64,000 bases of DNA from Chloroflexota bacterium. Lineage in GTDB: Bacteria; Chloroflexota; Anaerolineae; Aggregatilineales; Phototrophicaceae. Location of the stretch: NCBI GenBank assembly GCA_026706395.1, contig JAPOYU010000131.1:19940-83939 (forward strand), in the 5' to 3' direction. Below the pieces are notes generated by a model. The model had not been told where the DNA came from and did not search any database. It was given only the letters and a program-made list of their open reading frames with translations. Positions within the stretch are counted from its first letter, which is position 1, and each line of letters starts with the position of its first letter. The translations under genes were made by a program, and so were the position numbers. Of this stretch, positions 1 through 64,000 are shown one piece after another.

Positions 1-108
1 TAAAACACAGCAAATTATAGTACAAGTATGAAATTATCGTGAACGATTTTCAAGATTTGAAAGCTGAACTCAAGAATCTTTGGTCCAGCTGAGAGAGCAA
101 ACAGGAAC
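1..108. other. Window-edge sequence with no recognisable gene
   Basis: This AT-richer stretch precedes the permease gene. No reading frame entering from the left can be assigned to a family in so short a piece. It may hold the end of an operon intergenic region downstream of a sugar ABC ATPase gene, but that is inference. Confidence 0.4.
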
Positions 109-1104
109 ATGGTCAAAGCCGAAGAGCCGAGCCCACGCAACCCGACCGTCAGCGAAAAGCTGCGCCACCTGGTGATCAGCCAGGAAGGCGTGCTCTTCGT
201 GATCATGCTGGTGTCGGTGCTCTTCCTGGCGACGCGCACCGACAAGTTCCTGACGGTGGACAACCTCTTGCAGCAGGGCCGCTTCATGACCGAGGTCGGC
301 CTGATCGCCATCCCGATGACCTATATCATCATCACCGGCGGTATTGACCTTTCCGTGGGTTCGATCCTGGGTTTGACCGCCATCGTGCTCGGCTGGACCT
401 GGCAGGAACTGGGCTTTCCGCTGGAGCTGGCGATCATCACCGGCATCTTGAGCGGGACGCTGGCCGGCTTCGTCAACGGACTGTTCATCGTGCGCGTTGG
501 CGTGCCGCCGCTGATTATGACCCTGGCGACGCTGGCGCTCTATCGCGGCTTGGCTGAGGGCATCAGCGAGGCGCGCTCGGCGCGGGGCTATCCCGAGTGG
601 TTCTTCCAACTGGGTCAGGGCGAGTTCCTGGGCATTCCGACGCAGCTCTGGCTGCTTATCGTCGCGGTGATCATCTTCGGCATTGTGCTGGCGCGGACGC
701 GGCTGGGGCGGGCGCTCTACGCCATCGGCAATAACGAGACCGGCGCGCGCTTCAGCGGGCTGACGGTCAACCGTCATCTGCTCTTCATCTATACATTTTC
801 CGGTTTCATGTCGGCGGTGGCGGGTTATATCTTTGTGTCGCGCGTCAGCACAACGCGCTCGGATATGGGCACGGGCATGGAACTGGATGTGATCGCGGCG
901 GTGGTGCTGGGCGGGACGAGCATCTTCGGCGGCACCGGTTCCATCCCGGGAACGATCATCGGCGTCGTCCTGATTCAACTGCTGAAGAATGGCTTGACCT
1001 TATCGGGCGTGACGAGCGATGCGACCATAGTCGTGATCGGCAGCGTGCTAATTTTTGCTATACTTGTGAATAATTTCATTCAGAGTCAGCGAGGGGAAAG
1101 CTAA
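109..1104 (+). CDS. Sugar ABC transporter permease, RbsC/RhaP-like
   Basis: Inner-membrane permease of a CUT2-type monosaccharide importer. The 331-residue protein is strongly hydrophobic with about eight to ten membrane segments. It carries the family hallmark GGIDLSVGS at residues 77-85, a conserved loop of the BPD_transp_2 family, and a second family-like stretch (VLGGTSIFGGTGSIPGT) in the C-terminal third. The ATG at 109 is preceded by a short AGGA purine run. The next gene is a matching periplasmic sugar-binding protein. No ATPase gene is visible, so the RbsA-type subunit probably lies upstream of the window. The binding protein resembles RhaS/LsrB, so a deoxy sugar such as rhamnose is a plausible but unproven substrate. 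Confidence 0.9.
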   Translation: MVKAEEPSPRNPTVSEKLRHLVISQEGVLFVIMLVSVLFLATRTDKFLTVDNLLQQGRFMTEVGLIAIPMTYIIITGGIDLSVGSILGLTAIVLGWTWQELGFPLELAIITGILSGTLAGFVNGLFIVRVGVPPLIMTLATLALYRGLAEGISEARSARGYPEWFFQLGQGEFLGIPTQLWLLIVAVIIFGIVLARTRLGRALYAIGNNETGARFSGLTVNRHLLFIYTFSGFMSAVAGYIFVSRVSTTRSDMGTGMELDVIAAVVLGGTSIFGGTGSIPGTIIGVVLIQLLKNGLTLSGVTSDATIVVIGSVLIFAILVNNFIQSQRGES

Positions 1105-1113
1105 TCGACGGAG

Positions 1114-1271
1114 CCCCATCCCCCGGCCCCTCTCCTCATCTCTATGAGGAGCATGCCCATCAAGAGGGAAGGGGGGCCGAACCAGTCTGTGAATAGTGGG
1201 GCGGGAAGTCCCTCCCTCTTGATGGCGCGCGTAGACACTGCGCGTTGGGGAGGGATTTAGGGAGGGGGAGA
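1114..1271. repeat. G-rich double-hairpin repeat, family A copy 1
   Basis: A long copy of a dispersed palindromic element. C-rich blocks on the left pair with G-rich blocks on the right. Inside are a hairpin built on CTCCTCAT/ATGAGGAG and a second pairing of CCCTCCCT with AGGGAGGG. It sits between the sugar permease and its binding-protein gene. Copy 2 at 2506-2638 shares the same internal hairpin and the same closing ATTTAGGG/GGGGG block. Confidence 0.75.
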
Positions 1272-1352
1272 ATGCGAAAGGAGGCGAACCACCGATTATA
1301 GAAACCACGTTTCTCAAATTCGTTTAGCCAATCAGTATAACGGAGTTAAATC

Positions 1353-2498
1353 ATGAAGAAGACGTTCGCAATCACTCTGATCCTGGCGCTGCTATTGGCG
1401 CTGATGGGGATGCCGCTCAGCGCGCAAGATCGCTGGGACGGCGCCGACGACCTCGCCGTCAATCCGCTGGCCTGTGGCATGGGCGACGAGATGATGGACG
1501 AGGGCGACGACATGGAAGAAGATATGGAGATGATGGAATACGATGGCGGCATGGCAGCCATGGGCGATGACATGGCCGGCATGGACATCACGCTGGTTGA
1601 CGTGCCGAAGCTGGTCGGCATAGGTTACTTCGCCGCGACCACGCTTGGTCAGCAGCAAGCCGCCGAGGAACTGGGCAACGTCTCCGTCACTACAGACGCG
1701 CCAACCGAAGCCAATATCGACGATCAGATCCAGGTCATCGACAGCTACATCACGGCGGGCGTGGACGGCATCCTCTTCGCCGCCAACGATCCGGTCGCCA
1801 TCGCGCCGGTATTGCGCAAGGCGCTGGAAGCCGGCATCCATGTCGTTGGTTATGACGCCAACAGCGAGCCGGACGCCCGCGAATGGTTCGTCAACCAGGC
1901 CGAGTTCAACGGCATCGCCAAGGCCCTTGTCGACAGCCTGGCGGACCAGATGGGCGAGGACGCCTCCTTCGGCATCGTCACCTCGACCTTCACCACGCCG
2001 AACCAGGCGCGCTGGATCGCCGAGATGTGGGCTTACGCCAGCGAATGCTATCCCAACCTGGAATGGCTGGAGACGCTTGAAGCGCAGGAAGACGCGGTGC
2101 TGAGCTTCCAGCAAGCGCAGACGCTGCTGAACAAATACGGCGAGGACCTGGATGGCATCTTTGCCATGACATCGGTGGCGACGCCAAACGGGGCTGACGC
2201 GGTCCAGCAGGCGGACGCCTGTGAAGATGTCGCTGTAGTCGGCTTGGCGACGCCGAACGGCATGAAGCCCTACGTCAACAGCGGCTGCGTCCGCGATGTG
2301 ATCTTGTGGAACCCGGTCGACCTGGGTTACGCGGCGGTCTATGTCATGCGGGCGGTTGTAGATGGCGAATTCTCGCCGGGCGATGCTTCCGTGATGGCAG
2401 GACGCCTTGGTGAACTGACGGTCGTCAATGGCAGTGAAGTTTTGCTTGGCCCGCCCTTCACCTTCACGGCGGATAACATCAACGACTTCGACTTCTAG
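1353..2498 (+). CDS. Periplasmic sugar-binding protein, RhaS/LsrB-like, with Met/acidic insert
   Basis: Substrate-binding subunit of the CUT2-type importer encoded just upstream (Peripla_BP_4 family, 381 residues). Residues 1-24 form a signal peptide ending LSAQ. The ligand-binding fold starts near residue 85 and shows the RhaS/LsrB-like stretch NPVDLGYAAV near the C terminus. A GGAG motif precedes the ATG. Unusual: residues 43-78, between signal peptide and fold, contain 11 Met and 15 Asp/Glu in 36 positions, plus a Cys at 41 that does not form a lipobox. This segment could be a flexible linker or a metal-binding tract; nothing in the sequence decides. The ligand is probably a pentose or deoxyhexose, by family resemblance only. 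Confidence 0.88.
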   Translation: MKKTFAITLILALLLALMGMPLSAQDRWDGADDLAVNPLACGMGDEMMDEGDDMEEDMEMMEYDGGMAAMGDDMAGMDITLVDVPKLVGIGYFAATTLGQQQAAEELGNVSVTTDAPTEANIDDQIQVIDSYITAGVDGILFAANDPVAIAPVLRKALEAGIHVVGYDANSEPDAREWFVNQAEFNGIAKALVDSLADQMGEDASFGIVTSTFTTPNQARWIAEMWAYASECYPNLEWLETLEAQEDAVLSFQQAQTLLNKYGEDLDGIFAMTSVATPNGADAVQQADACEDVAVVGLATPNGMKPYVNSGCVRDVILWNPVDLGYAAVYVMRAVVDGEFSPGDASVMAGRLGELTVVNGSEVLLGPPFTFTADNINDFDF

Positions 2499-2505
2499 GG
2501 CAAGC

Positions 2506-2638
2506 CACCCTCATCCCCGGCCCCGCTCCTCATCTCTATGAGGAGCATCCCCATCAAGAGGGAAGGGGAGCTCTTAGTAGCGAATACGGGCTGATTGAGT
2601 CCCTCCCTCTTTATGGGGGAGGGATTTAGGGTGGGGGT
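2506..2638. repeat. G-rich double-hairpin repeat, family A copy 2
   Basis: Second copy of the element at 1114-1271, with the same CTCCTCAT/ATGAGGAG inner hairpin and closing G-rich blocks. Its right end lies 13 bases before the aldolase ATG at 2652, so its terminal GGGTGGGGG run is the only candidate ribosome-binding sequence for that gene. Confidence 0.75.
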
Positions 2639-2651
2639 AATACAAGAACTC

Positions 2652-3422
2652 ATGACCAATCCTCTCGACAGCCTCATCGAGATGACCCGCGCCCTGGGCG
2701 AGCCGGCGATGGACTACGTCATCATCGGCGAGGGCAATACGTCTATGCGTCTGGATGCGAACAGCTTTCTGGTCAAAGCCAGTGGTCACGGGATGCATGG
2801 CATCGGCGCGGAAGGCTTCGTCGCCGTGCGGCTGGCGCCGATATTGGCGCTGCTGGATGATCCGCCGGCGACGCTCAGCGAGGAGAAGGCGATCACCAAG
2901 GCGGCCGTCATCGGCAAAGGCGAGAGCAAAAGCCCGTCGATCGAAGTCAGCTTTCACGCGATGCTGCTGCATGAATGCGGCCGGCGCTACATCGGGCATA
3001 CTCACCCCAGCGCCATCAATCAGATCATGTGCAGCGAGTACGCAGCCGACTTCGCGCTGCAGCGGCGCTTCCCCGATGAAGTCGTCTTGTGCGGTCCCCA
3101 ATCGGCACTGGCGCCTTATGCCGATCCGGGTTTGCCGCTGGCGCTGGCGATGCGGGAGCGGGTCCGCGCCTACATGGCGGAGCAAGGCGAAGCGCCCAAG
3201 CTGATTCTGCTGGAGAATCACGGCATGATCGCGCTGGGCGATACGCCGGCGGAGATCTTGAATATCACGGCGATGGCGGTCAAGGCGGCGCGGATATACC
3301 TCGGCGCGCTAATGACCGGCAAGCCGACATGCTTGCCCGATGAGGAAGTCGAGCACCTCTACCAGCGCCCGGACGAGATTTACCGGCGCAGGCTGTTTGT
3401 CGCGGACGACTCCAACAGCTAG
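2652..3422 (+). CDS. Class II aldolase/adducin family protein
   Basis: Zinc-dependent retro-aldol enzyme of the FucA/RhaD/AraD superfamily, 256 residues, cytoplasmic. Visible metal ligands are H116 and H118 (motif HTHPS) and H190 (motif ENHG); E98 in SPSIE fits the catalytic acid. In the known family these positions bind Zn and cleave sugar phosphates such as L-fuculose-1-P or L-rhamnulose-1-P to dihydroxyacetone phosphate and an aldehyde. The ATG at 2652 is chosen over an in-frame TTG at 2595, because the extra residues would be translated from the repeat element. Following a RhaS-like importer, a deoxyhexulose phosphate is the likeliest substrate; a sugar-acid or non-phosphorylated substrate remains possible. 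Confidence 0.85.
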   Translation: MTNPLDSLIEMTRALGEPAMDYVIIGEGNTSMRLDANSFLVKASGHGMHGIGAEGFVAVRLAPILALLDDPPATLSEEKAITKAAVIGKGESKSPSIEVSFHAMLLHECGRRYIGHTHPSAINQIMCSEYAADFALQRRFPDEVVLCGPQSALAPYADPGLPLALAMRERVRAYMAEQGEAPKLILLENHGMIALGDTPAEILNITAMAVKAARIYLGALMTGKPTCLPDEEVEHLYQRPDEIYRRRLFVADDSNS

Positions 3423-3464
3423 AATATTCCTTACTATTGGCCTGATCTATCTGGAGAGCATCTG

Positions 3465-3845
3465 ATGCCAACAAATGGCGCTTTGACCTGGATGATACCC
3501 GACGCCTACCTGGCGGCGCCGGCCGACGACGATCCGATAAACAAGAATCACGAGTCGATTTGCATCCTCAACGTCACGCCGGACGATGCCAACGTCCTGC
3601 TCGATTTCTACTTCGAGGATCGCGAGGCGGTAGAAGGCATCGCGATCACGGTGCCGGCGAAGCGTTGCCCGCATGTGCGGCTCGACAAGCCGGAGCAGAT
3701 AGCCGGCTACGAGATTCCCTTTGACGCGCCCTACGGCGTGCGGCTGCGCAGCGATGTGCCCATCGTGGTGCAGTATTCGCGGATGTATGCCAGTGGCGGC
3801 AAGATCGAAAGCTTGATCACGACGATGGCTTATCCGGTGGAATAG
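3465..3845 (+). CDS. Anabaena sensory rhodopsin transducer (ASRT)-like protein
   Basis: A 126-residue soluble all-beta protein matching the ASRT family along its length. Family landmarks visible here are ESICILN (residues 26-32), the TVPAKR...HVR stretch and the SDVPIVVQYSR strand. ASRT was named as the partner of Anabaena sensory rhodopsin, but the wider superfamily has been proposed to bind small molecules, probably sugars, and often lies near carbohydrate genes. No rhodopsin gene is in this window. The gene follows a sugar importer and aldolase by 42 bases, which fits a sugar-sensing or sugar-handling role. The ATG at 3465 has only a weak upstream GGAGA motif. Family assignment is firm; function is inferred. 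Confidence 0.85.
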   Translation: MPTNGALTWMIPDAYLAAPADDDPINKNHESICILNVTPDDANVLLDFYFEDREAVEGIAITVPAKRCPHVRLDKPEQIAGYEIPFDAPYGVRLRSDVPIVVQYSRMYASGGKIESLITTMAYPVE

Positions 3846-3876
3846 TCCCTGCCGTCTTCTATCTCGCAGGATACAG

Positions 3877-4314
3877 CTACCCCGCGCTGGCGAAAACCAA
3901 CTCAATCGGGCAGCCGATTCCGTGACCGCCGCCTTCGATGACCGTCTCCGTCCCGGCGAAACCACCGGCCGCAGCCGCCCTCAGCACATAAGCAATCTCA
4001 TAAGGAATCTCGCGTCCATCGACAGGCATCGGTGCAATGAAAACCGCGCTGCCGACGTACTCGCCCGCTTCATTGCGCAGCAGTTCGAAGTTGTCGAAGA
4101 CCATCGCCGTCTCGTCAAGTCGCGTAATGTGGAGCCGCTCAGCTTCGCGCCCGGCGCATTCGCCGGTGTATTCGAGCGACCAATTTCCGGCGCGCGGCAA
4201 TTCGGGCTGCGTTGTCAGCGAGGTCGGGGGCGGCTGCATCGTCCCGCAGGCGGTTAGCGCCAGCAGGAACACAATCTGTGCCAACCCCACCCCCCAACCC
4301 CCTCCCCGAGGCAT
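3877..4314 (-). CDS. Small putative lipoprotein of unknown function
   Basis: A minus-strand gene of about 145 residues whose N terminus ends in a lipobox (FLLALTAC), predicting a lipid-anchored protein on the outer face of the membrane. The mature part is a short polar domain of about 120 residues with no family I recognise. The start is uncertain. The ATG at 4314 lies inside repeat copy 3, so residues PRGGGWGVG would come from the repeat; a downstream TTG or GTG just before AQIVFLL gives a more typical signal peptide. It converges with the ASRT-like gene and lies beyond the end of the Gfo/Idh gene. Coding is supported by the lipobox and open frame only. Confidence 0.6.
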   Translation of the reverse strand: MPRGGGWGVGLAQIVFLLALTACGTMQPPPTSLTTQPELPRAGNWSLEYTGECAGREAERLHITRLDETAMVFDNFELLRNEAGEYVGSAVFIAPMPVDGREIPYEIAYVLRAAAAGGFAGTETVIEGGGHGIGCPIELVFASAG

Positions 4315-4420
4315 CAGGGAGGGGGAGCGTCTACTACGTACAACTCTATCAGATCTAGTTCTTCGCGACTCCGTGCAAGTCTCCCCCCAACGCCTTGGGG
4401 GGAGATTTAGAGGGGGGTTG
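4282..4420. repeat. G-rich double-hairpin repeat, family A copy 3
   Basis: A full-length copy bounded by CCAACCCC on the left and GGGGTTG on the right. Two inner hairpins are visible: CCCCTCCC pairs with GGGAGGGG around a GAGGCATC loop, and CTCCCCCC pairs with GGGGGGAG around AACGCCTT. It overlaps the 5' end of the small lipoprotein gene and ends 20 bases before the stop of the next Gfo/Idh gene. Confidence 0.75.
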
Positions 4421-4439
4421 AAGCTGTGGGGCAGAAGGT

Positions 4440-5495
4440 TCAGAGCAGCACCTCGCGGCCTGTTTTCTGGCTTTCGTAGATGGCGTTGAGGATCTTCAAC
4501 ACTTGCAGCGACTGCTCGGCGGGGACGGGCGAAGGCGCGCCATCGGCGATCGCCTGGGCGAATTCGATGCATTCCTGCGCGTGCGGTTCAGCTACACGCG
4601 GCATCAGCTTCAGCTTGCGATTGTAAAGTTGCATGGCATCGTAATCGGTGTCGTAGACCTCGCATTTGGGCCAATGCGAGCCGCCGCCGGTGCCGTAGAG
4701 CCACATCTGCATATCTTCGCCATCAATGTCGTGGTGGAGCAGCCAGGAGATCTCGAAGACGAGGGTCGCGCCGGTTTCGAAGCGGACGAAGGCCATCGCC
4801 ATTTCTTCCACGTCCATGCCGTCGGGGATGGGCCCGAAGCGGGGCCAGCGACCGAAAGCCTTGGGATTGCTGGCGAGTTCGCGGCGGGCGACGCCGGTGA
4901 CCGAGACCGGTTCGGGATTGCCCATCATCCAGAGCGTCAAATCGAGGATGTGCACGCCAATATCAATACAGGCGCCGCCGCCGGCGTGTTTGGTGGAGAG
5001 GAAGGCGAGGCTGGTGGGGATGCCAGCGCGGCGCAGCATCCAACTGCGGGCGTGATATATATCACCGAGCGCGCCACGATCGATCTCCGCCTTCAGCGCT
5101 TTGGAGGTGTCGGCGAAGCGAAAGTGCTGCGCGGTCATGAGCAGCTTGCCGCTTTTGTCGCGGGCGTCAATCATGCGCTGGACATCGGCCGGGGTGGGCG
5201 CCAGCGGCTTCTCGCAGATGACATGCTTGCCCGCCTCCAGCGCGGCAATGCTGAGATCGGCGTGATACATATTGGGCGTGCAGACATCGATGATATCGAT
5301 ATCCGGGTCGTTGATGACGGCGGCGCTATCGGTTTCGAGGCGGCTGACATTCCATTGTTCGCCCCAGCTGTCGAGCGCTGCGGTCACGAGGTCCGCTCCA
5401 GCGATGACTTCGGCATGGGGCGATGCTTCCCAGCCCGGCATATGCGTCCGCGCTATCCCGCCGACACCGATGACACCCACCTTTAATGTACTCAT
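4440..5495 (-). CDS. Gfo/Idh/MocA family oxidoreductase
   Basis: NAD(P)-dependent sugar or inositol dehydrogenase-type enzyme, 351 residues, cytoplasmic. The Rossmann motif GVGGIA is at residues 10-15 and the family signature EKP at 95-97, followed by the alpha/beta C-terminal domain. A canonical AAGGAGG lies 10 bases before the ATG at 5495. It is the last gene of the minus-strand catabolic run and is separated from the related oxidoreductase upstream by only 16 bases. Members of this family oxidise hydroxyl groups of sugars, cyclitols or amino sugars; the substrate cannot be read from the sequence. Confidence 0.88.
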   Translation of the reverse strand: MSTLKVGVIGVGGIARTHMPGWEASPHAEVIAGADLVTAALDSWGEQWNVSRLETDSAAVINDPDIDIIDVCTPNMYHADLSIAALEAGKHVICEKPLAPTPADVQRMIDARDKSGKLLMTAQHFRFADTSKALKAEIDRGALGDIYHARSWMLRRAGIPTSLAFLSTKHAGGGACIDIGVHILDLTLWMMGNPEPVSVTGVARRELASNPKAFGRWPRFGPIPDGMDVEEMAMAFVRFETGATLVFEISWLLHHDIDGEDMQMWLYGTGGGSHWPKCEVYDTDYDAMQLYNRKLKLMPRVAEPHAQECIEFAQAIADGAPSPVPAEQSLQVLKILNAIYESQKTGREVLL

Positions 5496-5511
5496 ATTGA
5501 CTCGCTCCTCC

Positions 5512-6531
5512 TTATGATTTTTGGGGTTGAACCCAGGTATTTGTCGCCGCAGCTTGGTAAAAGGCAGCCATCACGGCGCTGCGGTCCGCCGCTTCTTTGG
5601 CCGAAATCAATGGCAGATCTTCGCCATTCAGCGCGTCCAGGAAGATATTGAAGGCGTGCGGCCCCGGCTCTGGCAAGTCCGTCCATTGGCCGCCATCAGC
5701 CCCCGAGAGATTATCCGACTTTACGAACAATTTTCCATTCTGAACATAGGCGACGCCCTCGGTGCCGCTGACCAGAACCGGCAGCGGGCTCAAGATATCA
5801 ACCCAGCCGGCCGCCAGCGTGCCGATCGCGCCGTTGGCGAAGCGCAGCATGCCCTCGCCGTATTCGTCACAGGAGTACTTGCCCAAGAGGCGATCCATCT
5901 GCGCGGTCACGCTCGCCACATCGCCCATCAGCCACATCAGGATGTCGAGAGAATGGGCGCCCAGGTCGCCAAAGCCGCCCATACCGGCACGCTGCATGTC
6001 GGTCATCCACAGCCAGCCTTCGTCATACCAGCCCTTGCCAGGATCAAACCAGCCGCCGATGGCGCCGTGATGCACATTGCAGTGGCGGACGCGCGTGATC
6101 GTACCAAGCGCGCCATCATCGATCCAACCCTTGAGCACGCGATTGAAAGGATAGCCGCGCATGAAATGGCCGATGTGGAAAAGGACGCCAGCCTCATCAA
6201 TGGCGCGCTGCATGGCGTAAGCGTCAGTTGCGGTGATGGCGAGAGGCTTTTCTACGAAGAGATGTTTGCGCGCGGCAGCAGCGCCTTCGACCAGCTCGCG
6301 GTGAAGCGCGGTCTCCGAGCAGACGATGACGGCATCAATCTCGTCATCGCGCAGGATGTCGCGGTAGTCGGCTGCGACGGGACAGCCAGCGTGCCCGGCA
6401 GCGACGCTCGCCCGCGCCGGCTGATCATCCCAGAGGGTCTTGATGGCGAATTCGTTGGGACGCTCAAGCACAGTTTTGATAAAGGATGGACTGTGGATGT
6501 GAGCGACGCCGAGGAATGCGAGTGTTTTCAT
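5512..6531 (-). CDS. Gfo/Idh/MocA family oxidoreductase, degenerate nucleotide loop
   Basis: Second family member in the operon (339 residues). The EKP motif at residues 94-96 and the C-terminal GFO_IDH_MocA domain are clear. The N-terminal loop reads FLGVAHIHSP instead of the usual GxGxxG, so cofactor binding may differ. This His-containing variant is also seen in some family members acting on sugar lactones or unusual substrates. A GGAG motif sits 7 bases upstream of the ATG. It lies 31 bases downstream of the NanE-like gene and 16 bases upstream of the next oxidoreductase, fitting one transcript. Confidence 0.85.
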   Translation of the reverse strand: MKTLAFLGVAHIHSPSFIKTVLERPNEFAIKTLWDDQPARASVAAGHAGCPVAADYRDILRDDEIDAVIVCSETALHRELVEGAAAARKHLFVEKPLAITATDAYAMQRAIDEAGVLFHIGHFMRGYPFNRVLKGWIDDGALGTITRVRHCNVHHGAIGGWFDPGKGWYDEGWLWMTDMQRAGMGGFGDLGAHSLDILMWLMGDVASVTAQMDRLLGKYSCDEYGEGMLRFANGAIGTLAAGWVDILSPLPVLVSGTEGVAYVQNGKLFVKSDNLSGADGGQWTDLPEPGPHAFNIFLDALNGEDLPLISAKEAADRSAVMAAFYQAAATNTWVQPQKS

Positions 6532-6562
6532 TTTGTCTCCAAGCTATGATCCGTGAATAAGC

Positions 6563-7255
6563 TCAGGTTACTGACACATGTTCAATAGCGCTGACGAAAC
6601 GGGCGGTGATGGTGCGCGGGCGGGTGATGGCCGAGCCCACTACGACTGACCATGCCCCAAGGTCCAGCGCTCGGCGCGCCTGCTCCGGGGTATGAACCCG
6701 GCCCTCGGCGATGACCGGAATCGGCAGGGCCTTGATCATCTGCCGCAACAGCTCAAAGTCGGGACCGTCCTGCGCCGGGCCATTTTCGGTATAGCCGGAT
6801 AGCGTTGGCGCCGCCATTGCCACGCCGAGTTCGGCGGCCGCCTGCGCTTCGTTCAGGTTCGAGACATCGGCGAAAGTCGGCAGGCGCAATTCGCCGTGGA
6901 TACGCGCCAGCAGATCCGCCAGCGGCACAGCATCCGGGCGCGGACGATTGGTGCAATCGAGGGCGATGATATCAGCGCCGGCTCCCGCGATTGCAGCGGC
7001 GGCGGCAAATGTCGGTGTGATGTAGACGCCGCTATTGCCCTGCTTGTACAAGCCGATCACGGGCAGATTGACCGCTTCTTTGATGGCGCGGATATCAGCC
7101 GGGCTATTGGCGCGTATGGCCACAGCGCCGCCGATCTTCGCCGCAGTTGCCATCTTCGCCATGATCGCTGCGCCGTGCAGCGGTTCGTCTTCCAGCGCTT
7201 GGCAGGAGACGATCAGCTTGCCTTTGACGGCGGCGAGGAAGGCGTCGGCCTTCAT
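6563..7255 (-). CDS. nanE: Putative N-acetylmannosamine-6-phosphate 2-epimerase
   Basis: TIM-barrel epimerase of the NanE family (230 residues), known to convert ManNAc-6-P to GlcNAc-6-P in sialic acid and ManNAc catabolism. The N terminus [17 protein letters not shown] and the C-terminal [11 protein letters not shown] and [10 protein letters not shown] stretches are typical. The ATG overlaps the TGA of the upstream ROK kinase gene in an ATGA junction, implying translational coupling; AAGGTGG precedes it. A kinase next to NanE suggests ManNAc to ManNAc-6-P to GlcNAc-6-P. No neuraminate lyase or GlcNAc-6-P deacetylase is present in the window, so the true substrate could be another amino sugar. 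Confidence 0.85.
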
Positions 7256-8148
7256 ACGTCCACCTTATGCCAGGCCAGCATGGCGGCGCCGAGCAGCACC
7301 GCCTCCACACCAAGCGCGGCCGGCAGCAAGGGCGTCCCGCGCAGCAGCGGCGGCAGGCTCGCGCGGAACGCGGCTGCAAAGGCATCACACCACAACGCGC
7401 CAATCTGCGGAACGCCCCCGCCCACTATTACAGCTTCCGGATTGATTGACGTGACATAGCCCGCCAGGATCTGGCCGAATCGTCGCGCCTTTTCCGCGAT
7501 GATCATACGCGCCAGATCATCGCCGGCGGCCGCGCGTCGGCTGATCTCATTAAGCGGCGGGCCTTGATTAGCGCCGGTCGCTCTGTGATAAGCGCGCTCA
7601 ATCGCGGGACCGGAACAGTACTGGTCGAGGATCAGGGGCTGATCGCCTTCCCAATCGACGACCAGATAGCCGATCTCGCCAGCGCTGTAATGCGCGCCGT
7701 GCCAGACCGCGCCCTCCGCAACTATAGCGCCGCCGATGCCCGTGCCCACTGTGACGCAGAGCAGCGACCTGTATGCAGCGCCCGCGCCGACGGTCGCCTC
7801 GCCGAAGGCCATCGCCCGCACATCATTTTCCGCGCAAATCGGCAAGCCGCCGATATCGAGGGCGGCTAGTGCTGTGCCGGTCCAGCCCGGGATGTTGTCG
7901 TTGGCGTGAATCACGGTGGCGCTTGCCGTATCCACCATGCCGGCACAGCCAATGCCGATGCCGAGCACGGGCGCATCCGCCATGGCAATCAGCTGCTCGG
8001 CCAGCGAACGCGCGGCGGACAAAATCTCGGGCGGAGAGGGCGCGGTGGCGACTTGCCGGGTCCGCACGATTGCGCCATTGCGCGTCACCAAGCCAGCCAG
8101 CGTTTTACTGGCGCCGATGTCCAGGCCGATGACCAGCGATGAGCCCAT
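7252..8148 (-). CDS. ROK family sugar kinase without the zinc motif
   Basis: ASKHA-fold kinase of 298 residues. The phosphate loop GLDIGASKT is at the N terminus, and GTGIGGAIV and SAGEIG in the middle are ROK hallmarks. The usual zinc site is lost: the EIGH histidine is Tyr (EIGY) and the CxCGxxGCxE cluster is replaced by QYCSGPAIE. The start is taken as the ATG at 8148 ([12 protein letters not shown]); the frame is open further upstream, but those residues are unlike the family. It is coupled to the NanE-like gene, so it probably phosphorylates ManNAc or a related amino sugar; glucokinase activity is an alternative. Confidence 0.83.
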
Positions 8149-8255
8149 GGTCACAGCCGCTCGTCGGCAGCGATGTGGGCTTCCGTGCTCAGGCAAAACA
8201 TCATACGCCCTCGGCCGCCGTAAATGTCGGTTTGATAGAAAGAAAAGCGGTCGCG

Positions 8256-9047
8256 CTAAGTCAGCTTCAAGAGCTCTTCCTGACCGCGGCGCTCGCGATA
8301 GCCGTGCACGATCAGACCGGGACGGCCGTTGCTTTGCCCGGCGACTTGATCGTTATGCGGATCGCGGAAGCCCATGCGCACCATGCGACGCGGCTCATTC
8401 GTCTGGTTGATGTAGGAGCCGTGTACGGTGTAGATGTGGAACACCACAACATCACCGCGCTTGGCCGGCACGGGCACAGTGTCTTCCAGCTTGTAATCAT
8501 TCGTGTTGAGGTGCGGCGAGCATGATGTTCCATCGGGATTCTTCAGGATATGCGGCAGTTTGCCCATTTTGTGCGAACCGGCCAGAAAGCGGATCTCGCC
8601 GTTCTCGTGGAAGGTATCATCCAGGTGAACCAGGGTATCGAGAAAGCGTCCATCGGCATGTTCGTAGAAAGGCGAATCCTGGTGCATGGGGAAAGGATGC
8701 CCGGTCTGCGGCGGTTTGATGTGCATGGTTGTATGATGCAATTCGACGCTGGAATCCAGCAATTGCGACAGGCATTTGCCCAGTTTGGGATGGGTGACCG
8801 CGCGCATCCAGGCATCGGAGTACAGGTGCAGGTCGTGCATGGCGGTCAACTTGACTTGCTTTTCCACTTCCTCGTCCAGGTATACATCGCGCCAGGGTCC
8901 CGACCAACCCGGACTTGTGATAGACCAATCTTCGATCAGGCGGTCGAGGCTATCCGACAGCGCGGTGATCTCCTCTTCGTTAAAGACCTGCGGAATGCGC
9001 AGAAAGCCGTTTTCGTGAAAGAATTCGATCTGTTCTTTGCTGAGCAT
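8256..9047 (-). CDS. Phytanoyl-CoA dioxygenase (PhyH) family protein
   Basis: Fe(II)/2-oxoglutarate-dependent oxygenase fold, 263 residues. The iron triad is readable as H122, D124 (MHQDSPFY) and H209 (TVHGS), and R220 (NEPRRM) fits the 2-oxoglutarate-binding Arg. The ATG at 9047 is supported by AAGGAG seven bases upstream; the frame extends further upstream but lacks such a site. It sits inside the sugar operon, 107 bases before the ROK kinase start and 145 bases after the ABC ATPase stop. Such proteins commonly hydroxylate small metabolites; the substrate is unknown. Confidence 0.85.
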   Translation of the reverse strand: MLSKEQIEFFHENGFLRIPQVFNEEEITALSDSLDRLIEDWSITSPGWSGPWRDVYLDEEVEKQVKLTAMHDLHLYSDAWMRAVTHPKLGKCLSQLLDSSVELHHTTMHIKPPQTGHPFPMHQDSPFYEHADGRFLDTLVHLDDTFHENGEIRFLAGSHKMGKLPHILKNPDGTSCSPHLNTNDYKLEDTVPVPAKRGDVVVFHIYTVHGSYINQTNEPRRMVRMGFRDPHNDQVAGQSNGRPGLIVHGYRERRGQEELLKLT

Positions 9048-9192
9048 TTGGGTCTCCTTTTTTTTGCTGACAGCAAATGGCAAATGGATGAGAAGAGGCG
9101 AATTGGCGCGCAAGCAAAAGTCGCCCCTTCTTGATAATCCGAGAAGAGGCAGAGCGCGAGAATCTTACGGACTAATCTGCCAAGTTGCGATC

Positions 9193-11226
9193 TCAGGCAT
9201 CAGAAATTGTAATGGTGTAAGCGTCGACGCCGCGGCCGCGCTCATCCGCGCCCAGCACGAGCTCATAGGTCCCGGTCGCGCCGAAAGTGAGTGTGCCGCT
9301 GTTGCTGCGGCGGGAACGATCGAAGGCAAAGACGATGCTGCCGTCCGGCGCGTAGATGGTGGCAAGCGGGGCAAAGAAGCCGGTGCCGCTCAGGCCGCGC
9401 CCGCCGGTGATGAGTTTGATATCCACCGTCGTCCCGGCGACGCCTTCAATGCTGTAGCTATGGCGGTCGTCCACACTTTGGATTTCATCGCCGGTATCTT
9501 CGCCCAAGACGATGGCGCCCTTAGCGACCGCGCCCTCGCGCTCGACAACGAATGCCGGCGGCGGCAGCGTCGGCATGGGGGTCGGCTCCGGCATGTCCCC
9601 ATCAATAGTGATGGTGTAGGCGTCGACGCCGCGGCCGCGCTCATCCGCGCCGATGACAATCTGATACGCGCCATCTGCAGCGAAGGTTAGCTCGCCACGA
9701 TTGCTGCGGCGCGCGCGGTCAAAGGCGAAGACGATTTCCCCGTCAGGGTTGTAGATGGTGGCCAGCGGCGCATAGAAGCCGGTGCCGCTCAAACCGCGAC
9801 CGCCAGTTATCAGCTTCAGCTCTACGGTCGCGCCTTCAAAGCCGGCGAAAGTATAGCTGTGCCGATCGTCCGCATTTTCGATCTCGCCGACGGTGTCCAG
9901 GCCCCAGGTGATGGATCCCTTGTCGACCGCCCCCGCCGGCTCGACAACGAATGCGGGAACAATCACTTGCGATTCTGGCGTGGCGGTGGGTGGCGGGGTC
10001 GCTGTAGGCGGCTCAGTGGGCGGTATGGCCGTCGCCGTAACCACCACTTGCACCTCTTCGACCACCGTTTCGACGATGGTCTCCGGTTCGCGCGTTAGAG
10101 AAAGCAACGCGCCCGCGATAAAAGCGACCACGACCAGGACAGCAGCTACAAGGCGTTCACGCTTGCGATTAGCTATCGATGCGACGGCCGCTTCGGTGAT
10201 GGGCTGGTTCACGAGCATCGGCGGCTCAATCGGCGCGATCTCATTTTCTTCGTAGAGATAGCAAGCCGCTTCGTGTTTTGGCTTCTCCATCTTGAACAGG
10301 GGCGGCTGCGCTTCCAGGCATTTATCCATGCGATGGGGGCAGCGCGGATAGTAGCGACAGCCGATGGCGGCGGCGGTGCGCATCTCTTCTTCGCTGGGCA
10401 AGCTGATATTGACATCCCACTTGTCCGTCGGATCGGGAACCGGCACCGAGTCGATCAATAGCTGCACGTACGGGTGCTGGGGCGCGTCGATCACGTCCAT
10501 CGCCGAGCCGCGTTCCGCCGTCGTGCCTTGATACAGCATGTAGATCTGATCGCCGATTTGGTAGGCGGTGCTCAAGTCATGTGTGATGTAAAGGAAGGAG
10601 ATATTGTGTTCATCGCGCAGGCGCAGCATCGCATCGAGAATTGAAGCGCGTAGGGACGCGTCCACCATCGATACCGGCTCATCCGCCACGATCAGCCGCG
10701 GCTTGATCATGTAGGCGCGGGCCATCATGATGCGCTGGCGCTGCCCGCCGCTGAGTTGATGCGGGTACTTGCGCAAGACATCCTCGCCATAAAGGCCGAC
10801 CACATTCAAGCCGGCTTCCACCATATCCCGATATTCGCTCTGGTTATCGGAGAGGCTGAAATGCTTGTTGACAAGATCGAAGACATGGTCGATGCGGTAG
10901 AAGGGATTGTAGACGCCGAAAGGATCCTGAAAGACAGCTTGCACATTGCGGCGGTAGGCTTTCAACTGCTCGCTGGTCATATCGGTGATGTCTTCGCCAT
11001 CAAAGATGATCTTGCCGGAAGTCAATTTGATGAAGCCGAGGACGAGGTTCGCCAGCGTGGTTTTCCCGCTGCCGCTCTCACCGGCGATCGTGGTGATCGT
11101 CGCCGGCGATTCGTCGATGGTCATATTAAAATTATCGAGGGCGACGACAGATTTTTTATCACCGAGGAAGCCGCCGCTGGAATATACTTTGGTGGCGTCA
11201 CGGATTTGCAATAGTGGCGAAGGCAT
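9193..11226 (-). CDS. OppF-type ABC ATPase fused to a TM helix and two tandem extracytoplasmic domains
   Basis: A 677-residue fusion. Residues 1-330 are a full oligopeptide/oligosaccharide importer ATPase: Walker A GESGSGKTT (49-57), signature LSGGQRQR (158-165), Walker B LIVADEP (178-184) and the Cys-rich tail (C290, C296, C303, C322). Then come basic residues RKRER (354-358), one hydrophobic helix (359-378), a Pro/Thr-rich linker (395-420) and two copies of a roughly 117-residue beta domain (425-541 and 557-675) sharing DRHSY, LITGGRGLSGTGF and GADERGRGVDAYTI. The domain resembles pre-peptidase C-terminal domains. Charge bias predicts the tail outside the cell. GGAGAGGAG lies upstream of the ATG, which is 29 bases inside the preceding ATPase gene. 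I know of no standard Opp ATPase with this tail. Confidence 0.88.
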   Translation of the reverse strand: MPSPLLQIRDATKVYSSGGFLGDKKSVVALDNFNMTIDESPATITTIAGESGSGKTTLANLVLGFIKLTSGKIIFDGEDITDMTSEQLKAYRRNVQAVFQDPFGVYNPFYRIDHVFDLVNKHFSLSDNQSEYRDMVEAGLNVVGLYGEDVLRKYPHQLSGGQRQRIMMARAYMIKPRLIVADEPVSMVDASLRASILDAMLRLRDEHNISFLYITHDLSTAYQIGDQIYMLYQGTTAERGSAMDVIDAPQHPYVQLLIDSVPVPDPTDKWDVNISLPSEEEMRTAAAIGCRYYPRCPHRMDKCLEAQPPLFKMEKPKHEAACYLYEENEIAPIEPPMLVNQPITEAAVASIANRKRERLVAAVLVVVAFIAGALLSLTREPETIVETVVEEVQVVVTATAIPPTEPPTATPPPTATPESQVIVPAFVVEPAGAVDKGSITWGLDTVGEIENADDRHSYTFAGFEGATVELKLITGGRGLSGTGFYAPLATIYNPDGEIVFAFDRARRSNRGELTFAADGAYQIVIGADERGRGVDAYTITIDGDMPEPTPMPTLPPPAFVVEREGAVAKGAIVLGEDTGDEIQSVDDRHSYSIEGVAGTTVDIKLITGGRGLSGTGFFAPLATIYAPDGSIVFAFDRSRRSNSGTLTFGATGTYELVLGADERGRGVDAYTITISDA

Positions 11227-12235
11227 CGGCTCTCCTCTCCTCAAATTGCTCGTCAAAGAGGTGACAAGCGACCTCGTGTTTTTCTTCGACTTGTAGAGGC
11301 TGCGGTTCGACCTCGGCGCAATGGTCCCAGGCAAAGGGACAGCGCAGCCGGAAGATGCAGCCGGAAGGAGGGTTGCGGGGATCGTGAGTGATGCCCTCGG
11401 TGATCTTTAGCGGTTTGCGTTCCTTGATCGATGGAATCGAGTCGATGAGCAGTTGGGTGTAGGGGTGCAAAGGGTTGGCGTAGACATTTTCGACCGGGGC
11501 GATTTCCACCATTTTGCCGGCGTACATCACAGCGATGCGGTCGACGATCTGCGCCAGCAAGCCCATGTCGTGGCCGATGACGATTAGCGATACGCCGATC
11601 TCATCTTTCACTTTGATCAAGGTCTGCGCCACGATGCGCTGCACGACGACATCAAGCGCGCTGGTCGCCTCGTCGGCGATGACCACCGTTGGATGGAGGG
11701 CCACGCCCATGGCGATGCAAACGCGCTGCTTCATGCCGCCGCTGAGTTCATGCGGATACATATTGTAGATGCGGTTAGGCAGACCGACATTCTGGAACAA
11801 TTCAAAAATGCGCTCCCGCATGGCTTCTTTGTCGCGCTGTTTACCCTCGTGTGATTCGATGACATCAATGATCTGATCTTTGACGCGCATGGTCGGGTTG
11901 AGCGAATTCATCGCCCCTTGCGGGATGAGCGACAAGCCCGTCCAGCGGAACTTGCGCAATTCTTCGTCCGTCAGGTTCAGCACTTCGGTGCCGTCGACTT
12001 CGATGCTGCCGTGCACGATGTAGCCGGGTGGCTGCACCAATTGTAGGATGCCATAAGCAGTGGTCGATTTGCCGCAGCCGGATTCGCCGACCAAGCCCAG
12101 GGTTTCGCCTTCGTAGAGATTGAAGCTGATATCGCTGACGGCGATGACATCGCCCTGTGGCGTGGCGTAGTGGATGCGCAGATTATCGACTTTGAGGACG
12201 ACGCGCTCGCTGCCGTTTTCCATTTGCTTTTCCAT
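11198..12235 (-). CDS. OppD-type ABC transporter ATP-binding protein
   Basis: Cytoplasmic ATPase of the importer (345 residues). Walker [10 protein letters not shown] is at residues 50-58, the signature LSGGMKQR at 164-171 and Walker B IADEATSALD follows. The C-terminal oligopeptide-transporter extension has the Cys pattern CIFRLRCPFAWDHC. Its end overlaps the start of the fused OppF-type gene by 29 bases, and it starts 19 bases after the stop of the permease gene. A second ATG four codons in (MENGSE) is a possible alternative start. It pairs with the fusion ATPase to drive uptake. Confidence 0.92.
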   Translation of the reverse strand: MEKQMENGSERVVLKVDNLRIHYATPQGDVIAVSDISFNLYEGETLGLVGESGCGKSTTAYGILQLVQPPGYIVHGSIEVDGTEVLNLTDEELRKFRWTGLSLIPQGAMNSLNPTMRVKDQIIDVIESHEGKQRDKEAMRERIFELFQNVGLPNRIYNMYPHELSGGMKQRVCIAMGVALHPTVVIADEATSALDVVVQRIVAQTLIKVKDEIGVSLIVIGHDMGLLAQIVDRIAVMYAGKMVEIAPVENVYANPLHPYTQLLIDSIPSIKERKPLKITEGITHDPRNPPSGCIFRLRCPFAWDHCAEVEPQPLQVEEKHEVACHLFDEQFEERRADAFATIANP

Positions 12236-12254
12236 AGATGTCTGCTCCGGTGGG

Positions 12255-13193
12255 CTAACTGGCTTTGCGCAAGCGCGGATTGGCGATCTCGTCCAGGCCC
12301 AGGTTGATCAGCAGCAGAGCTACGAATACCACAGACAGAGTCACTGTCGGGATGCCCCACCACCACCACATATTGCGGAAGAGAGCGCCCGCTTCTATGG
12401 AAAAGAAAATCGCGACGCCGAGGGAAGGGATGCGCTGTGGACCGAAGCCCAGCACCTCCAGGCCGACCGCCGAGATGATGGCGCCTTGCATATTGCCGAT
12501 ATAACTCGCCCCAAGGTAAGGCAGCAGATTGGGCATGATTTCCTTGAACATGATATCGCGCACGGGCACGCCGGAAAGCCGGGCCATCTGCACGTAGCCG
12601 CTTTCGCGCATGCTGAGCACCTGGGCGCGGATATAGCGCGTCGGCGTCGCCCACGAGAATAATGAGATCAGCAAAGCCATCGTCAGCAGGTCCACCCGCC
12701 CCAAAACAGCCTGTATAACGATGAGCACCAGAAGCGACGGGATGGTGATGGTGATATCGACGGCTAATCGAATCACATCGTCGAACAAGCCGCCGAGAAA
12801 TCCCGCCATGAAACCCAAAAATATGCCAACGAGCATGCCGACCGTGGCCGCGACCACGCCCACGAAAATGGTTCGTGGCGTGCCGACGATCCAAAGCGCC
12901 AGCATGTCACGCCCGCTGTTCTCCGTGCCAAGAGGATGCTCCGGGACGCCTTCTTGCCCCCGCCAATTGGTAAAGCCGACGGGAGGCAGGTTAAGCGGCG
13001 CCCGGGCCGACAGCGCCATGTCCGTATCCCAAAACTGATAGCCGAGAAATATCAAAAAGAACAGAAATCCCAGAATGCCGGCGCCAGTGAGAAACTTCCA
13101 ATTGATCCAGGGATTGTCAAAACGATTGAGGACGCCCGCCTTCCTGGTGCCGCCGGCCACGGGAGCGTCTTTGGCTTTGCTGTCTTCGGCCAC
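12255..13193 (-). CDS. ABC transporter permease, OppC-like
   Basis: Inner-membrane permease (312 residues) with an N-terminal OppC segment, a periplasmic loop and the BPD_transp_1 core. The EAA-type cytoplasmic loop is visible as ARLSGVPVRDIMFKEIMPNL. The GTG at 13193 is chosen because GGAAGGGAG lies just upstream; an in-frame ATG at 13268 would translate through a G-rich repeat and is less likely. It is the partner of the OppB-like permease encoded immediately upstream. Confidence 0.88.
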   Translation of the reverse strand: MAEDSKAKDAPVAGGTRKAGVLNRFDNPWINWKFLTGAGILGFLFFLIFLGYQFWDTDMALSARAPLNLPPVGFTNWRGQEGVPEHPLGTENSGRDMLALWIVGTPRTIFVGVVAATVGMLVGIFLGFMAGFLGGLFDDVIRLAVDITITIPSLLVLIVIQAVLGRVDLLTMALLISLFSWATPTRYIRAQVLSMRESGYVQMARLSGVPVRDIMFKEIMPNLLPYLGASYIGNMQGAIISAVGLEVLGFGPQRIPSLGVAIFFSIEAGALFRNMWWWWGIPTVTLSVVFVALLLINLGLDEIANPRLRKAS

Positions 13194-13195
13194 GT

Positions 13196-13300
13196 CTATC
13201 TCCCTTCCAGGCTGATAAGCGGTGTTCCCCCCAGCGGGGGGGCGTGGAGAGGGGAGTGTCTTTTGCATTTGAGCATGCGCTATCTCCCTTCCAGGCTGAT
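13196..13300. repeat. 21-bp direct repeats flanking a short family A element
   Basis: An identical 21-base segment, beginning CTATCTCCC and ending CAGGCTGAT, occurs at 13196-13216 and at 13280-13300. The 63 bases between contain a short G-rich hairpin (CCCCCC/GGGGGG with trailing GGAGAGGGGA at 13222-13261). The right copy encodes the end of the OppB-like permease including its stop codon; the left copy supplies the ribosome-binding site of the OppC-like gene. The layout is what a target duplication around an inserted hairpin element would leave. Confidence 0.7.
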
Positions 13301-14290
13301 GCGCGGGTCAATGAGCGGGTAGCTCAAGTCGATGATCAACACCGCCAGCGCGCTGGTCGTGATCAAGATGAAAGATGTGCCTTGAATCAAGCCGAAGTCT
13401 TGCTCGCGCAGGGCGTTGACAATAAGCGTGCCCATGCCGTTGTAGTTGAAAATAACTTCGACCAGCACCACGCCGTTGACGAGCGTGCCGATGGAGACCG
13501 CCAGCGCCGTCATCTGCGGCAAAATGGCATTGCGGATCATGTAGCGATACAAGACGTAGAATGGCTTCAAGCCCTTGGCCTGCGCCAGGATCATATAATC
13601 TTCGCCTTCGATCGTGACCATCATGCCGCGCATGCCCAGCGCCCAATAGCCGAAGGTGACCAGCACAATCGCCATCGCCGGCAAGGTGCCATGATGAATG
13701 ACGTTGGCGATGAATTCCAAGGTCAAGGCCGGCGTCTTACCGAAGCCGTAAGAATAGGTCTGCGGGAACCACCTTAGCAAGAACGCAAACGTATAGCTTA
13801 GCAGCAAACCGGCCAGCAAAGGAGGTATCGAAGTGAACATCATCGACATGGGGATCAACACTTTGATCAATCTGGGCGTCCTCGCCCAGGCGAGCAGCGC
13901 GCCGCAGAGATTGCCGACGGTGAAGAATATGAAGGTCGCGACGCCGACCAGACCGATCGTCCAGGGCAGCGCCCGCCCCACCAACTCGGTCACGGTTGAT
14001 GGAAATCGAGCCATCGAGTAGCCCAGATCTCCCCCCACCAGTCCAGTCAGGAAACGCAAGTACTGAATGTAAACCGGGTCGTTTAAGCCGAAGCGTTCCT
14101 TCCAGCCCTCAATGATCTTATCCGAGTTTTCCACGAAACCAGCTTGATATGACAGGCGCGCCACCATCGCTGCGATAGGATCGCCGGGCGCCAGGCGCGG
14201 GATGATGAAGATCAAGGTCGCGGCCACCCAAAGCGTGAGGAAAAAGACCAATAGACGGCGGACCAGATAGTTTAAGGATATTCCTCCCAT
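13280..14290 (-). CDS. ABC transporter permease, OppB-like
   Basis: First permease of the importer (336 residues) with the OppB N terminus (NYLVRRLLVFFLTLWVAATLIF, written here in two parts by family: a YLVRR stretch followed by a hydrophobic helix) and the cytoplasmic loop QAKGLKPFYVLYRYMIRNA that docks on the ATPase. The ATG at 14290 is preceded by GAAGGG. It is 175 bases downstream of the binding-protein gene and is followed by the OppC-like gene, the usual SBP-OppB-OppC-OppD-OppF order. Confidence 0.92.
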   Translation of the reverse strand: MGGISLNYLVRRLLVFFLTLWVAATLIFIIPRLAPGDPIAAMVARLSYQAGFVENSDKIIEGWKERFGLNDPVYIQYLRFLTGLVGGDLGYSMARFPSTVTELVGRALPWTIGLVGVATFIFFTVGNLCGALLAWARTPRLIKVLIPMSMMFTSIPPLLAGLLLSYTFAFLLRWFPQTYSYGFGKTPALTLEFIANVIHHGTLPAMAIVLVTFGYWALGMRGMMVTIEGEDYMILAQAKGLKPFYVLYRYMIRNAILPQMTALAVSIGTLVNGVVLVEVIFNYNGMGTLIVNALREQDFGLIQGTSFILITTSALAVLIIDLSYPLIDPRISLEGR

Positions 14291-14465
14291 GCCGGTGCCC
14301 TTCTCTAAAGTCGCTAGCGATGTTTTATTGAATGCAAGAAACTACTTGATCTAGTCAATAATCGAACTGTTCTCTCTCGGATGAGCCGCTCCCCTCCTCT
14401 TTTATAGGGAGGGAGCGACAGTGGGGCCAAGGCAGTTGCCCCGACCCCAATAGCATCAGATCCGC
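14291..14465. repeat. Intergenic spacer with family A copy 5
   Basis: The spacer between binding-protein and permease genes contains a single hairpin at about 14388-14427, in which CTCCCTCC-type and GGAGGGAG-type blocks pair across TTTATA. Placed after an SBP gene, such a hairpin could trim downstream expression in the way REP elements protect upstream mRNA; this is inference. Confidence 0.6.
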
Positions 14466-16235
14466 TTACATGCCGTCGCCGGCTTTGTGGATCTCCTGGA
14501 AGAATTGATGCGTCGATTGCCACCAGGTAGCCGGGTGGTTCCAGTTATTCTCGGAAGTCGGCCAGCCGTCCCAGTAGGTGTTGTTGAAGGGGATCAGCTT
14601 GGTCGCCTGGTTCAGCGGAATGAAGGGCAGGTCTTCGTAGAGATAGCCATAGGCTTCAACCACCAGATCAATGGCATCCGGATGACCCAGCGGCAACGAA
14701 CCCAGTCGACCAACCAACTCGCTGTAAGCTTCGTTGTTCGGTCCGTCCCAACGTACGTGGTTGCTGCCCGTGGAACGATCGCCAACCGGCACCCACCAGC
14801 GGGCGGTGTAGCGGTCGAGCGAAGCCCAAGGCTCGTTGATCGAACCGCAGGCGTCCCAATCGGTGGTGGATTCGTAGTTGCCGAAGCGCTTGTTGTCGCC
14901 CCAGGTCGCGCCGGCGATGACCGCGGCGGAAGCCTCGATGCCGAAGCTCTGCAACTGCTCAACCAGGTTGGTGGTGATGCGGCGCTTCTCGATGAAGCCC
15001 TCATGAACCTGGATTGCCAGGCTAAGCGCGTTGCCGTCCATATCGACCCAGCGGCCGTCGTCATTGCGCGAGTAGCCGTTGTTCTCCAGCAGCGCGGCAG
15101 CGGCGTCAAGGTCGGCCTCCGTATTGAAGGTCATGCCGGCATCTTCAATCGCATCGATGTAGGGGAACATACCGCCATATTCGACGTACAGAGTACGCGA
15201 GGGGATGGTAACGCCTTCGTAAGCGATGTCGATGACTTGCTGGCGGCTGATGGCGTGGTTGATCGCCCAGCGCATTTCGGCATTATCCCAAGGCTCAACT
15301 TGCGTCTGGAAGGACAGTTGCCGCGGGCAGGGATCCAGCCAAACAAATGGCATGCCCTCGACCCAGGCGAAGATGTTGTCGTTCGCCGCTTGCATCGCCT
15401 CAAAGGCGCCCAGCGTGACGTCCATGATGCTGTCCAGTTCGTTGGCGACAGCCATGGTCGTGCGGATCTGATCGTTACCGGTCACGACCCAGACGGCGCG
15501 CTGCGGTTCAGGCAGGTTGAAGACGCCCGTTTTGGCGCCCCACCAATCGTCATTGCGATCGTAGGTCCAAGAGGTCTCGTTGGCGGCGGTCAATACGTAG
15601 GGACCGGTGCCGAGCGGGTAACCGGCTTCGAGATCAAAGTACTTCCAGGTAAAGGGATCGACATCGGGGCTGTCCCAGACGTGCTCGGGCAGGATACTGA
15701 TGCCGCCCCAGATGCGGACCGAGAAGAAGTCCAACTGGAAGCGCGGGTTGGGCTGCGTCAGATTGAATTGAACCGTCAGGTCGTCAACCTTCTCGACGCT
15801 TTCGATCCAGGTCTGTACGTTGCCGGCGTAGCTGAGCGAGCTGGTCTCGTCATTCAGCAGCAGGTTGATCGTCCAGACAACATCGTCGGCATTGAAGGCC
15901 TCGCCGTCCGCCCATTCCGCGCCGTCGCGCAGGTTCAGCATCCAGACGTCAAGCGCGTCGTTGGCTTCCATGCTCTCCGCCAGCCAGGGCATGATCTCGC
16001 CAGTTTCGTAGTTGAGGATGAAGAGCGGTTCCATTACGGCCTGATGCAAACCGTAGGGACGGCGGCTGTCGGGCAACAGATAGTTCATCTGGTCGAAGTT
16101 GGCGACGGCGCCCGCAGGACCGTCAACGTCGAATACGACGGTATCTTCACGCGCGACGTCCTGGGCAACAGCGGTGAAGCTGATGGCCGCGAAGACGATG
16201 ACGAGAAGAACGAGAAGAAGTGCTTTTGCTTTCAT
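14466..16235 (-). CDS. Extracellular solute-binding protein, family 5 (Opp-type)
   Basis: Periplasmic or membrane-tethered ligand receptor of 589 residues. Residues 1-24 form a signal peptide (MKAKALLLVLLVIVF... ending AVAQ). The SBP_bac_5 fold includes the family stretches WADGEAFNADDVVWT and GTGPYVL. GTAGGAG precedes the ATG. It heads a complete ABC importer operon that also encodes a kinase, an epimerase and dehydrogenases for a sugar, so the ligand is more likely an oligosaccharide or amino sugar than a peptide. The adjacent AraR-like regulator probably controls it. Confidence 0.9.
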   Translation of the reverse strand: MKAKALLLVLLVIVFAAISFTAVAQDVAREDTVVFDVDGPAGAVANFDQMNYLLPDSRRPYGLHQAVMEPLFILNYETGEIMPWLAESMEANDALDVWMLNLRDGAEWADGEAFNADDVVWTINLLLNDETSSLSYAGNVQTWIESVEKVDDLTVQFNLTQPNPRFQLDFFSVRIWGGISILPEHVWDSPDVDPFTWKYFDLEAGYPLGTGPYVLTAANETSWTYDRNDDWWGAKTGVFNLPEPQRAVWVVTGNDQIRTTMAVANELDSIMDVTLGAFEAMQAANDNIFAWVEGMPFVWLDPCPRQLSFQTQVEPWDNAEMRWAINHAISRQQVIDIAYEGVTIPSRTLYVEYGGMFPYIDAIEDAGMTFNTEADLDAAAALLENNGYSRNDDGRWVDMDGNALSLAIQVHEGFIEKRRITTNLVEQLQSFGIEASAAVIAGATWGDNKRFGNYESTTDWDACGSINEPWASLDRYTARWWVPVGDRSTGSNHVRWDGPNNEAYSELVGRLGSLPLGHPDAIDLVVEAYGYLYEDLPFIPLNQATKLIPFNNTYWDGWPTSENNWNHPATWWQSTHQFFQEIHKAGDGM

Positions 16236-16390
16236 TGTGGTGTTCTCCTACACAACTAAGCCAATTAGAGGAAACGATTGCCGACTCCGGGATTGGTTTG
16301 CCATCCTTTGCGGGATGACGGGCGCGCCAGCGGCGCCCGGGATTGCCATGGGCAATGTGTATCAAGGTCCTTCGATAGCGCCTCCTTATG

Positions 16391-17575
16391 TCAGGTCGAT
16401 ACAATTCTGCCGGCGTCCACGAGTGGCGCCGCCGTTGACGCGCGTATACGCAGCCGGGTTGGCACGGTACAAGTTCGGGCCGGCGAATCATCGCCTTCCA
16501 AGCGATCAAGCAAGTGCTCTGCCGCGGACTTGCCCAGTTCATAGGCATCTTGACAACTCGTAGTCAGGGGTACGCCAATGTACGACGCCATACAGATATC
16601 GTCGAAGCCGACAACTGAGACATCGGCTGGTACGCCATAACCCATGTTGCGCAAGGCATTTATCGTGATTATGGCGAGAATGTCATTGATGCAGACAATA
16701 GCCGACGGCATTGGACCTTTGGCGTCGGTTAAGCTTTCAAGCTGTTGAATGATCTGTCGGCTCTGTGAACCAACCAGGCTGTAGATATCCGTCTCGTGAA
16801 ATTCGTGGCGCTTGGGCGGGCTGATCTTCCACGGTTCATGGACCAAGATGCCATGCTCTTTTAGCGCGGCCAAATAGCCGCGCCGCCGTTCGTTGACCGG
16901 ATGCAAGTCATCAAAATTGGGCATAAGTTGCACGATATGCCGGTGCCCCAACTCGATCAGATGGCAAACTAGATTGTAGGAGCCATCGAAGTTATCGCTC
17001 GCGACGTAATCCGCTCGGATACCCTCGATGGGACGATCCATGAACACGACTGGAATCTCTCTACGTTCGTATTCCCCAAGAATGGAGACCGTTTCTTTGC
17101 TTGGCTCGGCATTTGCCCAAAGCATCAGCCCGGCTACCTCGTCGTCGAGCAGCTGTTGAAGAATCCGCGCCTCGTCATCCCGATCCCGCGAATTGCTGAA
17201 TATCACTTGATAGCCGGCTGAACGAAGTTCTGTCTGGGCGCTATTGAGAATATTCGTGTGGATCTCGTTGTGGAAACTGCAGGTTAGGTATCCGATGGTG
17301 CGGTTCGCCGCGTGGTCCTGCGGCTGGTAAACGACAAATGTACCTCGGCCGGCGGTACGTTTGATTAGTCCTTCTACCTCAATCCGCTGCAAAGCGATGC
17401 GCACCGTCGTACGGCTGATATCCAAATGGCGGGCAAGCTGCATCTCGGTCGGAATGCGCTCGCCATTCTGCCAGCGCCCGGAGACGATTAGACGGCGCAG
17501 TTGATTGTGCAACTGGACATGTAGGGAGATATAACTGTTGTGATCCAGCCGGATCTTCTCAAGTTTGTCGCGCAT
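16391..17575 (-). CDS. AraR-like transcriptional regulator (GntR wHTH + LacI-type sensor)
   Basis: A 394-residue hybrid. Residues 14-83 are a GntR winged helix-turn-helix (ISLHVQLHNQL, IPTEMQLARHL, ISRTTVR, GRGTFV) and residues 93-385 are a LacI/periplasmic-binding sensor domain (NRTIGYL, FMDRP, VVGFDD). This is the architecture of AraR, an effector-released repressor of sugar genes. The ATG at 17575 is chosen; an upstream in-frame TTG at 17632 lies inside the predicted operator. It stands directly upstream of, and in the same direction as, the SBP-led operon, so that operon is its likely target. The effector sugar is not known. Confidence 0.88.
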   Translation of the reverse strand: MRDKLEKIRLDHNSYISLHVQLHNQLRRLIVSGRWQNGERIPTEMQLARHLDISRTTVRIALQRIEVEGLIKRTAGRGTFVVYQPQDHAANRTIGYLTCSFHNEIHTNILNSAQTELRSAGYQVIFSNSRDRDDEARILQQLLDDEVAGLMLWANAEPSKETVSILGEYERREIPVVFMDRPIEGIRADYVASDNFDGSYNLVCHLIELGHRHIVQLMPNFDDLHPVNERRRGYLAALKEHGILVHEPWKISPPKRHEFHETDIYSLVGSQSRQIIQQLESLTDAKGPMPSAIVCINDILAIITINALRNMGYGVPADVSVVGFDDICMASYIGVPLTTSCQDAYELGKSAAEHLLDRLEGDDSPARTCTVPTRLRIRASTAAPLVDAGRIVST

Positions 17576-17610
17576 AAAGACCGCATCGGCGAGCAAAAAA
17601 CACTTTAGAT

Positions 17611-17632
17611 TTGTACATAAATGTATGTACAA
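17611..17632. promoter_or_regulatory. Predicted AraR-type operator
   Basis: A perfect 8-base inverted repeat, TTGTACAT and ATGTACAA, with a 6-base spacer, 35 bases upstream of the regulator start. Known AraR/GntR operators have the same TTGTAC/GTACAA arms. Position suggests autoregulation. Confidence 0.65.
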
Positions 17633-17740
17633 TGCGCGAATATAACATGGACCAAATCAAGATGCAATACAGGAAAAAATCCGAGTTTTGCCATAGCAAG
17701 CGCAACGATTGTCAAAGCGGTGTACTTTCTATGCCGGGTT

Positions 17741-17752
17741 TTGTGATATGAT
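17741..17752 (+). promoter_or_regulatory. Putative extended -10 promoter
   Basis: TGTGATATGAT contains a TG dinucleotide one base before TATGAT. No good -35 box is seen at normal spacing. It lies 72 bases before the GTG of the small membrane protein gene. Confidence 0.35.
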
Positions 17753-17823
17753 TCGCTTCGCTGTTGCGTCAATCTGTCAACCCGACAAGGTACCCGCCAA
17801 AGTAAACGAACGAGAGGAAGGCA

Positions 17824-18210
17824 GTGGTAGCCACTCGCAAGCAGGCAGGCTGCATCAAGACATCGCTCATCATGGTCGGCACGGGGATCGCGTTCATCGC
17901 TGTGATCATCCTACTGGCCGATATCAAATGCGCCTATGACATTGAGAATTGGTGGGCGCCGCTCTACCCCAATGGCGAGACGGTCGATGTGCAGTACGAC
18001 CTGTTCCGCGCGCGCGCCCTGGGCGTGACCAAAGTGATCATGGTATCGAGCGATGATGTCGAAACCGTGAAGCAATTCTATCGTGACACGCGCCTGGCGA
18101 CCCTCCAGGCTAAGAAGACGCGCGGGCTAGCCTGGTCCGAGTCCTTCGTGCAGCCGCTGGAAAATGGCGAGGGCAGCCGCATCATTATCACCAGCGCCTG
18201 TGGAACTTAG
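17824..18210 (+). CDS. Small single-pass membrane protein of unknown function
   Basis: 128 residues starting with GTG, preceded by GAGGAAGG. A hydrophobic helix at residues 14-34 with positive charges before it predicts an N-in membrane anchor; the remaining 90 residues form a polar domain with WW at 43-44 and a conserved-looking strand TKVIMVSSDDVETV. I do not recognise the family. It precedes the sugar isomerase gene by 21 bases and is probably co-transcribed with it. Confidence 0.6.
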   Translation: MVATRKQAGCIKTSLIMVGTGIAFIAVIILLADIKCAYDIENWWAPLYPNGETVDVQYDLFRARALGVTKVIMVSSDDVETVKQFYRDTRLATLQAKKTRGLAWSESFVQPLENGEGSRIIITSACGT

Positions 18211-18231
18211 CTGCTCGGCGGGGCTCATCCC

Positions 18232-19119
18232 ATGAAAATTGTCGCCTTTCCCAAATGCTACCTGGACGCCATCGCGGGCGACCGAACAATGACGGTATTC
18301 GACTGGATCGAGATGGCGAAGTCCCTGCCCGCTGAAGGGCTGGAAATGTATGAGGGCTTCTTAACCAGCCTTGACGATGCCTATATCCTGCAACTGCGCG
18401 ATGCGATTCTGCAAGCGGGCTTCACCATGCCGATGCTCTGCTGTTCGCCCAATTTCACCCACCCCGACCCCGACGAACGCAAGCGCGCGGTCGAGCATGA
18501 AGCGAATATGATCCGCGTAACGCGACTGCTCGGTGGCGCCGGCGCCGTCTGCCGCATTCTCAGCGGCCAGCGCTACCCGGAAATCTCGCGTGAGCAGGGG
18601 CTGGCCTGGGCGGTCGAATGTATCGAGCAGGTGCTGCCGGTCGCCCGCGAGCACGAGATCATCCTCGGCCTGGAGAACCACTATAAGGACGGCTTCTGGC
18701 AATATCCGGAATTCGCGCAGAAGATGGATGTCTTCTTGGAACTGCTGGACGCGATCGACGAGCGCGAGTATTTCGGCGTGCAGTATGACCCGTCAAACGC
18801 TATTGTCGCCGGCGATGATCCGCTTGAATTGCTGCGCGCGGTCGCGGACCGCGTCGTCAGCATGCACGCCAGCGACCGCTTCCTGTCCGATGGTTACACA
18901 CTCGATGACCTTCGTGACAGCGATGGGTCTATCGGCTACTCGCCGGCGCTGCAGCACGGCGTGACGGGCAAGGGCTTGAACGACTACGACGCGATCTTTA
19001 GGATCTTGCGCGATGTCGGCTACGACGGCTGGGTCAGCATTGAAGACGGCATGAACGGCATGGACGAGATGCGCCAGTCGCTTGAGTTTCTGCATGTGAT
19101 GCGAGACAAGTACTTCTGA
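18232..19119 (+). CDS. Sugar phosphate isomerase/epimerase, TIM-barrel (AP endonuclease 2 fold)
   Basis: Xylose-isomerase-like TIM barrel of 295 residues, cytoplasmic. Metal-binding positions expected for the family are visible: E in LGLENHY, D in QYDPSNA, H in SMHASD and E in VSIEDG near the C terminus. Such enzymes epimerise or isomerise ketoses, inosose or hydroxypyruvate-type substrates. The ATG at 18232 directly follows the preceding gene. The next catabolic genes are a zinc alcohol dehydrogenase and a HUMPS enzyme, with a Uma2 gene between. Substrate cannot be assigned. Confidence 0.85.
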   Translation: MKIVAFPKCYLDAIAGDRTMTVFDWIEMAKSLPAEGLEMYEGFLTSLDDAYILQLRDAILQAGFTMPMLCCSPNFTHPDPDERKRAVEHEANMIRVTRLLGGAGAVCRILSGQRYPEISREQGLAWAVECIEQVLPVAREHEIILGLENHYKDGFWQYPEFAQKMDVFLELLDAIDEREYFGVQYDPSNAIVAGDDPLELLRAVADRVVSMHASDRFLSDGYTLDDLRDSDGSIGYSPALQHGVTGKGLNDYDAIFRILRDVGYDGWVSIEDGMNGMDEMRQSLEFLHVMRDKYF

Positions 19120-19157
19120 ATCGGGGCGACCGGCGCCTCCGGCGACGCGCACATGAC

Positions 19158-19185
19158 TTACAGTAAGCGCAGCCTGTGTTATACT
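19158..19185 (+). promoter_or_regulatory. Predicted sigma-70-type promoter of the Uma2 gene
   Basis: TTACAG and TATACT separated by 16 bases, with TGTGT immediately before the -10. It lies 33 bases upstream of the Uma2 ATG at 19218. Confidence 0.5.
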
Positions 19186-19217
19186 CGGCGTACGCGGCAC
19201 TAGATGACGAGAAGACG

Positions 19218-19793
19218 ATGGCGATCCAAGAAAAACTTTACACGATCGACGATGTGTGGGAGCTTTCCCATCGTCCGGAAAACCATGACAAGTATTTCTA
19301 TCTCATTGATGGGGAGTTGTATTGGGATATGCCACCAGGTGGAGAGCACGGAGACTTGGCCGGTGAAATAATCTTTCGTTTGAAGTCCTTCGCCGAGGGA
19401 CAAGAATTGGGCAAGTTCACTGTCGAAACCGGCTACTATCCGCCGGATGACCGGAACACTGTGCTCGCGCCTGATGTCGCCTTTATCAGCACAGCGAGGG
19501 CGCCGCAGCCCTTTCCCAAGAGATTCGTGCCGGCTATGCCCGATTTAGCGGTCGAAATTGTTTCTCCCACCGATTCGCTGCAAGAACTCCGGCGCAAAGC
19601 CGCGGTCTACCTCGCCAATGGTACGACACTGGTCTGGATCGTTTTGCCGGCGGAAAAAGGAGTGGATGTCTGCCGCGCTAGCGAGGGCGCCGGGCTGAAC
19701 ATTGAGTTTGTCGGTCCAGAGGGCAGTTTGTCTGGAGAGGCAATTTTGCCCGGCTTTGAACTAGAACTCAAGCTGCTCTTCCCCGACTCCTGA
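19218..19793 (+). CDS. Uma2 family (DUF820) putative restriction endonuclease
   Basis: 191 residues with the PD-(D/E)XK nuclease pattern of Uma2 proteins: PDVAF with D86, then DLAVEIVSPTD with E113, then K127 in RRKAAVYL. Uma2 proteins are heavily multiplied in cyanobacteria and Chloroflexota; the nuclease activity is predicted from the fold and no biological role is established. The ATG at 19218 begins MAIQEKLYTIDD, a normal family start. The gene is a one-gene unit with its own promoter between two sugar metabolism genes. A second Uma2 gene starts at 63935. Confidence 0.85.
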   Translation: MAIQEKLYTIDDVWELSHRPENHDKYFYLIDGELYWDMPPGGEHGDLAGEIIFRLKSFAEGQELGKFTVETGYYPPDDRNTVLAPDVAFISTARAPQPFPKRFVPAMPDLAVEIVSPTDSLQELRRKAAVYLANGTTLVWIVLPAEKGVDVCRASEGAGLNIEFVGPEGSLSGEAILPGFELELKLLFPDS

Positions 19794-19881
19794 ACGCGCC
19801 CAAGTCCAACAATCTAGCTTCATGCAATAGCTTGCTCCGCCTTCCATATTCTAAATTCTAACATTTAAGGGACCCGGTTGA

Positions 19882-20925
19882 ATGCACGCTCTCATAAAAT
19901 ACGGACGCGAAGACAAAAATGTCGAACTGCGCGATATCCCGCAGCCGCCCGATCCCGCCCCCGGCCAAGTCGTGGTGGAAGTGGGCGCCGCCGGCGTCTG
20001 CGGCAGCGACCTGCACATGTGGCGGGATCATCAGAGCTGGGCGATCAAATTGCCGCTGGTGCTCGGCCACGAATTTTGCGGCACGGTCGCCGCGGTCGGC
20101 GCAGACGTCGCTGGCTTCAATGTCGGTGACCGGGTTGCGGTAGAGACGGCGGCGGAAATCTGCGGCAGCTGCGCCTATTGCCACTCGGGCGATTACAATC
20201 AGTGCCCGCATCGCCTGGGCTACGGCGCGCTTTACGATGGCGCCTTCACGCAATACGTCGCCGCTCGGCAGCAGATCCTGCATCAGATACCTGACAACGT
20301 CTCATTCGAGCAAGCCTCGTTGACCGAGCCAATCTGCGTCGCCTACAACGCTCTGGTAGAGAAGACTCCGGTCGTCCGCCCGGGCGATATCGTGGTGATT
20401 CAAGGACCGGGTCCCATCGGCATGATGGCGCTCTTGGTGGCGAAGCTGCGCGGCGCATCCGAGATCGTCATGCTCGGCAAAAGCGTTGATCGGAAGCGCC
20501 TGGCTGTCGCTGCCGAGATTGGCGCCACGCAGACGCTCAACATCGACGAAGCCGACCCGCTCGAATTGGTGCGCTCGCTGGGCGATGGCTACGGCGCCGA
20601 CCTGGTCGTCGACTGCAGCGGCGTCAGCATCGCCTTGCAATCCGCGCTGGAGATGGTGCGTCCCAACGGCACGATCACCAAGATCGGCTGGGGCCCACAG
20701 CCCATGGACTTCAATCTGGATCCGCTGGTGCAGAAGGGGGTGACGCTGCAGGGCTGCTTCAGTCACCTCTACGATACCTGGGAGCGGGCGCTGCAATTGC
20801 TCTCGACCGGGCAGATCGACCTCGCGCCCATCATCGGCGGGGTTTATCCACTGGCGGATTGGGAAGAGGCTTTTGAGCAAATGGAATCGGGCGAGAATGT
20901 GAAGTCGGTGCTGGTCCCTGTCTAA
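19882..20925 (+). CDS. Zinc-dependent alcohol (polyol/sugar) dehydrogenase, MDR family
   Basis: 347-residue medium-chain dehydrogenase/reductase. Catalytic zinc ligands C40 and H63 with E64, the structural zinc cysteines C94, C97, C100 and C108, and the Rossmann loop GPGPIGMMA are all present. The family oxidises secondary alcohols of sorbitol, threonine, galactitol or related polyols with NAD. It precedes the HUMPS enzyme gene and is separated from it by a hairpin repeat. Together they could oxidise and then decarboxylate or isomerise a sugar derivative, but the pathway is not identified. Confidence 0.88.
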   Translation: MHALIKYGREDKNVELRDIPQPPDPAPGQVVVEVGAAGVCGSDLHMWRDHQSWAIKLPLVLGHEFCGTVAAVGADVAGFNVGDRVAVETAAEICGSCAYCHSGDYNQCPHRLGYGALYDGAFTQYVAARQQILHQIPDNVSFEQASLTEPICVAYNALVEKTPVVRPGDIVVIQGPGPIGMMALLVAKLRGASEIVMLGKSVDRKRLAVAAEIGATQTLNIDEADPLELVRSLGDGYGADLVVDCSGVSIALQSALEMVRPNGTITKIGWGPQPMDFNLDPLVQKGVTLQGCFSHLYDTWERALQLLSTGQIDLAPIIGGVYPLADWEEAFEQMESGENVKSVLVPV

Positions 20926-20968
20926 ATCTTTTCGGGATACCTTAGAATTCAGAACAGCCGCGATGCAG

Positions 20969-21011
20969 TTCCCCTCTCTGATGCTTCGGGGAGGGGTTTG
21001 GGGAGGGGTAG
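20969..21011. repeat. Short family A hairpin repeat, copy 6
   Basis: One hairpin, CCCCTCTC pairing with GGGGAGGGG around a TGATGCTTC region, followed by TTTGGGGAGGGGTAG. Its last GGAGGGG run is six bases before the inferred start of the HUMPS gene and can act as a ribosome-binding site. Confidence 0.75.
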
Positions 21012-21014
21012 AAA

Positions 21015-21683
21015 ATCGACGCCAAAATCCAAATCTCAATTGATGTCATTGATCTCCAAGAGGCGCTGGACCTCGCCCGCGCCTCGGTGAACGCCGGCGT
21101 CGACTGGCTCGAAGTCGGCACGCCGCTGCTGCTCGCCGAGGGCTTGCACGCCGTCCGCGCCTTTCGCTTCGAGTTTCCCGATACGCCCATCGTGGTCGAC
21201 CTCAAGACCATGGACGGCGCCGGCCTGGAAGCCGAGATGATGTTCAAAGCTGGCGGCGACATGGTTGTCGTCATGGGTCAGGCGCATGACGCCAGCATCA
21301 TCGAGCAGGTCAAAATGGCGCAGCGCTACGGCAAGAAAGTCATGTGCGATGTCATGCTCTGCCCGGATAAACCCGGCCGGGCGCGCCAAGCCCAGGACAT
21401 GGGCGTCGATTACATCATCGTGCACACCGGCTTTGACGAGCGCAACATGATCCCTGGGCTCAGCCCGCTCGACGACCTCGAGGCTGTGCTGGCGGCGGTG
21501 GACATCCCCGTGCAGGCTGTCGGCGGTTTGAGCGTGCCGCAGGCGATTGAGACGCTGGCGCTGGGCGCGGAGATCGTCGTCTTCGGCGCGCCGCTCGTCA
21601 TAAGCGGGCGGGAATTCAAAGCGGCCGACCCCAACTTCGACCGGCAGCTGCGCGACATCGTCAAGCAGGTGCGCGAAGCCTAG
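21015..21683 (+). CDS. HUMPS-family enzyme (3-hexulose-6-P synthase / 3-keto-L-gulonate-6-P decarboxylase-like)
   Basis: OMP-decarboxylase-superfamily TIM barrel with the diagnostic DLKTMD motif (family DxKxxD) and C-terminal VQAVGGLS and FGAPLV phosphate-binding strands. The family performs decarboxylation or aldol condensation on keto-sugar phosphates. The only standard start, GTG at 21087, would remove the first beta strand. Upstream in-frame sequence KIQISIDVIDLQEALDLA matches family N termini but has no ATG, GTG or TTG before the stop at 21009-21011. I therefore place the start at ATC 21015, six bases after GGAGGGG; an ATT nearby or a sequencing error are alternatives. With the GTG start the protein has 198 residues. 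Confidence 0.78.
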   Translation: MDAKIQISIDVIDLQEALDLARASVNAGVDWLEVGTPLLLAEGLHAVRAFRFEFPDTPIVVDLKTMDGAGLEAEMMFKAGGDMVVVMGQAHDASIIEQVKMAQRYGKKVMCDVMLCPDKPGRARQAQDMGVDYIIVHTGFDERNMIPGLSPLDDLEAVLAAVDIPVQAVGGLSVPQAIETLALGAEIVVFGAPLVISGREFKAADPNFDRQLRDIVKQVREA

Positions 21684-21780
21684 CTTGGTTCAGGGCGGAG
21701 CGTAGCTTTCACGCCAGCGCCGTGTTGTAACACACAGCGGTTTGTGAAAATTTTCGCATGCTCGCCCGTCGAGCCTCGTA

Positions 21781-21809
21781 TTGAGAAGCTGTGACAAAGG
21801 GACTATACT
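21781..21809 (+). promoter_or_regulatory. Predicted sigma-70-type promoter
   Basis: TTGAGA and TATACT separated by 17 bases, 41 bases upstream of the first acyl-CoA-dehydrogenase-like gene. Confidence 0.6.
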
Positions 21810-21850
21810 TGCCAGCTTGACGCGGGCGAGAACCGAACGGAATCATCTGC

Positions 21851-23413
21851 ATGTCTGTGTACCAGCCTGACTTCGGCGACATCGTCGACTTCGACCAACT
21901 GCGGCAGTCGATCCGCCATCTCTATGATTCGCTCCTGCCCGACTTCAATATGCACAAGTCATTGCAAGTCGGCACGGAGCTGTACGGCGACGATCCCAGC
22001 GCCATGATCGCCGCCGGCGCCAGTATGCTCGCCTGGATGACCATCATCGCCGCCGGTGAAGACGACATCGCCGAGGAGCTGAAGGACAGCCTCTTCACCC
22101 TGGGCTGGACCGAAGAAGAGATCGGCTCCGACTTGCTTAGCGCAACCACCGTTGCGACGCCGCTGAACGATGACCCGCATTGCGTCGACTACCACCTCCG
22201 AGGGCGCAAGTGGCTGATCAACAATTCATATCACGCCGATTATCATACGATCGTCGCCAAGACCGATCCCAACTCCAGCGGGCCGCGCTCGCTCTCGATA
22301 TTCCTGGTGCCGCAGAGCAGCTGCAAAAATTGGGAGCGGCTGGAGACGCACGTCCTGCGCCGCATGGTCTTGACCAGCTTCGACATCGATGGGCCGGGCC
22401 GCCTGCTGGGCAAGGTCGGGCACGGCTTGCAGATCCTCCAGCGCATGGCGATGCCGAGCAAGTATCAGTGCGCCTACGTCGGCGTCAAGCTGCTGAACGA
22501 AGCGATACCGGCCAGCATCGAGCACCTGTCGAAGAAGCGCATCTTCAAGGAAAACCCGATCAACTTCAGCAACGTGCTGCGGCAGATGTACAACCTCGTC
22601 CTGCAAAGCGCGGTGCTGAATTTCATCTATTACCGCGCCCTGGCCTTCAGCGCCGGCAGCTTTCTGCAGTTTCACGGCGTCATGCTGAAGTCCTGGCTGC
22701 TGCTGCGCGCCAACGAGCTGCTGGGGCAGAACCTGCTGGTGGTCGGCTCGAAAGGCTTCCTCGCCGAGTCTGTCATCGGGCGCAACGCCATCGATTCCTT
22801 CGTCCTGCCCGTCTTCGATGGCCACTACACCATCAACACGCTGATGACGGCGAAACACGCCAAGCGCTACCTGGGGGCGGAACGCCGCGCTGATGTGGCG
22901 GAACGGATGGCGACCTTGCGCCACGGCGTCACATGGTCGCGCTCGGGCGATCAGATCCGCGCCCACTCCCGCAAGCTGCGCAATCCCGACTTCTTTGATT
23001 ACGCGGGCTATATCGAAGACCTGGCGCTGCCCATCGACCTGGACGCGCGGCAAGTGGTCGCCTCCATGCAAGCGCTGGCGGATGAGCTCGGGGAACGCGA
23101 CTTGATGAATGACCCGGAGCATCGCTACAAACTCGGCACGATGCTGCACTGGATGGAAGCCCTGCTGGCGGCCTGCGAAATGTGGAAAGCCACCGAAGAA
23201 GAGGAATTCCTCAACGCCGTCGTCATGCAATACAACGCTTTCGTCAATCAGTTCAACCAGATCATCAGCGAGAGCGCCCTGCGAACGCGCTTCCTGCCTT
23301 TGATGCGGCAGCGCTCCCTGCGCCGCGTCGAGGCGCCGCGGGACTTTCTGCTGCGGCTCTACAACCTGGCGCAGCAATTCGCCGCCCCGCGCGAGGCGGC
23401 CGTGGCGAAGTAG
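21851..23413 (+). CDS. Acyl-CoA dehydrogenase family protein (paralog 1)
   Basis: A 520-residue flavoprotein of the acyl-CoA dehydrogenase superfamily. The beta-domain signature TEEEIGSD (87-94) and GRKWLINNSYHADY (118-131), the FAD-region stretch GPRSLSIFLVP and the helical C-terminal domain are visible. The extended C terminus is closer to AidB or large ACAD groups than to short-chain enzymes. The substrate is unknown. A close paralog lies at 25148-26692 in the same direction, and about half the residues agree in the stretches I compared by eye. Promoter-like boxes lie at 21781-21809. Confidence 0.82.
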   Translation: MSVYQPDFGDIVDFDQLRQSIRHLYDSLLPDFNMHKSLQVGTELYGDDPSAMIAAGASMLAWMTIIAAGEDDIAEELKDSLFTLGWTEEEIGSDLLSATTVATPLNDDPHCVDYHLRGRKWLINNSYHADYHTIVAKTDPNSSGPRSLSIFLVPQSSCKNWERLETHVLRRMVLTSFDIDGPGRLLGKVGHGLQILQRMAMPSKYQCAYVGVKLLNEAIPASIEHLSKKRIFKENPINFSNVLRQMYNLVLQSAVLNFIYYRALAFSAGSFLQFHGVMLKSWLLLRANELLGQNLLVVGSKGFLAESVIGRNAIDSFVLPVFDGHYTINTLMTAKHAKRYLGAERRADVAERMATLRHGVTWSRSGDQIRAHSRKLRNPDFFDYAGYIEDLALPIDLDARQVVASMQALADELGERDLMNDPEHRYKLGTMLHWMEALLAACEMWKATEEEEFLNAVVMQYNAFVNQFNQIISESALRTRFLPLMRQRSLRRVEAPRDFLLRLYNLAQQFAAPREAAVAK

Positions 23414-23498
23414 CGCAAGAATCCCATCGTAAACGCTCAGCAGTGATTCCAACTAAATGAAGCGAAATTCGCGGAACATACCATTCACGGCAGAAAGT

Positions 23499-23541
23499 CA
23501 CCCCTCTCCGATGATTCGGGGAGGGGCTGGGGCTGGGGTAG
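23499..23541. repeat. Short family A hairpin repeat, copy 7
   Basis: CCCCTCTCC pairs with GGGGAGGGG around ATGATTC, followed by CTGGGGCTGGGGTAG. Nearly the same as copy 6 at 20969-21011. Confidence 0.75.
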
Positions 23542-23739
23542 ACCAATCATCGAACATTTGCTCTATCGCCACCAACAAAGCTGTGATACCATTCCCTGTC
23601 ACAGCCGCGAAAACGCTCGGGGAGCTGAAATCCGAAAACATGACCCAATCTGCGCCATCGGCACAAATCCGGCAAATGCCAAATCGCCCTGAAAGCCCCG
23701 CCATTCCTGGCCTGCGCCCCATTTCGCCATTTGCACATT

Positions 23740-23855
23740 TGCACAAAAAAGTTTTTGCTCCCGCGCCAATGCCAATCGGTCGCCGATTCGCTCCGCAACC
23801 CCCGCCGGCACTGGCATTCGCCATTGGCACAAATCGCGATTCCCATTGCCTGGAA
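23740..23855 (+). repeat. Dispersed repeat family B, copy 1
   Basis: About 115 bases beginning with a palindrome (GCACAAAAAAG/TTTTTGC) and containing CGCCAATGCCAATC, CAACCCCCGCC and CGCCATTGGCACAA in that order. The same order recurs at 48980-49085 and, inverted, at 55571-55692. Confidence 0.75.
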
Positions 23856-23969
23856 AGCGCAATGGACTGTTCGAATCATAGAAACGGGACGGCGCGATGA
23901 ATGTGACAGTTACAGAACAAACACAGACCGGATCAGTGAAAGAACACCTAGAAACAGACAAGGTAATTC

Positions 23970-24500
23970 ATGTCAATTGATATCGTTGATACATTCATAG
24001 GCGGAATTCTGTTTGGATCGGCTATTTTTGTGGGACGGACTTTATATGCCATGCTCAAAGTAATTCGTAAAGTAATGTTATTTAGCACCTTTCACATGCT
24101 TTACTGGGACTTATATGAATATCAATCAAGAATGGCATGTAAACCCCATACGCATATACTGAAGCGGTTTATTAACAATTTAAGAATGAGAATCACTAGC
24201 CAATTCGTTATGGTTATCAAACATATACAAGAATACGAAAAGGAGTCAGGCTCTGATGCTTTGACTTGTTTCATGTTATGCGACTTGGAGAATCTGGAAG
24301 ACATTGAAAAATGCGTGTGGCAGATGGGGCGAATGCAAATACACTATATTCGCAAACTGGATAGTCTTATTGCAAGCTCTTATGTTTTGAAGCAGCTTTC
24401 ATGTCTCATACACTATAAAAATATTCGCAAAAAACTAAAGGGGAAAGAGAACTGTCTTCTGTTTGATTACCACAAACCTAAAAAATATTCGTGGGGATAA
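23970..24500 (+). CDS. AT-rich orphan gene encoding a membrane-anchored hypothetical protein
   Basis: 176 residues. A hydrophobic segment at residues 6-28 predicts an N-terminal membrane anchor; the rest is basic, helical and Cys-containing, with no motif I recognise. Codon use is strikingly AT-rich compared with the GC-rich neighbours on both sides, which suggests recent acquisition. ACAAGG lies upstream of the ATG. Downstream are two DUF262-type stubs and a coiled-coil ORF, so it may be a leftover part of a mobile or defence cassette. No function is assigned. Confidence 0.6.
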   Translation: MSIDIVDTFIGGILFGSAIFVGRTLYAMLKVIRKVMLFSTFHMLYWDLYEYQSRMACKPHTHILKRFINNLRMRITSQFVMVIKHIQEYEKESGSDALTCFMLCDLENLEDIEKCVWQMGRMQIHYIRKLDSLIASSYVLKQLSCLIHYKNIRKKLKGKENCLLFDYHKPKKYSWG

Positions 24501-24514
24501 GAAAGAAATAGCCT

Positions 24515-24655
24515 ATGAAAATCAAACTCCACGAAATCACCGTGCGCGACCTCGACGCCGGCTGCCATGACGATGGCGAAGCCGGCCTGGTCGGGCGGAC
24601 TTGCGGATGCCAGAAGCCTAAGATACATTTCCAGCAGGCGAAAGGATGCAGGTGA
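24515..24655 (+). pseudogene. N-terminal stub of a DUF262 (GmrSD-like) protein
   Basis: A 46-codon frame starting MKIKLHEITVRDLDAG and continuing CHDDGEAGLVG. This matches the very start of DUF262 proteins, the N-terminal domain of GmrSD-type modification-dependent restriction enzymes, which are normally several hundred residues. The remainder of the domain is missing: after GLVG the frame shifts into unrelated residues and stops at TGA 24653-24655. A second, independent stub of the same start is at 24907. Confidence 0.6.
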
Positions 24656-24882
24656 ACGATAAAGAGCAGATTGAGTTAGTCAAGATCGCGAGCCGGCTGA
24701 CAGCTGTTGAACAGGATGTCGCTCAGTTGAAGTCTGATGTGTCTCAGTTGAAATCCGATGTGTCTCAGTTAAAGGATGATGTAGCTGACATAAAGAGCGA
24801 CATCACCTATATGAAAGGGAAAATCGACGTAATTGTCGATTTGCTAGGCAGCGTTGTCAGCCTCATAAAAATCCCCGACTAG
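24646..24882 (+). CDS. Small coiled-coil protein with heptad repeats
   Basis: 78 residues, AAAGG upstream of the ATG at 24646, overlapping the stop of the DUF262 stub by 10 bases. The middle is a run of QLKSDVS-type heptads (three 21-base DNA copies at 24724-24786), giving a parallel coiled coil, followed by a hydrophobic tail (IDVIVDLLGSVVSLI). Such short proteins are common beside restriction and toxin genes in Cyanobacteria and Chloroflexota, but no function is known. The sequence is AT-richer than the flanking genes. Confidence 0.6.
   Translation: MQVNDKEQIELVKIASRLTAVEQDVAQLKSDVSQLKSDVSQLKDDVADIKSDITYMKGKIDVIVDLLGSVVSLIKIPD
24724..24786 (+). repeat. Three 21-bp tandem repeats inside the coiled-coil gene
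   Basis: Each unit begins CAGTTGAAG or a close variant and encodes seven residues of the heptad repeat. Unit 3 has diverged most (CAGTTAAAGGATGAT). Confidence 0.8.
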
Positions 24883-24906
24883 ACAACTCAAGCCCAAGAC
24901 GTCTTT

Positions 24907-25116
24907 GTGTCGCTGAAAATCGAGTTGATTGACCTCACCGTCCGCGACCTCGACGCCAGCTACCATAAAGATGATGAAGGCGGCAAAGCGACCGACAAAA
25001 CCGCAAAAAGCTCTGCACAAAATGCAATCGAGAGAAATCATCGAAATGACGCTCGTGACAACTTTCCCCTGCCGGCCCCTGGCTTCCCCCCATCGCTATG
25101 GGGATGCCCGCCATAG
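24907..25116 (+). pseudogene. Second N-terminal stub of a DUF262 protein
   Basis: GTG-started frame beginning MSLKIELIDLTVRDLDAS and YHKDDEGG, again the DUF262 N terminus, aligning with the stub at 24515 over about 24 residues. After that the frame runs into unrelated sequence and finally into the family A repeat at 25065, so the protein is truncated. Two different stubs of one family so close together indicate repeated gain and loss at this spot. Confidence 0.55.
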
Positions 25117-25141
25117 AGATGGCGGGAAAAGAGGGGGGTAA
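25065..25141. repeat. Family A repeat, copy 8
   Basis: Outer TTTCCCC/GGGGGG blocks enclose two hairpins: CCCCCAT/ATGGGGA and CCCGCCAT/ATGGCGGG. It ends seven bases before the ATG of the second acyl-CoA-dehydrogenase-like gene, so its closing GGGGGG run is the only purine-rich candidate for a ribosome-binding site. Confidence 0.7.
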
Positions 25142-25147
25142 AAGCTA

Positions 25148-26692
25148 ATGCACACCATTAAAGACCCGCAGTTCGGCGACATTCTCGATTATCAGCGCCT
25201 GCGCGCCGGCATGATGGACGTGCTGGACAACGTCTACCCGACCTTCAACCTGATGGGCTCCATGCTGGTCGCCACCCGCCATTTCAAGAACAACCCCAGT
25301 TATATGACCGCCTGCGCCGCCAGCGGACTGGCTTATATGATGCTGGTCGCCGCCGAAGAATACGAGTTGGCGGCCAAGCTCAAGGGCAAGATATTCACCC
25401 TGGGTTGGACGGAGGAGCACACTGGCACCGACCTGCTCAGCATCCGCACCCGCGCGACGCCCATCGCTGACGATCCGAGCGGCAAGCGTTATCACATCAA
25501 AGGGCAAAAGTGGCTCATCAATAATTCCTACCACGCCGATTATCACTCCGTCATCGCCAAGGTCGATCCGGCCGCCGATGGTCCCCGCTCCCTCTCGATA
25601 TTCGCCGTCCCGCATAGCAGCACTTGTGACTGGCAGCGTTTGGAAACGCACGTCCTGCGCAGCATGGTCCTGACCAAGTTCGATATTGACGGCCCCGGCA
25701 TCCTGATCGGCCAGGTGGGGCGCGGCCTGGAGATCTTGCAGCGGATGGCCCTGCCATCGAAATACCACTGCGCCTATATGGGCGTGAAAATGGTGGACGA
25801 CTCCCTGCCCGCCGCCATCGAGCACCTGTCGACCAAGAGCATCTTCGGCGACAATCCCATCGCCTTCAGCAATGTCTTCCGCCAGCTCTACAACCTCGTC
25901 CAGCAAGCGGCGCTGATCAACTTCTCCTTCTTCCGCGCCCTGGCCTTCAGCGACAGCCCCTTCCTGCAATTTCACGGCATCATGCTGAAATCATGGCTGC
26001 TGCTGAAATGCAATGAGATACTGTCGCAGAATCTGCTGGTGACCGGCTCGAAAGGCTTCCTGAAGGCTTCGAATATCGGCGGCAACGCTATCGATTCCTT
26101 CGTCTACCCCGTTTTCGACGGGCATTACACGCTCAACACCCTGCTCACCTATAAACATACGCGCCGCTACCTGGAAGCGACGGCGAAAGGCGATATCGCG
26201 GAGCGGATGCGCATCCTGAGCGAGAACGCCTATGTGCCGCTGGAAGGCAAGCAGATCCTCAACAACAGCCGCGAGACCCGCCGCCCGCCTTTCTTCGACT
26301 ATGCCGATTACATCAAGCGCTGCGCCTTGCCGATCGACCTCGACGCCCGCCTCTTGATTCGGGCGGGGGCGGGCATCATGGACGCGATTCAAGACCGCGC
26401 CGCCACCAACGAACCCGAGTACCGCTACAAAATCGGCATGCTGGTGCACAATCTGGAGGCCCTGCTATCGGCGGTGGAGTTGTGGAAAGTGACCGCCAAC
26501 GACAACTATCTCAACGCCATCATCATGCAATACAACGATGTCGGCAAGCTGATAAACCGCATCATCAGCGAGGGCGACCTGCCGGTGGACTTCATCGAGC
26601 CGCTGCGTCAACTGCCGCTGCCCAATGCCGAAGACCCGCAGGGCTACCTGCTGAATCTGCTTGACGTGAAAGGGCAGATTCGGCCTGATTGA
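25148..26692 (+). CDS. Acyl-CoA dehydrogenase family protein (paralog 2)
   Basis: 514 residues, collinear with paralog 1 (21851-23413): both start with a FGDI...D motif, share TEE-x-x-G-(S/T)-D-LLS, KWLINNSYHADYH, GPRSLSIF, ETHVLR and FDIDGPG, and end in matching helical domains. Known AidB-like and other ACADs oxidise acyl-CoA thioesters with FAD; the substrate here is unknown. The pair could form a heteromer. The immediate upstream sequence is a G-rich repeat, and the 1.7-kb insert between the paralogs differs in base composition. Confidence 0.82.
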   Translation: MHTIKDPQFGDILDYQRLRAGMMDVLDNVYPTFNLMGSMLVATRHFKNNPSYMTACAASGLAYMMLVAAEEYELAAKLKGKIFTLGWTEEHTGTDLLSIRTRATPIADDPSGKRYHIKGQKWLINNSYHADYHSVIAKVDPAADGPRSLSIFAVPHSSTCDWQRLETHVLRSMVLTKFDIDGPGILIGQVGRGLEILQRMALPSKYHCAYMGVKMVDDSLPAAIEHLSTKSIFGDNPIAFSNVFRQLYNLVQQAALINFSFFRALAFSDSPFLQFHGIMLKSWLLLKCNEILSQNLLVTGSKGFLKASNIGGNAIDSFVYPVFDGHYTLNTLLTYKHTRRYLEATAKGDIAERMRILSENAYVPLEGKQILNNSRETRRPPFFDYADYIKRCALPIDLDARLLIRAGAGIMDAIQDRAATNEPEYRYKIGMLVHNLEALLSAVELWKVTANDNYLNAIIMQYNDVGKLINRIISEGDLPVDFIEPLRQLPLPNAEDPQGYLLNLLDVKGQIRPD

Positions 26693-26736
26693 ACGGACCG
26701 TATCTTGTCCTGGTGAATGGCTGCCGGCTCTTCGTT

Positions 26737-27522
26737 TTAGGGCTTCGAAAGTGAAAGCGCTTCCGTCACCGATCGTCCCGCTCGCTGCAGCAGAGCGACC
26801 TCGGAAAAAGCGCTCAAGACCCGCATGCCCTTTCCCGCCCAGTGAGCCAGGCGGTCAAGATCATTCATTTGAATGCCCGGCGCGACGCCATGCTTTTGAC
26901 AGGCTGCAAGCGTCTTTTCTATCGCCGAAAGCAGCGGCGCCGAATCCAACTGACCGGCCACGCCCAAGTCGATTGACAGATCGGTGGGGCCGATGAGCAG
27001 GGCGTCGACGCCGGCTATTGAAGCGACCGTGTCAATGTCCTCAATCAGGTCCCGTGTTTCAACCTGGATGATCAGCAGCGTCTCTTCATTCGCCGCGCGC
27101 AGATTCTCCGCCAGCGGGCCGCCTTGAAAATCGGTGTGCCCACGCGAGAACGAGCAGCCACGCCCTCCCAGCGGTGGATACTTCATCATGTTCACCACAT
27201 CACGCACATCATCAGCCGTGCGCAGTCGCGGCGCCATAATCCCCTGCGCGCCCACGTCAAGCGCGCGCGCAATATAGGGATACTCCTTGTCCGGCACGCG
27301 AACCAGCGGCGTGATGCCGATATGGCGGCCAAACCGGCTCAGATCCGCGACCGACTCGTAGTCAAAGACACCATGCTCCATATCTATGGTGGCAAAGTCA
27401 TATCCGGCATTTGTGAGCGCTTGCATAACCGCCGGCTGTCGAAACTCGATCAACATTGTGCCAGCCACAGCATGCCCGGCGCGGAGCAGCGTCTTCATAC
27501 GATTCGAAGGAATGATGCTCAT
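26737..27522 (-). CDS. HpcH/HpaI family aldolase
   Basis: Class II pyruvate aldolase of 261 residues. H50 (DMEHG), R75, and the metal ligands E155 (QVETRD) and D181 (GPTDLS) match the HpaI/GarL pattern. Known members cleave 4-hydroxy-2-oxo acids, including 2-keto-3-deoxy-glucarate and 2-keto-3-deoxy-rhamnonate, to pyruvate and an aldehyde. It lies at the distal end of the minus-strand importer operon of the predicted uronate locus, 80 bases after the OppF stop, which makes a keto-deoxy sugar acid the natural candidate. Confidence 0.87.
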   Translation of the reverse strand: MSIIPSNRMKTLLRAGHAVAGTMLIEFRQPAVMQALTNAGYDFATIDMEHGVFDYESVADLSRFGRHIGITPLVRVPDKEYPYIARALDVGAQGIMAPRLRTADDVRDVVNMMKYPPLGGRGCSFSRGHTDFQGGPLAENLRAANEETLLIIQVETRDLIEDIDTVASIAGVDALLIGPTDLSIDLGVAGQLDSAPLLSAIEKTLAACQKHGVAPGIQMNDLDRLAHWAGKGMRVLSAFSEVALLQRAGRSVTEALSLSKP

Positions 27523-27601
27523 GGGATTGCCCTCGGTTGAAACGAAGCGCCCTCATGCTGGATTGAACTGGAGCGGGCGCATGAATGCGGCGCTTTTCCT
27601 A

Positions 27602-28663
27602 TCATCTCTCTGTTGGCGGCGGCGCGGTATAGACCGGCAATTCTTTCGTCTCCCCGCGTGAGAAACCGGTCAGGTCGAGCTCGTCGGCGAAATGACAGGC
27701 GACGTAGCGATCCCCCGCGACTTCGGCGAGGGGCGGTTCCTCAAGCGCGCAGAGCTCCTGCACATAAGGACAGCGCGTGCGGAAATTGCAGCCGCTGGGC
27801 GGGTTGGCCGCGCTGGGGACGGACCCGGACAGGGGTTTGCGGACGCGTTTGGCGAGGGGATCGGGAATCGGAATGGCGCCCAGAAGCGCTTCCGTATAAG
27901 GATGACGTGGCGACTCGTAGAGGTCGGTCGCATCAGCGATTTCGACGATCTTCCCAAGGTACATGACGACAACGCGCTTGCTGATATACTCCACCACGCT
28001 CAGGTCATGGGCGATGAACAGATAGGCGAGATTGAGCCGCTCCTGCAGATCCATCAGCAGGTTCAGCACCTGCGCTTGCACCGATACATCGAGCGCCGAT
28101 ACCGGCTCATCGCAGACGATCATCTCCGGGTTCAGCGCCAAGGCCCGGGCGATGCCGATGCGCTGCCGCTGGCCGCCGCTGAACTCATGCGGATACCGAT
28201 TCATCTGGGCCGCGTTCAGCCCCACCATATCCAGCAATTCTTCCACGCGTTCGGATTGCTGCGCTCGCGTCCCGATGCGGTTGATGCGCAGCGGTTCGGC
28301 GATGATATCATGCACCGTCATCCGCGGATCAAGCGATGAAAAGGGGTCTTGAAAGATGATCTGCATTTTCTGCCGGACGCGCTTCATCTCCCCGTGATCG
28401 AAGCCGACAATATTTTCAAGCTGGCCATCGAGGCGATAGAAAATCGAGCCCGAAGTCGGTTCGTGGAGGCGCAAGATACAGCGCCCGGTGGTGGTCTTGC
28501 CGCAACCGCTCTCGCCGACCAGACCAAGAGTTTGGCCTTCCGACACCGAGAAGCTGACATCATCGACCGCCCGTATCCAGCCGACCGTGCGTTTCAGAAT
28601 GCCTTTCCTGATCGGGAAATGCTTTTTCAGCCCCTGGACTTGCAGGATGGTTTCACTCGACAT
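27602..28663 (-). CDS. OppF/DppF-type ABC transporter ATP-binding protein
   Basis: 353 residues. Walker [10 protein letters not shown], signature LSGGQRQR (written [15 protein letters not shown] in this protein) and Walker [13 protein letters not shown] are present, with the oligopeptide-family Cys tail [14 protein letters not shown]. The N-terminal insert [21 protein letters not shown] is typical of OppF/DppF. Its start overlaps the end of the OppD gene by 11 bases. It is the last subunit of the minus-strand importer at 27.6-34.6 kb. Confidence 0.92.
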
Positions 28664-29672
28664 GCTGTGTCATCGCCTCGTCCGAATACAGCCAGCATTT
28701 CGCGCGCTGTGATTCCGAGGGGTAGAACATCGGCGGCTCGCTCTGACAGATGGCCATCGCCTCCGGACAGCGTGGCGCAAAGGTGCAGCCTTCGGGGATA
28801 TCCTGCATCATCGGGACGGCCCCCTCGATCGGCGTCAAGCGCGCGCTTAAGCCAATCTGAGGGATTGACGCGAGCAATCCGCGCGTATAGGGATGGCGCG
28901 GATTATAGAAGATATCGACTGTGCTGCCCTCTTCAATGACCTTACCCAAATACATGACCATCACGCGGTCGCAGATCTCAGCGACGACGCCGAGGTTATG
29001 GGTGATCAGCATAATCGACATGTCGAAGTCGTTCTGCAAGTCGCGCATGAGATCGAGGATCTGCGCCTCAACCGTCACATCCAGGGCGGTGGTCGGTTCA
29101 TCGGCGATAAGCAGGCGCGGGTTGCAGGATAAGGCCATCGCGATCATCACCCGCTGCCGCATTCCCCCGGACAACTGATGCGGATAATCATCAATCTGGC
29201 TGTGCGGATCCGATAAGCCCACGCGATCGAGCAGTTCAAGCGCCCGCTTGCGCGCTTCCATTTTGCTCACCTGCTGATGCAGCACTATCGCCTCAACAAT
29301 CTGATTGCCGATGGTGTAAATCGGATTGAGCGATGTCATCGGTTCCTGAAAAATCATGCCGATGTCGTTGCCGCGCAGATTGCGCATGTCATCGCCGTTT
29401 GGATCCAGCCGGGCGATGTCGACCGCTCGTCCATGATCGTCGATGTATTCGATAGACCCGCCGACGATATCGCCTTGGGGACGTTCGATCAACTGCATGA
29501 TAGAATAAGCCGTTACGCTCTTGCCACAGCCGCTCTCCCCCACGATACCGAAGGTCTCGCCCCGTCTAATATCAAAATCGACGCCATCGACAGCGCGAAT
29601 CGTGCCTTGTTCGGTGCGGAACTGCGTTTTGAGGCCGCGCACGCGAAGGAGTGCATCGCTCTGCTCCGTCAT
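28653..29672 (-). CDS. OppD/DppD-type ABC transporter ATP-binding protein
   Basis: 339 residues with Walker [10 protein letters not shown], signature LSGGMRQR and Walker [14 protein letters not shown], and the C-terminal Cys motif [14 protein letters not shown]. It sits 13 bases after the OppC-like permease stop and overlaps the OppF-like ATPase, showing tight operon packing. Confidence 0.92.
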
Positions 29673-29685
29673 GTCGTCGCCTCGG

Positions 29686-30804
29686 TCATTGTGAGTAAGG
29701 GTCGGCGGCGTCGCGCAGGCCGTCGCCCAGGAAGTTAAACGCCAAGGTCGTCACGATGATGACGATCGCCGGGGTAAAGAGCCAGGGGAAGTTGACCACG
29801 GATTGCACATTCTGCGCCTCCCGCAGCAATGCGCCGAGGCTGGTCATCGGCGGCTGGATGCCGAATCCCAGGAAGCTGAGCGATGTCTCGACGATGATCA
29901 TGACCGGCACGGCAAGCGTAGCCACGACGATAATGTGGCTGAGCGCGTTGGGCAGCATGTGCTTGAAGATGTTGTAGGAGCTTGACGCGCCGCTCGCCTT
30001 CGCCGCCATGACGTAGTCCATGCTGCGCAAGATGAGCACCTTGCCGCGAACCTCCCGCGCCATGCCCATCCAGCCCAGAAAGGCAAGGATGGTGATGATG
30101 CCGAAGTAGATCCGCACCGAAGACCAATCGGTTGGCATCACTGCCGCCAGCGTCATCCAAAGCGGAATCCGCGGGATGGAGCTCAAGAATTCGATCACGC
30201 GCTGAACGATCAAGTCCACAACCCCGCCGTAGTAACCGGACAGCGTACCCAGCACCGCTCCCAGCACTACGCTGATGGCGACGCTGAGCATCCCGGCGGT
30301 GAGCGTGACCTGCGCGCCCGTCAATACGCGCGAAAAGACATCCTGCCCAAATCGGTCCGTGCCAAACAGGAAAATCTTGCCCGGCTCGTCAACGCCGAAG
30401 AAGTGGATATCGGACTTGACGATGCCCAGCAGACTGTATTCGGCGCCGCGCGTGAAGAAGTGGATGTAGTATTTCTGTTCGGTATCGGCAACATAGGTCC
30501 GCTGAAAGGTCTCCATATCCAGTTCTTGCTTGTAGCCATAAACGAATGGGCGCGAAGGCCCGTTCTCATCCCAAAACCAGATCGGCATGGGCGGGGTGTA
30601 AACGAACTTGCCGAACTTCTCGTTGGTGGGATAGGGCGAGAAGAATTCGGCGAACAAAATGACCACATATACGATGATGAGAAATAGGCCCGAGAACATC
30701 GCCAAACGATGCCGCTTGAACTTGATGAACATCAGGTCCCACTGCGACAGGCCCTGCTGCACCCCTTTAGTTATCTGCGCCGGCTTGGGCGATGCGTCAG
30801 ACAT
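29686..30804 (-). CDS. ABC transporter permease, OppC-like
   Basis: 372 residues: an N-terminal OppC helix (hydrophobic run at 35-56), a large periplasmic loop of about 100 residues, and the BPD_transp_1 core with cytoplasmic loop AAKASGASSSYNIFKHMLPNA. The periplasmic insertion (residues about 60-150) is shared with the OppC-like protein at 39552-40709, showing that the two importers in this locus are related to each other more than to the one at 12-14 kb. Confidence 0.9.
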   Translation of the reverse strand: MSDASPKPAQITKGVQQGLSQWDLMFIKFKRHRLAMFSGLFLIIVYVVILFAEFFSPYPTNEKFGKFVYTPPMPIWFWDENGPSRPFVYGYKQELDMETFQRTYVADTEQKYYIHFFTRGAEYSLLGIVKSDIHFFGVDEPGKIFLFGTDRFGQDVFSRVLTGAQVTLTAGMLSVAISVVLGAVLGTLSGYYGGVVDLIVQRVIEFLSSIPRIPLWMTLAAVMPTDWSSVRIYFGIITILAFLGWMGMAREVRGKVLILRSMDYVMAAKASGASSSYNIFKHMLPNALSHIIVVATLAVPVMIIVETSLSFLGFGIQPPMTSLGALLREAQNVQSVVNFPWLFTPAIVIIVTTLAFNFLGDGLRDAADPYSQ

Positions 30805-30817
30805 GGCAAAAGCGGCC

Positions 30818-31807
30818 TCACTCGAATTCGACGCGCGGATCGACAGCGACCAGCGCGATATCGGCCAGCAGGTTGCCGACCAATAAAAGCAGGCTTTGAA
30901 AGAACAGGATCGTTCCCGCCAGGTACATATCCTGGTTGGTCAGCGCCTTGTAAAGCACAGGACCCAGCGTCGGCAGCGAGAGCACGATGGATACAATCGT
31001 CGAGCCGGACAATATCTGCGGGAAGCGCATGCCGACCGCCATGATAATGGGCGAGACGGCATTCATCGTGGCGTGCTTGCGAATGACGACGCCTTCGCGC
31101 AAACCCTTGGCCCGCGCCGTCGCCACATACTGCATCTTGAGCACGTCCAGCAGATTGCCGCGCATCCGCCGGGCGATGCCCGCGGTCCCGGCTGTGCCCA
31201 GAACGACGACCGGTATCCACAGATGCGCCAGCAAATCCAGCGCTTTGCCGATGCTCCAGGGCGCGTCCAAGTACTCATTTGAGAACAAGCCGCCCAGAGC
31301 CGGAATGCCGAAGACAAAATAGCCGACATACATCAGGATCAGCGCCAGCAAAAAATTGGGTATCGACAGACCGATGAAGCCGATGAAAGTCGCCACATGA
31401 TCGCCCAGCGTGTATTGGTGCGTCGCCGAAAAGATGCCGATGGCGATGCCGACGACCAAAATGAAAAGCTGCGTGCTGACGGCAATCAAGACGGTGTAGC
31501 CGAGAAAATGGGCGATAACCTCAAGATTCTGTTTGCCGTAATAAGTGAAGGACGTGCCGAAATCGCCGCGCAGCCAGCCGGAGACCCACTTGAGATACTG
31601 CACGGTCAAGGGCTCATCAAAGCCGTAGCGCACTTTGAGACTCTCGATCTGGTCCTGCGAGATAGACTCGCCCTGGGACTCGAGCTCGGTGACGATCGAA
31701 TCGAGGTAGGAGCCCGGCGGCAGCTGCGTGAGCACAAAGATGAAGATCGACAGCGCGACCAGCGTCGGGATCATCAAGAGTATGCGTTTGACGATGTACT
31801 GCGGCAT
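30818..31807 (-). CDS. ABC transporter permease, OppB-like
   Basis: 329 residues with the OppB N terminus (YIVKRILLMIPTLVALS), the helix-rich core and the docking loop ARAKGLREGVVIRKHATMNA. It is 13 bases upstream of its OppC partner. Shares its general length and sequence layout with the OppB-like protein at 38578-39555 in the divergent operon. Confidence 0.92.
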   Translation of the reverse strand: MPQYIVKRILLMIPTLVALSIFIFVLTQLPPGSYLDSIVTELESQGESISQDQIESLKVRYGFDEPLTVQYLKWVSGWLRGDFGTSFTYYGKQNLEVIAHFLGYTVLIAVSTQLFILVVGIAIGIFSATHQYTLGDHVATFIGFIGLSIPNFLLALILMYVGYFVFGIPALGGLFSNEYLDAPWSIGKALDLLAHLWIPVVVLGTAGTAGIARRMRGNLLDVLKMQYVATARAKGLREGVVIRKHATMNAVSPIIMAVGMRFPQILSGSTIVSIVLSLPTLGPVLYKALTNQDMYLAGTILFFQSLLLLVGNLLADIALVAVDPRVEFE

Positions 31808-31875
31808 GGCGTATCAACCAGAGCGGGCTCCACGCGCCGCGCGGAGAAGCCCGCCATTTGCAATCGCTGTTCGAG

Positions 31876-32583
31876 TTAGACGTCGACCGTCCAATCCGGC
31901 TCCCGTCCCAGCTTTTCGTAGATGCGGCGTCGGCCTCGCTTGTCGCCTTCCGCAACAACCCAGGCATGCTTCGCCACTTCCTCGGCAATTTCCAGCGGCA
32001 CAACGATGACGCCATCGCCATCCGCCAAGACCAAGTCTTTCGGTCTAACGAGCACGCCACCGATATTGACGGGAATCTGGGTTGAGTCGAGTTCCAGCCG
32101 GCCGGGACGGATGGACTGAGTGACACGGCGCGAGTAGACCGGCACCCGCTGCTTGATTAGTTCATCGGTATCGCGGGCGCCGCCGTTGGTCACGATGCCG
32201 ACTGCGCCGGCAGCGATCCAAGCGAAACCGTTGTTGGAGCCGATAAAGCCGACCGTGCCGATTTCGCCGCCGTCAATGACGATCACATCGCCCTTCTGAA
32301 TCTCGTCGACAGGTGGACCGCCGGCATACGTCCGATACCAGTTGCCCTTCCAGGTCTCGAAGTCTTCCGGTTCATAGGCGTCAACCGGCCGCGCAGTCGG
32401 CATGAAACGGACTGTGTACGCCAGGCCACAGAAACGGTGCGAGAAGTTATCGATATCGCGCCATAAAGGGCGGATGTCTCCCGCGACCAAGCCGATGTCC
32501 TGACGCCGCAAAGCGTCCATGCCATCGCAGACATCGGTCAAGCGCAATCCTTCATATCTTTCCAGAATATCGTACTCCGACAT
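31876..32583 (-). CDS. RraA family protein (4-hydroxy-4-methyl-2-oxoglutarate aldolase-like)
   Basis: 235 residues from the ATG at 32583 (MSEYDILERYEGL), preceded by AAAGG. The family core NNGFAWIAAGAVGIVTNGGARD carries the Arg-Asp pair that binds the metal and substrate in HMG/CHA aldolases. RraA-fold proteins include class II pyruvate aldolases and the RNase E inhibitor; E. coli-type RNase E regulation is unlikely here. It lies inside the importer operon between the SBP gene and OppB, so cleavage of an oxo-acid sugar fragment is plausible. Confidence 0.82.
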   Translation of the reverse strand: MSEYDILERYEGLRLTDVCDGMDALRRQDIGLVAGDIRPLWRDIDNFSHRFCGLAYTVRFMPTARPVDAYEPEDFETWKGNWYRTYAGGPPVDEIQKGDVIVIDGGEIGTVGFIGSNNGFAWIAAGAVGIVTNGGARDTDELIKQRVPVYSRRVTQSIRPGRLELDSTQIPVNIGGVLVRPKDLVLADGDGVIVVPLEIAEEVAKHAWVVAEGDKRGRRRIYEKLGREPDWTVDV

Positions 32584-32688
32584 GTCTTTGCCTTTCGCTT
32601 CAAGATGTTTATGAATTGTGAGACCGAGCCCGCGCATCCAGATTCTGATGACACGGACCCGGTTACAAAGTTTACCGGCGACCAGCCG

Positions 32689-34599
32689 CTACTGATGATC
32701 GGCCTCAATCCAAAACTGGAAGGGATCGGTGCAGCCGATGAATCCGCCGTGATGGTAGCTCCAGGTGCAGTCCCTCTTGACGTTGCGGAACCAGGTCTTT
32801 CTGATGACCGGTTTCGGCAAGGGCCCGACGACGCCGATGACCCACATGTTCTCGGCCTGCGTGCGGAGAATCGTGTCGTAGAGCTGGTCGCGTTCCATTT
32901 CGTCAGATGTCGCCAAGATCCGCGTCCAGACATCCTGCAGGTCCTTGATGTATTGCGGCGGCTCTTCGCCTTGCTCGCCGTTGGTGTGGTACCAAAGGCC
33001 CCAGAGGGGCGCCCAATCGGTATTGGTGCTGATGGGCACCAGATCGGTTTCGGTGGCGGCTTTCGCCATTGGCCAGCCGACGAACTGCATGTCACCGGCC
33101 CTCATGCGTTGGCCCCAAAGCGCGTTGTCGATCGGACGGATGATGAACTCGACGCCGACGTCCGCGTAGTCGTCACGAATGAGATTGAGGTTGTCAATCA
33201 TCGGCAGCCGGTTGTTGGGCACTTCGATAACTATCGACAAGCGATTCCCATCAGACTTCAGGCGGAAGCCGTCGCCGTCCCGTTCGGCCAAGCCGACTTC
33301 GTCCAGCAGGGCGTTCGCTCCGTCCGGATCATACTCGGTGTAGGCGCGGGCGTATTCTTCTTTGTAATAGCGGGATTCGACCGGCGGCAGCGTCGCCGCA
33401 GTCGCTTGTCCCTGCCCGAAGTAGAGCGTGTCGTTCACGCGCTCGCGATTGATTGCGATGGACATCGCGCGGCGGAAACGCACATCCTGGTAGAGTTCCC
33501 TATCGACTGGATCGGGTGTGTTCAGGTTGATCCAGATCGCGGCTTCGGAGATTTGCAGGTCGCCCCAGCGCAGGATTTCATATTCATTCGCTTCGGCGTT
33601 TTCGACATAAAGCGCCATGTCGGCGAAAGTCAGGGCGCGCGCCGCCTGGAAGTTCGGCTCACCGGCCAGAATACGCAGCTTCATGACTTCGCCATCGACA
33701 ACGCGGAAGTCGATCCGGTCGATGTAGGGCAACTGATTGCCTTCCGTATCGACAGCGAAGAAGTAGGGATTCCGCTCGAAGACGAAGCGATCGCCCGGCG
33801 GCTCGATAGTCGGCACCCAAGCCAGCATGGTCGGGAGTTCGGGATTGTTCATGCCGCGGCTGTTGCCGCCGCCCGAGGTATTCCAGCGCAGGTAAAAGAG
33901 GTCAACCCAGTTCGAGACGCCCGCTTCGTCGATACGCGCTTGCAGCTCATCTTCGGAAGTGTGGTTCTTGTGGAACTGCTTCATGTATTGAGCGGGCAGA
34001 TAGGTGTGGAACTCCTTCGTCAGCAGCGTGAGGAACATGCCGTGCGGCTCGGGAAACTTAAAGACGACCGTGAGACCGTCGATCTGTTCCACTGTGCCGA
34101 CGTGGCCATTCGGCGTGCGCATGAAGCCGGGTTTGACCGGGCGCAGCTCGTCATTGCTGATGACATCGTTGTACCAGAACATGACATCGTCAGCGGTCAT
34201 CGGCGCGCCATCGGACCACTTCAAGCCTTCGCGCAGCCTGATCGTGAATTCCTGGCTATCGTCGCTGATCTCCCAGCTCTCCGCCAAACTGGGAACCGTC
34301 GCATTCTGGTCGTTGTTCCACATGAGCAGACCAATGTCCTGCCAGATCACCAGGTTGGACAGGCGGCTGATGTTGTCGCCGAAGGTCAGCCAAGTCCCGC
34401 CGTAGACGCCGATTTCTTCGATCGGTTCGACGACGAGCGGATTGGCCGGCAGGCGCTCTTCGACCGGCGGCAACTCCCCAGCCGCGACCATTTCCGCCAG
34501 CGCCGGCGCCTCGCTATAAGTCATCTGCCCGGCAACGGGGGCAGAAAGCAAGGCGACAGGCAAGACCAGCACAAAAAGGGTGAACAAACGTCTAAACAT
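32689..34599 (-). CDS. Extracellular solute-binding protein, family 5
   Basis: 636 residues: signal peptide 1-25 (ending PVAGQ), then a shared N-terminal segment (APALAEMVAAGELPPVEERLP) and the SBP_bac_5 fold with KWSDGAPMTADDVMFWY. AGGAGGAGG lies just before the ATG. The N-terminal ELPPVEERLP motif is also in the divergent SBP at 35108, so the two are paralogs of a subgroup larger than classical OppA. It heads the minus-strand importer operon. Locus content suggests an oligosaccharide rather than a peptide ligand. Confidence 0.9.
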   Translation of the reverse strand: MFRRLFTLFVLVLPVALLSAPVAGQMTYSEAPALAEMVAAGELPPVEERLPANPLVVEPIEEIGVYGGTWLTFGDNISRLSNLVIWQDIGLLMWNNDQNATVPSLAESWEISDDSQEFTIRLREGLKWSDGAPMTADDVMFWYNDVISNDELRPVKPGFMRTPNGHVGTVEQIDGLTVVFKFPEPHGMFLTLLTKEFHTYLPAQYMKQFHKNHTSEDELQARIDEAGVSNWVDLFYLRWNTSGGGNSRGMNNPELPTMLAWVPTIEPPGDRFVFERNPYFFAVDTEGNQLPYIDRIDFRVVDGEVMKLRILAGEPNFQAARALTFADMALYVENAEANEYEILRWGDLQISEAAIWINLNTPDPVDRELYQDVRFRRAMSIAINRERVNDTLYFGQGQATAATLPPVESRYYKEEYARAYTEYDPDGANALLDEVGLAERDGDGFRLKSDGNRLSIVIEVPNNRLPMIDNLNLIRDDYADVGVEFIIRPIDNALWGQRMRAGDMQFVGWPMAKAATETDLVPISTNTDWAPLWGLWYHTNGEQGEEPPQYIKDLQDVWTRILATSDEMERDQLYDTILRTQAENMWVIGVVGPLPKPVIRKTWFRNVKRDCTWSYHHGGFIGCTDPFQFWIEADHQ

Positions 34600-34633
34600 A
34601 ATCCTCCTCCTTAGTTGACTTCTATTCTTCAGC

Positions 34634-34655
34634 GCTCCGCAATTGGCTGCGGAGC
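34634..34655 (-). promoter_or_regulatory. Stem-loop in the leader of the minus-strand SBP gene
   Basis: GCTCCGCA and TGCGGAGC form a perfect 8-bp stem with a 6-base loop. There is no T-run on either side, so it is not a standard terminator. It could stabilise the mRNA or bind a regulator. Confidence 0.5.
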
Positions 34656-35034
34656 ATCATGAACGAAACGCCGATACATACCTCCTTGCAATCTACGCGC
34701 GGATCGCTTTCATTTCAGTTCGTATCCGCCTGGCAGCCCCGGCCAATGCGGGCCGCATCGCCCTGGACAAGAGACCTAATCCCAGCAGCATTTGTCGCTA
34801 TGAGAAGACGGAATAACGGCGCAGCAGGAACGCTCGCGCCAGAGAAAACATGAGCTTTGGAGACGTCGAATGAGCGTTTCTTCCAATAAGTCATTTTCTT
34901 CAACTGCAAAATTCAGTTCTGATAATTTAACTAAACAGTTCAGTTCTGTCAAAACATCAGCAAACGCAATCAGGGCGTCGGTCATCTTCTCAGTCATCTA
35001 GCCGTGCTGGTCCGCAATTGCAATTACCGGCTTT

Positions 35035-35063
35035 TTGACAGTAGCAGCCCAGCATTTTATACT
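35035..35063 (+). promoter_or_regulatory. Near-consensus sigma-70 promoter of the plus-strand importer operon
   Basis: TTGACA and TATACT separated by exactly 17 bases, 44 bases upstream of the SBP ATG at 35108. This is the best-matching promoter in the window. Confidence 0.75.
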
Positions 35064-35107
35064 CTCCGCAACGCCAAAACATTGATGGAACAGATTGGAG
35101 AATAGTC

Positions 35108-37048
35108 ATGAAAAGAGTAATGACCTTTACGATTTGCGCCCTCCTGCTGCTGCTCAGCTTTACCAGCGCGGTAGCCCAGGATGCCATGTATGGCGAAGCG
35201 CCGATGCTGGCCGCTCTGGTCGAGGCTGGTGAATTGCCGCCGGTTGAAGAGCGCCTGCCGGCCGAGCCCCTAGTGATCACGCCTTACGAACGCATCGGCG
35301 ACTACGGCGGTGAATGGCGCTCGGCGATGGTCGGCGGCCTGGATCACATTTGGATGATCCGATTGATGGCCTACGAAAACCTGATCCGCTTCACGCCGGA
35401 ATGGACGGGCCTGATGCCGGGCGTCGCCAAATCATTCTCGGCGAATGACGAAGCGACCGAGTTCACATTTGAATTGCGCGAAGGCCTGCGCTGGTCGGAT
35501 GGCGCGCCCTATACGGCGGATGATATTACCTTCTGGTACGATGATGTCCTGACGAACGAAGACTTGACGCCGACGATAGCCACCTGGTTAATCTCGGGCG
35601 GCGAACCGCTGAGCGTCGAGAAGATCGACGACTTCACCGTGAAGTTCTCTTTCAGTACACCGAACGGTCTCTTTCTGCAAAACCTGGCGTCGATCCTGGG
35701 CTGCGGACCCACCAGCTACCCCCGCCACTACCTCGAGCCCTATCACATCAATTACGCCGACGACATTGACGCGAAAATCGCGGAAGCCGGCGCAAGCGAC
35801 TGGGTTGAGCTTTTCCAATCCAAAGGCGGCGTCGAGCCTTGCTTCTGGACCAATACCAGCTTCTGGCAGTCGGACACCGTCCCGACACTGCACGCCTGGA
35901 GGCTGACGGCGACCTATGGCGGCGGCACCGGTCGCGTCGAAGCGGAGCGCAATCCCTATTACTTCAAGGTTGACCCGGATGGCAACCAGTTGCCCTATAT
36001 CGATCGCATGATTTTTGACCAGCTCGAGGACAAGGAAACCCTGCTCCTGCAAGTCCTCAATGGCGATATTGACATGATGGCGCGTCACTTCAACTCGGCG
36101 GCCAACCGGCCAATTGTGTACGACAACCGTGAAACTGGCGGCTACTACACCTACGGTATCGTCGGCGAGGGCGCCAACATGACGGCGCTGGCGATTAACC
36201 TGACGCACCTGGACCCGGCCAAGCGCGAGATCTTCCAGAACAAAGATTTCCGTATCGGGCTGTCACATGCCATCAACCGACAGGAAATCGTCGACATCGT
36301 TTACCTCGGCCAGGGCGAACCGCGACAGATCGCGCCGAATCCTGATTCGCCGTTTTACGATGAGGAATTCGCCTACCAGTACACGGAATACAATGTCGAC
36401 CTGGCAAACGAGCATCTGGACAAGGCCGGCTACACCGACCGGGATGCTGAGGGTTTCCGCTTGGGTCCGGACGGCAATCGCATCAGCATCATCGTTGAAG
36501 CCGGCGACCTCTTTGGCCGCGGCTGGCCCGATGTTCTGGAGCTGATCCAAGGCTATTGGGGAGCGGTGGGCATCCACATGGAACCCCGCATCATCGACCG
36601 CTCGCTGCTGGTCTCCCGCAAGGTCAACAGCGAACATGACGCCACGATCTGGGGCGCTTCCGGCGGACTCGATGTATACCTCACGCCGATCTGGTATTTC
36701 CCCTCTGATCCGGTCGAGAGCGCCTATGCGCCTCTGTGGACGAAGTGGTATTTCGATCCCGAAACCGGTGAAGAGCCGCCCGAAGCGGCGCAGCAGCAGA
36801 TGGCGCTGTTTGATCAAATCAAGGGCACCGGTGACCTCGAACGCCAGGCCGAGTTGATGGCGGAACTGCTGGCCATCGCCAAGGACGAGTTCTACGTGAT
36901 GGGTATTAACTCGATTACGCCGGGCTACGGCATCGCCAAGAACTACTTCCGCAACGTACCGGCGACATCGACGGGTTCATGGAAGTTCCCCTGGCCGGCG
37001 CCGATCGATACGACGCTCTTCTTCATCGAAGAGGGCGCTCAGCAATAA
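35108..37048 (+). CDS. Extracellular solute-binding protein, family 5 (paralog)
   Basis: 646 residues. Signal peptide 1-24 (MKRVMTFTICALLLLL...SAVAQ), then APMLAALVEAGELPPVEERLP, the same N-terminal motif as the divergent SBP, and the SBP_bac_5 fold with RWSDGAPYTADDITFWY. A TTGGAG precedes the ATG. It heads an operon with a sulfatase, two permeases, two ATPases and a large lyase-like protein, which points to a sulfated uronate-bearing oligosaccharide as ligand. Ligand identity is inference. Confidence 0.9.
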   Translation: MKRVMTFTICALLLLLSFTSAVAQDAMYGEAPMLAALVEAGELPPVEERLPAEPLVITPYERIGDYGGEWRSAMVGGLDHIWMIRLMAYENLIRFTPEWTGLMPGVAKSFSANDEATEFTFELREGLRWSDGAPYTADDITFWYDDVLTNEDLTPTIATWLISGGEPLSVEKIDDFTVKFSFSTPNGLFLQNLASILGCGPTSYPRHYLEPYHINYADDIDAKIAEAGASDWVELFQSKGGVEPCFWTNTSFWQSDTVPTLHAWRLTATYGGGTGRVEAERNPYYFKVDPDGNQLPYIDRMIFDQLEDKETLLLQVLNGDIDMMARHFNSAANRPIVYDNRETGGYYTYGIVGEGANMTALAINLTHLDPAKREIFQNKDFRIGLSHAINRQEIVDIVYLGQGEPRQIAPNPDSPFYDEEFAYQYTEYNVDLANEHLDKAGYTDRDAEGFRLGPDGNRISIIVEAGDLFGRGWPDVLELIQGYWGAVGIHMEPRIIDRSLLVSRKVNSEHDATIWGASGGLDVYLTPIWYFPSDPVESAYAPLWTKWYFDPETGEEPPEAAQQQMALFDQIKGTGDLERQAELMAELLAIAKDEFYVMGINSITPGYGIAKNYFRNVPATSTGSWKFPWPAPIDTTLFFIEEGAQQ

Positions 37049-37136
37049 GGCGACCAAGTGAAATGTCATCCGCCGGACCGGATTGAAAGTTCGGCGGATG
37101 ACGCTCCAATCTGGACTATCCGTGAAGGAATGACGG

Positions 37137-38546
37137 ATGGCGAATGCGCGTCCGAATATTCTATTCCTGATGAGCGATCAGCATCGCGCCGATGTCGCTG
37201 GCTACGCGGGCGATATTGTCGTGCGGACGCCCACGCTCGACGACCTGGCGCGCACCGGCGTCGTCTTCAACAACGCCTATGCCCCCTCGCCCATTTGCAT
37301 TCCTTCACGGCAGAGCATGGCCGCCGGTCAACTGCCTCGCACTTGTGGCTGTGAGATCTTCGGGGAAGACCTGGCGCCCGGCCACATGACCTTCGCTCGA
37401 CGACTGTCCCAGTATGGCTACGCGACTGTCGCCGCCGGCAAACTGCATCACAACGGCACCGATCAGATGCAGGGTTGGACGCGCCGCATCGGCGACGGTA
37501 TGAGCGTTCGACATGACTTCATCGAGGGACGGAATCTCGAAGCGCTTCGGGACTTGCCCGTCGCCACCGAGCATAAATGGACGCAAGCCAAGGAAGTCAA
37601 ACGCGCCGGCATCGGGCGGGGTCCCATCAACGGGCACGATGCTTACACGCTGGATGGCGCCCTGCGTTTCATAGAAAACTTCTTCACCGACCCCTACTAC
37701 GACCGCGCCATCCCAACACGCCCGTTGATGCTGATGGTGAGCTTCGTGCGGCCGCATGTCCCCTTCCTCACCACGCATGACAGATTCACTTACTACCTGA
37801 GCCGCGTTACGCCCTATGTGAACGAGACAGCTTTTGACCATCCCTTCCTCAGCAGCCGGGCAGTGCAGCCGAGGGTCGATGCCAGCGAGCGGGAAATCCG
37901 CCGGGCTACAGCGGCCTATTACGGTATGGTCGAAGGAATAGACCAAGATTACGGCCGAGTGTTCGCTGCGCTTGAACATGTCGGCCAAAACCTGGATGAC
38001 TGGATCATCATCTACACCAGCGACCATGGCGAGATGTTGGGCGAGCACACGCTCTGGGAAAAGACCAAATTTTTCGAGGGCAGCGTCAAGGTGCCGCTGA
38101 TCATTCGATTGCCGGGGCGCGCCAACGCCGGGCGGATTGTCGAAAAGAACGTCAACCTGTGTGACCTGTTCGCGACGCTTTGTGACCTCACAGATGTCCC
38201 GGCGGTCGACGGACTGGATAGTCGCAGTCTGGTTCCATTGCTGAACGGCGATAGCGCGGACTGGGACAACGAAACCATCTCACATTATGGCGGCACGCAT
38301 CTGGGACATGAAACGCACTTCGATCGCTACGAGAACCTGATGATCAAGCGCGATCATCTCAAGTATCAGTACTACGGGCGGGAAATGCCCGAAGTCTTGT
38401 TCGACTTGTCACGTAACCCGGAAGAAACGAGCAACTTTCTTGACGATCCTGATTACGCCGATGCGATTGCGGCATTTCGCATTCGCCGGGATGAACTGGG
38501 TTACGGGCCAAACGCCAGCGCCGACTACAAAAACGCCGGCTATTAG
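37137..38546 (+). CDS. Type I sulfatase
   Basis: 469-residue arylsulfatase/alkaline-phosphatase superfamily enzyme. C54 in CIPSR is the formylglycine site (CxPSR), metal-binding residues are visible near the N terminus (MSDQHRAD) and in TSDHGEMLGEH. No signal peptide is evident, so it probably acts in the cytoplasm on imported sulfated sugars. It needs a formylglycine-generating enzyme, which is not in the window. AAGGA precedes the ATG. Its place between SBP and permease genes supports a role in glycan catabolism; related sulfatases act on N-acetylgalactosamine or uronate sulfates. Confidence 0.9.
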   Translation: MANARPNILFLMSDQHRADVAGYAGDIVVRTPTLDDLARTGVVFNNAYAPSPICIPSRQSMAAGQLPRTCGCEIFGEDLAPGHMTFARRLSQYGYATVAAGKLHHNGTDQMQGWTRRIGDGMSVRHDFIEGRNLEALRDLPVATEHKWTQAKEVKRAGIGRGPINGHDAYTLDGALRFIENFFTDPYYDRAIPTRPLMLMVSFVRPHVPFLTTHDRFTYYLSRVTPYVNETAFDHPFLSSRAVQPRVDASEREIRRATAAYYGMVEGIDQDYGRVFAALEHVGQNLDDWIIIYTSDHGEMLGEHTLWEKTKFFEGSVKVPLIIRLPGRANAGRIVEKNVNLCDLFATLCDLTDVPAVDGLDSRSLVPLLNGDSADWDNETISHYGGTHLGHETHFDRYENLMIKRDHLKYQYYGREMPEVLFDLSRNPEETSNFLDDPDYADAIAAFRIRRDELGYGPNASADYKNAGY

Positions 38547-38577
38547 AAGCGCATATCCGTCGAGAGCCGTCTGACTC

Positions 38578-39555
38578 ATGATCTGGTACATCGCGCGGCG
38601 AATCATCTATCTGATACCAACGCTGCTGATCGTCTCGATCATCGCCTTCGTGGTGATCCAATTGCCGCCCGGCGATTTCCTCGCCTCTCTAATCAGCAAG
38701 GCCGAAGAGACCGTGGACCAAGCCCAGGTTGATGCCTTGCGCGAACGCTACGGTCTAGACGAACCGATCACTGTGCAATACTGGAAATGGATCAGCGGCA
38801 TCATCACGAAAGGTGACTTCGGCGACTCCTTCGAATGGAATCGGCCGGTAAGCGACCTGATCTGGGAGCGCCTGGGCCTGACAATGGTTCTATCGCTTTT
38901 CACGCTGGCATTCGTCTGGATTGTCGCCATCCCCATCGGCATTTATTCAGCCGTCAAGAAATACACCATCGGCGACTATCTGGTGACGATCATCGGATTC
39001 ATCGGTCTGGCCATTCCGAATTTTCTCCTGGCGCTCGTTCTCATGTATATCGCCTTCCGCTATTTCGGGCAGAGCGTTGGCGGCCTCTTCTCGCCGGAAT
39101 ACATTGAGGCGGATTGGTCGCTTGACCGTGTGCTCGACCTGCTCAGCCATATATGGCTGCCTGTCATCATACTTGGCACGGCCGGCACAGCAGCGTTAAT
39201 CCGCGTGATGCGCGCCAACCTGTTGGATGAGCTTTCCAAACTCTACGTTGATGCCGCCCGAGCCCGCGGACTCTCCGAACTGAAACTGCTCTTCAAATAC
39301 CCGGTGAGAGTGGCGCTGAATCCCCTGGTGAGCGCGCTGGCCTGGGTCTTTCCCGCTCTGGTGTCGGGGTCCGCGATAACATCGATCGTTTTGAATCTGC
39401 AGACCACCGGGCCCCTGCTCTACCGTTCGCTTCAGGCGCAAGATATGTACCTCGCCGGCAGCCTCATCCTGCTGGTCAGCGTTCTCACCATCATCGGTAC
39501 GCTGGTCTCCGATATTCTGCTGGCATGGATTGATCCCAGGATACAGCTCCAATGA
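38578..39555 (+). CDS. ABC transporter permease, OppB-like
   Basis: 325 residues with the OppB N terminus (IARRIIYLIPTLLIVS), the core helices and docking loop ARARGLSELKLLFKYPVRVA. The stop overlaps the ATG of the OppC-like gene in an ATGA junction, implying coupled translation. Part of the plus-strand importer of the predicted sulfated-glycan locus. Confidence 0.92.
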   Translation: MIWYIARRIIYLIPTLLIVSIIAFVVIQLPPGDFLASLISKAEETVDQAQVDALRERYGLDEPITVQYWKWISGIITKGDFGDSFEWNRPVSDLIWERLGLTMVLSLFTLAFVWIVAIPIGIYSAVKKYTIGDYLVTIIGFIGLAIPNFLLALVLMYIAFRYFGQSVGGLFSPEYIEADWSLDRVLDLLSHIWLPVIILGTAGTAALIRVMRANLLDELSKLYVDAARARGLSELKLLFKYPVRVALNPLVSALAWVFPALVSGSAITSIVLNLQTTGPLLYRSLQAQDMYLAGSLILLVSVLTIIGTLVSDILLAWIDPRIQLQ

Positions 39556-40709
39556 CCGCCGCCATGCCCCCACCCGCGGACGACGGCGCCGGCGCGGCTG
39601 CCGAGGTCCATGCCGAAACGCGCATTGTCGTCGCCAACCAGTGGCAGTTGATCTGGTGGAAGTTTCGCAAACACCGGCTGGCGATGCTTGCCGGCCTGGT
39701 CACGATATTCCTATATGTGGTGGCGCTATTTGCCGAGTTTTTCGCCCCGTATTCAGCCAGGACATATAGCGCGCAGCACACCTTTCTGCCCCCGCAGAGC
39801 ATCAACCTCTTTCAATGGACGGGCGCCGGCTGGCGCTTTTTTCCCCACGTCTATGGCCACAAGGTGCAGATAGATCAAGAATCATTCAAGCGCACCTACG
39901 TCCTGGACGAGACGATCACCTATCCGGTAGGTCTGTTTGTGCAAGGCGAGGAATATAAGTTGTGGGGCCTGTTCACGCTTGACGTTCATCTGATCGGGGC
40001 GGCGCAATTCGGCGACCCCGTACACCTCATCGGCACGGACAGGCTGGGCCGCGATGTGCTGAGCCGAACGATTTATGGCACAAGGGTGTCGATGTCGGTG
40101 GGTCTGGTCGGCGTCGGATTGAGCCTGCTGCTTGGCGTCATTCTGGGCGGAATATCTGGCTATTACGGCGGCCTTATCGATAACTTGATCCAGCGCACAA
40201 TCGAGATTCTGCGTTCGCTGCCGACGATCCCGCTTTGGATGGGCCTTTCCGCCGCCATCCCGCTGACCTGGCCGCCGGTGCGTGTTTACTTTGCGATCAC
40301 CGTGCTCCTGTCTTTGATCGGCTGGACGGCCCTTGCCCGCGAGGTGCGTGGTCGTTTTTTGTCGCTCAAGACCGAAGACTTCGTTATCGCGGCGCGCTTG
40401 GACGGCGTGCGCGAGATACAAATCATCCTCCGCCACATGGTGCCCTCAATGACCAGCCACATCATCGCCTCCGTGACCCTGGCGATTCCAGGCATGATCC
40501 TGGCCGAGACCGCCCTGAGTTTCCTGGGCATAGGACTGCGACCGCCGGTGGTCAGTTGGGGCGTGCTGCTGCAAGAAGCGCAAAATGTTCGCTCCATTGC
40601 GACGGCGCCCTGGCTGCTGTTCCCGGGCTTGGCGGTTGTGGTCGCCGTGTTGGCGATGAATTTCTTGGGAGACGGATTGAGAGATGCAGCCGACCCATAC
40701 CAGGCTTGA
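39552..40709 (+). CDS. ABC transporter permease, OppC-like
   Basis: 385 residues with a basic N terminus, one helix (residues 48-68), a periplasmic loop of about 100 residues and the BPD_transp_1 core with the cytoplasmic loop AARLDGVREIQIILRHMVPS. The C terminus [12 protein letters not shown] matches its counterpart at 29686. The downstream ATPase gene starts inside its last 26 bases. Confidence 0.92.
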   Translation: MTAAMPPPADDGAGAAAEVHAETRIVVANQWQLIWWKFRKHRLAMLAGLVTIFLYVVALFAEFFAPYSARTYSAQHTFLPPQSINLFQWTGAGWRFFPHVYGHKVQIDQESFKRTYVLDETITYPVGLFVQGEEYKLWGLFTLDVHLIGAAQFGDPVHLIGTDRLGRDVLSRTIYGTRVSMSVGLVGVGLSLLLGVILGGISGYYGGLIDNLIQRTIEILRSLPTIPLWMGLSAAIPLTWPPVRVYFAITVLLSLIGWTALAREVRGRFLSLKTEDFVIAARLDGVREIQIILRHMVPSMTSHIIASVTLAIPGMILAETALSFLGIGLRPPVVSWGVLLQEAQNVRSIATAPWLLFPGLAVVVAVLAMNFLGDGLRDAADPYQA

Positions 40710-41757
40710 TGACCCGGCGAAAACCGACGATCAGACCTTGCTTGACGTCAAGGATTTGAAGACGCATTTCTTCACCGATGAAGGCGTGGTCAAAGCCGTT
40801 GATGGGGTCAACCTATCCCTAAAGCGCGGCCAGACCCTGTGTGTGGTCGGCGAATCAGGCTGCGGCAAATCGGTTACTGCTCGCTCCATACTGCGCATCG
40901 TGCCCAGTCCAGGCGAGATCGTCTCTGGAGAGATCAACTTTCGGCAGCGAAATGGCGCAGCGATCGACCTGGCGCAGATAAACCCCAAAGGGCGTGAGAT
41001 TCGATACATTCGCGGCGGCGAGATCAGCATGATCTTTCAGGAGCCGATGTCCTCGCTGAGTCCGGTGCATACCATCGGCAGCCAAATCATGGAGGCGATT
41101 CTGCTGCATCTGCCGGTCACAAAACAGGAAGCCCGCAAGCGCGCCACCTTCTTGCTTGATGTGGTCGGCATCCCGCGTCCGGGCGAGCAACTGGAGGCCT
41201 ATTCTTTTGAGCTTTCGGGCGGCATGCGGCAGCGCGCCATGATCGCCATAGCACTGGCTTGCGAGCCCCAACTGCTGATCGCCGATGAACCAACTACCGC
41301 CTTGGATGTGACGACGCAGGCGAATATCCTCGACCTGATACGCGAACTGCAGCAGGCCACTGGCATGGCGGTGCTCTTCATCACGCATGACCTGGGCGTT
41401 GTCGCCGAAATCGCGGACGAAGTGGTTGTGATGTACCTTGGGCGCGATGTCGAAAGCGGAGAGGTGGATGCCATTTTCCATGATCCCAAGCATCCTTATA
41501 CACGCGCGCTCCTGCAGTCAATTCCTCGCTACGATAGTCGTGAAAACAAGCGCCTGTATTCCATACGGGGAACGGTGCCGCATCCCTTTGATCGCCCGTC
41601 TGGCTGCCCCTTCCATCCCCGTTGCGACGACTTCATCGCCGAAAAGTGCGACAGCATTGACCCGCATCGCCGCATGGTCAGCCCAAACCATAGCGCGCGC
41701 TGCCTGCTGTATTCCGCTTCGATTGAGACGGATTGTGACAAGGAATCGTCAAATTGA
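40684..41757 (+). CDS. OppD/DppD-type ABC transporter ATP-binding protein
   Basis: 357 residues, Walker [10 protein letters not shown], signature LSGGMRQR and Walker [13 protein letters not shown], with the C-terminal Cys motif [15 protein letters not shown]. It overlaps the upstream permease by 26 bases and its TGA overlaps the start of the next ATPase. Confidence 0.92.
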
Positions 41758-42827
41758 ACGGTCAATCGGACTCGGACGGGACAATTCAAGCTAGGCGCCC
41801 GCTGCTGGAAGTTCGCCATCTTCAGATGCGTTTTCCAATCCGGCGGGGAATGTTTCGCCGGACGGTTGGTTTCGTGCAAGCCGTTAACGATGTCAGCTTC
41901 AGCATCCGAGCCGGCGAGACCTTGAGCCTGGTTGGCGAGTCGGGCTGCGGCAAAACGACAACGGGGCGCTGTGTACTGCGTGTATATCGACCGACGGCCG
42001 GTCAGATCCTGTATGAAGCCGAAGAGCGGGAAAGCATAGATCTGGCGGAATTGGACAACCAAGCTCTGAGACCCTTCCGGCGCGAGATTCGGATGATCTT
42101 TCAAGACCCATTCTCCTCATTAAATCCGCGGCTGCCCATTCTTCAAATCGTTGGCGAATCGCTCAAAGTCAATCGCATCGCCAGTGGCTCGGAACTGGAA
42201 GACCGTGTCGCGGCATTGCTGCGCCGTGTTGGCTTGCGCCCGGAATACATCCGGCGCTATCCCCATGCCTTCAGCGGGGGAGAACGCCAGCGAATTGGGA
42301 TCGCCCGCGCCCTTGCCTTGAATCCCCGGCTTATCGTCGCTGATGAGGCTGTGTCCGCCCTGGATGTATCGGTACAGGCGCAGATACTGAATCTCCTGCA
42401 AGACTTGCAGGAAGAATTGAACCTGACCTATCTCTTCATCGCGCATGATCTCAGCGTCGTCGAGCACATCAGCCATCGCGTCGCCGTCATGTATGTCGGC
42501 AAAATTGTTGAGCTGGCCAGCAAGGAAGAGCTATTCGCCAATCCCTTGCATCCCTACACCGAAGCGCTGCTATCGGCCGTGCCCAAGCCCGACCCGCGAC
42601 TCCGGAACAAGGGGATTCGCATCCGCCTTGAGGGCGAAGTCGCCGACCCGAGCAATCCTCCGCGCGGATGTTACTTTCACCCCCGCTGCCCATACGTTCA
42701 AGACCGCTGCCGGCAAGAAGAGCCAGCGGTCCGCGAAATCGGAAATGATCACTGGGTCGCCTGTCACTTTGCTGAGGAACTCGACCTGCGCGGCTTCGAA
42801 GCGATTGGATCGGCGCCAAGCGCCTGA
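41754..42827 (+). CDS. OppF/DppF-type ABC transporter ATP-binding protein, TTG start
   Basis: 357 residues. Walker [10 protein letters not shown], signature [15 protein letters not shown], Walker [13 protein letters not shown] and the tail [14 protein letters not shown] are present, as is the OppF insert [19 protein letters not shown] (given here as family landmark). The start is TTG at 41754, overlapping the TGA of the OppD gene (TTGA), so translation is probably coupled. A weak start would keep the two ATPases in step with each other. It completes the importer. Confidence 0.9.
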
Positions 42828-42841
42828 AAGGCCAGAGAAAA

Positions 42842-44917
42842 ATGCTTGAACCCGCCGACCTCTTTCCGCCAGCGAGCGATTCCGCTCCGCCCCTCGTCTA
42901 CGACCCGGATGTCCATCTGGTCGCCAACACCATCGATAACGGCGTCTTTCACAGTGCATGGATGTCTGCCGAGTACGGCGTTGCCCTGGTGGAGAGCGGT
43001 TCGCCGGAAGCGATTGCCCGCGCTGAAGCGGTAATCGATGCAGTACTGGGTTGCCAGGACATGGACCCGCGCTCGCCCCATTACGGCAACTTCAAATGGG
43101 AGCACGAGGATCAGGCGGTTGAGGACCTAAACGCCGTGCAATTCGTGCTCGTCCGGCTGATACCGCTGCTGTTGAATCATGCCGAGCGCCTGTCAAATGA
43201 ACAGGTCGAGCACGTCAAGGCCCGCATTCGACTCGGTTTAGACGAAATCCGCCGGATCGATGTTTCGCCCGTTTATTCAAACATCGTCGCGCAGGATATC
43301 TCCAACTCCATACTGGGTGGCCAACTCTTGAACCTGCCGGAATACACCCGGCGCGGCATAGCGAAACTTCGAAAGTGGCTGAGCATCATCGATCAGAGTG
43401 GTATCCCGCACGAATACAACAGTCCGACCTACTCTTTCGTGTGTATCGAAGCTCTGCACAAAGTCCTCGCCTATTCGGAACACCATGAAGCTTGCACACT
43501 TGCTCAATTGATTATCGCGCGCATCGGACTCAGCGTCGCCTTGCGCCTTCATCCCAAAACCGGTCGGCTCGCCCCGCCCCATTGCCGCGCCTATTATCCG
43601 GCGCTTATATGCGCGTCAGATCCGGAAGCAGCCACCTTTGCCAAACTGATTGAGCAGGGCAAGGCGCCTGGCTGGCTCGCGACCGTGCTGAATCATCAGC
43701 CGACGCCGAGGATGGTGACCGAAACATCCGATGCGAAAGCCAGCACGGTTATCAGCAGCTACCTCGATGCTGAATTCAGTATAGGCGTGGCTTCACAAGA
43801 GCTGGCGACGCAATCGAACCGCTTCATCAGCAACCAGTCCAATGTCTTCGCTGTTCACTACGCGGTAGACGGCCGGGAAAGGCCCGGCGTAGTTTTCTCC
43901 CGATATCTGATTAACGACAAATGGCTTGGTGACTATCGAAGCACCAGTTCGCGCACGAACGATCATATCTTTCGCGATGAAGGCAGTTTCCGCGGTGTCT
44001 TGGCGGGTCCGCGCGCCATCGGCATGTATACATCGCGCGAACTCGATGCCTGGTCTCGCTGCTCCAGCGCCAAGGCCGCCTTGATCTGGAGCCGCGCTGA
44101 AGACGTGGATGAGATTTGGGTCGACGGGTCGCGCATCGGCGATCTTCCGGCCGACCTGCCCGACCGCCCGGTCATCGTGGTCGGATGCGGCAATGTATAC
44201 ATCCTTGTCCGCCCGCTCGACCGGTCCAAGCTGGGGGTCGACGCGCCTGTCCGCATGGTCGAGCATCGTGGCAGCCTGGTCCTGGAAATGTACAACTATC
44301 GGGGACCGGACAAGACCTTTTGGGAGTTGGCTAATCCCGGCGCTTTCTTTCAGGGCTATGTTCACAACGGTTTCTACGCCGAGGTAATAAGCAAAACTCC
44401 TTACCACAGCGGCGAGGAAGCTTTTGCCGCCCTCTCAAACGACCGGATTCACGAACATCTGGACGAGGCTTGCACATTTGATGGCGTGAACGCGCGGCGC
44501 TGGAGCGTGGCGCACAGCCGGGATGAACGCCAGCTTGGCATAGAAATCGATCTGATGCGTTGGCGGATAGAGCGGCGCTGGGACCAAAGAGGAGATCTTG
44601 GCTTCCCGATGCTGGCCTCGCCCCTCGCCATTCAAGCTCGCTCGGGACAGGTCGCGGTGGGCAATGCCCGCTTGCGCTGTGGCAACGATGCCGCCTGGCT
44701 CGTCGGCCTTCCGGAGGCGGAACTGTGGGTCGGCGCCTATCATGGTCCGGAAAAGTCGGGGCTTACACTCGAGGCGCCGGATGGCCGAGTTCACATAGAG
44801 GGCCTTGAAGCGGGCATGGTCGTATGGGACCGGGGCCACGTGACAATCGATGCGATCGGACTTCAGGCTGAACCCAACATCGTCGGCGCGAAAAGTGTAA
44901 ACATAATTCGCCGCTGA
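42842..44917 (+). CDS. Large predicted (alpha/alpha)-toroid plus beta-sandwich protein, possibly polysaccharide lyase-like
   Basis: 691 residues without a signal peptide. The first 300 or so residues are helical with repeated hairpins and aromatic/His-rich loops (NFKWEHEDQ, HEYNSPTYS), as in (alpha/alpha)n toroids; the second half is beta-rich. This layout resembles heparinase, alginate and chondroitin lyase families, and its place beside a sulfatase and a GH88 unsaturated glucuronyl hydrolase agrees, but no catalytic motif can be assigned with certainty. AAGG precedes the ATG, 14 bases after the OppF stop, so it is co-transcribed with the importer. A non-catalytic or hydrolase role is possible. 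Confidence 0.5.
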   Translation: MLEPADLFPPASDSAPPLVYDPDVHLVANTIDNGVFHSAWMSAEYGVALVESGSPEAIARAEAVIDAVLGCQDMDPRSPHYGNFKWEHEDQAVEDLNAVQFVLVRLIPLLLNHAERLSNEQVEHVKARIRLGLDEIRRIDVSPVYSNIVAQDISNSILGGQLLNLPEYTRRGIAKLRKWLSIIDQSGIPHEYNSPTYSFVCIEALHKVLAYSEHHEACTLAQLIIARIGLSVALRLHPKTGRLAPPHCRAYYPALICASDPEAATFAKLIEQGKAPGWLATVLNHQPTPRMVTETSDAKASTVISSYLDAEFSIGVASQELATQSNRFISNQSNVFAVHYAVDGRERPGVVFSRYLINDKWLGDYRSTSSRTNDHIFRDEGSFRGVLAGPRAIGMYTSRELDAWSRCSSAKAALIWSRAEDVDEIWVDGSRIGDLPADLPDRPVIVVGCGNVYILVRPLDRSKLGVDAPVRMVEHRGSLVLEMYNYRGPDKTFWELANPGAFFQGYVHNGFYAEVISKTPYHSGEEAFAALSNDRIHEHLDEACTFDGVNARRWSVAHSRDERQLGIEIDLMRWRIERRWDQRGDLGFPMLASPLAIQARSGQVAVGNARLRCGNDAAWLVGLPEAELWVGAYHGPEKSGLTLEAPDGRVHIEGLEAGMVVWDRGHVTIDAIGLQAEPNIVGAKSVNIIRR

Positions 44918-44946
44918 GACCGCGGCAAATCATGGCGCAAATCTCG

Positions 44947-46095
44947 CTAACACCTGGGCCGCGCGGATCCAGCCGCAGTCGGGTCCCTCAGTACATGGAG
45001 CGCATCCACGAGCGCTTCCAGCAAGAAATAGTCGCCCCACATGACACTTTCATCCACCCCCAAGCCCCTGCTCTGATGATATATCCCACGCTTGAGGATG
45101 CCCTCCCAATTCGGCGTGTCGTTGGCGAGAAAGCGCGGCTCCAAAAGCGTATCCAGAATCCTAAGGGCGTATTGCCTGTACATTGCTGCGCGAACAGAAT
45201 CGGCCGTCAACTCCGATAACTGCAGAAATGCGCTTGCGGCGATGGCGGCAGCTGAGCTTTCATGCGGGTAGGCCGGATCAGGCTCCGCCCAATCGTTTGG
45301 CGGTACGCCGTGGGCCGGCGTATGTTGAATATAGAAGGCGGCGCAAGCTTCCGCAGTGTGCAGGAAGCGACTGTTCCCCGTGAAACGAAACGCGGTGCCG
45401 AAACCGTAGATCGCCCAGGTCAAGCCGCGCGCCCAGGATGAATCATCGCGCCAGCCTTGATGCGTAGTCCCCCGCAGAAACTCGCCCGCTTCCGTATCGA
45501 AGATCCCTTCATGCGCCACGCTGCCATCGCCGCGGACCAAATAGCGCCGCGTCGTCTCACAGTGTTTCGCCGCCCCCTCCCACAAGGTCTCGTCCTTGCT
45601 TTGCCGGGCGGCGTAAAAGATGATGCCAACATTCATCATGATGTCGATGAACGTGCTCTCAGCCGATACAAAGGACGGCAAATACCCCCCTTTGGCGCGA
45701 AAGCGCGACCCGGCTGTCCGCCCGGCTTCGACAAGGACATCATCGATAAAGCCTTCCGGCGAAAGATCGTACCAGCGCTTCCAGGTCGACCAGAAAAGAA
45801 ACCCCAGGTCATGGACCGTGTCGTCCGCTTTGCGCTGCTCTATCAAACGCGAGTAATGGACGGCTCTGTCTCGCCACCACCGGTCACCAGTGTATGAATG
45901 CATCAGCCATAATTGGCCGCCAAGAAAACCCTCGCACCAGTTCGTCCAGGCTTCACCGGAATGCTTCCATTTGCCATTCCGCGTATACATCGGGAAGAAA
46001 TCAGGATGCGCCGATACAAGACGCCGCAACTGCCGCCCGGCGAACTCCAGCGCTTCATGGATGCGTTTCGCCAGCGCCCCTCCGTCTTTGATCAC
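44947..46095 (-). CDS. Glycoside hydrolase family 88 unsaturated glucuronyl hydrolase
   Basis: 382 residues, cytoplasmic, (alpha/alpha)6 barrel. GH88 landmarks are HDLGFLFW with D96 and STFIDIMMN with D151, corresponding to the two catalytic aspartates known in Bacillus UGL, plus DSSWARGLTWAIYGFG and GVDESVMWGDYFLLEAL. The enzyme hydrates the 4,5 double bond of unsaturated uronates made by polysaccharide lyases and releases a keto-deoxy acid. The start is GTG at 46095 with GGAGG upstream. It converges with the large lyase-like gene, ending 30 bases from its stop. This is the strongest clue to the substrate of the locus. Confidence 0.88.
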   Translation of the reverse strand: MIKDGGALAKRIHEALEFAGRQLRRLVSAHPDFFPMYTRNGKWKHSGEAWTNWCEGFLGGQLWLMHSYTGDRWWRDRAVHYSRLIEQRKADDTVHDLGFLFWSTWKRWYDLSPEGFIDDVLVEAGRTAGSRFRAKGGYLPSFVSAESTFIDIMMNVGIIFYAARQSKDETLWEGAAKHCETTRRYLVRGDGSVAHEGIFDTEAGEFLRGTTHQGWRDDSSWARGLTWAIYGFGTAFRFTGNSRFLHTAEACAAFYIQHTPAHGVPPNDWAEPDPAYPHESSAAAIAASAFLQLSELTADSVRAAMYRQYALRILDTLLEPRFLANDTPNWEGILKRGIYHQSRGLGVDESVMWGDYFLLEALVDALHVLRDPTAAGSARPRC

Positions 46096-46344
46096 CGTAA
46101 ATCCACCTCCCCACTCCTAGTCCGGCTGGTCACATTCTCGTGTGGAAAATAGTGTAACACTTGCGTCCGGCCGCCGCAGGCGCTCTCGGCGGATCCAAGC
46201 TGAAACTTTTGGAAGGCCAGTAGCCGACTCGCATGTTCACGACTTTTTGACAGCGACGCAGTATACTCCTATCATCTTTGGGTGAATTTCTTGCGTCGAC
46301 GCAATCCGAATGTCTCTGGCTAATGATTTCCCTGGAACACCTGA

Positions 46345-47943
46345 ATGGCAGACAGCAAACTCACTTCACTGGCGGCGGTCGCTGATTTAATCCCCGATCG
46401 GGCCGTGATTTCGGTCAGCTCATCCAGTGGATTGGGCTGCCCCGATGCCACCTTGAAAGCGATCGGCCAGCGCTTCGTCCGGTCCGGCAAGCCCCGCGAT
46501 ATCACAACCATCCATCCCATCGCGGCCGGCGATATGTATAGCATTGACGGCATCGATCACATCGCCAAACCGGGTCTTCTCAAGCGCGTCATTGCCGGCT
46601 CTTACCCCAGCGGTCCCTCTTCAATGGAATCGCCGCAAATCTGGCGGATGATCCACAACGATGAAGTCGAAGCATACAACTTGCCCAGCGGCATTATCTT
46701 CCACATGCACAGAGAAGCCGCCGCGAAGCGCCCCGGCGTCCTGACCAAGGTCGGCTGGGACACGGTTGTGGATCCCGCGCATAAGGGCGGCAAGATGAAT
46801 GACATCACTGTAGAAGACATCGTCACGCGCGTGGAATTCGCCGGTGAGGAATGGCTGTTTTACAAGTCGATCCCGGTTGATGTCGCCATCATTCGCGGGA
46901 CCAGCGCCGATGAAAAAGGCAACCTGTCCATGGAGCACGAAGGCGCTTACCTTGGGGCATTGGAGCAGGCCCTGGCCGCACGCAATAACGGCGGCACCGT
47001 GATCGCGCAGGTCAAGCGCGTCGCGCCGAACGGAAGCCTGGCGCCGCAGTCGATTCGCGTGCCGGGCACGCTGGTTGACCACATCGTCCTCGATCCGGAA
47101 CAGATGCAGACCACGCAAACCCAATATGAACCGGCTATCAGCGGCGAGTCGTCCCGCCCCTTGACCAGCTTCGCTCCTGTGGAATGGGGCGTATCCAAGA
47201 TCATTGCCCGACGCGCCGCCATGACCTTGAACGAAGGCGAAACGGTGAACCTCGGCTTTGGTATATCCGCCCTGGTGCCCTATGTTTTGCTGGAGGAAGG
47301 CTTACACGGCTCGGTCACCTGGGCGATCGAGCAAGGCGCGATCGGCGGCCTGCCTTTGCAAGATTTCCAGTTCGGCTGCGCCTCCAACCTCGAAGCGATC
47401 ATTCCCTCACCCGATCAGTTTACCTTCTTCCAGGGCGGCGGTTTTGACCGAACCCTCCTGTCATTCATGGAAGTGGACGCGTCAGGCAGCGTCAACGTCT
47501 CTCGCCTGGCGTCAAAACCCCACGTCACGGCCGGCATTGGCGGATTCATCGACATTACGGCACAGGCCAAACATATTGTCTTCAGCAGTTTTTTCACCGC
47601 CGGCGGTCTCAAGCTCGCCATCGAAAACGGAAAACTCCGTATCCTTCAAGAGGGTCGCTTCAAGAAATTCGTCCCGGCCATCGAAGAAGTCACATTCAGC
47701 GGCGCTCGCGCTCGCGAGATCGGCCAGAATGTCACCTACATCACCGAACGCTGCGTCATTTCGCTAGAGGCGCAGGGCCTTACAGTATCGGAGATTGCGC
47801 CGGGCATAGGCCTTGAAGAGGACGTCCTGAATCAAGCCGATATCCCCCTGCGTGTCAGCCCCAATCTCCGCGAGATGGACGCGCAGCTGTTTTCACCGGC
47901 GCCGATGCAACTGAAGCTTCGGAGGAAACCGAGCGCGCCATGA
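46345..47943 (+). CDS. Family I acyl-CoA:acetate/3-oxoacid CoA-transferase
   Basis: 532 residues, both half-domains fused in one chain as in YdiF/propionate CoA-transferase. E329 in WAIEQGAIGG is the catalytic glutamate; GTSADEKGNLS marks the N-terminal half. The enzyme would move CoA from one acyl-CoA to a free acid in the cytoplasm. Its ATGA junction with the enoyl-CoA hydratase gene downstream suggests a joint acid activation and hydration pathway. No other beta-oxidation genes adjoin it, so the acid is unknown. Confidence 0.88.
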   Translation: MADSKLTSLAAVADLIPDRAVISVSSSSGLGCPDATLKAIGQRFVRSGKPRDITTIHPIAAGDMYSIDGIDHIAKPGLLKRVIAGSYPSGPSSMESPQIWRMIHNDEVEAYNLPSGIIFHMHREAAAKRPGVLTKVGWDTVVDPAHKGGKMNDITVEDIVTRVEFAGEEWLFYKSIPVDVAIIRGTSADEKGNLSMEHEGAYLGALEQALAARNNGGTVIAQVKRVAPNGSLAPQSIRVPGTLVDHIVLDPEQMQTTQTQYEPAISGESSRPLTSFAPVEWGVSKIIARRAAMTLNEGETVNLGFGISALVPYVLLEEGLHGSVTWAIEQGAIGGLPLQDFQFGCASNLEAIIPSPDQFTFFQGGGFDRTLLSFMEVDASGSVNVSRLASKPHVTAGIGGFIDITAQAKHIVFSSFFTAGGLKLAIENGKLRILQEGRFKKFVPAIEEVTFSGARAREIGQNVTYITERCVISLEAQGLTVSEIAPGIGLEEDVLNQADIPLRVSPNLREMDAQLFSPAPMQLKLRRKPSAP

Positions 47944-48713
47944 GCAAGATCGACTTCGCTATCAATGGATACATCGCTCAGATTCAACTGAATCGTCCTG
48001 AGAAGCTCAATGCCATTGATCGCGACATGCTTGATCTTCTGGCGGAGATTGTCGAGCAGGTTGACCGGAGCGTCAAGGCGCGCGTGCTCATCATCCGCGC
48101 CAGCGGAGAACGCGCCTTCTGCGTCGGCGCCGATATCAATGACTGGACTTCGCTTGAGCCCATGGATATGTGGCGGCGCTGGATACGGGATGGGCATCGC
48201 GTCTTCGCTGGAATCGCGGCCTTGCGACAGCCCGTAATCGCCGCTCTGAATGGCTTCACATTAGGCGGCGGCCTGGAACTTGCCCTCGCCGCAGATATTC
48301 GTCTCGCCGCCGAAGGGATTGAACTCGGCTTTCCCGAAGTATCAATCGCGACCACCCCGGGTTGGGGCGGAACACAGCGCCTGCCCGCCTTGATCGGCAT
48401 AGGTCGCGCGAAGCAGATGATATTCTCCGGCGGACGTATCTCGGCTGCGCAAGCGGAACATTGGGGGCTGGTGAACGAAGTCCTGCCGCGTGACCAACTC
48501 GACAGTCGCGTCGATGAACTGGCTGGGCAGATCGCGGCAAACGCCCCTTTCGCTGTGCAATTCGCGAAGCAAGCCATTGATGGGGGCGCCCAGGCCTCCG
48601 CCGGTTTCACAATAGAAGCGCTTGCCGGAGCGCTATCCGCCCATACGGACGATGCAAAAGAGGGTCTGGCGTCTTTTAAGGACCGACGCCCGCCGGATTA
48701 CACGGGACGGTAG
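47940..48713 (+). CDS. Enoyl-CoA hydratase/isomerase family protein
   Basis: 257-residue crotonase-fold protein. The oxyanion-hole stretches CVGADIN and LGGGLELALAADIRLA are present, and the first hydratase glutamate is retained in FPEVS. The position of the second catalytic glutamate of rat hydratase appears to be Gln here (AKQM), so the enzyme may be an isomerase, decarboxylase or other crotonase rather than a normal hydratase; this is judged by eye. It is translationally coupled to the CoA-transferase. Confidence 0.86.
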   Translation: MSKIDFAINGYIAQIQLNRPEKLNAIDRDMLDLLAEIVEQVDRSVKARVLIIRASGERAFCVGADINDWTSLEPMDMWRRWIRDGHRVFAGIAALRQPVIAALNGFTLGGGLELALAADIRLAAEGIELGFPEVSIATTPGWGGTQRLPALIGIGRAKQMIFSGGRISAAQAEHWGLVNEVLPRDQLDSRVDELAGQIAANAPFAVQFAKQAIDGGAQASAGFTIEALAGALSAHTDDAKEGLASFKDRRPPDYTGR

Positions 48714-49142
48714 CTGATCCCACTCCGGAAGCTGAAGCCAGACGCATCAACCACCGCGCCATCACGCGAGCGCTACCGAAGCGCAGCAGCTTGCCAGACG
48801 TAACGTAGTCCGAAGACGGCGCCCCTGTCCCTAAGTTGGGGCAACAATCATGTACTCCTGCCCGCGGTCAAGCGACAAATCCGCTATACGCGAACATTTA
48901 GTCGCCCATTCGACTTGAATTCCTGCTATCCTCGCAGTAATGCAGTCACAACATTCAGAGCCGACCGTGATTTATTGGCAGGAAATTTTACTGGGCGCGC
49001 CAATGCCAATCACCCGATCGAATCGCCCACAAACCCCCGCCAATACTAGACCTTCGCATTGGCACAACCCTGAAATTCAATTGCGCGATCCGCGCCAATG
49101 CGCCAAAATCCCGCTTCGCTGGGAAAAGCCGAATGGGATCCC
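48714..49142. other. Intergenic region with repeat family B copy 2
   Basis: 429 bases between the hydratase and the M20 gene. The repeat occupies 48980-49085. No tRNA, promoter of good quality or gene is seen in the remainder. Confidence 0.65.
48980..49085 (+). repeat. Dispersed repeat family B, copy 2
   Basis: Same block order as copy 1: CGCCAATGCCAATC, then AAACCCCCGCCAATA, then CGCATTGGCACAA. It lacks the A/T-rich palindrome at the left end. Confidence 0.7.
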
Positions 49143-50285
49143 ATGACCGAAATCCATACCCTCATCGCCGACCTCGTCGCCATCGACTCCGTCAACCCCG
49201 ACCTCGTGCCCGGCGGCGCGGGCGAAGCGCGCATGGCGGAATACATCGCCGACTGGGGACGGACCGCCGGCCTGGATACAAACGTCCAGAAAGCCGGCCC
49301 CGGCCGCCCAAACGTCATCCTGATCGCGCGGGGCAGCGGCGGCGGAAAATCACTGATGCTCAATGCGCACACCGATGTCGTCGGCGTCAGCGAAATGGAC
49401 GCGCCCTTCCAGCCTGCTATCCGTGATGGACGACTGTACGGGCGCGGCGCCTACGATATGAAGAGCGGCCTGGCCGCTTGCATGCTCGCTGTAAAGGCGG
49501 CGCGGGACTTGCCCTTGAGCGGCGATGTCATCCTCAGCGCGGTCGTCGATGAAGAATACGGCAGCATCGGCACGGAAGCCCTGCTGGCGGAATGGAAGCG
49601 TTGGCCGGCTGATGCCCTGCTCATCGCGGAGCCGACCGAATTAAATATCAGCATCGCCCATCGTGGTTTCGTCTGGCTGGAGCTTGAGACCGTCGGCGTC
49701 GCCGCCCATGGTTCCCGTCCCCACCTCGGCGTCGATGCGATTGCCAAGATGGGCGCGGTCCTAGTTTCCCTCGACGCGCAAGATCGGGCGATGCGCGCCA
49801 ATCCAACGCATGAACTGCTGGGCAGCGGCTCTTTGCATGCCTCGATCATCAGCGGCGGCGAAGAAATCTCCATGTACCCGGCGCATTGCAAACTGCTGGT
49901 CGAGCGGCGCACCATCCCCGGCGAAACCATAGCGAGCGTCGAAGCGGAAGCGCAGCGCATCCTGGACGAGATCGCCGCGACCGACCCCGATTTCAAAGCG
50001 CGGGTCAAGGCGACTTTCGGCCGCGCGCCCTTCAGCATCAAGCCGGCTCATGCCCTCGTCCAACAGCTCAAGCGCGTTGCCGAAGCGCGTCTAGGCGCCG
50101 ATGTGCCGCTGATCGGCAGCAGTTGGTGGATGGATTCAGCCCTCTTCGGCGAGAAGGGCGTTCCAACGGTCGTACTGGGTCCGGCCGGCGCCGGCGCGCA
50201 TGCCCGCGAGGAATGGGTTGATCTGGAATCGGTCGCGCAATGCCAGGCGATCTACACTGATCTCATCGCCGAGTTCTGCCGCTAG
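49143..50285 (+). CDS. M20 family metallopeptidase (ArgE/DapE/ACY1-like)
   Basis: 380 residues from ATG 49143. The binuclear zinc site is readable: H76 and D78 (NAHTDVV), D105 (GRGAYDMKSG), and E137/E138 (DEEYG). Between is the typical dimerisation domain. The family deacylates N-acyl amino acids or cleaves peptides (acetylornithine deacetylase, succinyl-diaminopimelate desuccinylase). An upstream in-frame start at 49098 would include repeat-adjacent sequence. It ends tail to tail with ychF, their stops overlapping by four bases. Substrate not assigned. Confidence 0.87.
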   Translation: MTEIHTLIADLVAIDSVNPDLVPGGAGEARMAEYIADWGRTAGLDTNVQKAGPGRPNVILIARGSGGGKSLMLNAHTDVVGVSEMDAPFQPAIRDGRLYGRGAYDMKSGLAACMLAVKAARDLPLSGDVILSAVVDEEYGSIGTEALLAEWKRWPADALLIAEPTELNISIAHRGFVWLELETVGVAAHGSRPHLGVDAIAKMGAVLVSLDAQDRAMRANPTHELLGSGSLHASIISGGEEISMYPAHCKLLVERRTIPGETIASVEAEAQRILDEIAATDPDFKARVKATFGRAPFSIKPAHALVQQLKRVAEARLGADVPLIGSSWWMDSALFGEKGVPTVVLGPAGAGAHAREEWVDLESVAQCQAIYTDLIAEFCR

Positions 50286-51382
50286 ACGTTGAAGCGAAAA
50301 TAGATCACATCGCCATCCCCCACGACATAATCCCGCCCTTCGACTTGCAGCAAGCCCGCCGCCTTGATGGCATTGCGATCTTGATGCTGCTCGAAGACGG
50401 CGAAGGGGATGACCTCGGCGCGGATGAAGCCCCGCTCCATATCAGTATGCACCACGCCCGCCGCCTGTGGCGCTGTCCAGCCCCGCCGGATCGTCCAGGC
50501 GCGCACCTCGTTCTCATTGAAGGTGAAATAACTGATCAAGCCCAACAGGCGATAACTCTCGCTGATCAGGACTTCGAGGCTGCTTTCCGCCAATCCGTAA
50601 GCGCTGAGGTAGTCGGCCCGTTCGTCGTCGTTCAGCGACGCCAATTCCTGTTCCAGCCCCGCGCAAACGGTGATGAGCCGAGCGCCATCCGCCGACGCAA
50701 TCTCGCGGGCGGATTCCAGCCAGGCGTTGCCGTCGCGCAGCGCCTCTTCGCCGATATTGGCGACATAGATGATCGGCTTTGCCGTGAGGAAACTCATCTC
50801 GAAATCGAGCGAGGCGAATTCCGGATCATCGCGCTCGTCGAACTTGCGCAGCGGTTGACCAGCGCCGATAAAAGCTTCGACCCGCCGCGCCAGCTCCAAT
50901 TGCGGCAGCAGGTTTCGGTCGCCTTTGACCTCGCGCTCCAGCTTTTCCAGCCGGCGCTCCAATTGCTGCAGATCCGCCAGCGCCAGCTCCGTATTGATGA
51001 CTTCGATATCGTCGGCCGGCTGCGGCGTCTCATGCACATGAACCACATTCTCGTCATCGAAGCAGCGGACGACATGCGCGATAGCGTCGACATGACGGAT
51101 CCGCCCCAGAAAGCGATTGCCCAAGCCCTCGCCCTTATGCGCCCCCTTGACCAAGCCCGCCACATCCACGAAGTCGACGCGAGCCTGTATCGCCTCCGGT
51201 ACGCCGACCCAGCCCTGCAAGCGCGTCAGCCGCTCATCCGGCAGCGGCACGACCGCGTGATTAGCTTCTATCGTGCTGAAGGGGTAATTGGCGGAGACCG
51301 CATTCTGGGCCCGCGTCAAGGCGTTGAACAGGGTGCTCTTGCCCACGTTGGGCAAGCCGACGATGCCGATGCTCAAGCTCAT
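50282..51382 (-). CDS. ychF: Obg-like ATPase YchF
   Basis: 366-residue TRAFAC P-loop protein. The G1 loop GLPNVGKST (8-16), G3 region FVDVAGLVKGAHKGEGLGN and the modified G4 NIGEE are visible; the altered G4 explains the known preference of YchF/Ola1 for ATP over GTP. The C-terminal TGS-like domain follows. YchF is a conserved ribosome-associated regulator of translation and stress response. It is a housekeeping gene next to a SulP transporter gene with 58 bases between. Confidence 0.95.
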   Translation of the reverse strand: MSLSIGIVGLPNVGKSTLFNALTRAQNAVSANYPFSTIEANHAVVPLPDERLTRLQGWVGVPEAIQARVDFVDVAGLVKGAHKGEGLGNRFLGRIRHVDAIAHVVRCFDDENVVHVHETPQPADDIEVINTELALADLQQLERRLEKLEREVKGDRNLLPQLELARRVEAFIGAGQPLRKFDERDDPEFASLDFEMSFLTAKPIIYVANIGEEALRDGNAWLESAREIASADGARLITVCAGLEQELASLNDDERADYLSAYGLAESSLEVLISESYRLLGLISYFTFNENEVRAWTIRRGWTAPQAAGVVHTDMERGFIRAEVIPFAVFEQHQDRNAIKAAGLLQVEGRDYVVGDGDVIYFRFNV

Positions 51383-51440
51383 ACAATTTCCTCGCTTTGT
51401 CGATCTGTTAGGTATTGCGGCATTGAGGCGACATCGCCCG

Positions 51441-53696
51441 TCAGTCCATCAAATCCTGAATCACCCGATTGGTCGTTGAAAGCCGGTCCGATAACACGCG
51501 CGTGATAAACACGTGCAAGGCCGACGCCGTCCGTGGATCCGACTCTTCCATTTGGCGGAGCGCTTCCAGACTCAATCGCTGCAACACGCCCGCCTGCGTG
51601 ACGACGATGGACGCGGTGCGCGCTTTCTTCAGGTAAAAGCCCACTTCGCCGATCACCGTGCCCGCCGTCATGCTGCGTATGCGCAGGATATCCTGCCCTT
51701 CGCCCCCCAACAGGACATCGACGCGACCGGATTCTATGAAGTACATCGCGTCGGACTCGTCGCCTTGATGGCAGACCACGTCTCCAACCGCCGTCTCGAT
51801 GACTTCAAGATACCTGTGCAGCGCGCTCACATCGTGGCTATCGATCACCGCGTGTTGGGCAAGCTGCTGCTCCACCGTGACTTGGGCGGTGGCGAGCACG
51901 TTGGCGCCTTCCAGCAATTTATTCTCAGCCCATTCCAGTGCGTGATCAAGGTCGTCGAACAGGAGTGGTCCGCCGGATTTCCGCTCCACGATGCCGTCAG
52001 CCAGCAATAGCGGCTGCAAATGCGACCGAACGCTTGAAATCAGCAACTCGATATCGTGCCTGTCCGTCAGCCGCTTCAGCTTTTTGAAGTCGTTGATCGT
52101 GGATACATCGAATCCGCGCACGGACTTGAAGTCGAGGATAATGAATGCCAACTGACAGCTCTCGCCATCGCTAATCAATGTTTTGACCCGTTCATAAAAT
52201 CGATAAGCGCTGCCAAAAAAAACAAAGCCCTGCAAGCGCAGTATCAAGATCTTCTCGCCCTCGATTCGCAAAAACTGGTTTTCCGCGTACGATCGATCCA
52301 GATTGCTGCGATGAACCCCGCCGAACAACTCCTGTTTGATGACATTCATCCGGCTGTATTCCAGCACGAAGAAAAACGTCGCCAGCGCCAAACCGAGGAC
52401 TATGCCAGCCATCAACCCATACACCGCAGAAGCTAAGGCGATGAGCGCCACCGTGAAATAGTCCTGCCGCGGCAGCTTGAACCAACTGTCCAACAGCCAC
52501 TGCTTCAAGAATAGAAACCCAACGAACATCAATAAGCCCGCGGGCAAAAAACGGGGAATAACCGCATAGATTGTGCCGCCGAACAGGATAGTCAGCCCGA
52601 ACAGAATAGCCAGAATGACACCCGCCAGCCGCCCGTATGCGGACATGGTTTCCACCACTGTAGTCATGGACGGGATATGATAGCCCACGATTCCGCCGCC
52701 AGAGACGCCGCCAGCGATATTTGCCAGGCCGTTAACCGTACACTCGTGATTGAAGTCCAGTTCGCGGTCGGTCACCAACTCCTGCCCGCTGGCTTTGAAG
52801 AACACATTGAGGGTACCTGTCACAATCGTGATGACTATGCCGCCCAAGCTTGCCAATATCATGGCGGGAGTGATTTGCCCGATAGCGCTCAAATCGGGCA
52901 ACTGCCAGTAGATAACTTCTGGCACTTTGGGCAAGAACCAGCCCGCCTCCTCCAAGGCATTCACATCACCGATGACAAGGTATGCCCAGGCATAAAACAG
53001 GACCAGCGACGCAATGATCGTGCCCGGCATTATCAGAGCGCTCTTGACCCGAGCCAGCAGAGCCACGATGAATACGCCGAATGCCGCGGACGGCAGCCAA
53101 CGCGCGATTGCGCCACCATCCATCAGCGCGCCAATGCTCTCGGCCGTGAGTCTAAGATCGACCGCCACGATGAAACCGGCGTTTACCATCAGCCAGCCTA
53201 GACCGGCCATAAAGCCACCGACGATCGGATACGGAATATAACGGATAAACCCGCCGACGCGCGCCATCCCCAGCAGCAGCACAAAGACGCCGGATAGGAC
53301 GGACGACAGCGCGATGATCAAAAACACGGCCGAAAACAGCGTCTCCTCGGGCATATCCGCAGGCGCCGCCGCAATGACGGAAGCAGCGAGCAGGCCCTGG
53401 ACCACCGCGGACGGACTCTGCGGAACCGCAACGGTCGAACGATCCGAACTGAACAGAGCGGTGATGACGCCGACGACCATCTGGCTAACCAGCGCGATGG
53501 CCAGGCCCGCAGCAAAATAACCCGCCAGTTTTCCGTTGAAAATCAGCCTGGCGTACGACGGCGTTACAGTCGCCAATACCAGCCAGATAATGACGCTGGC
53601 GAAAAAGCCTCGTAGAAGAACCGCCGGTTGGAGCGCAATTCTCACTGCCTCGCTGAAGCTGAGATCTGGAGAGGCGAAAGGCGAGACGTTTTCCAT
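51441..53696 (-). CDS. SulP family anion transporter with STAS and cyclic-nucleotide-binding domains
   Basis: 751 residues from ATG 53696 (MENVSPF). About 10-12 membrane helices form the sulfate-permease core, then a STAS domain (about residues 480-600) and a C-terminal cNMP-binding domain (about 620-745; motifs ALHRYLEVIETAVGDVVCHQGDESD and GTVIGEVGFY given as family landmarks). SulP proteins move sulfate, bicarbonate or dicarboxylates; a C-terminal cNMP module suggests second-messenger control. Sulfate released by the sulfatase locus is one possible substrate, but bicarbonate is equally possible. Confidence 0.9.
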   Translation of the reverse strand: MENVSPFASPDLSFSEAVRIALQPAVLLRGFFASVIIWLVLATVTPSYARLIFNGKLAGYFAAGLAIALVSQMVVGVITALFSSDRSTVAVPQSPSAVVQGLLAASVIAAAPADMPEETLFSAVFLIIALSSVLSGVFVLLLGMARVGGFIRYIPYPIVGGFMAGLGWLMVNAGFIVAVDLRLTAESIGALMDGGAIARWLPSAAFGVFIVALLARVKSALIMPGTIIASLVLFYAWAYLVIGDVNALEEAGWFLPKVPEVIYWQLPDLSAIGQITPAMILASLGGIVITIVTGTLNVFFKASGQELVTDRELDFNHECTVNGLANIAGGVSGGGIVGYHIPSMTTVVETMSAYGRLAGVILAILFGLTILFGGTIYAVIPRFLPAGLLMFVGFLFLKQWLLDSWFKLPRQDYFTVALIALASAVYGLMAGIVLGLALATFFFVLEYSRMNVIKQELFGGVHRSNLDRSYAENQFLRIEGEKILILRLQGFVFFGSAYRFYERVKTLISDGESCQLAFIILDFKSVRGFDVSTINDFKKLKRLTDRHDIELLISSVRSHLQPLLLADGIVERKSGGPLLFDDLDHALEWAENKLLEGANVLATAQVTVEQQLAQHAVIDSHDVSALHRYLEVIETAVGDVVCHQGDESDAMYFIESGRVDVLLGGEGQDILRIRSMTAGTVIGEVGFYLKKARTASIVVTQAGVLQRLSLEALRQMEESDPRTASALHVFITRVLSDRLSTTNRVIQDLMD

Positions 53697-53860
53697 GGCT
53701 TGACCTGGAAACCTGCGGCAGCAACCGGTTGAGCCTGTGTTGCCATGCAACCGCGACGACAGACATCACTCAGACACAAGGTCGCAAATTTATCCCGCTG
53801 CTGCCGGCTCGGTGAATTCAATGTTGAGCTAATCTTACCACAGGTCCCGTTTCAACCGGC

Positions 53861-53888
53861 CTGACGCCGGCGCTGCAGGTGATATAAT
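53861..53888 (+). promoter_or_regulatory. Predicted promoter of the second RraA gene
   Basis: CTGACG and a perfect TATAAT separated by 16 bases, 30 bases before the ATG at 53919. Confidence 0.6.
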
Positions 53889-53918
53889 CTATCCGATACG
53901 TCAGTTTGCACTTTCAGA

Positions 53919-54665
53919 ATGAGCCAGATGAAGCAAATTCCAAGATTTGAACGCATCGAACAGGACCTGCTGGATCGCCTTCGCGACATTGGGGCAGCCA
54001 CGATCGCCGGGACGCTGGCGAAGAAGGGCATCCGCAACCCGCATCTCGTCGGCTTGAAAGCGTTTAATCCGGGCAAAACCGTCGCCGGCCAGGCGGTGAC
54101 TCTGCAATTCATGCCCAAGCGCGAAGACGTCCATTGGGGTGATGAGTACGCTGCTGCGCCCGAGCGCGAACTGCACCGCAAGGCGATAATCGCCTGCCAG
54201 CCCGGCGATATCGTCGTCGTCGACGCTCGCGGCAGCCTGTCTAGCGGCGTCTTCGGCGAGATGATGTTGACGTCCTTCAAAGCTCGCGGCGGCGAAGGGG
54301 TCGTCATTGACGGCTGCATCCGCGACTTTCCCGAAGTGCAGAAGATCAATCTCGGCTTGTGGCTGCGCGGCGTCACGCCCAACTTCCATACCCAGACCGA
54401 TATCTTCCCCCATGCGGTCAATGTGCCGATCGCTTGCGCCGGCGTCTTCGTCGTCCCCGGGGATGTGATCGTCGCCGATGATGACGGCGCTGTCGTCGTA
54501 CCCGTCTCGATGGCAAGCGACATCGCGCAGCTGGCCACGGAGAAAGCGGCCTGGGAGGTCTTCTCCCGCATGAAGCTGGAAGAAGGCGGTCCGCTGGAGA
54601 AATATTATCCGCTGAACGACGAGGCGCAGCAGGAATACGAAGCCTGGCTGCGGGACCAGCCCTGA
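53919..54665 (+). CDS. RraA family protein, second copy
   Basis: 248 residues. The core GVFGEMMLTSFKARGGEGVVIDGCIRD carries the RraA Arg-Asp pair (here in two parts: GEMMLTSFK and IDGCIRD). A C-terminal extension of about 40 residues (EKYYPLN...WLRDQ) is present. It is more distant from the operon copy at 31876. The ATG at 53919 begins MSQMKQIP with no clear ribosome-binding site, so the second ATG at 53928 is an alternative. A copper-resistance-D-like membrane gene follows by four bases, an unexpected partner. Confidence 0.84.
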   Translation: MSQMKQIPRFERIEQDLLDRLRDIGAATIAGTLAKKGIRNPHLVGLKAFNPGKTVAGQAVTLQFMPKREDVHWGDEYAAAPERELHRKAIIACQPGDIVVVDARGSLSSGVFGEMMLTSFKARGGEGVVIDGCIRDFPEVQKINLGLWLRGVTPNFHTQTDIFPHAVNVPIACAGVFVVPGDVIVADDDGAVVVPVSMASDIAQLATEKAAWEVFSRMKLEEGGPLEKYYPLNDEAQQEYEAWLRDQP

Positions 54666-54669
54666 AGCC

Positions 54670-55176
54670 ATGTCCGAAGCGGCGCTGGCGCTCAGCCTGT
54701 TCGTTCACATCGGCGCGACCGTCGTCTGGATCGGCGGGATCCTTCTCGTGACGTTTCTGGTCATCCCGGAGTTGAACCGCGTCCTCGAAGATCAGCCGGC
54801 CTTGTATCAACTGCTGCGCCGGCTGCGCAAACGCTTCACGCCCTTGAGCAATCTGGCGCTGGTCCTGCTGATCGTCACCGGCGTCCTGCAGATGTCGAGC
54901 GACCCGAATTACGAAGGTCTGCTCAGTTTCAGCAATCGCTGGAGTCAGGCGCTCTTGGTCAAGCATATCCTGCTCATCATCATGGCGGCAGCGGGCTTGG
55001 TTCTGCAACTGACCGTGGCGCCGGCGCTGGAACGGACGAGCCTGCTACTGGAACGAGGGGTGGGGGATGCGAGCGAGTGGCGCCGGCTGCGGGGTCGGGA
55101 ACGCCGCTTAACCTTACTTATCGCCGCTCTGGCCGTCCTCATCTTGGCGGTCAGCGCCTGGCTGACGGCAATCTGA
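54670..55176 (+). CDS. CopD-like (DUF2269/DUF4149-type) integral membrane protein
   Basis: 168 residues with four predicted membrane helices (about 5-28, 55-75, 95-118 and 145-166). The start HIGATVVWIGG resembles the CopD domain of copper transport proteins and related families of unknown function, with a conserved His-Trp-Gly pattern in the first helix. It follows the RraA gene by four bases and so is likely co-transcribed. Copper binding is not proven by the visible residues. Confidence 0.68.
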   Translation: MSEAALALSLFVHIGATVVWIGGILLVTFLVIPELNRVLEDQPALYQLLRRLRKRFTPLSNLALVLLIVTGVLQMSSDPNYEGLLSFSNRWSQALLVKHILLIIMAAAGLVLQLTVAPALERTSLLLERGVGDASEWRRLRGRERRLTLLIAALAVLILAVSAWLTAI

Positions 55177-55210
55177 ACCGATCGCGCCTGCTAACTCGAT
55201 CCCGGGAAAA

Positions 55211-55243
55211 AGCTCCTCTCCTCTTGTGAGCCTGAGGAGGGGA
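55211..55243. repeat. Short family A hairpin repeat, copy 9
   Basis: CTCCTCTCC pairs with GGAGGGG around a CTTGTGAGCCTGA loop. Confidence 0.6.
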
Positions 55244-55320
55244 CATGTTAGCAATCAAGCGATATTTCGTGTAAATCGCGGGCGAGCCAAGGCTAGTCCC
55301 TGTTTACATTGCGAGCGGCA

Positions 55321-55518
55321 AACCCCACCCCCGGCCCCCTCCCCGACGAGTCAGGGAGGGGAGCTAGACGCAGCAGGATGCAAAGTGTTTTGCGTGGGCG
55401 GCGGCATTGTCGCGCGTGTGTCTACGGATTTCGCGCGGCTGTGGCAGGTATGCCTGTTCCAAGTAGCGTCAGAATGATCTTGGAGATTGCGGGAGGGGTT
55501 TGTGGTGGGGTTTCCTAA
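55321..55518. repeat. Family A repeat, copy 10, with distant arms
   Basis: The left arm begins AACCCCACC and includes a CCCCTCCCC/GGGAGGGG hairpin. The right arm ends GGTGGGGTTTCC after GGGAGGGG. About 125 bases of non-repeat sequence lie between, so it may be two half elements or an element carrying filler. Confidence 0.6.
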
Positions 55519-55570
55519 AGGTGATGACAGCGAGACAACAGAGGGAAATCCGGGAGATTGGCACGTTTTT

Positions 55571-55692
55571 GCCGGATTTGGGCAATGGAAATCGGGATGT
55601 TGGCAAAGGGTGAAGCGCAGTGTTGGCGGGGGATAGGGCGGCGTTCAGCGCCGGATTTGCGTTGGCACGGAAAAAACTTTTTTGTGCCAATG
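55571..55692 (-). repeat. Dispersed repeat family B, copy 3 (inverted)
   Basis: Inverse orientation of copies 1 and 2. Ends with a strong palindrome at 55664-55688: GGCAC and AAAAAA pair with TTTTTT and GTGCC. The palindrome with its T-run would fold as a terminator-like hairpin. Confidence 0.75.
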
Positions 55693-56023
55693 TTGTCTGG
55701 TCCGGGTCGGTTGTTCTGGCACGACTGAGGACAGAGATTGCATCGGCGAGTGTAGGTGCAGGCGTCGGTCTGAGCTATTCGATTGTTAAGGCGCGGACAG
55801 AATCAGGGTAGCATGAATTGGCTGACTATACTAGAACAAATGTTCGCACATTAGGAGATTCTCACCAAAGTCGTACGCAAGTCGCAGCGTTGAGGATTTC
55901 AATTACTTAGTTGAAATTACACCGTATACTCCCGCACCCGTGCGCTTTGCACAGTTTCGGATGCCATCGCTGACGTAATCTGTTATAAAGGGAAGTGAAG
56001 GCAAGGAGGAAAACGAGTCAACA

Positions 56024-59000
56024 ATGCTGGAAACCAAGACAGCGCCATCAACCATCACGCCGAAGCGCGACCTAAAGCCGTTCACGCTGGAAGACCGCTA
56101 CACCGCCGCAGACGGCGCCGTCATCATGAGCGGGATTCAAGCGCTGGCGCGGCTGCCCCTGGACCAGCACCGGGCCGACAAGCGCCGCGGACTGCATACT
56201 GCCGGCCTCGTCACCGGCTATCGCGGTTCGCCAATCGGCGTGCTGGACTTCGTGCTGGAGGGCATTCCGCATCTGCTTGAAGAGCATCACATCCGCTTCA
56301 TCCCGGCGGTCAACGAAGACCTGGCCGCCACCGCTATCATGGGCAGCCAGACGGTCAACTTGCTGCCCGAGCCAAAATACGACGGCGTCTGCGGCATCTG
56401 GTACGGCAAAGGACCGGGCGTAGACCGCAGCGGCGACGCCTTCAAGCACGCCAACCTGGCCGGCGTCGGGCGGTACGGCGGCGTACTCGCGGTCGCCGGC
56501 GACGATCCCTCCTGCAAGTCCTCGACCATCCCCTCGCATTCCGAGGTCGCCCTTTATGATGCCTTGATGCCGATCCTCTATCCGGGCAACGCCCAGGAGA
56601 TACTCGATCTCGGTTTGCTGGGTTTCGCCCTGTCGCGCTTTAGCGGCTTGTGGGTCGGTTTCAAGATCGTCACTGATGTCGCTGATGAATACAGCAGCAT
56701 CGAAGTCGGCTTGGACCGGGTCGAGATTGTCGAACCCGACTTCCGCCTGAATGGGCAACCCTGGAAGCCCAGGCAGAATACCGCCCTGCTCTCGCCTTAT
56801 AGCTTGCAGCAAGAGAAGCAAATCCATGATGAGCGGTTGGACGCGGCGCTGGCTTTCGCCCGGGTCAACCGCATCAACGAGATCGCCGTCTCGAGCGCCG
56901 ATGACTGGCTGGGTATCATCGCCGCCGGCAAGACCTGGTACGATTTGCGCGGGGCGCTGCTGGATATCGGCCTGGATGACGAAGCACTGGGACGCGCCGG
57001 CATCCGCCTACTCAAACTCGGTATGATCTATCCCATCGAAGGCGAGATCCTGCTCGACTTCGCCGCCGGCCTGGACGAAATCCTCGTCATCGAGGAGAAG
57101 CGGGCCTTCATCGAAACCTTCTGCAAAGAGGCGCTCTACGGCAGCGGGCACAGTCCACTGATTGTCGGCAAGAAGGATGAGACGGGCGGCAGGCTCGTCC
57201 GCGCCGACTACGAGCTGGACGCCGATGAAATCGCCCGCGTGCTGGCGCGGCGCCTGCGCAAGAGGATCGACCCGCCGCGCCTGGAAACACGGCTCGCTGA
57301 GATAGAGCGCCTGCCCGACCTGGGCACGATCCCGATCGCCTCGCGCTCGCCCTACTTCTGCTCCGGCTGCCCGCACAACCGCTCGACCGTCGTGCCTGAG
57401 GGCTCGATGGCGGGGGCCGGCATCGGTTGTCACACGCTGTCTATTCTGATGGATCGCCAGACTTCCGGCGTCACGCAGATGGGCGGCGAAGGCGCGAACT
57501 GGGTCGGCGCCGAGACCTTCACCGAACTCAATCACATTTTCCAGAATATCGGCGACGGCACCTTCGCCCACAGCGGCTCGCTCTCGATACGCCAGGCGAC
57601 CGCCGCCGGCACCAACGTCACCTTCAAGATCCTTTACAACGCGGCGGTGGCGATGACGGGCGGTCAACAGGCTGACGGCTTGATGCCCGTGCCCGAGATG
57701 ACCCACTTGCTCTATGCCGAAGGGGTGAAGAAGACGATCGTCATCTCCGCCGAACCGGAGAAATTCTCGCCCGACGCCTCCTGGGCGTCGAACGCGGAAG
57801 TCTGGGAGCGCGACCGAATGGAAGAGGCCCAGTTGCTCCTGCGTGATACGCCGGGAGTGACCGCGCTGATTTACGATCAGGAATGCGCGGCGAACCTGCG
57901 GCGGAAGCGGCGGCGCGGTTATGCGCCCGACCCGACCCTGCGCATCGTCATCAACGAGGCGGTCTGCGAGGGCTGCGGCGATTGCGGCGCTGTCTCGAAT
58001 TGCCTGAGCGTGCAGCCGGTCGAGACCGAATTCGGCCGCAAAACCCAGATTCATCAGTCCTCCTGCAACAAAGATTATACCTGCCTCGAAGGCAACTGCC
58101 CCGCCTTCATGAGCGTCATTCCAGCCGAACTGCCGCAAACAGAAGTATGGCCGGCCTTTCGCGTCGCGCGAGCGATCCCGGAGCCGTCGCGAAGCGTGAA
58201 CGGCACGGCAAATATCCTGATGATGGGCATCGGCGGCACCGGCGTCGTGACAGCGAATCAAGTCATGGGCACGGCGGCCGCCCTGGACGGCTTCCATGTC
58301 CGCTCGCTTGACCAGACCGGGCTGAGCCAAAAAGGCGGTCCGGTCGTCTCCAACCTGAAGATCAGCGCCGAGCCGGTCGATATGGCGGCGAAAATCGGCG
58401 CGAGCGCGACCGATGCCTTCCTCGTCTTTGACGTGCTGACGGCGACCGAAGGCAAGAACCTCATCCGCGCCCATCCGCAGCGAAGCGTCGCCATCGTCAG
58501 CACCAGCCAAGTGCCGACTGGCGATATGGTGCGCGACACCACGGTCGAATATCCGGAAGCGGATCACCTGCTGGAGATCATCAACCGGGAGACAAGAGCC
58601 GGCGATAATATCTTCTTCGACGCGCTTGGCCTAGCGGAAGCGCTCTTCGGCGATCACATGATGGCGAACTTCCTCGTCATCGGCGCCGCTTACCAAGCCG
58701 GTACCCTGCCCATGTCGGCTGAGGCCATTGAAGAGGCGATCGCGCTCAACGGCGTCAAAGTCGAAGACAATCAGCATGCCTTTCGCGCCGGCCGCTTGGC
58801 AGTGGCGGATGCCGACTGGCTCGCCAACCTGGAAGTGAAGCGCCCCGGCACGGTTGAGCCGACAATCGAGCGCTCGGCGGCGGCGCAAGCTCTGATCGAT
58901 TCGCTGACATTTGAAGGCGAGCTGAAGCGCCTGCTGGAAATACGGATTCCTGAACTGATCGCCTACCAAAACGAAGCCTATGCACTGCGCTATGTCGCTG

Positions 59001-59530
59001 ACGTGAAGCGAGTATACGCGGCGGAGCAGGCGGCCCGCCCCGGCGAGAAGGACTTGAGCGAAGCTTTCGCCCGCTACCTCTTCAAGCTGATGGCCTACAA
59101 AGACGAATACGAAGTGGCCCGCCTGAGCCTCAAACCGGAAGTTCGCGACGCGCTCAAAACACAGTTCGGCGAGCGGGCGCGCCTCCACTATCACTTGCAC
59201 CCGCCCATCCTGAAGGCGCTGGGCTTAAAGCGCAAAATCAAGCTGGGGCGCTGGTTTGATTTCGTCTACCGCGGGCTGCGTCAACTGCGCTTCCTGCGCG
59301 GGACGCCATTCGACCTCTTCGGCTATGACCGCGTCCGAAAGGTTGAGCGGGATCTCATCGCGCAGTACCGGCGCCTGGTCTTCGCCGCTGCTGACGATCT
59401 GGGCGGGGACAACTACGAGCGAGCCGTCGAACTGGCGAAGCTACCCGATATGATCCGCGGCTATGATGAAGTGAAGCTGGCCAATGTCGAGCGCTTCTGG
59501 GAGGCGGTGCGGGGGCTGGGGTTTGAGTAG
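56024..59530 (+). CDS. Indolepyruvate ferredoxin oxidoreductase family protein, all domains fused
   Basis: 1168 residues. Order: pyrimidine-binding TPP domain (TAGLVTGYRGSP), a linker domain, the TPP-pyrophosphate domain (YFCSGCPHNRST, GIGCHTLS, MGGEGANWVG), a ferredoxin-type 4Fe-4S segment near residue 647 (CEGCGDCGAVSNC, then a second Cys cluster ending GNCPAF) and the gamma domain (GIGGTGVVTANQV) with a long C terminus. It oxidatively decarboxylates aryl- or branched-chain 2-oxo acids to acyl-CoA with ferredoxin or another acceptor. Fusion into one chain is usual for aerobic or facultative bacteria. AAGGAGG lies upstream of the ATG, with wider spacing than normal. Length and domain order are complete. 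Confidence 0.92.
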   Translation: MLETKTAPSTITPKRDLKPFTLEDRYTAADGAVIMSGIQALARLPLDQHRADKRRGLHTAGLVTGYRGSPIGVLDFVLEGIPHLLEEHHIRFIPAVNEDLAATAIMGSQTVNLLPEPKYDGVCGIWYGKGPGVDRSGDAFKHANLAGVGRYGGVLAVAGDDPSCKSSTIPSHSEVALYDALMPILYPGNAQEILDLGLLGFALSRFSGLWVGFKIVTDVADEYSSIEVGLDRVEIVEPDFRLNGQPWKPRQNTALLSPYSLQQEKQIHDERLDAALAFARVNRINEIAVSSADDWLGIIAAGKTWYDLRGALLDIGLDDEALGRAGIRLLKLGMIYPIEGEILLDFAAGLDEILVIEEKRAFIETFCKEALYGSGHSPLIVGKKDETGGRLVRADYELDADEIARVLARRLRKRIDPPRLETRLAEIERLPDLGTIPIASRSPYFCSGCPHNRSTVVPEGSMAGAGIGCHTLSILMDRQTSGVTQMGGEGANWVGAETFTELNHIFQNIGDGTFAHSGSLSIRQATAAGTNVTFKILYNAAVAMTGGQQADGLMPVPEMTHLLYAEGVKKTIVISAEPEKFSPDASWASNAEVWERDRMEEAQLLLRDTPGVTALIYDQECAANLRRKRRRGYAPDPTLRIVINEAVCEGCGDCGAVSNCLSVQPVETEFGRKTQIHQSSCNKDYTCLEGNCPAFMSVIPAELPQTEVWPAFRVARAIPEPSRSVNGTANILMMGIGGTGVVTANQVMGTAAALDGFHVRSLDQTGLSQKGGPVVSNLKISAEPVDMAAKIGASATDAFLVFDVLTATEGKNLIRAHPQRSVAIVSTSQVPTGDMVRDTTVEYPEADHLLEIINRETRAGDNIFFDALGLAEALFGDHMMANFLVIGAAYQAGTLPMSAEAIEEAIALNGVKVEDNQHAFRAGRLAVADADWLANLEVKRPGTVEPTIERSAAAQALIDSLTFEGELKRLLEIRIPELIAYQNEAYALRYVADVKRVYAAEQAARPGEKDLSEAFARYLFKLMAYKDEYEVARLSLKPEVRDALKTQFGERARLHYHLHPPILKALGLKRKIKLGRWFDFVYRGLRQLRFLRGTPFDLFGYDRVRKVERDLIAQYRRLVFAAADDLGGDNYERAVELAKLPDMIRGYDEVKLANVERFWEAVRGLGFE

Positions 59531-59595
59531 CGGCTCTCGAAGTCGCAATTCGACCACAAAGACACAAAGCCCACGAAGAAAAGCTAGGCGGAATG

Positions 59596-61080
59596 TTAAC
59601 CGCCTCTAATCATTTCCTGGCACTCCGGCGTATCGAAGTAGTCGCGTACCCATTCCGCCTTGTCGCGGGCATCGTCCTGCGCCATCTTTGCCAAGCCTTC
59701 GTCCTTCATCCAACCGACCGCCTTCTTCTTGTTCTCACGCATCAATCCGCGCAAAGTCAAATTATCGCGCTTGCGCCGGTTGCAGGGACCGCAGAGCAAG
59801 ATGCGATTGAGGATGTGATTCGCGCCCCGATCCGACTTGGGCGTGATGTGATCCAATTGCATGAACTCCCGCTCCAATGCCCGCCCGCAGCCAGCGCAGA
59901 TGACACCTCCATTCGAACCTTGCGCCGCCGCCAGGATGTTGGTCATTACTCTGTGCGATAGTTTCTCCCAAGGCATGACTGGCCGCTGGATGCGCAAACG
60001 AAGCGTCGGGGCGGCGATTTCATTTTCATCACTGCGTTCTGGTGGCTCCGTTTCGTAATGGATTTTCGGCAAGGTTACATGATTGCTGTCGTCGGCTCGC
60101 AAGATAGTATCCCGCTCCATTCGCTCCCTGACGACATTGAGCGCGCCGTCCCAAATGTCCATGCCGACCCACTGGCGTTTCAAACGCTCGGCCGCGACCG
60201 GTGTAGTGGCGCAGCCGCAGAAAGGGTCTAGCACTATGTCGCCCTCGTTGCTGCTAGCTTTGACGATGCGCTCATACAAGGCTAGTGGTTTCTGCGTGGG
60301 ATAGCCAGTAATCTCTTTTCTGGTGTTGGGAAACCACCCCGACGAACCGTATAGCGACTTTATATCTGACCATGTATCCGACAGAGGTACGCCCGGACTC
60401 TCATCAAGATACTGCTTTATGATTTTCCCGCCGCGCGTCCTAGTACGATATTTTCGACCGTCTGCGTCCGTGTGTCTGAACCACTTTGTCCTGTAATTTT
60501 CCGAGTATGGCGTGTACTGCTTATTGTACGTATGTTCGCTATATTTCTTTGCATATACGAGTAAAGTTTCGTGCGACTTGATTGGTTTTCTACCGCCTGC
60601 CCTGCCACCGGACGGTGTGCCGTAATTCCAGATTATCTCCGTTATGAAGTTCTTTCGTCCAAATATGCCGTCCAACAGACATTTGACATAAGCGACAGCA
60701 GTATGGTCAAGATGAAGATAAAGAGTCCCATCCAAACGAAGAATTCTATGCATTTCCATCAGGCGAACGCCTATCCAGCATAAAAATGCACCCATATCAT
60801 TGCCGTAAGCTACTCGCGCCGCGTCTATAACCTCCCATACTGCGGGCCAGTCATCCTTGATGCTGTCCGTCCAATCTTCATGTACATCTCGATCCCAAGA
60901 CCAGCGATCTTTAAAACTCGCCCCCTTCGCCAAGCTGTCCGGCGTGGCGTGGAAATCGCGGTTCTTGTTGAACGGCGGATCTGTGGCGATCAGATGCACC
61001 GTCTCGCTGTTCATGCCGCGCAGGAAGTCGAGGTTGTCACCGTGATAGAGAGTGCGGTTCTTGAAGTTGGGTTCTGCCAT
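59596..61080 (-). CDS. Beta-class DNA methyltransferase fused to an HNH nuclease-like domain
   Basis: 494 residues. Catalytic motif IV DPPF (34-37) precedes the motif X-like GYPTQKP (259-265) and the SAM-binding motif I LDPFCGC (284-290), the beta-class order of N6-adenine or N4-cytosine methylases. After residue 380 comes a zinc-HNH module: C395xxC398, D410-H411, N425 and C430xxC433 followed by NRRKRDN. Known restriction-modification systems split these activities; a fusion could be a self-contained modification enzyme with nicking or repair ability, or HNH may help in binding. The divergent operon at 61182 is AT-rich like part of this gene. Methylation target unknown. Confidence 0.87.
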   Translation of the reverse strand: MAEPNFKNRTLYHGDNLDFLRGMNSETVHLIATDPPFNKNRDFHATPDSLAKGASFKDRWSWDRDVHEDWTDSIKDDWPAVWEVIDAARVAYGNDMGAFLCWIGVRLMEMHRILRLDGTLYLHLDHTAVAYVKCLLDGIFGRKNFITEIIWNYGTPSGGRAGGRKPIKSHETLLVYAKKYSEHTYNKQYTPYSENYRTKWFRHTDADGRKYRTRTRGGKIIKQYLDESPGVPLSDTWSDIKSLYGSSGWFPNTRKEITGYPTQKPLALYERIVKASSNEGDIVLDPFCGCATTPVAAERLKRQWVGMDIWDGALNVVRERMERDTILRADDSNHVTLPKIHYETEPPERSDENEIAAPTLRLRIQRPVMPWEKLSHRVMTNILAAAQGSNGGVICAGCGRALEREFMQLDHITPKSDRGANHILNRILLCGPCNRRKRDNLTLRGLMRENKKKAVGWMKDEGLAKMAQDDARDKAEWVRDYFDTPECQEMIRGG

Positions 61081-61181
61081 GCCGAAAAATTCGTATTAAG
61101 TCGAACCAGTAAGCGTTTTATGACGATTTTGAATTAGCATATACTAAAATAGGTTAGCCTGTTTTACCAAAGCTTACAAGG
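61081..61181. promoter_or_regulatory. Divergent promoter region of the methyltransferase and two-gene operon
   Basis: About 100 AT-rich bases between divergent genes. A TATACT at 61140-61145 facing right has only a poor -35 (TTTATG, 17 bases upstream). AAGG sits directly against the ATG at 61182. Confidence 0.35.
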
Positions 61182-62264
61182 ATGCTAAAGATAGCGATGA
61201 ACAACAGCAATTCAACCCATTCTAATGAACAGTACTCACCGGAAGATCGCGATATCTTGCTGGGTAGTTTATTCCTCTACAAGAAAGTAATAATCGCAAA
61301 GCAGTTCAACAAAATATGCATTCCTCTACGCTGGCAACCTACCAAAGCTATAATGCGACGTGCGATAGAATCGGAAATCGATAGAGGCAGACTGGACTTA
61401 GACAAAATTCACAAAGTACTGGTTGAACTTGAGGGATGGGGACGCCAACAGATTTATCTCTACAAATTCATGGGCGGAACAACCCTGCAGAATCAGTGGC
61501 TAGACTACGACTGGGTTGAGAGTAACATACAAGATAACGGTATGGGGGAAGTATTTAATATTACCCGACCAATTACGTCATTAAATCAATCGCCATTATA
61601 TACGATCCAGTATGACCAAGCAGAAGGCAGACTTCGATTCATATGGGTTCTAAATCGCACTAAAGTCACACGCGAAGAATTGGAAGATCCACCACATCCC
61701 GATTTCACTGCAAACATAGACTCGACCGCACTTGAGCGCCTGATTCTACGAGCCTATCGCGAGACTCTCGTGCGTGATGTGACTTCCTTTGATTGGAACA
61801 TCAAAACAGGGGATGCAATGATAATGATTAGGAAACTCCGAGGTACCAAATACAAAGATGAACGTGAGAAAATCCGCGCAGAATTGCGAAAGGTTATTCC
61901 ACTTACCGACTTTCAAAGGCTGAGCATCTCAAGGTTGATAAACAATTTACGTCACATTGAAGAAGTAGTAACGACAAAGCTGGATCTACGACCTTTGTCA
62001 AATGCAAATGGCAGACTAATGATGTCGACAGGAAACCGGCATGACGTCGAGTCCGATCCACAATATAGCGATATCCTAACGACCCACAGGGATAGATTCA
62101 CCGGTCGTACCGCCCCAATTCGCTGGCAACTGAAAAGAAATCAACAAATTGGCATGTATCTCTACGCAAAAAAAGAGGACGATCATCGAATTGCAATCAA
62201 TTCGCAAGAGACGGAAGAAGATGTCAGGCATGTACTTCGACGTATCCGAACGTATTGCTCGTGA
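61182..62264 (+). CDS. Unrecognised protein in an AT-rich operon beside the methyltransferase
   Basis: 360 residues, mostly alpha-helical and polar, without membrane segments. No motif I know is visible; two stretches look ordered: LVELEGWGRQQIYLYKF near residue 90 and a charged helical region 190-260 (ERLILRAYRETLVRD). AT-rich codon use sets it apart from both flanks. A second ATG at 61197 is an alternative start. It overlaps the following gene by 44 bases, so the two are probably translated together. Its place opposite a DNA methyltransferase-HNH gene suggests a mobile or defence function, but this rests on position only. Confidence 0.7.
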   Translation: MLKIAMNNSNSTHSNEQYSPEDRDILLGSLFLYKKVIIAKQFNKICIPLRWQPTKAIMRRAIESEIDRGRLDLDKIHKVLVELEGWGRQQIYLYKFMGGTTLQNQWLDYDWVESNIQDNGMGEVFNITRPITSLNQSPLYTIQYDQAEGRLRFIWVLNRTKVTREELEDPPHPDFTANIDSTALERLILRAYRETLVRDVTSFDWNIKTGDAMIMIRKLRGTKYKDEREKIRAELRKVIPLTDFQRLSISRLINNLRHIEEVVTTKLDLRPLSNANGRLMMSTGNRHDVESDPQYSDILTTHRDRFTGRTAPIRWQLKRNQQIGMYLYAKKEDDHRIAINSQETEEDVRHVLRRIRTYCS

Positions 62265-62874
62265 TTATCCGAGATCAGATGTATGCGAGATAGACGAGTT
62301 TCTCACTCGAGCAAATCCGCTAGAATTCAAGCTGCAAGACATTGAGGATTTTACTAATGTCAGTGAAAATGCTGAAGCAATCATCTATGAGTATATCAAA
62401 CATGGTGTAGTTGCAACGGAATCAAGATACTTATGCCCTAAGCACAAAAATACAGCTCTAGAACGTCCGAAAAAACTTATCCTAAGTCGCAAAAGAATCT
62501 GCCCGAAGTGCGGAAAGCTATATGCGGTAGAGGGCTTGGAGACTGAGACTATTTTCGTACGCAAGAAAGCGCCAGATCGGCCGCTACCAGCAGACGGCAC
62601 GACTACAAGCGGAGAAACCGACAAAACAGAGACTCCGTGGTGGAAAGACAAAAAATGGATAGCTGAGAGAATTGGGATACCAATATTTCTGATCATTGCC
62701 GGCATAATCATAAGAGGCGCATTAATCGCGCCTCCAGATGCAACCGAAAAACTGGAAATGCCTACAGCGACCGTAGCGTTTGAACCGTCATCTACGCCCG
62801 CACGTTCCGCAACACCTACCGTCGCGGCCACTACGACAGACTTGCCAAACATAGATGTGACCCCACCCTCATGA
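62221..62874 (+). CDS. Zinc-ribbon membrane protein with exported Pro/Thr tail
   Basis: 217 residues from ATG 62221. The N-terminal 70 residues are helical and acidic. C72, C94 and C97 (CPKH...CPKCGKLY) look like a zinc ribbon with an interrupted spacing. A hydrophobic helix at 151-169 follows basic residues and predicts N-in topology, so the last 45 residues (TATVAFEPSSTP...) would be outside. The architecture, sensor inside and Ser/Thr/Pro-rich tail outside, resembles the tail of the ABC fusion at 9193. No family is recognised. It overlaps the preceding gene by 44 bases; an upstream start at 62149 is less likely. Confidence 0.65.
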   Translation: MSGMYFDVSERIARDYPRSDVCEIDEFLTRANPLEFKLQDIEDFTNVSENAEAIIYEYIKHGVVATESRYLCPKHKNTALERPKKLILSRKRICPKCGKLYAVEGLETETIFVRKKAPDRPLPADGTTTSGETDKTETPWWKDKKWIAERIGIPIFLIIAGIIIRGALIAPPDATEKLEMPTATVAFEPSSTPARSATPTVAATTTDLPNIDVTPPS

Positions 62875-62973
62875 GGTGGCCTCAGCAGCGAAGGACGTCT
62901 CTCAACCTGTACCCTGCCCGGCTTTCACGTTACCATTGCTTGCATGCACTCAGATTAACAAACGAGGACGAAT

Positions 62974-63864
62974 ATGAGCGAGAAAATCGGATTTATCGGG
63001 CTGGGCATCATGGGCCGCGGCATGGTCGACAACTTGATGAAAGCCGGCTTTGACCTGACAGTCTGGAACCGCACAGCGGGGCGAATGGCCCCCTTCGTCG
63101 AGCGCGGCGCGGCGGCGGCCGATTCACCACGCGCGGTCGCCGAAGCTTGCGATATCATCATCATCTGCGTCAGCGACACGCCCGATGTCGAGGCGGTGAT
63201 CTTGGGTGAAGACGGCGTTATCCACGGCGCTTCGGCCGGCGACCTGGTCATTGATATGAGCACCATTAATCCGGTCAACACGGTCGAGATCGCGGAGCAG
63301 CTCAAAGTCAAAGGCGTCTCCATGCTTGACGCGCCCATCAGCGGCGGCAGCGAAGGCGCGGCCAATGGCACGCTCAGCATCATGATCGGCGGGAGCGCGG
63401 ACGATGTGGCGCGGGCGACCCCCTGCTTCGAGGCGATGGGCAACACCATCACCCACGTCGGCGAAAGCGGCGCCGGGCAGACCGTCAAGCTCTCGAATCA
63501 GATTCTCTGCGTGGTCAATATGCTGGCGGCCAGCGAGGCCCTGCTCTTCGCTCAGGCCGGCGGCGTCAACCTGGACAAGATGCTGGCTGCGGTCACCGGC
63601 GGCGCGGCCGGCAGTTGGATGCTGGCCAACCGCGGTCCCCAGGTAATTCGCGATTATTGGGAGCCGGGCTTCTCGATTGATTTGCAGCAGAAAGACCTAC
63701 GGCTGGTCCTCGGCGCCGCTGATAAAATGGGAATTCCGGTGATCGCGACCGCGCTTTGCTTCAATCTGTATCGGACGCTGCAAGCGCAGGGTCTGGGCGG
63801 CGACGGCAACCATAGCATCATCAAGGCGCTGGAAGCGATGGCGGGGATAGAAGCGCGGTTGTAG
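62974..63864 (+). CDS. Beta-hydroxyacid dehydrogenase, GarR/MmsB-like
   Basis: 296 residues of the 3-hydroxyisobutyrate dehydrogenase superfamily. The Rossmann loop GLGIMGRG (9-16), the substrate loop DAPISGGSEGA and the catalytic Lys near residue 172 (GAGQTVKLSNQ) are all visible. Tartronate semialdehyde reductase, 3-hydroxyisobutyrate dehydrogenase and glyoxylate reductase cannot be told apart by these motifs. GAGGA precedes the ATG. A tartronate semialdehyde role would fit the HpaI/GarL-type aldolase at 26.7 kb, but they are far apart. Confidence 0.9.
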   Translation: MSEKIGFIGLGIMGRGMVDNLMKAGFDLTVWNRTAGRMAPFVERGAAAADSPRAVAEACDIIIICVSDTPDVEAVILGEDGVIHGASAGDLVIDMSTINPVNTVEIAEQLKVKGVSMLDAPISGGSEGAANGTLSIMIGGSADDVARATPCFEAMGNTITHVGESGAGQTVKLSNQILCVVNMLAASEALLFAQAGGVNLDKMLAAVTGGAAGSWMLANRGPQVIRDYWEPGFSIDLQQKDLRLVLGAADKMGIPVIATALCFNLYRTLQAQGLGGDGNHSIIKALEAMAGIEARL

Positions 63865-63892
63865 GGGTTGGCATGAACCTGCTGCGCCGATG

Positions 63893-63901
63893 TGTTATGC
63901 T
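63893..63901 (+). promoter_or_regulatory. Putative extended -10 of the last gene
   Basis: TGTTATGCT, an extended -10 like the TGTGTTATACT before the other Uma2 gene at 19218. No matching -35 at normal spacing. Confidence 0.35.
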
Positions 63902-63934
63902 TGGGATGAAAGATTGGGACGACGGGAGCGAAAA

Positions 63935-64000
63935 ATGGCGACGGATGTAGCAGAACGCCTCCTGAGCGTAGACGAATTCCTGCAATGGGAAAGTCAACAA
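63935..64000 (+). CDS. Uma2 family protein, 5' part only (cut by window end)
   Basis: The first 22 codons after GGGAGCG and ATG read MATDVAERLLSVDEFLQWE, which is the usual beginning of Uma2/DUF820 proteins. The catalytic part lies outside the window. It is the second Uma2 gene here after 19218-19793. Confidence 0.6.
   Translation, partial: MATDVAERLLSVDEFLQWESQQ

Follow-up and report, generated by a model that had tools for sequence, protein, structure and literature searches.

In the window, the 64,000-nucleotide stretch of Chloroflexota DNA that was analysed here, the OppF-type ATPase of one ABC importer does not end where such proteins usually end, but continues through a predicted membrane helix and a Pro/Thr-rich linker into two beta domains of PPC fold. 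We regard it as practically settled that this architecture is genuine, conserved and under selection. A single open frame on the minus strand (9193-11226, ATG at 11226, stop at 9193) encodes the 677 residues, and the original prediction of an OppF-type ATPase running in one frame through RKRER, a helix and a Pro/Thr linker into a pair of beta domains is confirmed, with the helix ending at residue 377.

The ATPase (NBD) part comprises residues 1-330 (10237..11226, on the minus strand like all window genes and gene parts given below) and carries the Pfam domains ABC_tran at 32-185 (95.1 bits) and oligo_HPY at 238-303 (59.6 bits), both above cut-off. Its catalytic residues, those of the Walker A, Q-loop, signature, Walker B and H-loop motifs, are invariant in 34 aligned relatives, as are the cysteines C290, C296, C303 and C322. 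Both domains, all catalytic motifs and the gene order SBP-permease-permease-OppD-OppF (SBP, substrate-binding protein) are shared with OppF/DppF proteins such as E. coli DppF of DppABCDF, in which Cys293, 299, 306 and 323 hold a [4Fe-4S] cluster (PMC12136057); the four window cysteines are spaced alike and form a putative cluster site. Known OppF and DppF proteins end soon after the last cysteine, whereas here the oligo_HPY/cysteine region is followed by a helix and 300 more residues; across the family the additions are a helix, a linker and either two or three beta domains. The window protein is therefore an OppF-type ATPase of new architecture and not an ordinary OppF. It passed none of the curated NCBIfam models, the best being PRK11308 with 231.8 bits against a cut-off of 408, and no report of an OppF-type ATPase with a helix and outside domains was found in the open-access papers searched.

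The predicted membrane helix (residues 359-377, 10096..10152) has a mean Kyte-Doolittle value of 2.9 and is directly preceded by RKRER at 354-358, and lysine and arginine are commoner before the helix than after it in 112 of 121 proteins. A helix at 344-377 is present in both AF2 models, that of the tail and that of the full-length protein. It is followed by the Pro/Thr-rich linker (residues 378-425, 9952..10095), recognised from its sequence and from a pLDDT below 50 over tail residues 47-88 in the tail model. In the full-length model, with a mean pLDDT of 51.3, the helix and the beta strands reappear, but a nearly uniform alignment over the ATPase makes that part unusable.

Copy 1 of the beta domain occupies residues 426-541 (9604..9951) and copy 2 residues 559-677 (9196..9552), with a second Pro/Thr linker, again evident from the sequence, between them (residues 542-558, 9553..9603). 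A PPC-like double domain facing outside had been proposed, and hydropathy, the K+R asymmetry and the AF2 fold support such a domain, with a predicted position outside. The tail model shows a confident PPC/collagen-binding beta-sandwich fold, and a profile also supports copy 2; the Pfam search followed only in part, matching PF04151 (PPC) in copy 2 alone and with 22.3 bits, below the gathering cut-off of 25.9. In precomputed annotation, PF04151 is assigned to many relatives. The likeness to PPC and collagen-binding domains (ColH CBD3 3jqw, ColG 1nqd, B. anthracis PPC 5sv5) is at the level of the fold, with 9-21% identity, and those domains sit on secreted proteases, whereas the window copies sit on an ABC ATPase.

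The operon reads, on the minus strand, from a GntR-LacI-type regulator (16391..17632; Pfam GntR and Peripla_BP_3) through the SBP (14466..16235; SBP_bac_5, with a signal-peptide-like N-terminus and no lipobox), permease 1 (13280..14290; BPD_transp_1 with BPD_transp_1_N), permease 2 (12255..13268; BPD_transp_1) and the OppD-type partner ATPase, which has no tail (11198..12235; Pfam and ORF coordinates), to the fusion gene. Next downstream is a PhyH-type dioxygenase (8256..9113), followed by a ROK-family sugar kinase (7252..8196; NCBIfam/Pfam searches), a NanE-type N-acetylmannosamine-6-phosphate 2-epimerase (6563..7255; PRK01130 with 284 bits against a cut-off of 189, and Pfam NanE) and two Gfo/Idh/MocA oxidoreductases (5512..6531 and 4440..5495). 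The end of the OppD gene overlaps the start of the fusion gene by 29 nt, which fits translational coupling. As the nearest solved relatives of the SBP are mannoside- and chitin-oligosaccharide-binding proteins, and because ROK kinase, NanE and Gfo/Idh genes are neighbours, the imported ligand is likely an amino sugar or another glycan. Elsewhere in the window there are four more Opp-type ATPases, of 339-357 aa and without a tail; two further complete SBP-permease-permease-ATPase-ATPase sets, at about 20-43 kb, contain such ordinary ATPases (339-357 aa) and provide a built-in control. A window frame at 3877-4572 has no Pfam match, and its LTAC motif resembles the start of a small lipoprotein lying within a longer ORF, the true start being probably further in.

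A protein search limited to chains of 372-1185 aa scored 7996 candidates and gave 7761 matches; the best 120 of these were taken together with the query and four more. Among these 125 ATPase-type proteins, 71 have three copies and the helix and 49 two copies and the helix; in two others, with two copies, the helix falls outside the searched interval, two have one copy and one has none. Genome contigs yielded 54 loci. The tail is present in all 33 loci with an NBD identity of at least 84% (L018 is cut by the contig end), and on contigs that reach far enough the neighbour genes are those of the window; ROK/NanE or more are not visible in L004, L006, L007, L017, L020 and L033. Of the 18 loci at 46-70% NBD identity, all 17 readable ones end at 318-343 aa (L049 is cut off), and L052-L054 were left out as too distant. 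Closely related transporters at 46-70% NBD identity thus do without the tail. Among the matches listed, the long fused frame occurs in 32 of 61 genomes (G001 and 60 relatives), twice in G011, and the remaining 29 show only ordinary paralogues. The original prediction had left room for a misassembly. Such an error, or a missed stop, would have joined an ordinary OppF to a secreted protein next to it. As the same join is found with continuous frames in 33 of 33 close loci on other MAG contigs, and in those 32 genomes, this explanation is so unlikely as to be negligible. The fusion is also not confined to one genome, its absence from all related genomes having been named as what would refute the original prediction. 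One locus, L037, lies on a contig titled Bacteroidetes, has a Chloroflexota-like regulator-importer operon with an OppF 68-69% identical to that of the window, and is perhaps mis-binned.

The jk18x bins, which account for nine of the 33 tailed loci, belong to MAGs of Ircinia sponges (PMC9531527); other bins are probably also from sponges, judged by their names. A study of sponge Chloroflexi describes Anaerolineae and Caldilineae as having many importers for sugars, and many sialidases (PMC6306507). This origin, together with the clostridial collagenase collagen-binding domains among the closest solved folds, could suggest that the tail is an adhesin-like surface arm that ties the importer or the cell to a matrix such as host collagen, glycans or the cell's own wall. 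A secreted protein also points in this direction: P0126, a 483-aa trypsin-like protease with LysM, carries one tail-domain copy (77% identical across 37% of the tail query) and is likely a source or recipient of tail-domain shuffling. However, the PPC fold is uninformative on the ligand, since PliG, GOLD and p24 domains match the tail nearly as well, and solved chains, searched with the tail profile, gave no sequence match up to E 1. L020 (UBA6055) is also tailed, and an adhesin would be odd on the motor of an importer instead of on a surface protein, so that we think this role is unlikely.

In six genomes the tail profile matches only the fusion locus. Among 396 genomes of the class, 11 have the fusion and 9 have weaker tail matches at 10 places; none of these 10 is an ATPase, and they are secreted or membrane-anchored PPC-type proteins, the frames being judged by eye. 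At most three candidates were scored per genome, so that PPC proteins may be missed in this count. No plasmid record matched the tail. Secreted proteins of this class of Chloroflexota often contain PPC domains with Pro/Thr linkers, so that raw material for a fusion is plentiful, and the tail might be a shuffled domain that has no specific use and is kept as harmless. This is highly unlikely in view of the tail in all 33 close loci, the invariant residues across divergent copies and the dN/dS values of the copies. In 12 pairs, dN/dS lies at 0.01-0.05 in the ATPase, at 0.07-0.19 in the copies and at 0.08-0.45 in helix and linker, although conversion can disturb such values. The beta-domain copies are under purifying selection, and they keep motifs such as TGGxGLSG and RRS.

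The two copies start 133 aa, or 399 nt, apart. They had been described as near-identical over long stretches of DNA, and as a duplication that is recent or kept uniform by conversion. The example given for this, 9211-9250 with 9612-9650, is two bases out of register (13/39 identical), whereas in register, with 9610-9649, 38 of 40 nt agree, and an exact run of 32 nt is shared (9221-9252 = 9620-9651). The near-identity therefore applies locally and was overstated, because over the whole unit 264/363 nt and 86/121 aa are identical and, where the residue is the same, 50 of 86 codons are identical, near the 42.5 that codon usage alone predicts. A recent duplication in the window genome is rejected on this near-chance synonymous identity and on the grouping of the copies: in the tree of the copies, 87 in number and drawn from 33 proteins, window copy 1 stands beside copy 1 of L001 (99/88) and window copy 2 groups with copy 2 of L001 and L003 (99/87), the deeper support being moderate. 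In three-copy proteins the mean identity within a protein (79%) exceeds that at the same position between proteins (71%), and in two-copy proteins the values are 77.4% and 76.9%. Copies group by protein, wholly or with two of three copies, in L008, L020, L021, L023, L027, L009, L014, L030 and L031. Exact runs of 126-219 nt between copies occur in L009, L012, L023, L024 and L031, and the tail copies of L021:4235-5275 are identical in 342 of 342 nt, which could reflect a very recent conversion or re-duplication, or an assembly effect; over the same stretch the window copies share 250/342 nt and no exact run longer than 32. Conversion is thus seen in sister genomes and amounts in the window to at most that one run. 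On these groupings and identities, turnover and conversion shape the tail family, yet the duplication in the window is old.

As to the working of the tail, we propose that in an Anaerolineae-type clade of Chloroflexota the OppF-type ATPase of this one importer acquired the helix, the linker and its PPC-fold domains, of which there are two or three. Judging from the sequence, the ATPase would stay in the cytoplasm with OppD beneath the two permeases, about 37 residues after the last Fe-S-type cysteine would lead up to the membrane, and the helix would cross it N-in/C-out, placing the beta domains outside on a flexible stalk beside the permease mouth. Much less surely, these domains may act as an extracytoplasmic arm that keeps the non-lipidated SBP, or its glycan ligand, near the permease and thereby raises the local supply to this importer. 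The step from the architecture to such an outside arm has, in our estimate, a probability of about one in three. A tentative elaboration would be that the membrane-spanning ATPase recognises its own SBP or a host-matrix glycan through its concertedly evolving PPC modules, so that the motor is mechanically linked to capture of the substrate and could sense occupancy from the outside.

The arm is supported by a tail that diverges with the SBP and the permeases and not with OppD, Gfo2, ROK and NanE. The SBPs without a lipobox and the likely sugar ligand also count in its favour. Tails fall into type A (GFYAP-type loop, including the window), type B (NLNSPYG-type) and a divergent one in L020. With L010, L011 and L024 kept apart, the mean tail distance is 0.60 between A and B and 0.33 within A; the corresponding values are 0.295 and 0.116 for the SBP, 0.231 and 0.089 for permease 1 and 0.187 and 0.092 for permease 2, whereas OppD (0.090 and 0.086), the NBD (0.073 and 0.062) and PhyH (0.135 and 0.121) hardly jump. 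Given NBD, OppD and PhyH, the partial correlation with the tail is 0.59 for the SBP, 0.64 for permease 1, 0.71 for permease 2 and 0.53 for the regulator, and 0.20 for Gfo1, 0.12 for Gfo2, -0.29 for ROK and -0.34 for NanE; OppD reaches 0.08 (given NBD and PhyH) and PhyH 0.20 (given NBD and OppD). Tail and SBP correlate within type A (0.62, 12 loci), where OppD also correlates with the tail (0.40), and not within type B (-0.05, 12 loci, L010, L011 and L024 excluded).

The coupling is weakened by the small number of events on which it rests, by the values within type B and for OppD within type A, by the correlation of the regulator, which is cytoplasmic, and by L010, L011 and L024, which have a B-type tail beside an A-like SBP and in which importer parts seem to have been exchanged between lineages. 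Mantel tests gave p 0.0005 for the tail with SBP and permeases, related loci being treated as free to permute; for that reason a count on the tree is fairer. On a tree built from seven cytoplasmic proteins of 32 loci there are two changes of tail type and four of SBP type; of the 2 independent pairs, 1.5 show the SBP shifting the same way as the tail, for which a sign test gives p 0.5. Taken with the distances, this is a hint that the tail may belong functionally with the outward-facing parts of the importer.

Alternatively, the helix could simply pin the ATPase to the membrane and aid assembly or stability of the importer, with the PPC domains as a folded cap against slipping or as a mild regulator. 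The linker varies in type and length, while the helix and the basic cluster on its N-terminal side are retained; helix and linker have a looser dN/dS than the copies, and the number of copies is two or three and changes at least twice on the tree of cytoplasmic operon proteins, all of which would suit an anchor. For that purpose, however, a helix alone would suffice, whereas the beta domains keep their motifs and are repeated and homogenised, and the one protein that reaches only to the helix, P0128, is a single 410-aa prediction ending in an apparent frame change. We therefore consider the anchor possible but somewhat doubtful.

We also considered the tail as a replacement for a lost lipid anchor of the SBP, and found no support for this. 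A lipobox is present in none of the 29 readable SBP N-termini of tailed operons (28 loci and the window) and in none of the 13 readable ones of tail-less relatives; the N-termini of L014 and L050 are unreadable, and the single flag for the pattern, in L049, lies upstream of the Met. Two other Opp-type SBPs of the window equally have no lipobox and stand beside tail-less ATPases, and therefore a soluble SBP needs no such tail, which speaks against the arm as well.

Additional domains on importers have precedents. ATPases of the NrtC/CmpC type carry an extra C-terminal, cytoplasmic domain that is related to a solute-binding protein, and CmpC chains of 665-690 aa were among our matches; they share with the window protein an extra domain past the NBD, but are not known to have a membrane helix or a PPC domain. 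In GlnPQ and OpuA the binding domains are fused to the permease, itself a membrane protein, and this raises their local concentration at the translocator; in the window protein the motor subunit is the fusion partner. To our knowledge, the motor subunit of known importers sees the outside solely via the permease. If true, a motor subunit that has an outside domain of its own would offer a new means of coupling ATP use to events at the cell surface, and would be a ready natural case on which to test NBD signalling. Relatives with and without the tail contrast clearly, which makes the purpose of the tail testable. As the clade includes symbionts of Ircinia sponges (PMC9531527), the arm may bear on how symbionts harvest sugars of the host or the matrix.
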